NCBI GenBank assembly: GCA_020860565.1
Contig: JAJBUA010000117.1
Location: 1 to 42,146, forward strand
DNA: 42,146 nucleotides
Source: Clostridiales bacterium
Lineage (GTDB): Bacteria > Bacillota > Clostridia > Lachnospirales > Lachnospiraceae
Direction: 5' to 3'
This document shows positions 1-42,146 of the stretch, piece by piece; positions within the stretch are counted from its first letter, which is position 1; each line of letters opens with the position of its first letter. The position numbers and the translations under genes were made by a program. The notes under the pieces are model-generated. The model had not been told where the DNA came from. It worked only from the letters and a program-made list of their open reading frames with translations, and ran no database searches.

Positions 1-37
1 GTATAATATAGTTTTTTCTGATATGCGGGAAATTGAT

Positions 38-1267
38 TCATTCTTCGCGTTCTCCGCTGTACTCGATATTTCTGGTTACATCAAATCGCGTACTGTCTGC
101 AGAGACAGTCATTTTTGCAGACAGTGCGGCATGCTGCAGCATATCAATCCTGCGCAGGAGCGCCCAGCATAGGGTGTCGCGCCGAGCCTTATTCACAAAG
201 ATCGAGTTTCTCGTGATTTCGCGAAATTCCTCATCAATCCCACGCAGCGCGGAAAAGTCAATCCAACTGAAATCTGTCACGAGCCGGATCTGTTCTTCAT
301 GGCTGGTTTTAAATGGTTTACAGACCGGTTTTCCGCCGGCGTTTATCATGGGCAGCGGCTTGTCAAACCAGAGAGAGGTACCACTGTCATAGATCGGCGC
401 GGCGCCGAGATATTCGAGGGTGTCCGCGTTACGGATAACACCAAAATTATTCAGGTGCCGGTCTTCATTGACAATCAGGTAATCAAGGACCAGCATCTGA
501 TCCAGGGAAATCTGGATATCCGGAATGCCCAGTCGTTCACAGCAGTTTCGGTAATGAGAATAGACGGAAATATGGTTTGGTTTTTTTGCTGTCTGCATAA
601 GATACCATGCGGTAACAAGTTCTGTATCTGTTGTGATAAAATCTTCACACACACTGTATGGATATTCATCCTCTACAAGTAAATCATAAGAAACATGAGG
701 AATTTGCAGCCGTTCCATAATCCGGCTGGCAAGAACCTCATTATATGGCTCCTGCTGAGTTGCACCGCTTCCGGCTTTGATCAGATAACGTTTCCCGTCT
801 ATGATTTTCCATTTCTTTTTAAGCCAGCCGTCGGATGTGTTATCGGGTGACATGAGACTGACGCTGTCGTGACCAGCCCTTTTTCCGAAAAGAATATTGC
901 CGACATCTTCGGAAAAAGGATTCTCAAAAAAATTGACCGTTTCCCAGCGAAGGGAAGACGAGATGGGACAGATCCAGTACTGGTCCGATAAGCTGAGTCC
1001 CATGCATTTCTCCAGAAGGAGTTGTGTGTCAGACAGATGCAGTTCTGTCAGTGCGGCCCGGATCCCGGAGCGGCTTGCCGGGATCGACCGACCGCACCAC
1101 CAGTTGTTCAGTGAGCCGCGGTCAACAGATCCTTTTTTCATGGGAACACCGACTGGCAGATGGGCGGAGTTATGAACGATACTGACGGACCGTATCACTC
1201 CCGTTGCCGCATCCAGTTCCAGATCCACGACGGGAACATTCTTATGCATTAACGTATATTTTGCCAT
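38..1267 (-). CDS. HipA-like kinase-fold protein
   Basis: Resembles the HipA family of serine/threonine kinase-fold proteins. Visible hallmarks, numbered from the upstream GTG, are a YLIKAG strand near residue 166 with the likely nucleotide-binding lysine, the catalytic-loop-like NEDRHLNNFG at about 271-280 (HipA family pattern N-x-D-R-H-x-x-N), and a metal-binding-like PIYDSGTSLW near 296-304. The N-terminal ~100 residues do not look like the short HipA N1 domain. There are two possible starts: GTG at 1279, or ATG at 1267 (409 aa), chosen here because MAKYTL is a more usual beginning; neither has a strong ribosome site. It starts about 12-25 bases after the PotD stop on the same strand, so it may be co-transcribed with the pot operon. 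No HipB-like HTH partner lies next to it. Family assignment is good, but target and role are unknown; relatives are often mislabelled excisionase. Confidence 0.72.
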   Translation of the reverse strand: MAKYTLMHKNVPVVDLELDAATGVIRSVSIVHNSAHLPVGVPMKKGSVDRGSLNNWWCGRSIPASRSGIRAALTELHLSDTQLLLEKCMGLSLSDQYWICPISSSLRWETVNFFENPFSEDVGNILFGKRAGHDSVSLMSPDNTSDGWLKKKWKIIDGKRYLIKAGSGATQQEPYNEVLASRIMERLQIPHVSYDLLVEDEYPYSVCEDFITTDTELVTAWYLMQTAKKPNHISVYSHYRNCCERLGIPDIQISLDQMLVLDYLIVNEDRHLNNFGVIRNADTLEYLGAAPIYDSGTSLWFDKPLPMINAGGKPVCKPFKTSHEEQIRLVTDFSWIDFSALRGIDEEFREITRNSIFVNKARRDTLCWALLRRIDMLQHAALSAKMTVSADSTRFDVTRNIEYSGEREE

Positions 1268-1291
1268 AAGTCTCGCCACACTTTCTAACGA

Positions 1292-2494
1292 TCAGTTCGA
1301 TTTTACTTCCTTCCACAACGCATTATAGACCGCGTCGGTTTCATCCCCCAGGTAAGAATAAACTTCACTGTTGGTCAGGCTGTCCTTATCAGGAAAGACG
1401 GCCTTGTTATTCTGCATCTCTTCATCAAGCAGATCAAACGCGCCCTTATTGGGAGTCGGATAGGTGATATACTCAAAGTTGGCGAGGGCGATCTCCGGAC
1501 GGCAGAGGAAGTCAATCCATTTCTCCGCGTTTTCTTTGTTCTGGGCGTTCGCTGGGATGACCCAGGAGTCGACCCACAGGTTAGTGCCTTCTTCGGGGAT
1601 CACATACTCCAGAGAATAATCAAGTCCCAGACTCTCCACTTCCTCCTGAATATAGAGCATTTCGCCGGAGTAGATGACACCGACAGCGGCTTCTCCGCCG
1701 ATCATCTTATCGCGCACCTGGTCGATGACATAGGCCTGTACGAGCGGTTTCTGGTCGATCAGATCCTGTTTGGCCTGTTCGAGTTCCTCCTCATTATCGG
1801 TGTTCATGGAGTGACCGTTCTTCTTTAAGGCAACCATAAAGGCGTCACGGACACTATCCTGCATCAAAATCTCACCGCTCAGACGTTCATCCCACAGGTC
1901 GGCCCATTTGGTTGGCGCGGGGACTCCGAGCTCTTCCAGACGACTGGTGTTGTAGAGAATGCCGACGGTGCCCCAGCAGTACGGCACCGAATATTTGTTG
2001 TCCGGATCAAAGGCCTGGGACATCTCGACATATTCCGGATCAATCTGGTCAAAGTTGGGAATGTTGTCAAAGTTCAGCTCTGCGAGCAGGTCATTTTCAA
2101 TCATCTTCTGGATCATGTAGTCGGACGGGCAGACCACGTCATAGATGACGGCTCCGGCTTCGATGATCGGATACATTTCTTCATTGGTTTCAAACATATC
2201 ATAGACAACGGTGATACCGGTTTCATCCTCAAATTGAGTGATGACATCTTCATCAATGTATTCGCCCCAGTTATAGACATAGAGTTCATTGGAGCCGCCG
2301 GTCTCGGTGCTGTTTGTCTCGGACACGCTGCTGGCGGCCGCTGCCGTGCCGGAAGATCCGCGGCCGGCAGATCCGCCGCAGCCGGTCATCAGAGAGGCAG
2401 ACGCCAGCGCGAGAGTCAGAGCAACTGTGAGAATTTTCTGTCCTGCGATTTTCTGTTTAATTTTGTTTGAGTTTTCCTTCATTATTTTTTTCAT
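1292..2494 (-). CDS. potD: Spermidine/putrescine ABC transporter, substrate-binding lipoprotein
   Basis: Extracellular binding protein of a polyamine-type ABC importer, 400 aa from the chosen start. A lysine-rich n-region and hydrophobic core lead to the lipobox LMTGC (lipidated Cys about residue 39), followed by a Gly/Ser/Ala linker and then LYVYNWGEYIDEDVI, the typical opening of PotD/PotF proteins. The start at 2494 is preferred over an in-frame ATG at 2539 because GGGAGG lies just upstream and the signal peptide begins properly there. The first 38 bases overlap the end of potC, a usual sign of translational coupling. It is the last transporter gene of potABCD; order and family make polyamine uptake likely, but related systems carry other cationic compounds. 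Confidence 0.9.
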   Translation of the reverse strand: MKKIMKENSNKIKQKIAGQKILTVALTLALASASLMTGCGGSAGRGSSGTAAAASSVSETNSTETGGSNELYVYNWGEYIDEDVITQFEDETGITVVYDMFETNEEMYPIIEAGAVIYDVVCPSDYMIQKMIENDLLAELNFDNIPNFDQIDPEYVEMSQAFDPDNKYSVPYCWGTVGILYNTSRLEELGVPAPTKWADLWDERLSGEILMQDSVRDAFMVALKKNGHSMNTDNEEELEQAKQDLIDQKPLVQAYVIDQVRDKMIGGEAAVGVIYSGEMLYIQEEVESLGLDYSLEYVIPEEGTNLWVDSWVIPANAQNKENAEKWIDFLCRPEIALANFEYITYPTPNKGAFDLLDEEMQNNKAVFPDKDSLTNSEVYSYLGDETDAVYNALWKEVKSN

Positions 2495-3323
2495 AACTGT
2501 TTCCCTCCCGTTTTTTGATGGTTTTATTGTGCTGTGCATTTTTATATGCGGGCGCGAAGTTGCTGATGATCAGCAGCAGGAGTACACACAGAAAAATGCA
2601 GGTTGACAGTGCGTACATGGACGGTTTGATTCCCCGGCGGACTTCACTGTAGATCAGTGTGGACAGCGTATTGATGCCGGCGCCGCGGGTGAAATGTGTG
2701 ATGATAAAATCATCCAGAGACATCGTAAAGGCAAGTAAAAAGCCGGACAGCACGCCGGGCAGGATGTCCGGAAATACTACCTTAAAAAAGGCGTATATGG
2801 GGGTCGCGCCCAGATCCATCGCGGCCTCATAGGTGGAGCGGCTGGTCTGCCGCAGCTTCGGAGTGACGCTCAATATCACATAGGGGATATTGAATGTGAT
2901 GTGCGAGATCAGTACCGTCTTGAACCCCAGCGAGATGCCAAAAGCGATAAAGGCCAGCATCAGCGAGATACCGGTGACGATATCCGCATTGAGCATCGGG
3001 ATATTGGTGACGCCCATGAAAAATATCCGCGGGATGGACTTCATGCTGTTGATGGCGATGGCAGCCGCGGTGCCGATCAGAGTGGCGATCAGCGCGGACA
3101 GCAGTGCGATCAGCAGCGTATTATGCAGAGCTGATACGATGTTGCGGCTCGCGAACATTTCCGTGTACCAGCGCAGGGTAAAACCGCCCCACTGGGAACG
3201 GGATTTGGACGAATTAAAGGACAACACGATCATCGTGGCGATCGGGGCGTATAGAAAAATCATAATAATGACCAGATAAAAATCCTGCCATATTTTATGA
3301 AGATTTTGTTTCCAGCGCTTCAT
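2457..3323 (-). CDS. potC: Spermidine/putrescine ABC transporter, permease PotC
   Basis: Inner-membrane permease of the PotABCD importer, 288 aa, close to the usual ~260-290. About six hydrophobic segments are visible, beginning with FYLVIIMIFLYAPIATMIVL. The cytoplasmic EAA loop that docks on the ATPase is at EAAMDLGATPIYAFFKVVFP (about residues 167-186), followed by the PotC-typical SLDDFIITHF. Its ATG shares one base with the stop of potB (TAATG), and its 3' end overlaps potD by 38 bases. The C-terminal tail (YKNAQHNKTIKKREGN...) is polar and somewhat longer than usual because it reads through the ribosome site and start of potD. Confidence 0.92.
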   Translation of the reverse strand: MKRWKQNLHKIWQDFYLVIIMIFLYAPIATMIVLSFNSSKSRSQWGGFTLRWYTEMFASRNIVSALHNTLLIALLSALIATLIGTAAAIAINSMKSIPRIFFMGVTNIPMLNADIVTGISLMLAFIAFGISLGFKTVLISHITFNIPYVILSVTPKLRQTSRSTYEAAMDLGATPIYAFFKVVFPDILPGVLSGFLLAFTMSLDDFIITHFTRGAGINTLSTLIYSEVRRGIKPSMYALSTCIFLCVLLLLIISNFAPAYKNAQHNKTIKKREGNSYEKNNEGKLKQN

Positions 3324-4168
3324 TAAAAGGCACTCCCTTCTCCGTTTTTATCGTATTTGGCAAGAATTGCCATACTGAGCAGAATGAAGACCATCAGGAC
3401 CAGAGACAGGCCGGAGCCCAGGTGCCAGTTGCTGCCATGGGTAAATTCCTGTTCGATGACATTTCCGATCAGGAGAATCTTGCTGCCGCCAAGGAGGCTT
3501 GAAATGACAAATGTAGTAAGCGCCGGCACAAAGACCATCGTGATGCCGCTGATGATGCCGGGCACGCTTAAGGGGATCCAGATCCGCGTCAGCGTCTGAA
3601 AAAAGTCCGCGCCCAGGTCGCGGGCAGCGTTGACCACATTGTCGTCAATCTTGCAAAGTACATTGTAAATCGGGAGAACCATAAAGGGCAGGAAATTATA
3701 AACCATACCCAGTACGATGGCTCCCGGCGTATTGATCAGGCTCTGAGTGGGCAGATGCAGCAGGGAAAGGATGGTGTTGACGACGCCGTTCTTTTCCAGA
3801 AGCGTCTGCCAGGCGAGTGTCCGCAGCAGGAAATTCATCCACATCGGAAGGATGAAGATAAATACGATAAAGCTGCCCTGCCCGACATTCCGGTTGCGGA
3901 GAATCATCGCGAGCGGATAGGCGAGGAGCAGGCAGACCACCGTGCTGATGAAGGACAGCAGGAGCGCCAGGATGAGCGCCTTGCTGTGCTCCGGAGTTGC
4001 GATGGCGGTCACATTGTCCAGGGTAAATACGCCGCTTTTGTCGGTCAGCCCGTAATATAAGATCAGGAAAAGCGGGATAATGATAAATCCGACCATCCAG
4101 ACCAGATAGGGTCCGGCGAGCAGTTTTTTGCCAATACCGTTATTCGTCAAGGTTGATCGCCTCCTCAT
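3323..4168 (-). CDS. potB: Spermidine/putrescine ABC transporter, permease PotB
   Basis: First permease of the PotABCD importer, 281 aa, normal for the family. It opens with a short basic cytoplasmic segment and [21 protein letters not shown], has about six membrane segments, and carries the ATPase-docking loop [20 protein letters not shown] around residues 183-202. The start overlaps the end of potA by 29 bases and the stop overlaps the potC start by one base, so the whole transporter is tightly coupled. The heterodimeric channel would be PotB with PotC, energised by PotA. Confidence 0.92.
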
Positions 4169-5216
4169 CTTCAGATTCCGGTTTGTTCATGATCTGAATA
4201 TTGTAGGGGTCTACGTGGATACCGACCTTTTTGCCGACCGGACAGAGCCGCGAACTGTGAACGAGCCATTCAAAGCCATCGGGAGTGGTGACTTCCATCT
4301 CGTAGAGCGCGCCCTTAAAGATCAGGTGGGTGCAGACTCCGTTTAACAGATCATCCGCCGGCTCGACCAGGTCGATGTCCTCCGGGCGGATCACCACGTC
4401 GACCGGAGCGTGATTGCCAAAGCCCTTGTCGACACAGACAAATTTCGTTCCGAAGATTTCCACCAGCTCATCGTGGATCATCGTGCCGTGCAGGATATTG
4501 CTCTCTCCGATAAAGTCCGCAACGAAGGCGTTTTCCGGTTCGTTATAGACCTGTTCGGGCGTGCCCATCTGCTGGATATATCCCTGGTTCATAACCACGA
4601 TGGTATCCGACATGGTGAGAGCCTCCTCCTGGTCATGGGTCACATAGACGAAGGTGATGCCAAGTTCGTTTTTGAGACGGATCAGTTCGTATTGCATATC
4701 CTGACGCAGTTTTAAGTCGAGCGCACCCAGCGGTTCGTCAAGGAGAAGTACCCGGGGCTCATTGACGATTGCTCTGGCAATCGCGATTCGCTGCTGCTGG
4801 CCACCGCTCAGGGAATCGACAGAGCGGGTCTCATAACCGTCGAGGTTGACGAGTTTCAGAGCGTATTTGATCTTATCGTCGATATAGGATTTGGATTTCC
4901 CTTTGATTTTCAGACCGAATGCGATATTCTCCGCGATATTCATATGGGAGAAGAGGGCGTACTTCTGAAAAACCGTGTTGAGCTGGCGTTTGTTGGGCGG
5001 GAGCGAGGTGATGTCCGTACCGTCAAAGATGACCTTGCCGGTGTCGGGGGTCTCAAAACCGCCGATGATCCGCAGCGTGGTTGTCTTTCCACATCCGCTC
5101 GGACCAAGGAGCGTGACGAAGGAGTTCTCTTTGACAGAGAGATTTAAATCATCCAGAACCAGAGTCCCGTCAAAACTTTTGGAAATATGAGCCAGATCGA
5201 TCAATGCCTGAGCCAT
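4140..5216 (-). CDS. potA: Spermidine/putrescine ABC transporter, ATP-binding protein
   Basis: ATPase subunit of the importer, 358 aa. Walker A is GPSGCGKTT (about residues 40-48), the ABC signature is [14 protein letters not shown], Walker B is VLLLDEP, followed by the D-loop GALD and the H-loop histidine in YVTHDQEEA. The C-terminal ~120 residues form a TOBE-like regulatory domain, as in PotA/CysA/MalK-type ATPases. The start is placed at 5216 because AGGAGG lies 8 bases upstream and MAQALIDL aligns with the expected beginning; an in-frame ATG 39 bases upstream lacks a ribosome site and would overlap the regulator gene. It is the first transporter gene after the XRE-cupin regulator. Confidence 0.95.
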
Positions 5217-5251
5217 AGCAAATTCCTCCTGTGGTAGTAAAATGGTGATAA

Positions 5252-5785
5252 TCAAAAACTGGGCGGGGAGCTTACCCAGATGATCTGGGCTCCCGTTTTG
5301 CTCGTCAGATAATGGCGGGTATCCGATTTAAAATAGAAGGATTCTCCTTTTTTAATGCGGTAGGTGTTTGTCCCAATGTGCAGGATCGCAGCCCCCTGGA
5401 GCACATAGCCGAATTCCTCGCCTTTGTGCGGATTGTCCGGATCCGTGGAACCGCCGGGTTCCAGTGTCAGATGGATGGGTTCCATCGCGTTGTCCAGTGC
5501 ATTGGGGACGATCCATTCGACGGTGTTTTTTAATTCCTCGTCTGTTTTTACAAAATAATCATTTTTCCGGAACAGGATCTGATCTTCCGGCTTTTCATGA
5601 AAGAAAGCGCCGAGATCCGTGCCGAGACACTGCAGGATGTCCGTCAGTGTCGCAATGGACGGTGAAGTCAGATTGCGCTCCAGTTGGGAGATAAAGCCCT
5701 TGGAAAGCTCCGTGCGGTCCGCGAGCTCTTCCTGCGTGAGTTCGTTGAGGATCCGCAACTGTTTTAATTTCGCGCCGATATCCAT
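5252..5785 (-). CDS. XRE-family regulator with C-terminal cupin (PuuR-like)
   Basis: Transcription factor of 177 aa. Residues ~6-60 form a lambda-repressor-type HTH ([29 protein letters not shown]), and residues ~105-172 a small cupin with [13 protein letters not shown] and FKSDTRHYL, which normally binds a small effector. This architecture is shared by PuuR and many regulators placed beside polyamine transporters. The gene is the first of the pot operon, with AGGAGG 6 bases upstream of its ATG, so it very likely controls its own transcript. Candidate operators lie in the 5' leader at 5814-5832, 5847-5862 and 5885-5900. Polyamine sensing is inference from context. Confidence 0.88.
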
Positions 5786-5813
5786 AGTCCGCCTCCTGTA
5801 TGGAAACTATAGT

Positions 5814-5918
5814 AAACGACATCAGGTCGTTTGCTACACTTGGTACTAATCAAAAAGTTTAGCAATATTAAATCGAGGTAAAAGTAATCAAAAAGTTTAG
5901 TTTTAATAAACAAACGAC
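5814..5918 (-). promoter_or_regulatory. Operator-like repeats in the XRE-pot leader
   Basis: This is the leader between the promoter and the regulator gene; the whole 306-base gap 5786-6091 has no other gene. It holds two exact copies of TAATCAAAAAGTTTAG (plus-strand sense) at 5847-5862 and 5885-5900, 38 bases apart; a perfect inverted repeat AAACGAC-5-GTCGTTT at 5814-5832; and one more AAACGAC half-site at 5912-5918 overlapping the predicted start point. Their placement suggests binding by the XRE-cupin protein as a roadblock or looped complex. No clear forward promoter for the lactonase gene was found. Confidence 0.55.
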
Positions 5919-5924
5919 AGCTTG

Positions 5925-5952
5925 ATTATACAGAAAATTAACAGGATGTCAA
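5925..5952 (-). promoter_or_regulatory. Promoter of the XRE-potABCD operon
   Basis: On the minus strand a TTGACA -35 (5947-5952) and TATAAT -10 (5925-5930) are separated by 16 bases, almost perfect sigma-A consensus. The start point would be near 5918, giving a leader of about 130 bases to the regulator ATG at 5785. Such a strong promoter fits one held down by a repressor. Confidence 0.75.
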
Positions 5953-6091
5953 TAGATAGGGAATAGATTTTTTGAGAAATATGTGCTATGATTAACAAAG
6001 TTATGTCAGCGGTGCAGATGATATCGCGCCGCGGCGGGGAAAGGTATAACTCCGGGAAAGATCCATATGTTATCATAACAGGAGGGACAGG

Positions 6092-7174
6092 ATGGAAAAT
6101 AAAGCGAGATACGTGGCCTATGTAGGCTCTTATTCATACACAGGAAAAGCAAAGGGAATCACTGTGATGGCCGTTGATGTGGAGAAAGGCATATTTCTTC
6201 CGAGAACGGAGGTAAAGGTCAATAATTCTTCTTATGTCATTGCTTCGGGCGACGGGAAATTCCTGTATTCGATTGCCGATGAAGGGATTGTGGCGTTTGC
6301 GATCCTGCCGGATGGCGGGCTGGAGAGGATTAACAGCGCGAGCATTAATGGGATGCGGGGCTGCCATCTGTCGCTGGATGAAGAGAACAATATCTTTCTG
6401 GTATCCGGATTTCATGATGGAAAGCTGACGGCGGTGCGCCGCAAGCCGGATGGAAGTATCGGACGGATCGTGGCAGAAGTATTTCATAAAGGACTAGGCG
6501 GTGTGGCAGAGAGAAGCTACCGTCCGCATGTGACCTGCGCGAGGATGAGTCCGGATGGCAAGTATGTGCTGGCCGCGGACTCCGGGATTGATCAGGTGCG
6601 CATTTATCGTTTTAAAAACCGCAGCCTGAAGATGGTGGACAGTATTCGCTGTGATCTGGATTCCTCGCCGCGGTATTTTATCTACAGCCCGGATGGCAAA
6701 TTCCTTTATCTGATCTATGAACAGAAAAATGTCATTGACGTATTTTCCTATCAGGACACGCCGAAGGGACCGGTGACAGAGAAGCTGCAGACGATCTCGA
6801 CCGTTGGAAAGACTACTAAAAAGATCGCGGCAGCGACAAGCCTGCGTCCATCCTCGGATATGAGTTATCTTTTCTGTGGAAATGCCGGAGATGAGACGGC
6901 GTCTGTGTACCGGCGGGACGCGCAGACCGGGCTGCTGACACAGCTCTGTTGTCTGCCGGTGAGCGGGGAGTACCCGAAGGATTTTGCGGTATTTCCGGAT
7001 GACCGGCATCTTGCGTCGATCAATCATGAGAGCGGCACGATCACGTTTTTTGAGATCGACTATGAGAAAGGTCTGCTGCTGATGAATGCGCGCGAGATCC
7101 GCTGCAATGAGCCAAACTGCTGCACAATTGTAAAATTGCCGCAGGAGATGGATGAGAACGAGGAGGAATCCTGA
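6092..7174 (+). CDS. Lactonase family protein (6-phosphogluconolactonase-like beta-propeller)
   Basis: A 360-aa protein of the seven-bladed propeller lactonase family (Pgl/YbhE, carboxymuconate-cyclase related). It starts with YVAYVGSYSYTGKAKGITVM and repeats blade elements of the type SPDGKYVLAADSGIDQVRIYRF, SPDGKFLYLIYEQKNVIDVFSY and FPDDRHLASINHESGTITFFEID. Length is typical. The ribosome site is AGGAGGGACAGG before the ATG. It lies 2 bases before aroC on the same strand, so the two are likely co-transcribed although their functions do not obviously connect. A role in hydrolysing sugar lactones would suit the sugar-acid genes downstream, but the substrate cannot be read from the sequence. 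Confidence 0.82.
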   Translation: MENKARYVAYVGSYSYTGKAKGITVMAVDVEKGIFLPRTEVKVNNSSYVIASGDGKFLYSIADEGIVAFAILPDGGLERINSASINGMRGCHLSLDEENNIFLVSGFHDGKLTAVRRKPDGSIGRIVAEVFHKGLGGVAERSYRPHVTCARMSPDGKYVLAADSGIDQVRIYRFKNRSLKMVDSIRCDLDSSPRYFIYSPDGKFLYLIYEQKNVIDVFSYQDTPKGPVTEKLQTISTVGKTTKKIAAATSLRPSSDMSYLFCGNAGDETASVYRRDAQTGLLTQLCCLPVSGEYPKDFAVFPDDRHLASINHESGTITFFEIDYEKGLLLMNAREIRCNEPNCCTIVKLPQEMDENEEES

Positions 7175-7176
7175 GA

Positions 7177-8325
7177 ATGGCAGGTTCTACAACAGGTACA
7201 GTTTTTCGTGTGATGACGTGGGGAGAATCCCACGGAAAGGGGATTGGCGTGACAGTGGATGGCTGTCCGGCGGGCTTGCCGCTGGAGGAAGCGGATATCC
7301 AGGCTTATCTGGACCGGAGAAAACCGGGGCAGAGCAAATTTACCACAGCCCGCAGAGAAGGAGATCAGGTTGAGATCCTGTCCGGGGTATTTGAGGGAAA
7401 GACGACCGGTACGCCGATCGCAATGATGGTGCGCAACACGGATCAGCGGTCGCGGGATTACAGCGCGATCATGAATGTGTACCGGCCGGGACACGCGGAT
7501 TATGGATTTGATCAGAAGTATGGATTCCGCGATTATCGCGGCGGCGGACGTTCTTCCGGCAGAGAGACGCTGGCGCGGGTGGCAGCGGGGGCAGTGGCGG
7601 CAAAGGTGCTGGAGACCTTTGGCGTGACGATATATGCATATACTAAAAGCATTGGGCCGATTGAGATTGACACGGCTTGCTTTGATCTGGCGGTAAGGGA
7701 TCAGAATCCGCTGTATATGCCGGATGCAAAGGCAGCTGCGGCGGCAGGCGCGTTCCTGGAGGAGATGATTGCCAGACAGGACTCCGTCGGTGGTGTGGTC
7801 GAGTGCGTGATATCGGGAGTGCCCGCAGGAGTGGGTGAACCGGTATTTGATAAGCTGGACGCCTGTCTGGCGAAGGCGGTGATGTCGATCGGAGCGGTCA
7901 AGGGATTTGAGATCGGGGACGGTTTCGCAGCAGCGAAGGCGCTGGGGTCTCAGAATAATGACGCGTTCTGTATCGGGAAGCAATCGGATGAAATGGCCGA
8001 CTCGGAGGCCGGACAGGGGGAGAAAGCAGCTTTTGACCGGCAGTGTGGACGGCTCAACGGGGTTAGGAAAAAGACGAACCATGCGGGCGGTATCCTCGGC
8101 GGCATTAGTGACGGCAGCGATATCATCCTGCGCGCGGCTTTCAAACCGACTCCATCGATTGCGCAGACCCAGCATACGGTAAATTGTGACGGCGAAGAGA
8201 CGGAGATCGCGATCCATGGACGTCATGACCCGGTGATCGTGCCGCGGGCGGTTGTCGTCGTGGAGGCGATGGCGGCGATGACGGTGCTGGATCTGATGTT
8301 GGTGGGACGGAGCGCGAGATTATAA
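7177..8325 (+). CDS. aroC: Chorismate synthase
   Basis: Catalyses the last step of the shikimate pathway, EPSP to chorismate, with reduced FMN. Family signatures are clear: [10 protein letters not shown] at the N-terminus, the phosphate/FMN segment [38 protein letters not shown], and [13 protein letters not shown] in the C-terminal half. At 382 aa it is longer than the usual ~355-365. The extra length is an insertion of roughly 20-25 residues (about 264-286, between GSQNNDAF and [10 protein letters not shown]), where relatives have only a short loop. The insertion is in frame, hydrophilic and free of stops. It follows the lactonase gene by 2 bases, with GAGGAGG inside the end of that gene as ribosome site. 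Confidence 0.95.
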
Positions 8326-8351
8326 TATCAAGGGAATGAAAGGAAACTGAG

Positions 8352-8795
8352 ATGAAAATTGCAATGGGAAATGACCACAGCGCAGTCGAATTAAAGAATG
8401 CAATTCAGGCGTATGTGGAGTCAAAAGGATATGAAGTGATTAACTTTGGCACGGACAGCACGGAGAGCTGCGACTATCCGGTGTATGGAGAGAAGGTTGG
8501 CCGTGCGGTGGCATCCGGCGAGGCAGACTATGGTATCGCGATCTGCGGAACCGGGATCGGAATCGGCATAGCAGCCGGCAAGGTGAAGGGAGTCCGCGTG
8601 TGTACCTGCAGCGAGCCTTACAGTGCGAGACTGTCCCGCATGCATAACAATACCAACGTGCTGACCTTCGGCGCGCGGGTGATCGGTGTGGAGATGGCAA
8701 AGATGATCGTAGACGAATGGCTGGATAACGCCTATGAGGGCGGACGCCATCAGAGACGGGTGGATCAGCTGGCGGAGATTGAGAACCGGGGTTGA
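8352..8795 (+). CDS. rpiB: Ribose-5-phosphate isomerase B (RpiB/LacAB family)
   Basis: Interconverts ribose 5-phosphate and ribulose 5-phosphate; relatives isomerise allose or galactose phosphates. The 147-aa protein has the N-terminal MGNDHSAVELK, the active-site cysteine segment AICGTGIGIGIAA (Cys about residue 65), CSEPYSARLSRMHNNTNVLTFGARVIG, and the C-terminal YEGGRHQRRVDQL, all matching RpiB. It starts 26 bases after aroC with GGAAACTGAG before the ATG and is followed by a terminator, so it closes the lactonase-aroC unit. Because RpiB proteins vary in substrate and the next genes look like sugar-acid metabolism, a special sugar-phosphate role is possible. Confidence 0.92.
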   Translation: MKIAMGNDHSAVELKNAIQAYVESKGYEVINFGTDSTESCDYPVYGEKVGRAVASGEADYGIAICGTGIGIGIAAGKVKGVRVCTCSEPYSARLSRMHNNTNVLTFGARVIGVEMAKMIVDEWLDNAYEGGRHQRRVDQLAEIENRG

Positions 8796-8817
8796 ATTTA
8801 TTTTTAAAGAAGTGATT

Positions 8818-8870
8818 TCAGGACGGTATGGGATCGGTATGAGCCGGGAGTACCGTCCTGATTTGTCATT
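8818..8870 (+). terminator. Terminator after rpiB
   Basis: An 11-bp perfect stem, TCAGGACGGTA (8818-8828) with TACCGTCCTGA (8851-8861), is followed by TTTGTCATTTT. The loop of 22 bases is long, but position and stem suit an intrinsic terminator. Confidence 0.65.
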
Positions 8871-8942
8871 TTAGTGTTCATAGAGAACGATTCCCTCCTT
8901 TCAATATGATAGAAAAACATGATATAGCAGCAGGAAATTGCG

Positions 8943-8971
8943 TTGTAAAAAAGCCGGTGAGCAAGTATAAT
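8943..8971 (+). promoter_or_regulatory. Promoter of the first LacI-family gene
   Basis: TTGTAA (8943-8948), 17-base spacer, TATAAT (8966-8971). The expected start point near 8978 makes a GTG at 8981 an unlikely initiation codon and supports the GTG at 9014. No copy of the GCAATCGATTGC operator is seen here, so this regulator is probably not controlled by the site that it likely binds downstream. Confidence 0.7.
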
Positions 8972-9013
8972 AATTGAAAAGTGCACAGAACATGGAAACA
9001 GGGAGTGGAAAAA

Positions 9014-10009
9014 GTGACCATTTACGATATTGCGAAAGAGGCCGGAGTAGCGCCGAGCACGGTATCCCGTGTGATTAATAACAAGCCGGGCTTTAAATTT
9101 AAAGAAGAAACCAGACAGAAGATTCTGGCACTGCTGGAAAAATATAATTACACGCCGGATATGGCGGCGCGCGGTCTGGTTATGCAGTCAACCCGGATGG
9201 TCGGCGTCCTGATCGTGGATATCCGTGTGGAGCATCATATCGGCAGTGCTTTTTATATCGAAAAACAGATGACGGAAAAAGGATATTGCACGATCATCAT
9301 GGGTACCGGTATGGAGGATGAGAAAAAGGTAGAGTATATCCGCATTTTGAAAGAACGGCGGGTGGAAGGTGTGGTCCTGATGGGATCTACCTTTATGTCA
9401 GACTGTGTGAAAGAAGAGATTCGCCAGTCTCTTCCGGATATCCCTGTCGTGATGGTCAATGGCTGGCTGGATCTGCCAAATGTCTCCGGCATCGTAGTGG
9501 ATGATGATATCGGTGCGGGGAAATGCGTGGATTATATGGTTCAGAAAGGAAGAAAAAATATTGTCTTTGTCCGGGACGGATACTCTCCGTCGCTGGATCT
9601 CAAGGAAGCTGGATACCGTGTCAGTATGAGAAAACACGGACTGGACGAAATGACCTGCGTATATCAGGCGGGTGACGGGACGCCGGAGGCCGGAGAAGAG
9701 ATCACCCGGCAGATCCTGACCGGGCATCCGGATACGCAGGGAATCATTTATGCGATTGATATCCTGGCAGCAGGAGGAATGAGGACGATTCAGGATATGG
9801 GAAGACGTGTGCCGGAGGATGTCGCGGTGATCGGAATTGATAACAGCATCTACGGCAGGCTCTGTATGCCGAAATTAACGACGCTGGATACCAGAATGGA
9901 GGAACTGAGTAATATAGCGGCGGAGCTTCTGCTGAAAGGACTGGAAGGAAATATTGAAAATGTCCGGCATTCCCTGACTTCGGAAATCGTTGAGAGGGAG
10001 TCGGCGTAG
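9014..10009 (+). CDS. LacI-family transcriptional regulator, copy 1
   Basis: A 331-aa LacI/GalR repressor: N-terminal HTH TIYDIAKEAGVAPSTVSRVINNKPG, hinge-helix region AARGLVMQSTRMVG, then a periplasmic-binding-like effector domain with IYAIDILAAGG and VIGIDNSIYGRLCMPKLTTLD. The GTG at 9014 is chosen because GGGAG precedes it and the paralogue at 11193 starts at the same residue with ATG. Most residues match that paralogue. A two-residue insertion (FKF against I) right after the HTH recognition region distinguishes copy 1 and coincides with a TTTAAATTTAAA stretch. Likely target: the two GCAATCGATTGC palindromes just downstream, before the cyclase-family gene. The effector is unknown. Confidence 0.9.
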   Translation: MTIYDIAKEAGVAPSTVSRVINNKPGFKFKEETRQKILALLEKYNYTPDMAARGLVMQSTRMVGVLIVDIRVEHHIGSAFYIEKQMTEKGYCTIIMGTGMEDEKKVEYIRILKERRVEGVVLMGSTFMSDCVKEEIRQSLPDIPVVMVNGWLDLPNVSGIVVDDDIGAGKCVDYMVQKGRKNIVFVRDGYSPSLDLKEAGYRVSMRKHGLDEMTCVYQAGDGTPEAGEEITRQILTGHPDTQGIIYAIDILAAGGMRTIQDMGRRVPEDVAVIGIDNSIYGRLCMPKLTTLDTRMEELSNIAAELLLKGLEGNIENVRHSLTSEIVERESA

Positions 10010-10065
10010 GTCCGGCGGAGATTGTGTGTTCTGACAGGTATGAGAAAGTGAAAATCACTAACAGG

Positions 10066-10116
10066 AAGAGGGGAACCGACATGGTAATATTGCTCAAAAT
10101 CCCCTCTTATTTTTTG
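10066..10116 (+). terminator. Terminator after LacI copy 1
   Basis: AAGAGGGG (10066-10073) pairs with CCCCTCTT (10101-10108), followed by ATTTTTTG. It separates the regulator transcript from the operator-controlled promoter that follows. Confidence 0.7.
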
Positions 10117-10171
10117 TGGAAAGTTCCGAAATTGTAATTTTCACGCAATCGATTGCCCAAAACGCTTGCAT
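10083..10171 (+). repeat. Upstream control segment, copy 1
   Basis: This 89-base segment matches 12309-12397. Shared blocks in the same order are GGTAATRTTGCT, TTCCGAAATTG, the GCAATCGATTGC operator and GCTTGCAT at the -35. The two copies are the same length with only a one-base shift around the operator. Together with the paralogous LacI genes in front, they show that a regulator-plus-promoter module was duplicated. Confidence 0.75.
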
Positions 10172-10219
10172 TTTCATGAAAAATGTGCTAATTTAAAAAC
10201 ACCAAAAGCAATCGATTGC
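10145..10219 (+). promoter_or_regulatory. Promoter flanked by two LacI-type operators, before the cyclase gene
   Basis: Perfect 12-bp palindromes GCAATCGATTGC lie at 10145-10156 and 10208-10219, with centres 63 bp apart (about six helical turns). Between them is a promoter TTGCAT (10166-10171), 17-base spacer, TAATTT (10189-10194). The central CpG is typical of LacI-family operators. One site lies upstream of the -35 and one just after the start point, an arrangement suited to repression by a DNA loop. Confidence 0.85.
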
Positions 10220-10256
10220 ATTAAGATGTTATTAATTTTAAAGGAGGACTTTTGTA

Positions 10257-11006
10257 ATGAGCGAACTTACTTACGATTGGGTTGCAGGGAAACCCAAAAC
10301 TGTCCCGATGGATCAGCTTCCGCCGAAAGTATATGAGAAGGCCGGACTGCGTATCATCGACCTGACCAAGGTGATTGATCCCAGCACCGAGAGCCGCCGC
10401 TGCAATCTGTGGCGTTTCAATACCGGCGGCGATGTGCCGGATTTCCATACGAATGTGGATATCGGCAGCCATCTGGGAACCCATTGCGAGTGCCCGTATC
10501 ATCATGACAATGACTGGCCAAGCGTAGCAGAGCTTCCGCTGGGACAGTTTGTAGGCAGAGGTATTTATCAGGTTCTGGATCTGCCGGAGGATCATCAGAT
10601 CACTGGTGCTGATCTGGAAGCTGCAATCGGCGACCGTATCCAGCCGGGCGATACCGTAATCCTTGACAGTCCGAATCGGATCCCGCCTTTTACCAGTCTG
10701 ACCGGCGGTCCGACCGATCATCGTCTGCAGGTCGGCGGCGACTGCGCACAGTGGCTGGCAGATCATCAGGTACAGTGCGTTGGTTTTGGTGACGGCGTGG
10801 CGATCGAGGGCAAGGTAGAATTTGTAAAGCCATTCCATGACATTCTGATGGCTCAGAACTGCACCTTCCTTGAAGTGCTGCAGAACCTTGATCAGTTAAA
10901 GAGCGATACGTTCTTTATCAGCTATGCTCCGATCCCGATTATCGGTTTGGATTCCTGCCCGGTACGTGTTTACGCGATCGAAGGACTTCCGGGATTTACC
11001 AGATAA
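10257..11006 (+). CDS. Cyclase-family metal-dependent hydrolase (kynurenine formamidase-like fold)
   Basis: A 249-aa member of the cyclase/KynB-like family (Pfam Cyclase), whose members hydrolyse amides, lactones or related bonds with a bound metal. The metal-binding signature appears as SHLGTHCECPYHHDND (about residues 69-84), fitting H-x-G-T-H-x-[DE]-x-P-x-H with Glu in place of the more common Asp. The start has AAGGAGGAC upstream. Its transcript is a single gene, starting at the operator-flanked promoter and ending at the terminator at 11048-11100. The context (LacI pair, YiaK-like dehydrogenase, TRAP uptake) suggests hydrolysis of a sugar-acid or lactone intermediate rather than formylkynurenine. 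Fold assignment is firm, substrate unknown. Confidence 0.8.
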   Translation: MSELTYDWVAGKPKTVPMDQLPPKVYEKAGLRIIDLTKVIDPSTESRRCNLWRFNTGGDVPDFHTNVDIGSHLGTHCECPYHHDNDWPSVAELPLGQFVGRGIYQVLDLPEDHQITGADLEAAIGDRIQPGDTVILDSPNRIPPFTSLTGGPTDHRLQVGGDCAQWLADHQVQCVGFGDGVAIEGKVEFVKPFHDILMAQNCTFLEVLQNLDQLKSDTFFISYAPIPIIGLDSCPVRVYAIEGLPGFTR

Positions 11007-11047
11007 GGACGGCTAAGATCGGATAACAGGTCCCCCCAGAACCTGGG

Positions 11048-11100
11048 AAGAGGTTGTGGAAACAGAGTATGCCGAACCATGTTTTCACAGCCTCTTTTAT
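11048..11100 (+). terminator. Terminator after the cyclase-family gene
   Basis: AAGAGGTTGTGGAAAC (from 11048) pairs with GTTTTCACAGCCTCTT (11081-11096) through about 16 pairs including G-U wobbles, followed by a T-rich tail at 11095-11100. Confidence 0.75.
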
Positions 11101-11132
11101 ACTACAGCCGCACGGCACCGGGATATCTGCTT

Positions 11133-11161
11133 TTGACGTTTGTTCCAAAATACGGTATAGT
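11133..11161 (+). promoter_or_regulatory. Promoter of the second LacI-family gene
   Basis: TTGACG (11133-11138), 17-base spacer, TATAGT (11156-11161). The start point would be near 11168, after the in-frame upstream ATG at 11079, so the protein must start at 11193. Confidence 0.72.
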
Positions 11162-11192
11162 GAAAGCAGAGAATAATTACGAGGTACAGACA

Positions 11193-12179
11193 ATGACCAT
11201 ATATGATATCGCGAAGGAGGCCGGCGTTGCGGCAAGTACAGTGTCCCGTGTCATTAACAATAAACCGGGGATTAAGGAGGAGACGCGGCAAAGGGTTCGT
11301 GTCCTTCTGGAAAAATACAATTACACACCGGACGCGGCAGCTCGTGGACTGGTCAGACAGTCAACGCGGATGGTCGGTATCCTTGTAGTGGATATCCGTT
11401 CGCCGCACCATATCGGCAGTGCCTTTCGTATCGAGAAGCTATTGACAGAAAAGGGTTATTGTTCGATTATCATGGGTACCGGTGCGGATGATGAAAAGAA
11501 GGCGGAGTATATCCGTATCTTAGAGGAACGCCGGGTAGAGGGCGTGGTGCTGGTGAGCTCGATGTTCATGACCGGGCGGGTGAAAGAGCAGATCCGTCAG
11601 TCACTGCCGAAAGTTCCGATTGTGATGGTCAATGGCTGGCTGGATTTGCCAAATGTCTCCGGGATTGTCACAGATGAGGCTCTCGGCGTGGAAAAATGCG
11701 TTGATCTGCTGATGCAGAAAGGGAAAGAAAAAATCGTATTTGTCCGGGATGGTGATTCCCCATCTGTGGATCTCAAGGAGGCGGGGTATCTTGCCGGCAT
11801 GAGAAAGCATGGCAGGGAGGATATCTGTGTGCGTCAGGCCAGAGAGGGTACGCTGCAGGCCGGATGTGAGATTACGAGACAGATTCTCCGGGAGCAGCCG
11901 GAGACGCAGGGGATTATCTACGCAATTGATATTCTGGCAGTGGGAGGCATCCGAACCGCGCAGGATATGGGGCGCAGGATCCCGGAAGATCTGGGGATGA
12001 TCGGCATCGATAACAGTATCTATGGAGAGATCTGTATGCCGAAGCTGACGACGCTTGATAACAAGATTGCAGAGTCGAGTGAGATGGCGGCAGAACTCTT
12101 ATTGAAAGGGCTGGAGGGAACGATTGAGAGTACCCGTTATCGGATGGAGGCGGAGATTATCGAAAGAGAATCGACTTAA
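11193..12179 (+). CDS. LacI-family transcriptional regulator, copy 2
   Basis: A 328-aa LacI/GalR regulator paralogous to the gene at 9014: the same HTH (MTIYDIAKEAGVAASTVSRVINNKPG), AARGL hinge region, and long identical stretches such as RQSLP, VMVNGWLDLPNVSGIV and QGIIYAIDILA. The HTH recognition residues are nearly identical, so both proteins should read the same or very similar operators. Differences cluster in the effector domain (for example SPHHIGSAFRIEK against VEHHIGSAFYIEK), which would allow different inducers. The start at 11193 is set by the promoter at 11133-11161 and GAGG upstream. The next transcript is the YiaK-like dehydrogenase and TRAP operon, preceded by the second operator pair. 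Confidence 0.9.
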   Translation: MTIYDIAKEAGVAASTVSRVINNKPGIKEETRQRVRVLLEKYNYTPDAAARGLVRQSTRMVGILVVDIRSPHHIGSAFRIEKLLTEKGYCSIIMGTGADDEKKAEYIRILEERRVEGVVLVSSMFMTGRVKEQIRQSLPKVPIVMVNGWLDLPNVSGIVTDEALGVEKCVDLLMQKGKEKIVFVRDGDSPSVDLKEAGYLAGMRKHGREDICVRQAREGTLQAGCEITRQILREQPETQGIIYAIDILAVGGIRTAQDMGRRIPEDLGMIGIDNSIYGEICMPKLTTLDNKIAESSEMAAELLLKGLEGTIESTRYRMEAEIIEREST

Positions 12180-12308
12180 AACCCATAAAGAATAAACGGA
12201 TGATTTAACTGATATGTAAAAACAGAGTGCAAACGGCGTGAGAATGCGTCAGGGTGTATCTTTACTCTTTGGACAGACGGTTTTTCAGATGTTTATCAGA
12301 ATCGCACT

Positions 12309-12397
12309 GGTAATGTTGCTTAAAAAATAACAGAGGATTTTGGCAGAAATTCCGAAATTGCAGGATTTCGCAATCGATTGCGGAAAAGAGCTTGCAT
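12309..12397 (+). repeat. Upstream control segment, copy 2
   Basis: Matches 10083-10171 in order, spacing and length (89 bases). The gap 12180-12674 carries no gene. It contains this segment, the second operator pair, a second promoter and a leader; I saw no convincing terminator directly after the LacI copy 2 stop. Confidence 0.72.
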
Positions 12398-12450
12398 TTG
12401 TTCTGGATCTGTGATATTTTAAAATCACAGTTTCGCAATCGATTGCGAAA
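12369..12450 (+). promoter_or_regulatory. Promoter flanked by two LacI-type operators, before the dehydrogenase-TRAP operon
   Basis: The operator GCAATCGATTGC occurs at 12370-12381 (within a 14-bp palindrome, 12369-12382) and at 12435-12446 (within a perfect 20-bp palindrome, 12431-12450). Centres are 65 bp apart. Between them lies TTGCAT (12392-12397), 17-base spacer, TATTTT (12415-12420). The geometry is almost the same as at 10145-10219. An additional CGAAAT/ATTTCG dyad at 12353-12370 abuts the first operator. Confidence 0.85.
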
Positions 12451-12531
12451 TAACGGCACAGGAATGCGGCTTTGAGAAAATATGATAATGATTAAAAATT
12501 GAGTCTGTAAAAATTGCCCATTTATGTGTGG

Positions 12532-12560
12532 TTGAAAAGACGCGGTTTTTATGATATTAT
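12532..12560 (+). promoter_or_regulatory. Second promoter for the dehydrogenase-TRAP operon
   Basis: TTGAAA (12532-12537), 17-base spacer, TATTAT (12555-12560): closer to consensus than the operator-flanked promoter upstream, and outside the operator pair. Transcripts from here would have a leader of about 105 bases to the ATG at 12675. Confidence 0.6.
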
Positions 12561-12674
12561 CAATATACCTGTTTGCGGTGAGATGTCATAAGCTGCTTCC
12601 TGTTGGTGGTTTTGTAACCTGGGGACGAGGAACTTCGTTTCCGGAGAATAATCTGTCAAAGGAAGGGAAAAGCA

Positions 12675-13679
12675 ATGTTAAGAATCAAGTACGAAGACAT
12701 GGTAAGGGAATTTCAGAGAGTGCTTCTCAGCAGAGGATTCAGTGAGAAGAATGCGGCGGATGCGGCGATCGTTTTTGCACAGAACAGCCTGGACGGTATT
12801 TATACTCATGGCTTAAACCGTTTCCCGCGCTTTGTCTCTTATGTGGACAAGGGCGAGATCAAAGCCGATGTCGCGGCCGAGTGTGTGATGTCCATGGGCG
12901 CAATTGAACGCTGGGACGGGCACAGAGGTTTTGGCCCGCTGAACGCCAGACAGGCGATGGCGCGTGCCTGCGAGCTTGCGAAGCAGTACGGGATCGGACT
13001 GGTCGCTCTGGGAAATAACAATCACTGGATGCGCGGCGGCAGCTATGGATGGCAAGCGGCGGATGAGGGATGTATCGGCATCTGCTGGTCAAATACGATG
13101 CCTAATATGCCTGCGTGGGGCGGCAAAGACCGTAAGATCGGCAATAACCCGATCATCTTTGCGGTGCCGAAGAGCAATGGCGATCATGTGGTTGTGGACT
13201 GCGCGGTTTCTCAGTTTTCTTACGGCAAGATCGAAGAAGCGAAGCTCAAGGGGATTCAGCTCCCGGTGCCGGGCGGATATGATGAAGAGGGTAATCTGAC
13301 TACAGATCCGGCGGCGATTGAGAAGACCTGGCGGGTACTTCCGATGGGATATTGGAAGGGGAGCGGCATCTCTGTATTGCTTGACCTGATTTCTACGGTG
13401 CTGACAAATGCCAATTCGGTTCAGAAGATCGGAACCTTTGGTGACGAAGTTGGTTTATCACAGATCATGATCGCGATTGACCCGGGCAAATTTAATGACA
13501 CGAAGACAACTGACCGTATTGTTGAGGAACTGGAGGCAGATATTAAGTCGTCGATTCCGGCAGTTGAGGGAGGAAAGGTCTTCTATCCGGGCGAGATTGA
13601 GATCAATACCCGCAGAGATAACCTTGCGAACGGAATTCCGGTGATTGAAGAGAAGTGGGAGGAAGTGCAGAATCTGTAA
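12675..13679 (+). CDS. yiaK: Ldh2/YiaK-family NAD(P)H dehydrogenase (2,3-diketo-L-gulonate reductase-like)
   Basis: A 334-aa malate/L-lactate dehydrogenase type 2 family protein, the fold unrelated to classical Rossmann lactate dehydrogenases. It shares with E. coli YiaK/DlgD many diagnostic stretches: SRGFSEKNA, THGLNRFPRF, LGAIERWD-type text, NHWMRGGSYGWQAADEGCIGICWSN, PILPMGYWKGSG-type text at VLPMGYWKGSGISVLLDL, and DEVGLSQIMIAID. YiaK reduces 2,3-diketo-L-gulonate with NADH, and in E. coli it also sits beside a YiaMNO TRAP transporter, as here. The start has AAGGAAGGG upstream. Other Ldh2 enzymes act on sulfolactate or ureidoglycolate, so the subfamily assignment is good but the exact substrate is inferred. 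Confidence 0.83.
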   Translation: MLRIKYEDMVREFQRVLLSRGFSEKNAADAAIVFAQNSLDGIYTHGLNRFPRFVSYVDKGEIKADVAAECVMSMGAIERWDGHRGFGPLNARQAMARACELAKQYGIGLVALGNNNHWMRGGSYGWQAADEGCIGICWSNTMPNMPAWGGKDRKIGNNPIIFAVPKSNGDHVVVDCAVSQFSYGKIEEAKLKGIQLPVPGGYDEEGNLTTDPAAIEKTWRVLPMGYWKGSGISVLLDLISTVLTNANSVQKIGTFGDEVGLSQIMIAIDPGKFNDTKTTDRIVEELEADIKSSIPAVEGGKVFYPGEIEINTRRDNLANGIPVIEEKWEEVQNL

Positions 13680-13748
13680 CAGAGGTTTTCACGTTTCTCA
13701 GCCGGGAGACAGACGGGTGTTCGCAGGAGATCCAGGCAGCAGGAATGT

Positions 13749-13775
13749 TACGCAATACTTAACCGTATGCGTAAA
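13749..13775 (+). other. Hairpin before the TRAP binding-protein gene
   Basis: TTACGCA and TGCGTAA, extended by TAC/GTA across one bulged base, form a stem of about ten pairs just before the dctP ribosome site. No T-run follows, so an mRNA-processing or stabilising hairpin is more likely than a terminator. Confidence 0.4.
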
Positions 13776-13805
13776 AATATAATAAATAAAGAGGGGAGAT
13801 TCAAA

Positions 13806-14909
13806 ATGAAGAAACAAATTTCACTGGTAATGGCAGGTTTACTGGCAGCGGCTTCGCTGGCAGGCTGCGGTTCGAGCAGCTCATCGACAACAACAGCTAC
13901 GACTGCGGCGGCGGCAGACGGAGGAGCTGCAGCGGCTACCGAGGCAGCGGCTGCTGAGACAACGGTGACTCCGGAATTGAACCTGATTGTTGCGTCCAAC
14001 CAGACTTCTCTGGATAACCCGTACTCCTATGGTATGGATAAGTTCAAAGAAGTGATTGAGGACATTTCCGGCGGCAAGGTTCAGGTTACCGTACATAAAG
14101 GAACTCTGGGTGAGAATGAGTCCGAGCTGGTTGAGAAGCTGAGCATGGGCGCAGCCAATATGATCGTTACTTCTCCGGGATTTATGACCGCGATCGGCGT
14201 ACCGGAGATCGATATTTTCTCACTGGAGTATCTGTTTGACAGCTTTGATCACTGGGAGACCTGTCTGGACGGTGATTTTGGCAACGCGATGAAGGATATC
14301 GTTCTTGAGAAGACAAATAACCAGTTCCGTGTTATGGGCTACTGGAGCTCTTCCGTGCGCGACGTATATGCTAAGAAAGCAGTTACCAGCCCGGATGATT
14401 TAAAGGGTCTTACTATCCGTGGACAGTCTTCTAACGTACAGCAGGAATTCTGGATCGCCTGCGGCGCGGTTCCGCAGAACGTAGCATGGGGCGAGCTGTA
14501 TCAGGCACTTCAGCAGGGCGTAGTAGACGGTGCTGAGAATGACTATACCAACCTGATGCAGAAAGAGCATCATAAGACCGACAACGGCAAATACATCTCT
14601 GAGACTCATCATGACTTTACAACCCGTCTGTGGCTGATGGACGGTAACTACTACAACAGCCTGACTGACGAGCAGAAGGCATGGATTGAGGAAGCTTCTG
14701 AGGCTGCTACTCAGGAAGAGCGTGAGGTTACCTTCCGTATGTTCGAGGAATCCAAGCAGAAATGTATCGATGACGGCGCAATCATTACAGAGAACGCAGA
14801 TATCGACATCGCAGCATTCAAGGCACTGGCAACTCCGATTCAGGATAAGTTCGCAGAAGAGAATGGCCTGACCGAGGAGCTGGAGATGATCCGCGCTGCG
14901 GCACAGTAA
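13806..14909 (+). CDS. dctP: TRAP transporter solute-binding protein (DctP/YiaO family)
   Basis: Extracytoplasmic binding lipoprotein of a TRAP transporter, 367 aa. The signal peptide MKKQISLVMAGLLAAASLAGC ends in the lipobox LAGC (Cys about residue 21), followed by a Ser/Thr/Ala-rich linker unusually long and low in complexity. Mature DctP features include GKVQVTVHKGTLGENESELVEKLS, the conserved arginine region KGLTIRGQSS (carboxylate binding), and VDGAENDYTN. The start at 13806 has GAGGGGAG upstream; an in-frame ATG at 13767 is rejected because it puts 13 residues ahead of the signal peptide. TRAP transporters take up carboxylates or sugar acids in exchange for a sodium or proton gradient. 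Confidence 0.92.
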   Translation: MKKQISLVMAGLLAAASLAGCGSSSSSTTTATTAAAADGGAAAATEAAAAETTVTPELNLIVASNQTSLDNPYSYGMDKFKEVIEDISGGKVQVTVHKGTLGENESELVEKLSMGAANMIVTSPGFMTAIGVPEIDIFSLEYLFDSFDHWETCLDGDFGNAMKDIVLEKTNNQFRVMGYWSSSVRDVYAKKAVTSPDDLKGLTIRGQSSNVQQEFWIACGAVPQNVAWGELYQALQQGVVDGAENDYTNLMQKEHHKTDNGKYISETHHDFTTRLWLMDGNYYNSLTDEQKAWIEEASEAATQEEREVTFRMFEESKQKCIDDGAIITENADIDIAAFKALATPIQDKFAEENGLTEELEMIRAAAQ

Positions 14910-14911
14910 AC

Positions 14912-15047
14912 CGGATGTTCTGAGGTGGGTATCTGATGCACTTACCATGTGGCGATAAAGGCATCGGACATCCGCGAAATAAATCTGAATAAGAAATGAC
15001 AATGCGGGCTCGGCAGATATCCGGGGATACCGGAGAACTGCCGGGCC
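14912..15047 (+). other. Intercistronic hairpins between dctP and dctQ
   Basis: The 185-base gap holds two stems. CGGATGT (14912-14918) pairs with ACATCCG (14968-14974), with an inner GATGC/GCATC. GGCTCGGCAG (15007-15016) pairs with CTGCCGGGCC (15038-15047) through 10 pairs, with a further small hairpin inside. No T-run follows. Such stems commonly protect the binding-protein mRNA 3' end or reduce readthrough into the permease genes. Confidence 0.5.
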
Positions 15048-15094
15048 TGTGTACTTACCTGAGAAGGAAAGTCTGATAGAAAAGGGGAATAACG

Positions 15095-15580
15095 ATGAGA
15101 AAAGCAATTGACCTGCTGGCTAAGATTCAGATCGCGGTCGGCGCGCTTTTTCTTTTTATATTCATGATGACCGTAGTCATCCAGATGGCCTGCCGTTATA
15201 CGGGTGTAGCGGCTACCTGGACAGAGGATGTATCGATGTATTCGTTCATCTGGGCGGTCTTTATGGGAGCAGGCGCGATGGTTCATGAGAAGCGCCATTT
15301 TGCGTTTACTTCGATCAGTGATATGCTGAAAGAAGGAACCGTAAAACGGTTGTTATCAATTATTATCTGCATTATCATGCTGATCTTTGCATTTCTGATG
15401 CTGAAATATGGCATTGCGGTAACCAAACAGTTCTGGAATTATACATGGAATAATATTCCGTCCTTTAAGAGAGGCCCGACATGGCTGTGTCTGCCGATCT
15501 GCGGCGCGACGTCCTGTATTTATCTGATCGAGGAGATTATCGACTCGGTTCTTGCGTTGGGAAAAGGAGGGAATAACTGA
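15095..15580 (+). CDS. dctQ: TRAP transporter small permease (DctQ/YiaM family)
   Basis: A 161-aa membrane protein with four hydrophobic segments (IQIAVGALFLFIFMMTVVIQ; YSFIWAVFMGAGAMVHEK; LLSIIICIIMLIFAFLML; LCLPICGATSCIYLIEEII), matching the DctQ layout. The cytoplasmic-face WTEDVSMYSFIW and HEKRHFAF segments are typical of the family. It pairs with the large permease whose ATG overlaps its stop by one base (TGATG). The start follows AAAGGGG. Confidence 0.9.
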   Translation: MRKAIDLLAKIQIAVGALFLFIFMMTVVIQMACRYTGVAATWTEDVSMYSFIWAVFMGAGAMVHEKRHFAFTSISDMLKEGTVKRLLSIIICIIMLIFAFLMLKYGIAVTKQFWNYTWNNIPSFKRGPTWLCLPICGATSCIYLIEEIIDSVLALGKGGNN

Positions 15581-16866
15581 TGGGTGCATTGCTGGTAATT
15601 ATGTTTGTCTTGTTTGTAGCGCTCGGCGTGCCGATTTCCTTCGCACTTGGCGTGGTGTCCTTTACCGGTATCGCGGCGATGCAGCAGATCCCAAACACAG
15701 TTGTATTTACAAAGATGTTCAATGGTCTGAACAGCTTTACGCTTCTTGCGGTTCCGCTGTTCATCCTTGCGGCTAACCTGATGAATGAAGGTGCGATCAC
15801 AGAGAAGCTGATCGATTGCTGTAACGCTCTGGTAGGACATTTCCGCGGAGGTCTGGCGTACTCAAATGTACTGGTATCCATGATCTTTGCCGGTATCTCC
15901 GGTTCTTCTCAGGCAGATACGGCCGGCGTCGGTAAGATCTTTATTCCTTCCATGGAGAAGCAGGGATATGACAAGGGTACTTCCGTAGGTGTTACGGCAG
16001 CTTCCTCGACGCTGGGATCGATTATCCCGCCGAGTATTACGATGGTTGTGTACGCGGGTATTGCGAACTGTTCCACGGGCGCACTGTTCATGGCTGGTAT
16101 TGTACCGGGTGTTCTTCTCGGACTGGCGATGATGGCCGTTGTAAAATATTATTCCAAGAGGAAGAATTTCCCACAGAGTGAGCGTGTGCCGGTGCCGCAG
16201 GTGATTAAGCTGGTTCTTCAGTCTCTGCCGGCGCTGATGACTCCGATCATCCTGATTGGCGGTATTACCTGTGGACTTTTCACTCCGACCGAGTCAGCCG
16301 CGTTTGCCTGTGTGTATGCGCTTCTGGTTGGTATCTTCTATTATCACACCATCAAGATCCGCAATCTGCCGCGTATCCTGGTAGAGACGATGAAGATGGC
16401 GTCCCTGTCCCTTTTCGCACTGGCGACTGCGAATGCACTGGGCGAGCTGCTCAGCTACTATCAGCTGAACGTCAAGGTTCAGGAGTTCTTCGGCAACCTG
16501 CAGGGCGGCCGTCTGATCTTCCTGCTTGTAGTAGTCTGCTTCTTTATGTTTGTTGGTACCTTTATGGATGCGGTTCCGGCGATGATCCTCTTTGTGCCGA
16601 TCATCCTTCCGGCTGCGACCAACCTTGGTATCAGCCCGATTATCATGGGTCTGATTATCGTAGTAACCCTGGCGCTTGGTCTGGTTACACCGCCTTACGG
16701 CCTGTGTCTGCTGATTGCTTCTTCAATCAGTGGTATTACGATCGAAGATGCGTTTAAGGGAACGCTGCCGTACTTCCTGTCTTCACTGGCAGTATTGGCG
16801 TTGCTGATCCTGTTCCCGGATTTCTGGCTGGCGATCCCGGCTACGGTTTTCCCGTCGATGTTCTAA
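15580..16866 (+). CDS. dctM: TRAP transporter large permease (DctM/YiaN family)
   Basis: A 428-aa membrane protein with about 11-12 hydrophobic segments, the usual DctM size. Family text includes LGVPISFALGVVSF near the N-terminus, SGSSQADTAGVGKIFIPSMEKQGYDK-type text in the first scoop loop, ASSTLGSIIPPSITMV, TPTESAAFACVYAL, and LGLVTPPYGLCLLIAS near the C-terminus. It forms the transport channel with DctQ and receives substrate from DctP. It is the last gene of the operator-controlled operon; a strong hairpin terminator follows at 16929-16980. Confidence 0.94.
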   Translation: MGALLVIMFVLFVALGVPISFALGVVSFTGIAAMQQIPNTVVFTKMFNGLNSFTLLAVPLFILAANLMNEGAITEKLIDCCNALVGHFRGGLAYSNVLVSMIFAGISGSSQADTAGVGKIFIPSMEKQGYDKGTSVGVTAASSTLGSIIPPSITMVVYAGIANCSTGALFMAGIVPGVLLGLAMMAVVKYYSKRKNFPQSERVPVPQVIKLVLQSLPALMTPIILIGGITCGLFTPTESAAFACVYALLVGIFYYHTIKIRNLPRILVETMKMASLSLFALATANALGELLSYYQLNVKVQEFFGNLQGGRLIFLLVVVCFFMFVGTFMDAVPAMILFVPIILPAATNLGISPIIMGLIIVVTLALGLVTPPYGLCLLIASSISGITIEDAFKGTLPYFLSSLAVLALLILFPDFWLAIPATVFPSMF

Positions 16867-16928
16867 AGCAGGTTTTCCAATGGGTCGAATTGATTGGGGA
16901 TTTGCGGATAAAAGAACAATATGAAAAA

Positions 16929-16980
16929 ATATGCGCGGATTGCAAAATGATGAGATATCATTTCGCAATTCGCGCATTTT
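16929..16980 (+). terminator. Terminator after the TRAP operon
   Basis: A stem of about 20 pairs runs from ATGCGCGGATTGC (from 16931) to GCAATTCGCGCAT (ending 16976), with a very short loop and TTTT after it. A-rich sequence on the left gives it some bidirectional character. Confidence 0.8.
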
Positions 16981-17012
16981 GCCCATTCTGATAAATGGTC
17001 TGTCAAAAAAGC

Positions 17013-17133
17013 AACTTCCGATAAGTTATATTACAGGAACCTGCTTCGCAGAACCCTGTAATCGGATTGACGGCGCAAAAGACATGCGCCTTTTATCGAA
17101 AGTTCCTGTCGGAACTTCCGATAAGTTATATTA
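17013..17133. repeat. 121-bp hairpin-rich intergenic repeat element
   Basis: A 21-bp sequence beginning AACTTCCGATAAGTT occurs at 17013-17033 and again at 17113-17133, exactly 100 bases apart. Each copy is itself a dyad (AACTT/AAGTT). Between them are a TTACAGG...CCTGTAA stem with an inner CTGC/GCAG (17031-17061), GGCGCA/TGCGCC followed by TTTTAT (about 17072-17095, terminator-like on plus), and AAGTTCC-TGTC-GGAACTT (about 17100-17117). It sits between two convergent operons and probably acts at least as a terminator. Confidence 0.6.
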
Positions 17134-17140
17134 TTCGAAA

Positions 17141-17683
17141 TTAATAATTCTCTGCGCGAACCTCAAAGTAAGACTGAGGATGTTTGCAGACCGGGCAAAC
17201 CTGAGGAGCCTTGACTGCCAGTACCATGTGTCCGCAGTTGCGGCACTCCCAGAGGGTTACGCCGCTCTTTTCGAAGACTTCCTTCGCCTCGACATTGTGC
17301 AGCAGCTTGCGATAGCGTTCCTCGTGGCTCTTCTCGATGGCTGCGACGCCGCGGAACTGCTCGGCAAGCGCGTGGAAACCTTCCTCGTCTGCTTCCTTTG
17401 CCATCCGGTCGTACATATCGGTCCACTCGTAATTTTCACCTTCTGCCGCATGCAGCAGATTCTCAGCGGTATCGCCTACTTCGCCCAGAGCCTTGAACCA
17501 TAACTCCGCGTGCTCCTTTTCGTTGGCCGCAGTCTTTAAAAAGAGGTCTGCGATCTGTTCATATCCTGCCTTTTTTGCAACGGATGCGAAAAAGGTATAT
17601 TTATTTCTTGCCTGTGATTCACCGGAAAATGCTTCCCATAAATTTTTCTCTGTTTTTGTACCTGCGTATTTGTTGTTTGCCAT
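17141..17683 (-). CDS. rbr: Rubrerythrin
   Basis: Oxidative-stress protein of anaerobes that reduces hydrogen peroxide to water using a diiron site and a rubredoxin-type Fe(Cys)4 centre. The 180-aa protein has the ferritin-like diiron domain with ExxxH-type segments ([33 protein letters not shown]), and a C-terminal rubredoxin domain with ECRNCG and CPVCKHP, i.e. two CxxC pairs. The start at 17683 has AAGGAGG upstream; the longer frame from 17758 is excluded because its first codons lie in the promoter. It is a single-gene unit with its own promoter (17730-17758). Confidence 0.95.
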
Positions 17684-17729
17684 TTCAAAACCTCCTTGTG
17701 AAATTGGATGATAGTTATGACCCGGCTTT

Positions 17730-17758
17730 ATTGTAAGGGAAAAACGGGGAAAGGTCAA
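17730..17758 (-). promoter_or_regulatory. Promoter of rubrerythrin
   Basis: On the minus strand TTGACC (17753-17758), 17-base spacer, TACAAT (17730-17735). The start point would be near 17723, giving a short leader of about 40 bases. No clear operator was recognised. Confidence 0.7.
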
Positions 17759-17804
17759 TGCCGGATTTTGTTAATTGTTATGATTGTGTCCGGCCGTTGC
17801 AGAT

Positions 17805-18380
17805 TTATCTGTTTCTTCCCAGTTCAAACGCCTTTTTATTCAGGGCAAGGAATTTTGGCGGTACGCAGACATCCAGCGCTGCCTGCCAGGTCTCATCGGA
17901 GATCTCCGGGAAACAGGTGGACAGACGTCCCATCAGGGCGATATTAACTGCTTTGGAGGAACCGGCTTCCTCGGCCATCTTCAGAAAATCATCAGCATCG
18001 ACTCTGGCGCCTGCGGCACGCATTTTCTCCACCAGATCCGAAGGATATTCAGCGGCTCCGGTGATGACCGGCATGGGATCTACTTCCTGGGTATTGACGA
18101 TGATCTGTCCGTCCGGTTTCAGATATTCGAGCCAGCGTGCAGCCTCAAGATTTTCAAAAGAGACGATGAGATCGGCCTCTCCTTTATCGATGACAGGGGA
18201 AGCAACCTTGTCGCCATAGCGCACATAGGTCACGACGCTGCCGCCTCTCTGGCTCATGCCGTGTACCTCAGATACTTTTACATCGAAGCCCTGATTGAGC
18301 AGTACACAGCCCAGCATCTTACTCGCCAGCAGCGTTCCCTGGCCGCCGACGCCTACGATCATAATGTTTTTCGTATCCAT
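17805..18380 (-). CDS. iorB: Indolepyruvate:ferredoxin oxidoreductase, beta subunit
   Basis: Small subunit (191 aa) of the oxygen-sensitive enzyme that oxidatively decarboxylates aryl-pyruvates to arylacetyl-CoA, reducing ferredoxin. Family text: IMIVGVGGQGTLLASKMLG at the N-terminus, SEVHGMSQRGGSVVTYVRYG (typical of the pyruvate-ferredoxin oxidoreductase gamma-type domain), and DLIVSFENLEAARWLEYL. The ATG comes 2 bases after the iorA stop, with GGGGAGGAC as ribosome site inside the end of iorA. No terminator could be identified in the 46 bases before the rubrerythrin promoter. Confidence 0.93.
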   Translation of the reverse strand: MDTKNIMIVGVGGQGTLLASKMLGCVLLNQGFDVKVSEVHGMSQRGGSVVTYVRYGDKVASPVIDKGEADLIVSFENLEAARWLEYLKPDGQIIVNTQEVDPMPVITGAAEYPSDLVEKMRAAGARVDADDFLKMAEEAGSSKAVNIALMGRLSTCFPEISDETWQAALDVCVPPKFLALNKKAFELGRNR

Positions 18381-18382
18381 AA

Positions 18383-20116
18383 TCAGTCCTCCCCGCTTTC
18401 CAGTGCGTCAAACTTACACATCTGCGTGCAAACCTTGCAGCCGATGCAAAGAGTCGTGTCGATGACGGCCTTGCCATTCCTGACAGCGATGGCCGGACAG
18501 CCGATGCGCATACAGGATTTGCAGCCCACGCATTTGTCTTCGCGAATCTTAAGTGGCGCCTTATGTACGGTGCCTTTGATCATGACACAGGGTCTGCGGC
18601 TGATGATGATGGATGGCGCTTTTGCGGCAAGTTCTTCGGTTAATGCTGTTTCCACCGCTGCCAGATCATAGGGATCAACCACGCGCACCCGGTCAAAGCC
18701 GATCGCGCGGCAGAGCGCTTCGAGATCAACCTTGCCGGCCGGTTCGCCGCGCAGGTTCTTGCCGGTCGTCGGATTCTGCTGATGGCCGGTCATGCCGGTG
18801 ATCGAGTTATCGAGGATGATGACCGTTGAATTGCTCATGTTATAGGCAATGTCCGTGATGCCGGTGATGCCGGAATGGATGAAAGTCGAGTCACCGATGA
18901 CGCCGACACTGTTGCTCTCACCGGCTTCGCCCATCGCCTTGTTAAAGCCGTGCAGGCCGGAACAGGATGCGCCCATGCATACGTTCAGGTCCATCGCGTT
19001 TAACGGAGCGACAGCTCCCAGCGTGTAGCAGCCGATGTCGCCGTATACCATACATTTGTGTTTTTTGAGCATATAGAAAATGCCTCTGTGCGGGCAGCCC
19101 GCGCACATAACCGGCGGCCGTGGCGGAATCTTATCTTCGATAGAAAGAGGTTTGGGAATTTCCAGTCCCATGCATTCCCGGATCAGATTCTGGGAAAATT
19201 CCCCGCAGATCGGGAAAATATCCTTGCCCGATACCGGGATACCCAGTTGTTTGCAGTAATTTTCGATAAAGGGATCCAGTTCTTCGAGTACCAGAACGCG
19301 GTCAACCCTTGCCGCGAAATCGCGGATCAATTTCTCCGGCATTGGCCAGACCATGCCAAGTTTGAGATAGCTGGCGTTCTCGCCAAAGACCTCTCTGGCG
19401 TACTGGTAGGATACCGATGAGGTGATGATGCCGAGGGAGGTATCTCCCATCTCTACGCGGTTCAAATCTGAGGTTTCCGCAAAAGCGGCAAGATCCTTTG
19501 TGCGTTTTTCGACACGCACATGCGCGTTGCGGGAGTTTGCGGTCATCATGACCTTGGTGGGATCTTTGACGTAGGGAACCTGTTCGGGACAGACCCGTTC
19601 TCCGGTTTCCACAACGCTCTGGGAATGAGATACACGGGTACACATCTTGATGAAAACAGGCGTGTTGAATTGTTCGGAGATCTCATATGCCTTCATGGTA
19701 AAGAGCCGTGCTTCGGCTGAGTCAGACGGTTCGAGCATCGGGATCTTTGCGGCCAGAGCGTAGTGGCGGGAATCCTGTTCATTCTGGGACGAATGCATGC
19801 CGGGATCGTCCGCGACGCAGATGATCAGGCCGGCGTTCAGACCCTGATAGGAAATGGTGAAAAGCGGGTCGGCAGCGACATTCAGGCCGACATGCTTCAT
19901 GGCGCATGCGCTGCGCCGGCCGCCGAGGCTGGCGCCGTGCGCCACCTCCAGAGCGACCTTTTCGTTGGGAGCCCATTCACAGTAAATGTCATCGTATTTG
20001 GCTGCTTCCTCCGTGATCTCCGTACTCGGAGTACCGGGATAGCTGGAGATGATGCTGCAGCCTGCTTCGTAAAGGCCGCGGGCAACGGCCTTATTGCCAA
20101 GCATTAATTCTCTCAT
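18383..20116 (-). CDS. iorA: Indolepyruvate:ferredoxin oxidoreductase, alpha subunit
   Basis: Large subunit, 577 aa. It begins MRELMLGNKAVARGLYEAGC-type text with SSYPGTPSTEI, the N-terminal pyrimidine-binding domain. The central region has PPVMCAGCPHRGIFYMLKK and GDIGCYTLGA; the thiamine-diphosphate motif is GDSTFIHSGI...DNSITGMTGHQ. The C-terminal ~55 residues form a ferredoxin domain with CVGCKSCMRIGCP and CIGCKVCTQMC, eight cysteines for two 4Fe-4S clusters (the first set has the IorA-typical variation). The start has AAGGAGG upstream. It works with IorB and takes part in fermentation of aromatic amino acids; the acyl-CoA ligase upstream completes the likely unit. Confidence 0.95.
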   Translation of the reverse strand: MRELMLGNKAVARGLYEAGCSIISSYPGTPSTEITEEAAKYDDIYCEWAPNEKVALEVAHGASLGGRRSACAMKHVGLNVAADPLFTISYQGLNAGLIICVADDPGMHSSQNEQDSRHYALAAKIPMLEPSDSAEARLFTMKAYEISEQFNTPVFIKMCTRVSHSQSVVETGERVCPEQVPYVKDPTKVMMTANSRNAHVRVEKRTKDLAAFAETSDLNRVEMGDTSLGIITSSVSYQYAREVFGENASYLKLGMVWPMPEKLIRDFAARVDRVLVLEELDPFIENYCKQLGIPVSGKDIFPICGEFSQNLIRECMGLEIPKPLSIEDKIPPRPPVMCAGCPHRGIFYMLKKHKCMVYGDIGCYTLGAVAPLNAMDLNVCMGASCSGLHGFNKAMGEAGESNSVGVIGDSTFIHSGITGITDIAYNMSNSTVIILDNSITGMTGHQQNPTTGKNLRGEPAGKVDLEALCRAIGFDRVRVVDPYDLAAVETALTEELAAKAPSIIISRRPCVMIKGTVHKAPLKIREDKCVGCKSCMRIGCPAIAVRNGKAVIDTTLCIGCKVCTQMCKFDALESGED

Positions 20117-20199
20117 GATAGTTCCTCCTTGGCGGCGCCGGATATTTCGGACACCGCTTTTTCTGACCCTTTTGAATCCAGACTGTTAACCGGATTCGA

Positions 20200-20245
20200 T
20201 TGTGTGACTGTCTTCGACAGAATCAGACCGACAGGCCGGTCTGAT
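20200..20245 (-). other. Tandem hairpins between the acyl-CoA ligase gene and iorA
   Basis: ATCAGACCG and CGGTCTGAT form a perfect stem at 20222-20245; on the minus strand it is followed by a CTGTC-GAA-GACAG hairpin (about 20208-20220). There is no T-run on the minus strand. The elements may tune expression of iorAB relative to the ligase. Confidence 0.4.
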
Positions 20246-20278
20246 ATCTGTTCCTTTTTCAGATTAATTTGTAAATGG

Positions 20279-21913
20279 CTATGCCATATTTTCCTTTGCG
20301 ACCAGTTTATCTGCTCCGTACCGCTGGCGCAGTTTCGGTTTCTCGATTTTCCCGGTAGAGTTTCTCGGAATATCGGCAAAGATAATCTCCTTCGGACGTT
20401 TGTAGCGCGGCAGTTCACGGCAGAAGACGTCGATCTCGTCTTTTGTGCAGGTCATGCCGTCTTTGATCTCGATGATCGCGGCAGCTTTTTCGCCGAGACG
20501 GCGGTCCGGCAGACCGATGACGGCGACGTCCTTGATCTTGCTGTGGCCGCGCAGGAAATCCTCAATCTGAACGGGATACAGATTTTCACCGCCGCTGACA
20601 ATGACGTCTTTCTTGCGGTCCACGAGGAAATAAAAGCCGTCTTCATCCTGCATCGCCATATCACCGGTAAAGAGCCAGCCGTCCTTTAATGTCTCTGCAG
20701 TAGCTTTTTCATCATTGTAATAGCAGGTCATCAGGCCTGGTCCCTTAACACAGAGTTCACCGACATCGCCCTGTTTGACTGGTTCGCCGTTGTCATCTAC
20801 GATTTTACACTCCCATCGATAGCCGGGGATACCGATCGCGCCGACTTTGTGGATATTTTCCAGACCGAGGTGGACGCAGCCGGGACCGGTGGACTCGGAC
20901 AGGCCATAGTTGGTGTCATAATCATGGTGCGGGAAATATTCTTTCCAGCGGCGGATCATGGACGGTGGGACCGGCTGTGCGCCGATGTGCATCAGACGCC
21001 ATTGATCCAGTTTGTAGTCCTCCAGTTTTATATCGCCGCGATCCAGCGCGTCCAGAATATCCTGTGCCCACGGAACGAGGAGCCAGACGATCGTACACTG
21101 TTCGCTTGATACGGCGGAGAGGATGGTCTCCGGTTTCGTGCCCTTTAAGAGAACGGACTTGCTGCCGGCGACGAGACTGCCCATCCAGTGAAATTTCGCG
21201 CCGGTGTGATAGAGCGGCGGGATACACAGAAAGACATCATCTCTGCCGGTTCTGTGATGGACCTGTTCCATCTGTGCGGCCTGCGTCAGGCTCTGGTGCT
21301 TATGCAGGATTGCTTTGGGGAAACCTGTTGTTCCGGATGAGAAATAAATCGCACCATAGTCGTCGTCGGTAATCTTGATCCCCGGCGCCTGACTGGAGCA
21401 GTCCGCGACCAGTTCGAGATAGCTTTCGGCAAAGCTGGGGCAGTTGTCGCCGACATAGATCAGCAGGCGGTGCTGGATCAGACGGTCCGCGTAAGTTTCC
21501 ATGCGGCCGATAAACGCAGGACCGAAGACGATGATGTCAACCTCTGCGAGTTCCGCGCAGTAGACGATTTCGTCCGCGCTGTAACGGAAGTTAAACGGCA
21601 CGGCGATCGCGCCGGTCTTTAAAATGCCGAAATAAATTGGCAGCCATTCCAGACAATTATACATCAGAATCGCTACCTTGTCGCCTTTTTTAATTCCTCT
21701 GCTGATGAGCATGTTGGCAAAGCGGTTAGCCTTTTCGTCAAACACGCTCCAGGTAATTTCGTGTCGGTAAGGCTTAAAGCCTGTGGGCTGAATCAGTTCA
21801 TATTCCTTCCAGGTCATTCTGCGGGTGTCTTTTTCTTCCGGATTCAGTTCCACAAGTGCGACCTCATCGGGATACAGCCTTGCGTTCCTCTCCAGATATT
21901 CCATAACTGGCAT
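20279..21913 (-). CDS. AMP-forming acyl-CoA synthetase (class I adenylate-forming enzyme)
   Basis: A 544-aa acyl/aryl-CoA ligase that activates a carboxylic acid through an acyl-adenylate. Visible motifs: P-loop-like YFSSGTTGFPKAILHKH (about 195-211), NYGLSEST (A5 region), GELCVKGPG, the hinge LFTGDMAMQDEDGFYFLVDRKKD, GGENLYPVQIED, and the catalytic lysine in NSTGKIEKPKL near the C-terminus. Upstream is AAAGGAAACC. It lies 162 bases before iorA on the same strand. Since IorAB makes arylacetyl-CoA, the ligase could interconvert an arylacetate and its CoA ester, a local link that the sequence suggests but does not prove. Confidence 0.88.
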   Translation of the reverse strand: MPVMEYLERNARLYPDEVALVELNPEEKDTRRMTWKEYELIQPTGFKPYRHEITWSVFDEKANRFANMLISRGIKKGDKVAILMYNCLEWLPIYFGILKTGAIAVPFNFRYSADEIVYCAELAEVDIIVFGPAFIGRMETYADRLIQHRLLIYVGDNCPSFAESYLELVADCSSQAPGIKITDDDYGAIYFSSGTTGFPKAILHKHQSLTQAAQMEQVHHRTGRDDVFLCIPPLYHTGAKFHWMGSLVAGSKSVLLKGTKPETILSAVSSEQCTIVWLLVPWAQDILDALDRGDIKLEDYKLDQWRLMHIGAQPVPPSMIRRWKEYFPHHDYDTNYGLSESTGPGCVHLGLENIHKVGAIGIPGYRWECKIVDDNGEPVKQGDVGELCVKGPGLMTCYYNDEKATAETLKDGWLFTGDMAMQDEDGFYFLVDRKKDVIVSGGENLYPVQIEDFLRGHSKIKDVAVIGLPDRRLGEKAAAIIEIKDGMTCTKDEIDVFCRELPRYKRPKEIIFADIPRNSTGKIEKPKLRQRYGADKLVAKENMA

Positions 21914-22089
21914 GATATTTGGTTTCCTTTCTCACCGGTATTGAGTCATTGATGTTGTAATATTTTAACCATTTAAACTTTGACTCTTTTACACATTAAA
22001 GTATCACAATCATGAGAAAAAGTCAATCGTAAGGGGGTAATATAGGAATCAGGAAAAGAAAGGGAATCGACACAAGATTTGCAATGGAT

Positions 22090-22133
22090 TTTATCACTGT
22101 ACACTTGCACAGTGATAAAAAGCCTGCTACAAT
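22090..22133 (+). promoter_or_regulatory. Promoter with overlapping palindromic operator
   Basis: TTTATCACTGT (22090-22100) and ACAGTGATAAA (22109-22119) form an 11-bp perfect inverted repeat with an 8-base gap. TTGCAC (22105-22110), 17-base spacer, TACAAT (22128-22133) makes the promoter, so the right arm covers the -35. A repressor binding here would block the downstream TIGR04076-type gene and probably the antiporter. No adjacent regulator gene is evident. Confidence 0.65.
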
Positions 22134-22142
22134 ACAAGGCAG

Positions 22143-22508
22143 ATGATCGGGATATCGGAATTCGGAGGAAAATGGAATATGGATGACTGTTTTGTCCTGT
22201 ACGATTTAAAGGTGGAAGTTGTCGCGACGGAAAAGCCGATGGTCTGCAGCCACCATGAGGGAGATTATTTTCTGGTGGAGGGGGAAAATCTGGTATTTCC
22301 GCAGACAAACAGGTTCTCCATGTATACGCTGGGAGCTTTGCTGCCGCTGCTGCCGGCGATGCAGCGCCCGCTTCAGGACAACGACTGGATGCTTTCGGAT
22401 CATCTGATCGCGTGTCCGGATCCAAACTGGGGCGCCCGATTTAAGATTACGAGGATGGGGAAACGGATATTTATACCGGCGTGGAGGAAATTCTGGGTCG
22501 TTTTGTAA
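22143..22508 (+). CDS. TIGR04076-family small protein with abnormal C-terminal tail
   Basis: Resembles the TIGR04076 family of ~90-110-residue proteins of unknown function: YDLKVEVVATEKPMVCSHHEGDYFLVEG, LGALLPLLPAMQRPLQDNDWM and ACPDPNWGARFKITRMGKR. The upstream frame begins at 22143, but the ATG at 22179 (MDDCFVLYDLKV) has GGAGGAAAATGGA upstream and is the likelier start. The last ~18 residues are not family-like: they are a wrong-frame reading of the aldo/keto reductase remnant that begins about 22463. The gene has therefore either lost its own stop or been joined to the remnant by deletion. Confidence 0.65.
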   Translation: MIGISEFGGKWNMDDCFVLYDLKVEVVATEKPMVCSHHEGDYFLVEGENLVFPQTNRFSMYTLGALLPLLPAMQRPLQDNDWMLSDHLIACPDPNWGARFKITRMGKRIFIPAWRKFWVVL

Positions 22509-22862
22509 ATGAACTGAAAGCGATGGGTAATTATTCGCACGATGATATCCAGATTCATACCAAATACGTCCCGGATCTGAATATTCTTGATCAGGTGGAT
22601 TTCGCGTATATGGAAAAGGTTGTGGATCGCAGTCTGATGCGGATGCACACGTGACTGTCTGGACCTGGTACAGTTCCACTGGTGGGATTATGACGTGCCG
22701 GGCATGATGGAGACGGCCTTTGATCTGGCGGAAGAAGAAGTGTCTCAGATCCGCGAGTTTGTTGGACAGTATCCGACTCCTGAGGGGGAACCATTTACCC
22801 TGGAACGTACGCCGGGATCGAGATACCGTAATATTATGAAGATGAATCTGAACAAGGCGTAA
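22463..22862 (+). pseudogene. Aldo/keto reductase remnant
   Basis: Two frames carry pieces of one aldo/keto reductase. Frame 1 (22463-22651) reads TDIYTGVEEILGRF, DIQIHTKYVPDL and FAYMEKVVDRSL before a TGA at 22652. A frame shift then leads to LDLVQFHWWDYDVPGMMETAFDLAE (from about 22659), the classic AKR strand. It jumps directly to IREFVGQYPTPEGEPF and ends at TAA 22860-22862. The first ~45 residues, including the start, are missing, a frameshift lies near 22650, and roughly 150 internal residues are deleted after LAEE. It cannot make a working enzyme. Confidence 0.8.
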
Positions 22863-22936
22863 TGGCATATGACAGGAACCTTTCTATTCTGATTCATCGG
22901 GTTAGGAAAAGTTGTGAGAACGAGGAGGAACAGGGG

Positions 22937-24319
22937 ATGAATACGAATGAAACAAAGCTGGAGTTTCGGGGAGGGATTTTCTTTTCCCTGATCCCGGTGC
23001 TGATCTATGTATTTTTCTGTGTGGTATTGTTTATCGGATTTAAGGCATTTAATATGGAAGCTCTGGCAGTCGGCGGCTTTCTGGCGCTGCTGGTTGGAGG
23101 AATCTTCTGTACCAGCTATTCGGCATTCTGGGACAGTGCGATCCGTGGGATTTCATCGATTACATCGGTATCTGTAGTTGTGATTCTGCTTCTTGTGGGT
23201 ATGTTCAGTCAGCTGATCAAGACCTGCGGTCTGTCAGGCGGTTTTGTCTGGCTGGCTAACCGTATGGGAATCCAGGGCGGGGCGTTTGTTGCCTTTACCT
23301 TTCTGGCAACCTGTATTGTATCGACTGCGACAGGATCCTCGATTGGAACGATGTTTATCGCATTTCCGATCTTCTATCCGGCGGGACTGATCCTGGGAGC
23401 GAATGAGATGCTTATGGCCGGTTGTATTGTGTCAGGCGCGATCTTTGGCGATAATCTGGCGCCGATCTCGGATACGACGATTGCATCCGCGTCGACTCAG
23501 CAGTTCCGGGACGGGCGTCCGGCGGATGTCGGCGGTGTTGTGACCAGCCGTTTCAAATATTCCGCAGTTGCTGCGCTGATCAGCATTGTGGTGTTTCTGG
23601 CGTTCGGCGGGATGGGAGGCGCCTATGAGGGAGGTATGATCGAGGCCGCGGCGAATCCGATGTCGCTGGTGATGCTGATTCCGGTGGCGGTGATGCTGTG
23701 TGTATCGACAGTGACCCGTAATATTTTTGCCGGGATTCTGGTTGGTCTGAGTTTCGGCACGGCAGTCGGGCTGGCGACGGGCCTGTTTGGTTTCGAAGCG
23801 GTTTTTGCAAATGACGCGGCAAACAGTGCAGCGGTTGGTTTCCTGATTGATGGGGTCAATAATATTCTGCCGACCTGCGCATTGGTGATTTCCGTATTTG
23901 GCATCATGGGTGTTCTGAATGACGCAGGGATGCTGAATCTGATTGCTGACCGGATTCTGAGCAGCAGGACGGCGCAGACCGACCGCGGAGCAGAACTGAT
24001 CTGTATGGCGGGAATCGCGGTAACGACAATCCTTTTAGGAGGGGTTACCAGCGCGTCGATTCTGACATTTGGCCCGATCCTGAATAAGATAGGGGCGGCA
24101 AAGAACATTCATCCATACCGGCGGGCAAACCTGCTGGATGGAACAGCTAACAGCCTGCCGGCGATTATTCCGTTTATGAGCGTCTTTGTCTTTATCGGGG
24201 CTGCGCTGACCGGCCTGTCTCCGGTTGTCGTTGCGGGTGGTACAATCTATGGATTTGCATTATTCTTTGTATTCTTAGCAGCAGTTATCACGGGCTGGGG
24301 ACGCAGGAAAGAGGAGTAA
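22937..24319 (+). CDS. NhaC-family Na+/H+ antiporter-like membrane protein
   Basis: A 460-aa polytopic protein with about 11-12 hydrophobic segments, resembling the NhaC/ArsB-like antiporters that exchange sodium, or small organic ions, across the membrane. Supporting text: SYSAFWDSAIRGISS, LLLVGMFSQLIKTCGLSGG, ATGSSIGTMFIAFPIFYPAG, and the conserved IFGDNLAPISDTTIASAS, a signature of the family. The start at 22937 is chosen for AGGAGG 8 bases upstream; an in-frame ATG at 22862 overlaps the pseudogene stop and lacks a ribosome site. It probably shares the operator-controlled promoter at 22105-22133. Malate/lactate antiporters of this family are an alternative role. Confidence 0.82.
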   Translation: MNTNETKLEFRGGIFFSLIPVLIYVFFCVVLFIGFKAFNMEALAVGGFLALLVGGIFCTSYSAFWDSAIRGISSITSVSVVVILLLVGMFSQLIKTCGLSGGFVWLANRMGIQGGAFVAFTFLATCIVSTATGSSIGTMFIAFPIFYPAGLILGANEMLMAGCIVSGAIFGDNLAPISDTTIASASTQQFRDGRPADVGGVVTSRFKYSAVAALISIVVFLAFGGMGGAYEGGMIEAAANPMSLVMLIPVAVMLCVSTVTRNIFAGILVGLSFGTAVGLATGLFGFEAVFANDAANSAAVGFLIDGVNNILPTCALVISVFGIMGVLNDAGMLNLIADRILSSRTAQTDRGAELICMAGIAVTTILLGGVTSASILTFGPILNKIGAAKNIHPYRRANLLDGTANSLPAIIPFMSVFVFIGAALTGLSPVVVAGGTIYGFALFFVFLAAVITGWGRRKEE

Positions 24320-24355
24320 AGCCAGGTGAAATGTTGCCTGGGAGGGAGAAGGCTG

Positions 24356-24916
24356 ATGAACGATATAACGATCCGGGATGCGGGATTGTCTGACGCGGAG
24401 CGTATCTTGGAAATTTACTTGTATTATGTGAAAAATACGGTGATCTCATTTGAATACGAAGTCCCGACACTGGCGGAATTCAGGGATCGTATGCGACATA
24501 CGATGGAAAAATATCCTTATCTCGTGATTGAGAGGGGAGATGTGATTATGGGCTATGCGTATGCGCATGCTTTTGTCGGCCGTGCCGCGTATGACTGGTG
24601 CAGTGAGTTGACGATCTATCTGGATCGGGAGGCGCGAAAAAGTGGTCTCGGGAGGAAACTTTATGAAGCGCTGGAAGAAAAGCTTAAGGGAATGGGGATC
24701 CTCAATTTATATGCGTGTATTGGTTATACGCAGAAGGAGGATGAATATCTCACCAATAACAGCGCACAGTTTCACGCACATCTGGGTTTTCACCAGGTTG
24801 GTTATTTTCAGAAATGCGGTTATAAGTTCGGCAGATGGTATGACATGATATGGATGGAGAAGATTATCGGAGAGCATCGGAGTGAACAGAAAGCGGTAGA
24901 AGCGTACCGATATTGA
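24356..24916 (+). CDS. GNAT N-acetyltransferase (phosphinothricin/methionine-sulfoximine acetyltransferase-like)
   Basis: A 186-aa acetyltransferase. It has ITIRDAGLSDAERILEIYLYYV at the N-terminus, VISFEYEVPTLAEF, the acetyl-CoA loop region LTIYLDREARKSGLGRKLYEALEEKLK (motif A, about residues 90-117), NLYACIGY, and GFHQVGYFQKCGYKFGRWYDMIWMEK near the C-terminus, a set shared with Pat/MddA/YwnH enzymes that acetylate amino-acid analogues such as methionine sulfoximine. The start at 24356 has GGAGGGAGAAGG upstream; an in-frame ATG 30 bases earlier is rejected. It lies 36 bases after the antiporter gene and is probably co-transcribed. Confidence 0.83.
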   Translation: MNDITIRDAGLSDAERILEIYLYYVKNTVISFEYEVPTLAEFRDRMRHTMEKYPYLVIERGDVIMGYAYAHAFVGRAAYDWCSELTIYLDREARKSGLGRKLYEALEEKLKGMGILNLYACIGYTQKEDEYLTNNSAQFHAHLGFHQVGYFQKCGYKFGRWYDMIWMEKIIGEHRSEQKAVEAYRY

Positions 24917-24978
24917 CTGGATGGTATTGCAGCAGAAAGGAAAATGTGACGGTTTACAATTCGTGAGATCTCTGTTAC

Positions 24979-25022
24979 AAAAAATCTCCCGGACAGTCTG
25001 ATTTAAGCAGGCTGCCCAGGAG
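24979..25022 (-). terminator. Terminator of the 43-residue peptide gene
   Basis: On the minus strand CTCCTGGGCAGCCTG pairs with CAGACTGTCCGGGAG (24986-25022) through about 14 pairs including G-U wobbles, followed by ATTTTTTG (24979-24985). The wobbles pair only on the minus-strand RNA, which fixes the orientation. Confidence 0.75.
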
Positions 25023-25066
25023 TTTTTAACAAAGCTTTTCATTTTTGAGACGTATGCTACATCAAA

Positions 25067-25198
25067 TTAGATCCCATATTTTGTAAAATATGCAATATAC
25101 GGAATGCTGTACATCGCGGTAACCACCGCTACAGCTAAAAGTGCGGAACCAACACGGCCGCTGTTTTCCTTCCAAAAAGTATTTATATTGTTAAGCAT
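25067..25198 (-). CDS. 43-residue membrane peptide, unrecognised
   Basis: A short open frame with strong translation signals: AGGAGG lies nine bases upstream of the ATG at 25198. The product starts MLNNINTFWKENSGRVG, then has one hydrophobic segment, SALLAVAVVTAMYSIPYIAY (about residues 18-37), and ends FTKYGI. A short positively charged N-terminal face and a single helix suggest an inner-membrane peptide, perhaps a small transporter or enzyme partner; I recognise no family. It has a folded leader (25215-25292) and a dedicated terminator (24979-25022), so it looks like an independent single-gene transcript rather than a fragment. No partner gene is adjacent on the same strand. Confidence 0.7.
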   Translation of the reverse strand: MLNNINTFWKENSGRVGSALLAVAVVTAMYSIPYIAYFTKYGI

Positions 25199-25214
25199 AA
25201 TCTGTTACCTCCTG

Positions 25215-25292
25215 TTTCATTCGAGATCACTCAGTCTTTCGACTGCCTCAGAGTTTCATCGGCAGGTGCCCTGCGGGTTCTCTCAACCGACA
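25215..25292 (-). ncRNA. Structured leader / riboswitch candidate before the 43-residue peptide
   Basis: In the minus-strand RNA, UUGAGA (25281-25286 on DNA) pairs with UCUCGA (25221-25226), closing a junction with two hairpins: GCAGG/CCUGC (25262-25274) and CAGUC-GAAA-GACUG with a GNRA loop (25232-25245), the latter extended by ACUC/GAGU across a UGAGG bulge. The unpaired stretch CCGAUGAAAC is of the conserved-looking kind. GAGAG, CCGAnGAAA and CUCUnAGGC recall the glycine riboswitch core, but its AAAAGGAC segment is absent. It ends close to the ribosome site, so translational control is plausible. Class not established. Confidence 0.42.
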
Positions 25293-25356
25293 CCCATATG
25301 ATACAGGAAAAGAATGGAAGAAATAAGGAAGAATATTGCCGGGAATTTGGTCGATA

Positions 25357-25386
25357 TTGACTTTATGAATGGGTTTATGCTATATT
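25357..25386 (+). promoter_or_regulatory. Promoter of the histidine phosphatase gene
   Basis: TTGACT (25357-25362), 18-base spacer, TATATT (25381-25386), about 45 bases before the ATG at 25437, which has AAAGGAGAG upstream. Confidence 0.6.
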
Positions 25387-25436
25387 TACGGAAAAGTTAA
25401 ACATCTAATCGGATCTGAAAAAGGAGAGAGACAGCC

Positions 25437-26024
25437 ATGAAGAAAACACTGTATCTGATGAGACACGGCCAGACGCTTTTTAATGTTCAGCACAAGATCC
25501 AGGGGTGGTGTGATGCGCCGCTCACGGAACTGGGTATCCGCCAGTGTGAGATCGCGGGACAGTATTTTACTGATCACCAGATTACATTTGATCATGCATA
25601 TTCTTCTACTTCCGAGCGTGCGTGTGACACATTGGAGATTGTGACAGGCGGGAAGATGCCGTATACAAGGCTCAAGGGGTTGAAGGAGTGGAATTTCGGC
25701 GTCTTTGAGGGAAAGGACGAATGCCTGAATCCGAAGCTGCCATATGGCGATTTTTTTAAGCAGTTTGGCGGAGAGGGAGAGATGGAACTGCGGGAACGTG
25801 TGAATCAGACGCTGACGGAAGTAATGAGCAGGGAAGATCATCAGATCGTACTTGCGGTTTCTCATGGGGCAGCCTGTGCCGGATTTGCGAGGAGATGGGA
25901 GAGCCGGAATAAGGTCCAGTACCAGCGAGGCATCAAGAACTGTGCGATCTTCCGTTATGAATATGAGGATGGACAGTTCAGCCTGCAGGAGATCATTAAC
26001 CATGATTTCAGCGGGATTATGTGA
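25437..26024 (+). CDS. Histidine phosphatase family protein (phosphoglycerate mutase-like)
   Basis: A 195-aa member of the histidine phosphatase superfamily. The catalytic LMRHGQTLFN with the phospho-acceptor histidine is at residues 7-16; the partner residues follow in AYSSTSERACDT, LKEWNFGVFEG and the second histidine in AVSHGAACAGF near residue 143. The family covers cofactor-dependent mutases, fructose-2,6-bisphosphatase-like and alpha-ribazole phosphatases; the sequence does not settle which. Its stop overlaps the region of the AraC-type gene start, so the two are coupled. Confidence 0.88.
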   Translation: MKKTLYLMRHGQTLFNVQHKIQGWCDAPLTELGIRQCEIAGQYFTDHQITFDHAYSSTSERACDTLEIVTGGKMPYTRLKGLKEWNFGVFEGKDECLNPKLPYGDFFKQFGGEGEMELRERVNQTLTEVMSREDHQIVLAVSHGAACAGFARRWESRNKVQYQRGIKNCAIFRYEYEDGQFSLQEIINHDFSGIM

Positions 26025-26029
26025 GCATT

Positions 26030-26881
26030 ATGGAAAAATATTATCAGGATACCAATATACCGCCGGAGATCGGCTTTCAGATTGAATTTGTGACGATGCG
26101 GTACAATTCGCCGCCGCACTGGCACCGGGAAATTGAGATTCTCTATATCCTCAATGGAAGCGCAACCGTTATGATGGAGGGAGAAAAATATAAGATCCGG
26201 CCACTGGATCTCATCGTGATCGACTGCGCGGTTGTTCATGAGGTCATTTACGAGCTGCCGCAGACGATGGGAATTCGGATCCATATCTCAAAGAGTCATT
26301 TCGGCCTCAGTCAGCCGGAGCTGGAACATCTGCGGATCGATTGTTGTCCGCAAAAGCTGGCTTCCTGGCAGATGGAGTCATACTATAAGATATGTGGACA
26401 TCTGAAAGATCTGACAGTCCTTTATTTTGAGCAGAAGACAGCGTATCCGCTGCGCAGCGGCGCGTTGCTGCTGGAGATCCTCGCGGAACTGTCGGAGTAT
26501 TTCAGTATGCCGCTGCCGGAGCGCGCGCTTGCGTTAGATGCGGATCAGCGGGGGCGGGTAGAACAGATATTCCGATACGTGGAAGAACATTATACGGAAC
26601 CGGTTCGACTGCAGGAGGCGGCGGATGAGATGGGACTGAATAAGGAATATTTCTGTCGCTTTTTTAAGAAAAATACGGGGATGTCTTTTATGGAGTATGT
26701 GAGTCAGGTGAGGCTGAACCATGTTTATCAGGACCTGATTCATTCAGACGATAGTATTCAGGAGATTCTGGAGCGGAATGGGATTACCAATAATAAGCTG
26801 TTTTATAAGCAGTTTAAGGAGACGTTTCATTGTACGCCGCGGGAGTTGAAAAAACTCAGTAAAGATAATCCGTATCTGTAA
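26030..26881 (+). CDS. AraC-family transcriptional regulator with N-terminal cupin
   Basis: A 283-aa regulator. Residues ~15-90 are a cupin-like effector domain (PPHWHREIEILYILNGSATVMMEGEKYKI, with the HWH pattern), and the C-terminal ~100 residues form the double HTH: VEEHYTEPVRLQEAADEMGLNKEYFCRFFKKNTGMSFMEYVSQVRLNHV and the second helix pair ending FYKQFKETFHCTPRELKK. A GTG start at 26021 overlapping the phosphatase stop is possible; ATG 26030 is preferred. It probably senses a sugar, as most cupin-AraC proteins in Clostridia do. Targets are unknown. Confidence 0.87.
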   Translation: MEKYYQDTNIPPEIGFQIEFVTMRYNSPPHWHREIEILYILNGSATVMMEGEKYKIRPLDLIVIDCAVVHEVIYELPQTMGIRIHISKSHFGLSQPELEHLRIDCCPQKLASWQMESYYKICGHLKDLTVLYFEQKTAYPLRSGALLLEILAELSEYFSMPLPERALALDADQRGRVEQIFRYVEEHYTEPVRLQEAADEMGLNKEYFCRFFKKNTGMSFMEYVSQVRLNHVYQDLIHSDDSIQEILERNGITNNKLFYKQFKETFHCTPRELKKLSKDNPYL

Positions 26882-26973
26882 GTATCTGTAAATGGAAGAA
26901 ATCTGTGAAGAAAAAGGTGACGGCAATCAATTTTTATGCGCAGTTGTGCGCCGCGTCAGCGACGCATGTCTGT

Positions 26974-27552
26974 TTACTGAATCAGACGCAGCAGCACCTG
27001 AAACGCATATGCCAGAAAAGCCAGGACAACGGTCAGATATACATAGCGAAGTCCCCGCACAAATTCATCGCAGCGAAGATGCAGTTTGTCAAGGTTTTCA
27101 TTGATGATCTTACGGTAGATGCAGATCAGGCGCCGGCAGGCCTCATCGGAGTTTACAGTTTCGAGTGCTTCCGACTGGATGATTTCGGGATCGACGCGCA
27201 CGATGTGCTCCGGCTGCAGCATCCTCATAAAATAAATCAGGACATAAACATAGGAAACCATCAGTGCGCTGCAAAAAAGGATATAGAAAAATACCGCAAT
27301 CATTTCGGGCAGCGTGTCCGGTCCGAGGAGCTGTGAGATGCCGCTGAAAAGTCCTGTGATAAAGACAAAGAGGAAGCCGCAGAAGGTGATCGCGATATAA
27401 ACCTTGTTGTCAAGTTTGTTGCTGCGGTCAAAGAGATTTTCATATTCGATTTTCAGACTCTCCAGTTCGAGGAAACGGCCGGAACGCTCCGGGTGTGCTG
27501 ATTCGGACTGGAGTTCTTTTGTGTCGGGGGTCGTGTATGCGGGATTTTTCAT
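26974..27552 (-). CDS. Membrane protein of unknown function
   Basis: A 192-aa protein that I do not recognise. The first ~45 residues are soluble and include a possible short coiled segment (LELESLKIEYENLFDRSNKLDNK). Two hydrophobic helices follow at about 50-70 (VYIAITFCGFLFVFITGLF) and 85-110 (MIAVFFYILFCSALMVSYVYVLIYF), then a soluble stretch of ~55 residues, and a final helix at about 168-188 (YVYLTVVLAFLAYAFQVLL). The overall plan resembles small SLATT-like membrane proteins, but I cannot confirm this. AAAGGAG precedes the ATG. It is a lone gene transcribed away from sbcD. Confidence 0.75.
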   Translation of the reverse strand: MKNPAYTTPDTKELQSESAHPERSGRFLELESLKIEYENLFDRSNKLDNKVYIAITFCGFLFVFITGLFSGISQLLGPDTLPEMIAVFFYILFCSALMVSYVYVLIYFMRMLQPEHIVRVDPEIIQSEALETVNSDEACRRLICIYRKIINENLDKLHLRCDEFVRGLRYVYLTVVLAFLAYAFQVLLRLIQ

Positions 27553-27719
27553 GAAGGGCTCCTTTCGGGCGAAAATATATCTTGAAGCAGCATTATTGGT
27601 AAAGCGTCCGTCCCTGAGAGAAAAGAATATCCTCCGAGGACCGCTTGCATTGGCTTCATTATATTCGATTTATCAGGAGAACTCAAGGAAATAAGTAAAA
27701 TATGGGGAGGAACGGGATT

Positions 27720-28859
27720 TTGATTTTTTTCCATTTATCGGATCTTCATCTGGGGAAACGGCTGAATGAGTTTTCTCTGTTGGAGGATCAGAAGTATATA
27801 TTGAACCAGATTCTGGAGAGCGCGTATCGGGAAAGGCCGGACGGGGTGCTTCTGGCGGGGGATATTTATGATAAGCCGGTACCTCCGATCGAGGCGGTGC
27901 AGATGTTTGATGCTTTTCTGACAGCGCTTGTGGAGCGTGGGATCCGGGTGTTTGCGGTGAGCGGCAATCATGATTCGGCGGAGCGGATCGCGTTTGGCGC
28001 GCGGCTGATGCAGGGGCAGGGCGTTTATTTTTCGTCGGTTTATGATGGAACGGTGAGGCAGGTGACGTTAAGTGATCGCTATGGTGACGTTACAGTCAGT
28101 TTGCTTCCTTTTATCCGCCCGATTCAGGTGCGCCATGCGCTGGAGGAGGAAGCGGCAAATGTTCAGGAGGCGGTGGCGGCTGCCATTCGGCACATTCCAC
28201 TGGAACCTTCTGCGCGAAATATCCTTGTGGCGCATCAGTTTGTAACCGGGGCGATGCGATGTGATTCGGAAGAGGTGACGGTCGGCGGTCTGGATAATGT
28301 GGACGCTTCGGTGTTTGATGGATTTGATTATGTGGCGCTGGGGCATATCCATGGGCCGCAGTCGGTTGGGCGGGATACGGTGCGCTACTGTGGAACGCCG
28401 TTAAAATATTCTTTCTCTGAGGCGGATCAGGAGAAATCGGTGACGGTTGTGGAATTGTCAGAGAAAGGTACGATTCAACTACGGACGATTCCGCTGATTC
28501 CGCTTCGTGATATGCGCCGGCTCCGGGGAACTTATGAGGAGCTTACCCTGCGGTCCAATTATGAAGGGACAAATACGGAAGACTATATTCAGGTGACGCT
28601 GACGGATGAGGAGGATGTACCGGATGGGATGCAGAAGCTGCGCGTGATTTATCCCAATCTGATGCGTCTGGAATATGATAACCGGAGGACGAGGACGGAT
28701 CAGACTGTGGAGGCGGCGCAGGACGTGCCGCGCAGGACGGAGATGGAGCTGTTTGAGGAGTTTTATGAGCTGCAGAATAATCAGATCATGAATGAGGAGC
28801 AGCGTGAGCTGGTGAGAAAGTTACTGACAGAGCTGAAGGAGGGTGAGGGCGCAGTATGA
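27720..28859 (+). CDS. sbcD: Exonuclease SbcCD, nuclease subunit D
   Basis: Mre11-type metallophosphoesterase nuclease, about 379 aa. The metal-binding motifs are in order: FFHLSDLHLGKRL, LLAGDIYDKP, VSGNHDSAERI, VAHQFV and ALGHIHGPQSV. Two starts are possible: ATG 27702, or TTG 27720, preferred because GGGGAGG lies 8-14 bases before it and the product then begins with the family's usual short residue run before HLSDLHLG; the ATG has GGGGAGG inside its own first codons. It ends overlapping sbcC by four bases (ATGA). With SbcC it cleaves hairpins and processes double-strand ends. Confidence 0.94.
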   Translation: MIFFHLSDLHLGKRLNEFSLLEDQKYILNQILESAYRERPDGVLLAGDIYDKPVPPIEAVQMFDAFLTALVERGIRVFAVSGNHDSAERIAFGARLMQGQGVYFSSVYDGTVRQVTLSDRYGDVTVSLLPFIRPIQVRHALEEEAANVQEAVAAAIRHIPLEPSARNILVAHQFVTGAMRCDSEEVTVGGLDNVDASVFDGFDYVALGHIHGPQSVGRDTVRYCGTPLKYSFSEADQEKSVTVVELSEKGTIQLRTIPLIPLRDMRRLRGTYEELTLRSNYEGTNTEDYIQVTLTDEEDVPDGMQKLRVIYPNLMRLEYDNRRTRTDQTVEAAQDVPRRTEMELFEEFYELQNNQIMNEEQRELVRKLLTELKEGEGAV

Positions 28860-31800
28860 AGCCGGAAAAACTGACGATCAGTGCGTTTGGACCCTATGCG
28901 GGGGAAACTGAGGTCGATTTTACAAAGCTGGGAGAAAAGGGACTTTATCTGATAACCGGAGATACGGGAGCAGGTAAGACGACGATATTCGATGCAATTA
29001 CCTTTGCTCTTTATGGGGAGGCCAGCGGGACGGTGCGGGATTCCGGGATGTTTCGGAGTAAATATGCGAGAGAGGATGTCCCGACATTTGTGAAATTTAC
29101 CTTTTTTTCAGGTGGAAAGACTTACCGGGTTGTACGCAATCCGGAGTATCTGCGGCCAAAGGGGCGAGGGAGCGGTTATACCATGCAGAAAGCGGACGCG
29201 ACGCTGGAATATCTGGATGAGAACCGGTCCGTTTCCAAGGTAAAGGAAGTAACGGCTGCTGTGACCGGGATCATTGGCCTGAATTATCGTCAGTTTACGC
29301 AGGTCGCCATGATCGCTCAGGGGGATTTTCAGAAGCTCCTGATCGCCGGGACGGCAGAGCGGAGTGAGATTTTCCGGCAGATTTTTGGTACCGGTTTGTA
29401 TGGTGATCTGCAGGTTCGCCTTGCCAGAGAGGTGAACCGGAAACAGGCGCAATACCGAGGCTTAAAAAACAGTATCGCCCAGTATCTGAGCGGGATTCAG
29501 TGCGGGGAGGATTGTGCGCTTGCGGGGGAACTGAAGGAACTTGCGAAGGGAAATTTTGAAGGATGCGCCACAAGAGGACTGGAGATCCTGGCCTGTGTCA
29601 TCGAAGAGGATGAGAAGAAGGTTCTGGAACTGGATCAGGAGATGGAAGAGGCGGAGAGGCAGATCAAGAGGGAGGATGAACTTCTGGGGAGGACACAGCA
29701 GAATCGTCTCTTGCGGGAGGATATGAAACAGAAGGAACAGGAGCGGGAAGTGCTTCTGCCGGAGCTTACAGCTGCTGTTGATTGCCGGGACGCGGCAGCC
29801 GCCGCAGCTGTGATCTGCCCGGAACTCGAAGAACGGATTCGTTCGGGGAAAGCGGCGCTGGAACAGTGGAAAGAGATCCACGAGAGAGAAAAAGAAGTCC
29901 GGGCAGCGGGGGAAAAGATTGCCTCTAACCGGGAGGAGAGAAATAAGAAGGAGCAGGAGGCGAAGAGAAAAAGAGAACAAAACGTGGTTGATCGGGAACT
30001 GGCTGACTCTTTGCAGAACGCACCCAGAGAAGGGGATGAGCTGTCGCGGAAAAAGGCACAGACAGAGCAGGTTCTGGCGACTTTGACGGAATGGGAGGAG
30101 CAGTCAGAAAAATATCAGCATATTCAGAAAGAACTGTATCTGGCCGGAGAGGAGGAACAACAGATCGGGAGAGAAGTGACTCTTCACAGTGCAAGGATAG
30201 AGACACTTCGTTCAGCTCCCGAAGAAGAGAAAGACGCGCGCCGCAGGATGAGCGAGATCAACGAAAGCCAGAAAGAGTTGAATTCATTTGAGAAAACCAG
30301 AGTCGATTGTCAGCAGCTGATTTCGATCAAGGAAGAACAATGTGTGAAAGTGGCTTCGGATGAGGAGAAGCAAAGCAAACGGCTGAATGCGTATCGGATA
30401 GAGCAGGAAGCACTTAGAGATCGAGCCGGGCAAAAAGATGCTCTGATGCAGGAAGGCCAGCGGATTAAAGAACAGAAAAGCAGGCTTGACAGGCTGGAAA
30501 AACGTTTGAATATGCGCGGGGAGCAGGAAGAAAGGTTTCGGAAAATACAGGAAGATTATGTTGAGGCAGCTACAAAGCGGGATCAGCTGCGGGCGGAATA
30601 TCAGCGGCAGGAGCAGCTTTTTCTGGACGCGCAGGCCGGCCTTCTGGCAAGAACGTTAAAAAAGGGAGAGAAATGTCCGGTTTGCGGATCGGTGAATCAT
30701 CCAGAACCGGCAGCTTATCCGGAACATGCGCCGGAAAAGGAAGAACTGGATCGGTGCCGGGAGCGAAAAGAACAGGCAGAGAAAGAGACCGGAGATCGAA
30801 GTCTTGCCGCGGGGAATCAGCGTTCTCTGCTGGAACAGGCGTGGAAGGATATCTGCGGGGAAGCAGAGGAACTGTGGGAAGACGGAGCAGAACTGACAAC
30901 GCCCTCCGTGGTCAGGGAACGATGTCAGCAGATGATCCGGGGACTGAAAGTACAGGAGGATGATCGTAAGAGGAGGCTGGCACTGGCAAAGAAAGAAGAA
31001 AAACGTCTGGAAGAACTTTGCGGCCTTTTAGAAATAGAAGAGAAAAAATTAAGGCAGATTACCGGTGACCGGCAAAAAGCGCAGCAGGAGCTCGCGGCAG
31101 CATCTGCGAGAGCGGGTGAAATCGACAGGCAGCTGGAGGAGTTTCTCATAAAGACAGAGAGAATGTATCGGGAACCGGCAGATACGATAACAGCAGGTAC
31201 AGCAGCAGAAATGAAGGACGTCCTTCAGACACGGTATCAGTCCGCCGAATCTCTGTGGAATACAGCAAAAGAGCGAGTCGAATTGCTGGAAAAAGAAAAC
31301 GGAGAACTCGAAAAAGCCGTAAAGGAACAGACCGCTTACCATGAGAAAATTCAGAAGCTGCGTTCGGAAAGGGATTCCCTGAGCGGAAAAATGTCCGCCC
31401 TGACGAGGCAGATCGAGATGGAGGCGGCGAAGCTGACAGAAGCGAGCGAATCAGCGGGAGCAATAAAACAAGCGGCTGTAGAGAAAACGATGATAATCGC
31501 AGACTGTCAGAATATGATATCCTGGCTGGAAAGTTCTCTGACCAGTCTGGAGGAGGCTCTTGCTCTTAATGCGGAGTATATCCGGCAAAAGGAAGATCTG
31601 GAGCATGCGATTGCGCTGCGGGAACAGGAGATCCGGGAGCTGGAAAAAGAAATCGCATCGCTGGATACGGCTCACGCCGGGCTCGTGGCAGGCAGACGGG
31701 CAGAGGAACGGCAGGTTGCAATCCTGAAGGAGCTGACAGGAGGACTTGGCGAAGATGAGCTGCTTTGCACTCTGAAGGAGAATCGTTTACAGAAAGAAAA

Positions 31801-32632
31801 GCTGGAGAAAGAAGCGGAGGAGGCAAAAGCGAAAGCAGACTTGTTGAATCAACAGGTTTCCTCTCTGGAGGCGTCGGTTGCCGCTCTGAAAGCGCAGTTA
31901 AGGAACGAGCCGGAAGAGGCGGAATCGGAGAGCAGAACGCGCAGAGAACAATGGGAGCAAAGAAAGAAGACCTCGTATCAGCTGCGTCAGGAACGTTATG
32001 CTGCCCTGCAGAATAATCGGAACATTCGTAATGCGGTCAGCGGCAGACAGCGTGATCTGGAAAGAGCGGAAGAAGAATATGTCTGGATGAAAGCGCTGTC
32101 CGATACTGCCAACGGGACGATCGCCGGAAAACAGAAAATCGAACTGGAAACGTATGTGCAGATGGCATATTTTGACCGGATCCTGCGGCGGGCCAATCTG
32201 CGTCTGATGACAATGAGCAGCGGTCAGTATGAGTTGAAGCGTCAGGAAAACGGAGGCAATAAAAAAGAAAAAGCCGGACTGGATCTGAATGTGATCGATC
32301 ATTATAATGGGTCGGAACGAAGTGTGAAAACGCTCTCGGGCGGCGAGTCCTTCGAAGCAGCGCTCTCGCTGGCGCTCGGACTTGCGGACGAGATTCAGGC
32401 GGCCGCCGGAGGGATCCGTCTGGACGCGATGTTTGTCGATGAAGGTTTTGGCTCTCTGGATGAAGATGCGCTCAATCAGGCAGTGCGCGCACTGAGCTCA
32501 CTGGCTGAGGGCAATCGTCTGATCGGCATTATTTCCCATGTCAGTGAGCTGAAAGACCGCATAGAACATAAAATTGTTGTTACGAAGAGATGTGGTCGGG
32601 ACGGCGTAGGAAGCCGGGTGGAGGTGCAGTAG
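28856..32632 (+). CDS. sbcC: Exonuclease SbcCD, ATPase subunit C
   Basis: Rad50/SMC-like DNA repair ATPase of 1258 aa. The N-terminal Walker A is GDTGAGKTTIFDAI (about residues 36-49) and the Q-loop is VAMIAQGDFQKLL. Long charged heptad-rich coiled coils fill the middle, interrupted almost centrally by the zinc hook CPVC (607-610). The C-terminal lobe has the ABC signature TLSGGESFEAALSLALGLAD, Walker B AMFVDEGFGSLDED and the H-loop IISHVSELKDRI. The ATG overlaps the sbcD stop, so expression is coupled. Many unrelated open frames on the opposite strand are side-effects of its repetitive charged codons. Confidence 0.96.
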   Translation: MKPEKLTISAFGPYAGETEVDFTKLGEKGLYLITGDTGAGKTTIFDAITFALYGEASGTVRDSGMFRSKYAREDVPTFVKFTFFSGGKTYRVVRNPEYLRPKGRGSGYTMQKADATLEYLDENRSVSKVKEVTAAVTGIIGLNYRQFTQVAMIAQGDFQKLLIAGTAERSEIFRQIFGTGLYGDLQVRLAREVNRKQAQYRGLKNSIAQYLSGIQCGEDCALAGELKELAKGNFEGCATRGLEILACVIEEDEKKVLELDQEMEEAERQIKREDELLGRTQQNRLLREDMKQKEQEREVLLPELTAAVDCRDAAAAAAVICPELEERIRSGKAALEQWKEIHEREKEVRAAGEKIASNREERNKKEQEAKRKREQNVVDRELADSLQNAPREGDELSRKKAQTEQVLATLTEWEEQSEKYQHIQKELYLAGEEEQQIGREVTLHSARIETLRSAPEEEKDARRRMSEINESQKELNSFEKTRVDCQQLISIKEEQCVKVASDEEKQSKRLNAYRIEQEALRDRAGQKDALMQEGQRIKEQKSRLDRLEKRLNMRGEQEERFRKIQEDYVEAATKRDQLRAEYQRQEQLFLDAQAGLLARTLKKGEKCPVCGSVNHPEPAAYPEHAPEKEELDRCRERKEQAEKETGDRSLAAGNQRSLLEQAWKDICGEAEELWEDGAELTTPSVVRERCQQMIRGLKVQEDDRKRRLALAKKEEKRLEELCGLLEIEEKKLRQITGDRQKAQQELAAASARAGEIDRQLEEFLIKTERMYREPADTITAGTAAEMKDVLQTRYQSAESLWNTAKERVELLEKENGELEKAVKEQTAYHEKIQKLRSERDSLSGKMSALTRQIEMEAAKLTEASESAGAIKQAAVEKTMIIADCQNMISWLESSLTSLEEALALNAEYIRQKEDLEHAIALREQEIRELEKEIASLDTAHAGLVAGRRAEERQVAILKELTGGLGEDELLCTLKENRLQKEKLEKEAEEAKAKADLLNQQVSSLEASVAALKAQLRNEPEEAESESRTRREQWEQRKKTSYQLRQERYAALQNNRNIRNAVSGRQRDLERAEEEYVWMKALSDTANGTIAGKQKIELETYVQMAYFDRILRRANLRLMTMSSGQYELKRQENGGNKKEKAGLDLNVIDHYNGSERSVKTLSGGESFEAALSLALGLADEIQAAAGGIRLDAMFVDEGFGSLDEDALNQAVRALSSLAEGNRLIGIISHVSELKDRIEHKIVVTKRCGRDGVGSRVEVQ

Positions 32633-32654
32633 AGGCAGGTCTGTTCCGGAATTT

Positions 32655-33812
32655 TCAGCGCGAATTTAAAAATGCCTGAATCTTTTCTTTGGTGGAGTTC
32701 ACTGTCCCCTGCACCATCTCCGGTTTGCCGCCGCCCTTACCGGGGCAGGATGCGTGAAAATCTTTCAAAAAGTCGCGCATATTGATATGGGTGCTCCCCA
32801 GCGTATACTGATATCCCTGTGCGTCATTACCGAGGAAGATACCGCATACGCCGTTCAGAATCCGCATTCCGGAGTCGACAAAGCGGCGGGCCGCGTTTTT
32901 ATCCAGCTCGTCCTCAAACAGATAGTAGCCGGTGGTTTCGGGCGTGATCTCAGCGAGCTTTCCTGTAAGATAATGAGTCTGCATATGGGTGAGCTTTTCT
33001 TTCAGACGGAGATTTTCCGCAAGCAGCCGGGAGACAGCCTCCGAGACTTCTTCCGGTTTGGCGGAAAGGGTATGAGAGATCTCCTTGACGCTGGTTTCTT
33101 TGGCGTTGTAGTCGGCGAGTGCGCGGGAACCGGCGAGCATGGAAATGCGGGTGCCGCCTTTGTAGCGGATGGCGTCGATCAGTTTGATGACGCCGATCTC
33201 GCCGGTGCGATCCACATGCGGCGCACAGCAGGCACAGACGTCGTAGCCGGGGATCGTGATGATGCGGATCTGACCGTCCAGTTCCTTTTTGCTGCGGTAC
33301 TGTAAAGATGCCAGTTCTTCCTTTGTCGGATAAGTGACCAGGATGGGGATATTTGCCGCGACTGCCGCATTGGCGTCAGCTTCTATCTGCCGGATCTCCT
33401 CCGATGTGAGCGGTCCGTTAAAATCCAGCGTGGTGATCCATTCGCCCAGATGAAAGCCGACATTTTCATAGCCGAATCGTCCATGGACGATGCCGGAAAC
33501 GATATGCTCTCCGGAGTGCTGCTGCATGCGGGAGAAACGTTCCACATAGTCGATATGTCCTTCGACGGTGCTGCCAACGGCCAGCGGTTCTTTGAGATAA
33601 TGGAAAATCTCCTCGCCGCGCTCGTGCACGTCCTCAACAGTGACCGCACCCAGAACGCCGGGATCAGCATACTGTCCGCCGCCCTCCGGGAAGAATGCAG
33701 TCTGGTCTAAAACGACGGCATACAGCCCTTTCTTTTCATCAAACTCGCAGGAGAGGACCTCCGCGTTAAAATCTTTCTGTTTATTGTTTTCGTAATATAA
33801 TTTTCTGGTCAT
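32655..33812 (-). CDS. alaX: Alanyl-tRNA editing protein, AlaX long form with DHHA1-like C-terminus
   Basis: Trans-editing hydrolase that removes mischarged amino acids (Ser/Gly) from tRNA-Ala, 385 aa. The N-terminal half has the AlaX/ThrRS editing fold with DQTAFFPEGGGQYADPG and the zinc-site HSGEHIVSGIVH (HxxxH), completed by the cysteine/histidine CACCAPHV around residue 188. The C-terminal ~150 residues resemble the DHHA1 domain (NGVCGIFLGNDAQGYQYTLGSTHINMRDFLKDFHASCPGKGGGKPEMVQG), the C-terminal part of AlaRS. The start at 33812 is supported by AAGGGG upstream and a promoter at 33868-33896, which rules out the longer frame to 33971. Confidence 0.92.
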   Translation of the reverse strand: MTRKLYYENNKQKDFNAEVLSCEFDEKKGLYAVVLDQTAFFPEGGGQYADPGVLGAVTVEDVHERGEEIFHYLKEPLAVGSTVEGHIDYVERFSRMQQHSGEHIVSGIVHGRFGYENVGFHLGEWITTLDFNGPLTSEEIRQIEADANAAVAANIPILVTYPTKEELASLQYRSKKELDGQIRIITIPGYDVCACCAPHVDRTGEIGVIKLIDAIRYKGGTRISMLAGSRALADYNAKETSVKEISHTLSAKPEEVSEAVSRLLAENLRLKEKLTHMQTHYLTGKLAEITPETTGYYLFEDELDKNAARRFVDSGMRILNGVCGIFLGNDAQGYQYTLGSTHINMRDFLKDFHASCPGKGGGKPEMVQGTVNSTKEKIQAFLNSR

Positions 33813-33867
33813 ATTGCGTTTTGCCCCTTCGCTGAAAAATGTTCGGTTTCGTTTCCAAATTGTTGCC

Positions 33868-33896
33868 ATTATATCACTATTGATTATGAACGACAA
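33868..33896 (-). promoter_or_regulatory. Promoter of alaX
   Basis: On the minus strand TTGTCG (33891-33896), 17-base spacer, TATAAT (33868-33873); the start point falls near 33861, about 50 bases before the ATG. It is divergent to the promoter at 33924-33952. Confidence 0.7.
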
Positions 33897-33923
33897 TGAA
33901 TTTGAAGGTTTTTTATCATGAGA

Positions 33924-33952
33924 TTTACTTTTGTAGCTACATAACTTATAAT
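33924..33952 (+). promoter_or_regulatory. Promoter of the 35-residue microprotein
   Basis: TTTACT (33924-33929), 17-base spacer, TATAAT (33947-33952), 61 bases before the ATG at 34013. Confidence 0.62.
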
Positions 33953-34012
33953 AAAAATTGTTAAGAATCATCTTAATGAGTCTGGCAGGCAGGAGCCGGA
34001 AAGGAGGATAAG

Positions 34013-34120
34013 ATGCAGAATATGGGAATGACTGACAAGCAGTTTAGCGGCTTTGTTCGTTTTGTCCTGGATGATATCAAAGAGTTAAAGTTATGGGTGT
34101 TTTATAGAGAAAGTAATTAA
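34013..34120 (+). CDS. 35-residue microprotein
   Basis: A short frame with excellent expression signals: its own promoter (33924-33952), AAAGGAGGATAAG before the ATG, and a terminator directly after the stop. The product begins MQNMGMTDKQFSGFVRFVLDDIKEL and ends with a hydrophobic LWVFY and a short polar tail. Small proteins starting MTDKQFxxFxxxxL are frequent in Clostridia and usually continue into a charged helix of 20-40 more residues; this copy appears shortened after the helix start. Function is unknown, and it may be a regulatory partner or an eroded copy. Confidence 0.6.
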   Translation: MQNMGMTDKQFSGFVRFVLDDIKELKLWVFYRESN

Positions 34121-34165
34121 AAAAATCCCGATACAGGACAGATATCATTGTATCGGGACTTTTTC
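34116..34165 (+). terminator. Terminator after the microprotein (bidirectional)
   Basis: TCCCGATACA (34126-34135) pairs with TGTATCGGGA (34149-34158), with CTTTTT on the right and an A-run on the left. It could stop both the microprotein transcript and the leftward lrgAB transcript. Confidence 0.8.
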
Positions 34166-34302
34166 ACAGAGGTGCGTAAAGAAATATCCCAGCCGATGCT
34201 GAACGCTTTCTACGCGACGGGCAGAGAAAATTTTCTGATTCGATTATACCGAAATATGTAGTCATCACGATTTTTTATCACGCATAAAAGTCAGTAGCGC
34301 CG

Positions 34303-34998
34303 TTACCACAGACACGCAAACAAACTCGCCCCAACGACAGTGAGGACGCCGGCCACCACGATCGACAGGCTGCTCATCGCGCCCTCGATCTCGCCTAATT
34401 CCATGGCTTTGGTGGTGCCGATCGCGTGGGAGGCGGTGCCGATGGCGACGCCGCGGGCGATCGGATTATGGATGTGAAAGACTTTGCAGACCGTCTCCGC
34501 GATCAGGTTTCCCAGAATGCCGGTGATGATGATCGAGGCGACGGTTATGGACACATATCCGCCCAGTTCCTCCGAGACGCCCATGCCAATGGCGGTCGTG
34601 ATGGACTTGGGGAGAAAGGTCACGTAGGTGGCATGGTCAAGGCGGAATAATACTGCGCAGGCGAGGATGCAGCAGAGACTGGTCACCACGCCGGAAAAGA
34701 TGCCCGCGAGGACTGCCTTCCAGTTCTGCCTTAATAACTCAAACTGCTCATACAGGGGAACCGCGAGACATACGGTCGCGGGTGTGAGCAGGTAACTGAT
34801 GTATTTCGCGCCGGCGTTGTATGTATCGTAATCCACATGAAGAATCAGTAAAACGGCAATTGTGATGATAATTGCAATTAAGAGCGGGTTTAAAAAGCCG
34901 ATGTGAAATCGTTGTTTAAGCCGCACACCGATAAAATAAGCCGTCAGGCTGATAAACACGCCGAAAAATACAGAATCCGCAAAAAACTCATTCATCAT
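34303..34998 (-). CDS. lrgB: LrgB family membrane protein
   Basis: A 231-aa polytopic protein of the LrgB/CidB family: [18 protein letters not shown] at the N-terminus, [21 protein letters not shown], the signature [39 protein letters not shown], and [23 protein letters not shown] with conserved polar residues in membrane helices. Usual length. It overlaps lrgA by 11 bases. LrgAB proteins modulate murein hydrolase activity and autolysis in staphylococci, and in other bacteria take up pyruvate or handle other metabolites; either could apply here. Confidence 0.93.
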
Positions 34999-35353
34999 TG
35001 ATATCTCCCTTCTGGCGATCAGCGATCATCTGGGTAATGATTCCGGATACAGCCATGACGATAATTGTGGAAAGAACAGAAATGATCACATAATTCAGCC
35101 AGGACGTGCGGATCAGGCTCCAGGAGTCGATCAGCCCGGCGGCGGCGGGGATAAACATGACCGGCATGATCTCGATCAGGAACGCGCTGGTCTCTTTGAT
35201 ATCGCTGACTTTAATGATGCGCAACTTCAGGCATAGAAACATGAGGATTATGCCGTAGACGCTCGCGGAAATCGGAAGCGGGATCAGGCGTTTGCAGATC
35301 TCGCCGATGAAAGAGATGGTGATGATAATCAGAAATTGTTTTAAGTATCGCAT
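34988..35353 (-). CDS. lrgA: CidA/LrgA family holin-like protein
   Basis: A 121-aa protein with four hydrophobic segments. It has the family text FLIIITISFIGEICKRLIPLPISASVYGIILMFLCL (the N-terminal two helices), IMPVMFIPAAAGLIDSW and a C-terminal helix pair. It starts about 60 bases after its promoter (35413-35441), with GAAGG upstream, and is the first gene of lrgAB. No LytTR or LytSR regulator is adjacent. Confidence 0.92.
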   Translation of the reverse strand: MRYLKQFLIIITISFIGEICKRLIPLPISASVYGIILMFLCLKLRIIKVSDIKETSAFLIEIMPVMFIPAAAGLIDSWSLIRTSWLNYVIISVLSTIIVMAVSGIITQMIADRQKGDINDE

Positions 35354-35412
35354 AGTAAAGTACCTTCGACTGCATATGATTGGGAGTGGGAACTCATTGA
35401 AAACTTTTCTGT

Positions 35413-35441
35413 ATTGTAACAGAGATATATTAAAAAGTCAT
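35413..35441 (-). promoter_or_regulatory. Promoter of lrgAB
   Basis: On the minus strand ATGACT (35436-35441), 17-base spacer, TACAAT (35413-35418). It lies just after the terminator that ends the CitMHS remnant. Confidence 0.55.
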
Positions 35442-35460
35442 GCATAAGTTTTAATAAAAT

Positions 35461-35497
35461 AATCCGGGAAAGACATACGAGATATCTTTCCCGGATT
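35461..35497 (-). terminator. Terminator after the CitMHS remnant
   Basis: A perfect 13-bp stem, AATCCGGGAAAGA (35461-35473) with TCTTTCCCGGATT (35485-35497), and an 11-base loop. On the minus strand ATTTTATT follows. It is well preserved although the gene in front of it is broken. Confidence 0.8.
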
Positions 35498-35510
35498 GGC
35501 TGCTTCTGCT

Positions 35511-35779
35511 TTAAAATGGAACCACACCTAAAATTGTTGAAGCAATTAATACAATAATACTCATCGGCCAGACAAATTTTAATGAATGGATTTCATGCCG
35601 TCGCCTACGAAACCACCGATATCGGCAGGAGCAAATCCGGCAATTACGGCAACGATTAAAGGAAGACCGATAAACGCGATCGGCGGGCTGACCCAGCTCT
35701 TAATCAGGACGATCATCAGAACGATCATCAGAACGATCATCAGAACGATCATCAATACAAAACCTGTAGCAGCTAACAT
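35511..35779 (-). pseudogene. CitMHS-like transporter remnant: both ends joined, middle deleted
   Basis: The first part (35779 down to the TAA at 35579-35581) reads like the N-terminus of a CitMHS-type citrate/carboxylate transporter: MLAATGFVLM, a MIVL run, SPPIAFIGLPLIVAVIAGFAPADIGGF-type text and DGMKSI. Directly after, in another frame, HSLKFVW...IASTILGVVPF and a TAA at 35511-35513 look like the usual C-terminal end. About 350 middle residues are absent. Upstream is AAAGGAC, and downstream a good terminator, so the transcript may still be made as a 66-residue peptide. Family recognition rests on short segments. Confidence 0.6.
35707..35754. repeat. Four tandem copies of a 12-bp unit
   Basis: Units GGACGATCATCA, then GAACGATCATCA three times, in frame with the CitMHS remnant, where they encode MIVL four times and lengthen its first membrane segment. 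Typical of slipped-strand expansion. Confidence 0.85.
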
Positions 35780-35914
35780 CTCATAAGTCCTTTCTTTATT
35801 TGAATTTTTCCTTAATAGTTGAACAGCCCCCGTAGCTTCTTTATCTTCCTGAGTCCGGGGGGAAGATCGGGGAGTCCTGCCGGATTTTTACAGGCACGGG
35901 TTTTATTTGGAATC

Positions 35915-35994
35915 ATCCGAGTCGGTTAAGACTGAATAAAAGATTGCAAAACAGGCAATATGTGGTATAATAAATTCGAGCAAATCCGAGTCGG
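35915..35994 (+). promoter_or_regulatory. Promoter between two CCGA-G-TCGG dyads
   Basis: ATCCGAGTCGG occurs at 35915-35925 and 35984-35994, 69 bases apart; each is a short dyad (CCGA/TCGG). Between them lies TTGCAA (35944-35949), 16-base spacer, TATAAT (35966-35971), driving the ATPase gene whose GGAGG overlaps the second dyad. Otherwise the gap 35780-36009 has no gene. Confidence 0.6.
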
Positions 35995-36009
35995 AGGTGA
36001 CCGAACAAA

Positions 36010-37404
36010 ATGAAGTTTATCGGAAGAGAAGAACAATTAAGGAAACTGAACCGGGCAATTGCCAGGACGAATGAGGATGAAGCCATGCAGACAATCCTGA
36101 TTTATGGACGAAGACGTGTAGGCAAAAGCGAACTGGTGAAACAGCTGCTTAAAAATACAACGATTCCAGGCATTTATTATGAATGCAGGCAGGTTGCTGA
36201 AGAAAGTAATGCACAGGGAATCTGCAGTATCTTATCGGAAGAACTTCATCTTCCGAAGCTTGGATATCAATCCATCGAAGAAGTACTGGAGTACATCTTT
36301 CAAAAATCCTGCAAAGAAACTATGATTTTTATTCTGGATGAGTATCCCTATCTTCGGGAAAATATCCGGGGAATGGACAGTATCCTGAAAACAATGATTG
36401 ATAAATACAGAGATTCTGCAAAGCTTACATTTATTATTCTGGGCTCCTATGTAGAGATTATGAGAAATCTGTTAGAGCATTCCAACCCGCTGTATGGCCG
36501 CATTGACCTTACCATCAATTTAAAGCCGATGGATTATTATGAGTCTGCCGGATTCTATCCCGGATTTTCCGGGGAAGACAGAGTGAGGATTTTTTCTGTA
36601 TTGGGAGGTATCCCCTACTATAACCGATTGGTTGATGACTCTGTTTCCGTAGAGGAGAACTTAATGGAACTCCTGGTGACTCCGGAGGCTCGTCTGGAGA
36701 ATGAGGTTTCGATGTATCTGAATGCAGAAATATCGAAAATAACAAATGCCAATGAAGTATTTGAAGCACTGTCCAGGGGGTACTCGAAGTACAAAGACAT
36801 TCTTAATCAGTCTCATGTATCCAGCGGTCCGACATTGGTGGATGTACTCGATAAGCTTATCAATATGGAAGTGGTAGAGAAGAAAACGCCAATCAATGAT
36901 GAAGGAAATAAACGAAAGGCCGGTTATCATATCAGCGATCCGCTTTCTGCTTTCTATTATCGGTATATTTTCCGATATGCCTCTCAAAGAAAGATCCTGG
37001 ATTCGGCGGTATTTTATGATAAGTATATCAGAGAGGATTTTGAATCGATCTATGTGCCCCATTACTTTGAGGAGATTTGCAGGCAATATCTGATTCGAAA
37101 GAACAAGGCAGGACAGATTTCACCCGCTATAGAAAAAATCGGGAAATATTATTATGATCTTGCTGCAGAACACAGAAACGGAGAATTTGATATTGTCGCA
37201 CAGGATGAAAAAGGGTATGTCTTTTATGAAGTCAAATTCCGAAAAGAAAAAATTTCCGCCTCTGCAGTTCGCGAAGAAATATCACAGGTGAAAGCAACAG
37301 GAATGAATTGCTACAAATATGTTTTTATATCAAGATCTCCGGTGGATTTAGCCGGGATTGAAGATCCTGTGGCCACAATCACTCTTCAGGATATCTGGAA
37401 TTAA
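36010..37404 (+). CDS. AAA ATPase with DUF234 / nuclease-like C-terminus
   Basis: A 464-aa archaeal-type ATPase (Pfam ATPase_2 plus DUF234). The N-terminal domain has FIGREEQLRKLNRAI, the P-loop GRRRVGKSELVKQLL (about residues 33-47) and Walker B FILDEYPYL (about 107-115), followed by a winged-helix-like middle region with YKDILNQSHVSSGPTLVDVLDKLI. The DUF234 part includes ISDPLSAFYYRYIFRY, and the C-terminus reads EFDIVAQDEKGYVFYEVKFRKE, fitting a PD-(D/E)xK nuclease core (D...ExK). Base composition is more A/T-rich than its neighbours, which may indicate acquisition. These ATPases are common lone genes in Clostridia and their biological role is unsettled. Confidence 0.87.
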   Translation: MKFIGREEQLRKLNRAIARTNEDEAMQTILIYGRRRVGKSELVKQLLKNTTIPGIYYECRQVAEESNAQGICSILSEELHLPKLGYQSIEEVLEYIFQKSCKETMIFILDEYPYLRENIRGMDSILKTMIDKYRDSAKLTFIILGSYVEIMRNLLEHSNPLYGRIDLTINLKPMDYYESAGFYPGFSGEDRVRIFSVLGGIPYYNRLVDDSVSVEENLMELLVTPEARLENEVSMYLNAEISKITNANEVFEALSRGYSKYKDILNQSHVSSGPTLVDVLDKLINMEVVEKKTPINDEGNKRKAGYHISDPLSAFYYRYIFRYASQRKILDSAVFYDKYIREDFESIYVPHYFEEICRQYLIRKNKAGQISPAIEKIGKYYYDLAAEHRNGEFDIVAQDEKGYVFYEVKFRKEKISASAVREEISQVKATGMNCYKYVFISRSPVDLAGIEDPVATITLQDIWN

Positions 37405-37450
37405 AACTGGATGGGATCCGGAATTGTGATGGGAATGATCCAGTTTTAAT
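37400..37450. terminator. Terminator-like hairpin after the ATPase gene
   Basis: ATTAAAACTGGAT (37400-37412, including the stop codon) pairs perfectly with ATCCAGTTTTAAT (37438-37450). The A/T ends give a T-rich tail on both strands. Confidence 0.55.
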
Positions 37451-37581
37451 CGATATCGGTATCCGTTCCATGGGAGGTGTAACCGGGTTCGCGGACAAAG
37501 GATAAAGATTTCGTTAAAATCCCGGATTCCAGAGAAAAAATCATTCGCCCGGTGCCTGTCGAATTTTGTTGAAAATACCTC

Positions 37582-37676
37582 TTTAGAAATCCTGTCAAAG
37601 GACTTATAATAATGTAAAATTGTGTGAAATAGCTTTATAGGCAGTAACATTCGGGCAGCGTGAAAAGATGCTGCCC
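37582..37676 (+). promoter_or_regulatory. Promoter and leader hairpin of the activase gene
   Basis: TATAAT (37605-37610) with a weak TTTAGA at 17 bases upstream (37582-37587). A GGGCAGC/GCTGCCC hairpin (37653-37676) follows in the leader, without a T-run. The rest of the 303-base gap 37405-37707 shows no gene. Confidence 0.45.
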
Positions 37677-37707
37677 TTGAAGGTTTGAGAGACAGAGATA
37701 AGAGGCA

Positions 37708-40700
37708 ATGCAACAAAATATGACATCAGCAATCTACACATCGAAAGAATATCCACTTTTAATCGGTATTGATATCGGTTCTACCACTACTAAAATCGCA
37801 GCAGTTAATTCCCAGACAGAGGAGGTCGTCTATTCGGAATACCGGCGTCACAACGCCGCGCAGCTTTTAAGCGTGGCTTCCGCGCTGGAACGTCTGGAAG
37901 AGAAGTTTCCGGACTCACGGCTCCGGGTCTGTCTGACGGGGTCCGGCTCCAAGATCGTCGCGGACGCGCTGGGGTTGCCGTTTGTGCAGGAGGTTGTCGC
38001 GAACTCCATTGCGCTGAGACAAAAGTATCCGGATGTGCGCACGGCAATCGAACTCGGCGGTCAGGACGCGAAGATGATCTTCTTCCAGAAAGATTCTCAG
38101 ACCGGGCTTTTAAATGTCGCAGATATGCGGATGAACGGCAGCTGTGCCGGAGGCACGGGTGCGTTTATCGATGAGATCGCGACGTTGTTAAAAACGCCGG
38201 TGGAGGAGTTTAACGCACTGGCGGAAAAAGGGACGTGTGTGTATGACATCTCCGGCCGCTGCGGTGTGTATGCGAAAACTGATATCCAGCCGTTATTAAA
38301 TCAGGGCGTGGCAAAAGAGGACCTGGCGCTCTCCGCGTTCCATGCGATTGCCAAACAGACCATCGGCGGACTGGCGCAGGGACTGGATATCCGTCGGCCG
38401 ATCGTCTTTGAGGGAGGTCCGCTGACCTTTAACCCGGTGCTGATCCGAGTCTTTGCAGAGCGCCTGAAGCTGACGAAAGAGGAGACCATTATCCCGAAGC
38501 GTCCGGAGCTGATGGTTGCGTATGGAGCGGCGGTATCTTTAGAGAGCATCCATGCGTCGCAGACGCGGCAATACACAGTATCTGAGCTTCTTGCCGCAAT
38601 CCGGGAAAATCAGGAGAAGAACCGCGAGGTGTCGGCCAACGGGGCAAAGCCGTTTTTCGCCTCAGAGGAAGAAAAGGTACATTTTGAAGAGAGGCACGCT
38701 CTGCCCGCGCGTGAGTGGAAGCGTCCGCAGCCCGGCGAGACGGTGCGGGCTTACCTCGGCGTCGATTCCGGGAGCACAACGACAAAATTTGTTCTGATCG
38801 ATGAAAATGAGAATCTGCTGGATTCGTTCTATGCGCCCAACCGGGGCGAACCGCTGCAGGTGGCGAAAGACGCGCTGATCGCGATGCGCGACCGTTATCG
38901 GGCAGCCGGCGCCGACCTTCAGGTTCTGGCGATGGGAACGACCGGTTATGGAGAACTCCTCTTTGCAAAGGCGTTTCACGCGCAGTGTCATACGGTAGAG
39001 ACGGTTGCGCATGCCCGCGCGGCGGAAAAATATGTGAAAAACGCGACCTTTATTCTGGATATCGGCGGGCAGGATATGAAGGCAATCTGGCTGGATCACG
39101 GGATTATCACCAATATTCTGGTCAATGAAGCGTGTTCGTCCGGGTGCGGATCCTTTCTGGAAAACTTTGCGGCTTCGCTGCAGATCCCGGTAAAGGAGAT
39201 CGCGTCCGCGGCGTTTTCCTCGCAGAGTCCGGCCATGCTGGGTAGCCGCTGCACGGTATTTATGAACAGCAGTATCATTACCGAGCAGCGCAATGGAAAG
39301 CTGCCGGCGGATATCATGGCGGGACTTTGCCGCTCGATTATTGAAAATGTATTTACCAAGGTGATCCGCATTTCCAATCAGGATTCTCTGGGCGAAAGGG
39401 TCGTCGTGCAGGGCGGCACCTTTGAAAATGACGCGGTACTCTGTGCGCTGGAGCAGTATCTGGGGCATGAGGTAACCCGTGCGCCGTATCCGGGGATCAT
39501 GGGCGCGATCGGCATGGCGCTGATCGTGAAGGAACAGTACGCCGCATTGGCAGAGAAGCCGCCGCTCTTTGATCTGGACGCGTTGGAAGATTTTTCTTAT
39601 ACGAGAAAGTCCAACGTACCCTGTCCTTTCTGCGGCAATCATTGCCAGAGGACGATCGTGACCTTTTCCAATGGAGAACATTGGATTACCAATAACCGCT
39701 GCGAGCGCGGCGAGATCCTGGAGGATCCCAGAACCGCGGCGGCAAGCGGTAAATTAAAGGAGAAGGAGACCGCGTCCGCGCCCAATCTCTATAAGACGCG
39801 GGAGAAGCTGCTGTTTCGTGATTATCCCTGCCCGACGCTTTGCGAGGAGAGGAAGATTATCATCGGTATCCCGCGGGTACTTTCTTTCTGGGAGACGATG
39901 CCTTTCTGGACGACATTCTGGCGTGCGCTGGGATTTCGGGTAAGGATATCGGATAAGAGCAGCCGCAAGATGTATGAGAACGGACTCTATGCCGTGGCGT
40001 CCGATACAGTCTGCTTCCCGGCAAAACTGGTGCATGGACATCTGCGCAATCTGAAGAACCGCGGAGTGGACCGCATCTTCATGCCGTCGATCACGGTTGT
40101 GCCGTCAGAGAATACGCAGGAAACGAGCCAGTCGATGTGCGCGGTGGTCAAAGGTTATCCGCTCGTGATCCGCAACTCGGACAATCCGGAAAAACTGTGG
40201 GCAATCCCGTTTGACGCGCCGCTCTTTCACTGGTATCAGAAGGATGACCGCGCGCGCCAGCTGCGGGAATATATGCAGGATACGTTCGGCATCTCCGCGG
40301 AGCTTACGGACGCCGCCGCCAAAGCAGGGGACGAGGCGCAGGAAACCTTTGAACGGGAATTGAAAAAAGAAGGGAAGCGGGTGATCGATGAGGTCACGAA
40401 GAAGGATACCTTCGCGGTGGTCCTCGCGTCCCGGCCCTATCAGAATGACGAGCTGGTCAATCACCAGCTGCCGGATATGCTGGTCAAGCTGGGGATCCCG
40501 GTATTGACGGCGGATTCACTGCCGGATATTAACGACGTCGATCTGAGTAAGAGCCGACTGGATATCGTGAATAACTATCACGCCAGGATGCTTTCCGGCG
40601 CGATCCTCGCGGCAAAGAGTGAACATCTGGAGTACATACAGCTTGTGAGCTTCGGCTGTGGGCATGACGCTTATCTCTCCGATGAGATTACCCGTCTGAT

Positions 40701-42111
40701 GAAAGAGATTTCCGGCAAGACGCCGTTGATCCTCAAAGTCGACGAGAGCGATATCCAGGGGCCGCTGCGTATCCGCGTAAATTCATTTCTGGAAACGATC
40801 TCGATGCGCAGAAAGAAAGAGAAAGCGCTGCCGGTCAGAGAACTGGCAGATCCGTATCCGGTGAAATATACAAAAGCGGATATTGCGGAAAAGATCGTAC
40901 TGGTTCCCAATACTTCGCACGCGTTCTGCCGGATCATGTCCGCTGCGCTGCGCACACAGGGACTGAAGGCAGAACCGCTGCCGGTCGGCAGGGAGGAGGC
41001 GATCCGCCTGGGAAAGAAATACGTCCATAACGATATCTGTTTCCCGGCGCAGATCGTTATCGGAGAGGCGCTGGCCGCGCTGGAGAGCGGCAAATATGCG
41101 GGGAAAGAGGTCGCGATTGCGATGGGCAAATACATCGGCGACTGCCGCCTGACTCACTACAGTGCGCTGCTGCGGAAGGCACTGGACGACGCGGGATACG
41201 CGGATGTGCCGATCGTCACCAATGACGACGCGGATTACCATCATCTGCATCCCGGCTACAAGATGAATCTGCGTTCCGCGATGCGGCTCGCGTTCGCGCT
41301 GCCGATGATCGACGCGCTGGAGAGCCTGCTGCGTAAGATGCGGCCTTATGAGAAAGTGCCGGGAAGCGCGGATCAGGCGTTTGAGGAAGCGATGGACGCG
41401 GTGGTGGACGGCATGGACCGGAGCGGCGTATCCGGAGCGCGCCGCGGCTTCCAGAAAGCCATCGAACGGATGCTGCAGGTGGAGTACGACCGGTCAGAAC
41501 CAAGACCGACCGTACTGATCGTCGGAGAATATCTGCTGAACTTCCATCCGGGGGCAAATCACGATATCGAGGCGTATCTGGAAGAAAATGGATTTGAGAT
41601 TATCGAAGCGCAGATGACGGACGTCATCCAGAAGACGTACTTTTATCAGGACGCGCAGATTAAGGAATACCATCTGAAACGGCCGTTCGCCAAGCGGACG
41701 TATCTGCAGCTGGTTGACTGGATCTTTGACATGGCTCATCAGATGACAGATCAGATTGCGAAGAAACATCCGCTCTACACGCCGGCATGCCGGATCGGTG
41801 ATCTGGCAAAGGAGAGCGACGCAGTGATTCATCACACCTTCGACGCGGGAGAAGGGATGCTGATCCCGGGCGAGATTCTGCACCACGCAAAGCATGGCTG
41901 CCGGACCTTTGTCATCCTTCAGCCCTTTGGCTGCCTGCCCAACCATGTGGTGGGGCGGGGCATCAGTAAGAAATTAAAGGAGTTGTATCCGGACGTGCAG
42001 ATCCTGCCGCTGGATTACGACCCGGATGTGAGCTTCGCGAATATTGAGAACCGGCTGCAGATGCTGATTACGAATATGAAGATGGCGGAAGGAAATAAAT
42101 ATTTTACTTAA
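37708..42111 (+). CDS. Acyl-CoA dehydratase activase (double BadF/HgdC ATPase with DUF2229 region)
   Basis: A 1467-aa protein of the giant 2-hydroxyacyl-CoA dehydratase activase-like family. There are two ATPase modules of the ASKHA/BadF type: IGIDIGSTTTKI (about 18-29) with GSCAGGTGAF (Cys about 146), and GVDSGSTTTKF (about 351) with EACSSGCGSF (about 473). The cysteines in those loops bind a 4Fe-4S cluster at the dimer interface in HgdC. A CPFCGNHC cluster (about 637) follows, then a long DUF2229-type region with CFPAKLVHGHL, SFGCGHDAYLSDE, NDICFPAQIV and QPFGCLPNHVVGRG. It is complete at 42111 (stop before the window end). No classical dehydratase alpha/beta pair is adjacent, so its partner and substrate are unknown. 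Confidence 0.88.
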   Translation: MQQNMTSAIYTSKEYPLLIGIDIGSTTTKIAAVNSQTEEVVYSEYRRHNAAQLLSVASALERLEEKFPDSRLRVCLTGSGSKIVADALGLPFVQEVVANSIALRQKYPDVRTAIELGGQDAKMIFFQKDSQTGLLNVADMRMNGSCAGGTGAFIDEIATLLKTPVEEFNALAEKGTCVYDISGRCGVYAKTDIQPLLNQGVAKEDLALSAFHAIAKQTIGGLAQGLDIRRPIVFEGGPLTFNPVLIRVFAERLKLTKEETIIPKRPELMVAYGAAVSLESIHASQTRQYTVSELLAAIRENQEKNREVSANGAKPFFASEEEKVHFEERHALPAREWKRPQPGETVRAYLGVDSGSTTTKFVLIDENENLLDSFYAPNRGEPLQVAKDALIAMRDRYRAAGADLQVLAMGTTGYGELLFAKAFHAQCHTVETVAHARAAEKYVKNATFILDIGGQDMKAIWLDHGIITNILVNEACSSGCGSFLENFAASLQIPVKEIASAAFSSQSPAMLGSRCTVFMNSSIITEQRNGKLPADIMAGLCRSIIENVFTKVIRISNQDSLGERVVVQGGTFENDAVLCALEQYLGHEVTRAPYPGIMGAIGMALIVKEQYAALAEKPPLFDLDALEDFSYTRKSNVPCPFCGNHCQRTIVTFSNGEHWITNNRCERGEILEDPRTAAASGKLKEKETASAPNLYKTREKLLFRDYPCPTLCEERKIIIGIPRVLSFWETMPFWTTFWRALGFRVRISDKSSRKMYENGLYAVASDTVCFPAKLVHGHLRNLKNRGVDRIFMPSITVVPSENTQETSQSMCAVVKGYPLVIRNSDNPEKLWAIPFDAPLFHWYQKDDRARQLREYMQDTFGISAELTDAAAKAGDEAQETFERELKKEGKRVIDEVTKKDTFAVVLASRPYQNDELVNHQLPDMLVKLGIPVLTADSLPDINDVDLSKSRLDIVNNYHARMLSGAILAAKSEHLEYIQLVSFGCGHDAYLSDEITRLMKEISGKTPLILKVDESDIQGPLRIRVNSFLETISMRRKKEKALPVRELADPYPVKYTKADIAEKIVLVPNTSHAFCRIMSAALRTQGLKAEPLPVGREEAIRLGKKYVHNDICFPAQIVIGEALAALESGKYAGKEVAIAMGKYIGDCRLTHYSALLRKALDDAGYADVPIVTNDDADYHHLHPGYKMNLRSAMRLAFALPMIDALESLLRKMRPYEKVPGSADQAFEEAMDAVVDGMDRSGVSGARRGFQKAIERMLQVEYDRSEPRPTVLIVGEYLLNFHPGANHDIEAYLEENGFEIIEAQMTDVIQKTYFYQDAQIKEYHLKRPFAKRTYLQLVDWIFDMAHQMTDQIAKKHPLYTPACRIGDLAKESDAVIHHTFDAGEGMLIPGEILHHAKHGCRTFVILQPFGCLPNHVVGRGISKKLKELYPDVQILPLDYDPDVSFANIENRLQMLITNMKMAEGNKYFT

Positions 42112-42146
42112 TTTTATGAAGTTTCTTTTAATTTTATATTGACATT

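Follow-up and report, generated by a model that had tools for sequence, protein, structure and literature searches.

The window, that is, the whole stretch of 42,146 nucleotides analysed here, carries on its forward strand two genes for LacI-family repressors, lacA (9014–10009, 331 amino acids, with a GTG start codon assigned by homology) and lacB (11193–12179, 328 amino acids), and both reading frames were confirmed as first described. Between them lies a gene for a cyclase-family (PF04199) hydrolase (10257–11006), and lacB is followed by a gene for a yiaK-like dehydrogenase (12675–13679) and by those of a TRAP transporter, dctP for the solute-binding protein (13767–14909), dctQ for the small permease (15095–15580) and dctM for the large permease (15580–16866). 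The probable promoters of the repressor genes, recognised by consensus match only, are TTGTAA-17-TATAAT (8943–8971, forward strand) for lacA and TTGACG-17-TATAGT (11133–11161, forward strand) for lacB.

Behind each repressor gene lies a forward-strand control segment with two copies of the 12-base palindrome GCAATCGATTGC, to which no strand is assigned: segment A (10111–10219) with operators A1 (10145–10156) and A2 (10208–10219), and segment B (12338–12446) with operators B1 (12370–12381) and B2 (12435–12446, flanked by TTTC/GAAA). Between the operators of each pair stands a weak forward-strand promoter match with TG before its second hexamer, P1A (TTGCAT-17-TAATTT, 10166–10194) and P1B (TTGCAT-17-TATTTT, 12392–12420).

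The two repressor proteins

LacA and LacB share 73% protein identity, and 724 of 1001 aligned columns match between their genes. Both exceed the Pfam cut-offs for PF00356 and PF13377 (Peripla_BP_3), that is, for a LacI-type head and a periplasmic-binding-like effector domain; among the 17 and 18 NCBIfam models listed for them, none of the named equivalogs (CcpA, RbsR, PurR, GalR and others) scored above its cut-off, the best score being 172.3 bits against 382 (RbsR model NF047341). Against the orthologues in Clostridiales isolate BH.7_2 (locus L025), dN and dS are 0.021 and 0.376 for LacA and 0.023 and 0.355 for LacB, with few amino-acid changes and intact frames, and pseudogene status was rejected on these grounds.

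The DNA-binding heads are identical at 49 of 58 positions (84.5%), above the 71% (192/271) of the effector parts, but they are not quite the same, and LacA has changes of its own that had been missed at first. These are Pro14 in the recognition helix (codon 9053–9055; LacI position 17), which is Ala14 in LacB and Ala in all 19 single-copy proteins compared, Phe in place of Ile29, and a six-base insert (9092–9097, forward strand) that adds Phe-Lys to the loop directly after the recognition helix; the insert is also found in the LacA orthologue of BH.7_2 and is missing from the same 19 proteins. In the predicted model of LacA this loop is two residues longer and the three helices are retained, with a mean pLDDT over residues 21–30 of 69, against 86 in the model of LacB. 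Residue 16, which according to PMC2978694 is the strongest determinant of operator bases 4–5, is Ser in both copies. In relative-rate tests with related outgroups, LacA was the faster copy in five of five (p 0.0075–0.036).

For the effector part we compared 22 ligand-pocket positions, which we take to be the contact positions and which were transferred from E. coli LacI and PurR by aligning the sequences. Seventeen of them are identical in the two proteins of the window, among them (in LacA numbering) H74, H75, N149, S191, S193, K197, G222, I248, I250 and D276, which are unchanged across the copies; the remaining five are V72/S70, M123/V121, V162/T160, M295/I292 and L298/S295 (LacA/LacB), T160 being Val in copy B of BH.7_2. 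Furthermore, at 14 positions LacA and LacB share one residue and at least 17 of the 19 single-copy proteins share another, and two of these changes, S222G and L250I, fall at inferred pocket positions. The effector domains do differ, as had been claimed, but less than was supposed.

Operators and promoters

Exact copies of GCAATCGATTGC occur four times in the 2,825,184-base assembly (10145, 10208, 12370 and 12435), all of them at the two control segments; its reversed control pattern has no match in the same assembly, and four one-mismatch sites lie on other contigs. The sequence is palindromic, with a central CG, and adjoins a LacI gene, as would be expected of a LacI/GalR operator, and it is predicted to be bound as such. 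Within the genus, the exact operator is present in 18 of 19 genomes having the LacI and in one of five without it (Fisher p 0.002; the genomes are related), and 26 of the 29 exact sites have a lacI match no more than 2 kb away. As regards autoregulation, a site with at most one mismatch stands before the single lacI at 12 genus loci; directly before lacA or lacB there is none with two mismatches or fewer.

The control segments align as predicted, with 86 of 116 columns matching, or 36 of 56 in the stretch between the operators. When the operators are masked and bridged at no score, the segments still score 40, where 2000 base shuffles averaged 19 and never went above 30; if the masked operators are not bridged, the best local alignment scores 27 and falls just upstream of them, the shuffles covering the bridged score only. 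The two segments score 69 with one another and at best 44 against 15 relatives, for one of which (L074) the stretch used stopped short of its operators. Their operators are 63 (A) and 65 bp (B) apart, as against mostly 129–185 bp in relatives, and neither spacing occurs in the 30 relative loci compared. A usable pair was available in 23 of these, L064 (33 bp) and a further six with at most one usable site being omitted, the middle site of L079 being skipped and one far site of L069 having two mismatches; this test was post hoc, as its range of 125–190 bp was chosen after the numbers had been seen and the values were merged to 15 by reading the tree. In L062 and L069 a third operator site lies 26 bp further on.

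P1A and P1B have the same geometry, with the first hexamer 42–43 bases before the operator, a 17-base spacer and TG, and 17 of the 18 relatives compared show it to within two bases (L088 being the exception, and L035, L037, L083 and most family-level loci having been left out); the first hexamer is TTGAAA or TTGCAA in 16 of them and TTGCCG in L038. Matches to the sigma-70 consensus are poor (6/12 in P1A, 7/12 in P1B), and a consensus scan listed neither. Judging from the bridged masked score, which no shuffle reached, and from the common 63/65-bp spacing, the two promoters are related by descent; to call them near-identical, as had been done, is too strong in view of the stretch between the operators and of their second hexamers. 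In addition to what was first described, there is in the yiaK unit another conserved promoter-like sequence, P2 (TTGAAA-17-TATTAT with TG, 12532–12560, forward strand), downstream of both B operators, which resembles the yiaK promoter of relatives minus their operator and may be the one that mainly drives the unit.

In the two species that bear the pair, none of the four sites departs from the 12-bp operator core, in keeping with the predicted common operator code. The flanks are more variable: T at flank position 8 is found in none of eight half-sites at the A operators of the two species, in seven of eight at the B operators and in 69 of 87 in single-copy relatives, where the count was restricted to half-sites whose GCAATC core is intact (87 of 126, from 20 loci) and those of A and B were counted by eye. 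For the four A half-sites of the window alone against the relatives p is 0.003, and for A against B within the window (0/4 vs 3/4) it is 0.14, in a comparison with few independent sites that was chosen after the data had been seen. The B operators retain their TTTC/GAAA flanks in both species except for one base.

Relatives and the origin of the pair

The LacA and LacB of both species are sisters, falling into one clade (support 100/100) in a tree that comprises 36 LacI proteins. This tree leaves out L034, L056 and L057, which come from the same genomes as L080, L087 and L088, as well as a second LacI of L069 with 32% identity; in the tree and context comparisons, L028–L033 and L036 are replaced by L077, L076, L073, L078, L083, L079 and L086 from the same contigs. 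A LacI match at E ≤ 1e-50 is present in 19 of 24 genus genomes; 17 of these carry a single match with at least 45% identity, and two carry the tandem pair, namely the window's own genome (G000) and G306, which, to judge from matching contig coordinates, is the BH.7_2 record of L025. The bacterium that hosts the pair is of a gut type. Of 299 family genomes, 11 have a match at E ≤ 1e-60, the window's included, with no second match at that threshold in the other ten, and outside the window's genome and BH.7_2 no tandem pair was found in the 299 family genomes, the 24 genus genomes or 15 further loci. The comparison of gene order proposed at the outset shows the single-copy state in 17 of 24 genus genomes, and in most relatives' loci examined this copy stands before yiaL/yiaK, lacB being its positional counterpart. 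An assembly artefact was rejected, as the pair is present in two assemblies with orthologues 95–96% identical. The clade of the copies and their shared derived operator spacing bear out the tandem duplication of a repressor and its promoter.

YiaK scores 456.2 bits against the NCBIfam cut-off of 316 for 3-dehydro-L-gulonate 2-dehydrogenase, and the cyclase reaches 34.9 bits as an arylformamidase (TIGR03035), below the cut-off of 223.05. In a cyclase tree from which L110, which stops inside, and duplicates were left out, the cyclases of the window, BH.7_2 and a further genome, G305, form one clade (100/100) that differs from the common genus type, and each of the three stands behind a LacI and two operators (with one mismatch per operator in G305). 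At 32 other cyclase loci no operator with at most one mismatch was found within 800 bp upstream (180 bp only for L117); a panE-like neighbour is present in 30 and a GntR in 14 of them. In G110 (L069), yiaK, yiaL, TRAP, panE and cyclase genes stand in a row after one LacI; given this gene context, the cyclase probably belongs to the same pathway as YiaK and TRAP, and the idea of a single pathway is supported.

As the cyclase is of the G305 type, it may have come from elsewhere, whereas LacA and its promoter resemble those of the local repressor, and since a LacI and operators precede the cyclase of G305 as well, an older LacI-cyclase module may have had a part in it. One could go further and suppose that such a lacI-operators-cyclase module was transferred whole beside a resident lacI-yiaK module, as the cyclase clade and the lack of operators at the other cyclase loci would suggest, but this we regard as improbable, because LacA and the LacI of G305 fall apart in the tree (AU p 2e-5 against their grouping; p 1.5e-4 for LacA, LacB and G305 together) and because promoter A scores 69 with promoter B and 27 with that of G305. 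Such an arrival would require that a local copy later overwrote both repressor and promoter, or that the cyclase gene came alone, a case to which the verdict of the tree tests, unfavourable to transfer of the whole LacI module, does not extend.

Proposed joint control and its alternatives

Drawing on the relatedness of the copies, the gene order, the shared sites, the inferred pocket and the promoter geometry, we consider it probable that a single repressor with its operator-bearing promoter was duplicated, and that the copies are near-redundant co-repressors of one pathway whose divergence is at an early stage. One LacI-family gene and the promoter following it would have been copied locally in the ancestor that the window's species shares with BH.7_2, or a neighbouring module would have been overwritten by recombination, and the copy, LacA with P1A, would have been placed ahead of the cyclase-family gene, which would thereby have entered the repressor's regulon. 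A LacI dimer would be expected on the GCAATCGATTGC just upstream of the promoter, centred at about −51 from the assumed start, and on the one just past that start, at about +12; once bound, it would block RNA polymerase until released by a compound of the pathway, probably the sugar acid that TRAP and YiaK handle. Each of the two repressors probably still recognises all four sites, a prediction that draws on the shared core and residue 16 only, and the compounds that they respond to are probably the same or closely alike, which would make them near-redundant. LacA would be the drifting copy, its DNA-reading head included. In other words, with a copied promoter now preceding the cyclase gene, the regulon would have grown by duplication of the repressor together with its promoter, and as each repressor copy has its own control site, the second enzyme gene is probably under the same kind of control.

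Cross-binding may already have been weakened, given the head changes seen only in LacA and the loss of T from the A flanks. If this has gone as far as insulation, each repressor would prefer its own promoter, LacB needing the TTTC/GAAA flanks that the B operators have kept and LacA not, and a simulation from lac mutant data (PMC1464816) finds co-divergence of repressor and operator possible; we hold this to be rather unlikely, as the core differs neither between the sites nor between the species, residue 16 has stayed the same, a LacI of G317 that is unrelated but has the same Pro-Ser pair also adjoins an exact GCAATCGATTGC, and the contrast within the window, with p 0.14 and few independent sites, was drawn post hoc. 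It seems doubtful to a like degree that, under a shared core code, the head of LacA and the A flanks changed together, with an asymmetric cross-talk in which LacB would act poorly on A and LacA would be indifferent to the flanks. The original prediction favoured a common operator code with either different inducers, for two-signal control of one pathway, or hetero-oligomers; the lower identity of the effector parts and the five differing pocket positions speak for different inducers, but with 17 of the 22 inferred pocket positions identical, the ten listed residues among them, and with the 14 residues that set both copies apart from the single-copy consensus, this reading is not supported and appears quite improbable. 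Very unlikely, in our judgement, is that LacA binds DNA poorly, acting only by pairing with LacB or being on its way out, as might be read from its insert, its faster change and the lower pLDDT beside it; its dN/dS is as low as that of LacB, its model keeps the three helices, and its promoter has two exact operators in each of the two species. The original observation is partly confirmed and holds in the main, and its interpretation is supported in part, namely in the joint duplication of gene and promoter, the common operator core and the single pathway.

GalR and GalS of E. coli share the gal operators, and their genes lie apart in the genome. Like them, LacA and LacB are LacI-family paralogues with overlapping (here predicted) sites in one pathway, but lacA and lacB lie side by side, each followed by a copied promoter. 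GalR and GalS are named isorepressors of one subfamily in PMC3877293. Duplication within the LacI family is already known in kind, and growth of a regulon by copying repressor and promoter is a known route: in the second of three types in Ravcheev et al. (2014, PMC4052901), the copy of a duplicated repressor likewise takes on a gene that its parent did not control, whereas here the promoter was copied along, the arrangement is tandem and the operators still agree in their 12-bp core. The same paper describes E. coli GntR as recognising IdnR sites, these being likewise recent LacI-family duplicates of which one reads the other's sites, with structurally similar sugar effectors; some of their regulated genes were also duplicated, whereas the gene captured in the window did not come from duplicating a regulated one. 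In Bifidobacterium breve, AraQ and MalR1 (PMC6882875) are also two LacI-type regulators acting on common genes, but with wide control of central metabolism instead of one local pathway. A literature search for such pairs and operons found nothing on this locus among the matches listed; where the listing covered 15 of 2,957 and 12 of 210 matches, these were mostly off topic, which makes this a weak negative.

The gain of own sites by duplicated repressors has mostly been inferred from old cases; according to PMC4052901, the intermediate states of RbsR/PurR cannot be observed, and AglR/ThuR is cited as an observable intermediate. The present duplication, confined to two of the genomes searched, looks recent enough to show copies beginning to part, and since heads and operator flanks differ by a handful of changes, each step is testable with two proteins and two short promoters. 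If the asymmetric cross-talk were true, the pair would be a natural snapshot of a repressor and its operator parting, with single-copy relatives in the same genus. As regards the pathway itself, the yiaKLMNOPQRS genes of E. coli also combine a YiaK-like dehydrogenase with a TRAP transporter, and relatives of the window have YiaL-like genes as well, but the window's locus is predicted to be under LacI-family control and has an added cyclase-family enzyme.

Descent of the two repressor modules

The window carries two LacI-family genes in tandem, lacA (9014-10009) and lacB (11193-12179), whose products are 73% identical, the DNA-binding heads agreeing at 49/58 positions and the effector parts at 192/271. 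Exact copies of the operator GCAATCGATTGC lie 3′ of lacA (10145 and 10208), ahead of a cyclase-family gene (PF04199; 10257-11006), and 3′ of lacB (12370 and 12435), ahead of yiaK and then a TRAP transporter. The 2.83 Mb assembly contains no further exact copy; four sites with one mismatch stand on other contigs, and the reversed control pattern has no exact copy.

That repressor and promoter had been duplicated together, as the original prediction held, is borne out by the control segments, of which 86/116 aligned columns match, and by a tree of 36 LacI proteins, where the A pair and the B pair of the window and of BH.7_2, a Clostridiales isolate with the same tandem arrangement, form one clade (support 100/100). 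With the operators masked and bridged at no score, the segments reach a local score of 40, whereas the highest score among 2000 base shuffles is 30. Without bridging, the best masked match scores 27 and lies immediately before the operators, the shuffles having been run for the bridged version only. Unmasked, the score is 69, and the best with any of 15 relatives is 44. LacA is the faster copy, with 33-38 unique changes versus 18-20 in LacB (p 0.0075-0.036 in five relative-rate tests with related outgroups), although its sequence is constrained.

The unduplicated state, for which gene order had to be compared, was found in genus relatives. A LacI match (E<=1e-50) occurs in 19 of 24 genus genomes, two close tandem copies only in the window genome and in G306, which by its contig coordinates is the BH.7_2 record, and a second LacI, 32-33% identical and elsewhere in the genome, in three others; among the 10 other genomes with a match at E<=1e-60 in a search of 299 family genomes, none has a second one. 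In the commonest single-copy order, lacI and an operator pair are followed by yiaK, frequently with a yiaL-like gene and a further operator in between and frequently with another yiaL after it, and then by dctPQM where the contig extends far enough; G305 and some family-level loci depart from this. Seven loci (L026, L035, L037, L072, L077, L079, L085) have an opposite-strand cyclase and a GntR gene upstream, adjoined by panE in six. L077 (genome G311; 8081 and 9272) also has, ahead of its only lacI, another, divergent dctP-like gene with a one-mismatch operator.

Operator spacing and promoters

In 17/18 relatives compared, the main operator is preceded at a constant distance by a promoter patterned as TTG..., 17 bases, TGnTA..., its first hexamer 40-42 bases ahead of the operator and reading TTGAAA or TTGCAA in 16 of them (TTGCCG in L038; the G305 locus, L088, differs). 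P1A and P1B, the promoters between the operators of the two segments, occupy the corresponding place (42 and 43 bases ahead), match the consensus poorly (6/12 and 7/12) and are absent from the output of a general promoter scan. The operators are 63 and 65 bp apart in the window and in BH.7_2; among 30 relative loci the distance from distal to main operator is 129-185 bp in 23 and 33 bp in L064, and in six no distal operator was found. This new spacing, common to A and B, together with the changed first hexamer TTGCAT, speaks most strongly for the promoter having been copied along with the gene.

The spacings of those 23 loci step by about one helical turn (129-131, 141-142, 152-154, 162-163, 172-173 and 185), L064 falling outside the steps, which suggests DNA looping held in phase in the single-copy relatives. 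The best period is 10.6-10.7, with a concentration of 0.89-0.90 equalled by none of 5000 random sets (the pattern was spotted before testing), and the same holds when close relatives are collapsed to 15 values. The stepped pairs stand between lacI and the next gene, for example in L026, L072, L073, L076, L077 and L087.

Before yiaK, 12/16 relatives compared carry TTGAAA-17-TGnTAAAAT, followed 6-7 bases later by an operator with one mismatch. In L072, L026 and L035 the operator is exact and lies 11-14 bases past a similar promoter, which brings the total to 15/16; for L072 and L026, where no gene intervenes, that promoter is the post-lacI one described above. In L074 the operator is present and a similar promoter was not found. 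The window (P2, a conserved second promoter of yiaK, 12532-12560) and BH.7_2 keep such a promoter, with no operator of two mismatches or fewer in the 220 bases before yiaK. Thus, part of yiaK expression may escape direct control by the repressors, which goes against the simple view of a single operator-bracketed promoter in each module.

Operator recognition and proposed working

Exact operators accompany the repressor, occurring in 18/19 genus genomes with LacI vs 1/5 without (Fisher p 0.002, a guide only, the genomes being related), and 26/29 have a lacI match no more than 2 kb away. Of the other three, two are in G308 and one in G317 (L133, contig C17, 6211), where exact GCAATCGATTGC stands between the next gene and an unrelated LacI gene, about 25% identical, with the recognition-helix pair Pro-Ser, as in LacA. 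At E<=1e-50 nothing in G317 matches the window's LacI, and the gene past this operator resembles a PTS gene by eye.

LacA and LacB were mapped onto E. coli LacI and PurR, using what we take to be their DNA-contact positions. The two copies agree at these save LacI position 17 (Pro in LacA; Ala in LacB and in 19/19 single copies) and position 30 (Phe in LacA, Ile in LacB), and the LacA head has a two-residue insert relative to LacB. In predicted models (mean pLDDT 85.1 for LacB, 83.9 for LacA; 86 and 69 over residues 21-30) all three head helices are kept and the loop is two residues longer in LacA. According to Camas et al. (2010; PMC2978694), residue 16 (GalR numbering) has the strongest influence on operator bases 4-5, while residue 15 is flexible; residue 16 is Ser in both proteins, and on these grounds the same operator core is to be expected for both. 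A flank T at position 8 occurs in 0/8 A half-sites, 7/8 B half-sites (two species, not independent) and 69/87 in single-copy relatives; within the window alone, comparing A with B gives p 0.14. The putative pocket agrees at 17/22 positions, the five differences (A/B) being V72/S70, M123/V121, V162/T160, M295/I292 and L298/S295, and A and B share a residue at 14 positions where at least 17/19 single copies share another.

Dimers of the repressors, sitting at about -51 and +12 relative to putative start sites, would probably exclude polymerase from P1A and P1B until released by a sugar acid of the TRAP/YiaK pathway; LacA and LacB would probably both serve all four operators. GalR/GalS and GntR/IdnR are known repressor pairs whose duties overlap. 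Duplication of a LacI-family regulator followed by gain of genes is one of three main types described in PMC4052901, and by this and those pairs the lacA/lacB duplication is an instance of an already known route; its value is that of an early, testable stage of repressor duplication.

Origin of the cyclase gene

The window cyclase forms a group with its counterparts from BH.7_2 and G305 (100/100), apart from the common type. At the 32 other cyclase loci a panE-like gene is nearby in 30 and a gene like the L026 GntR in 14, and no operator with one mismatch or fewer lies within 800 bp upstream (L117 offers only 180 bp of upstream sequence). In G305 the cyclase (10410) also follows a lacI (9002) and an operator pair, with one mismatch each. 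Its LacI belongs to the same broad group, yet does not lie near LacA (AU p 2e-5), and its promoter is unlike P1A; hence the window cyclase may have come in by transfer or, alternatively, a copy of the local repressor and promoter may have overwritten an older LacI-cyclase module. The G305 cyclase is the nearest relative outside BH.7_2 (74%). Elsewhere in the window genome (L132, contig C53, about 4650-6630), at a locus with no operator of one mismatch or fewer, a panE homologue (68%) has another YiaK-like gene (42%) as its neighbour and a GntR-like regulator about 5 kb away.
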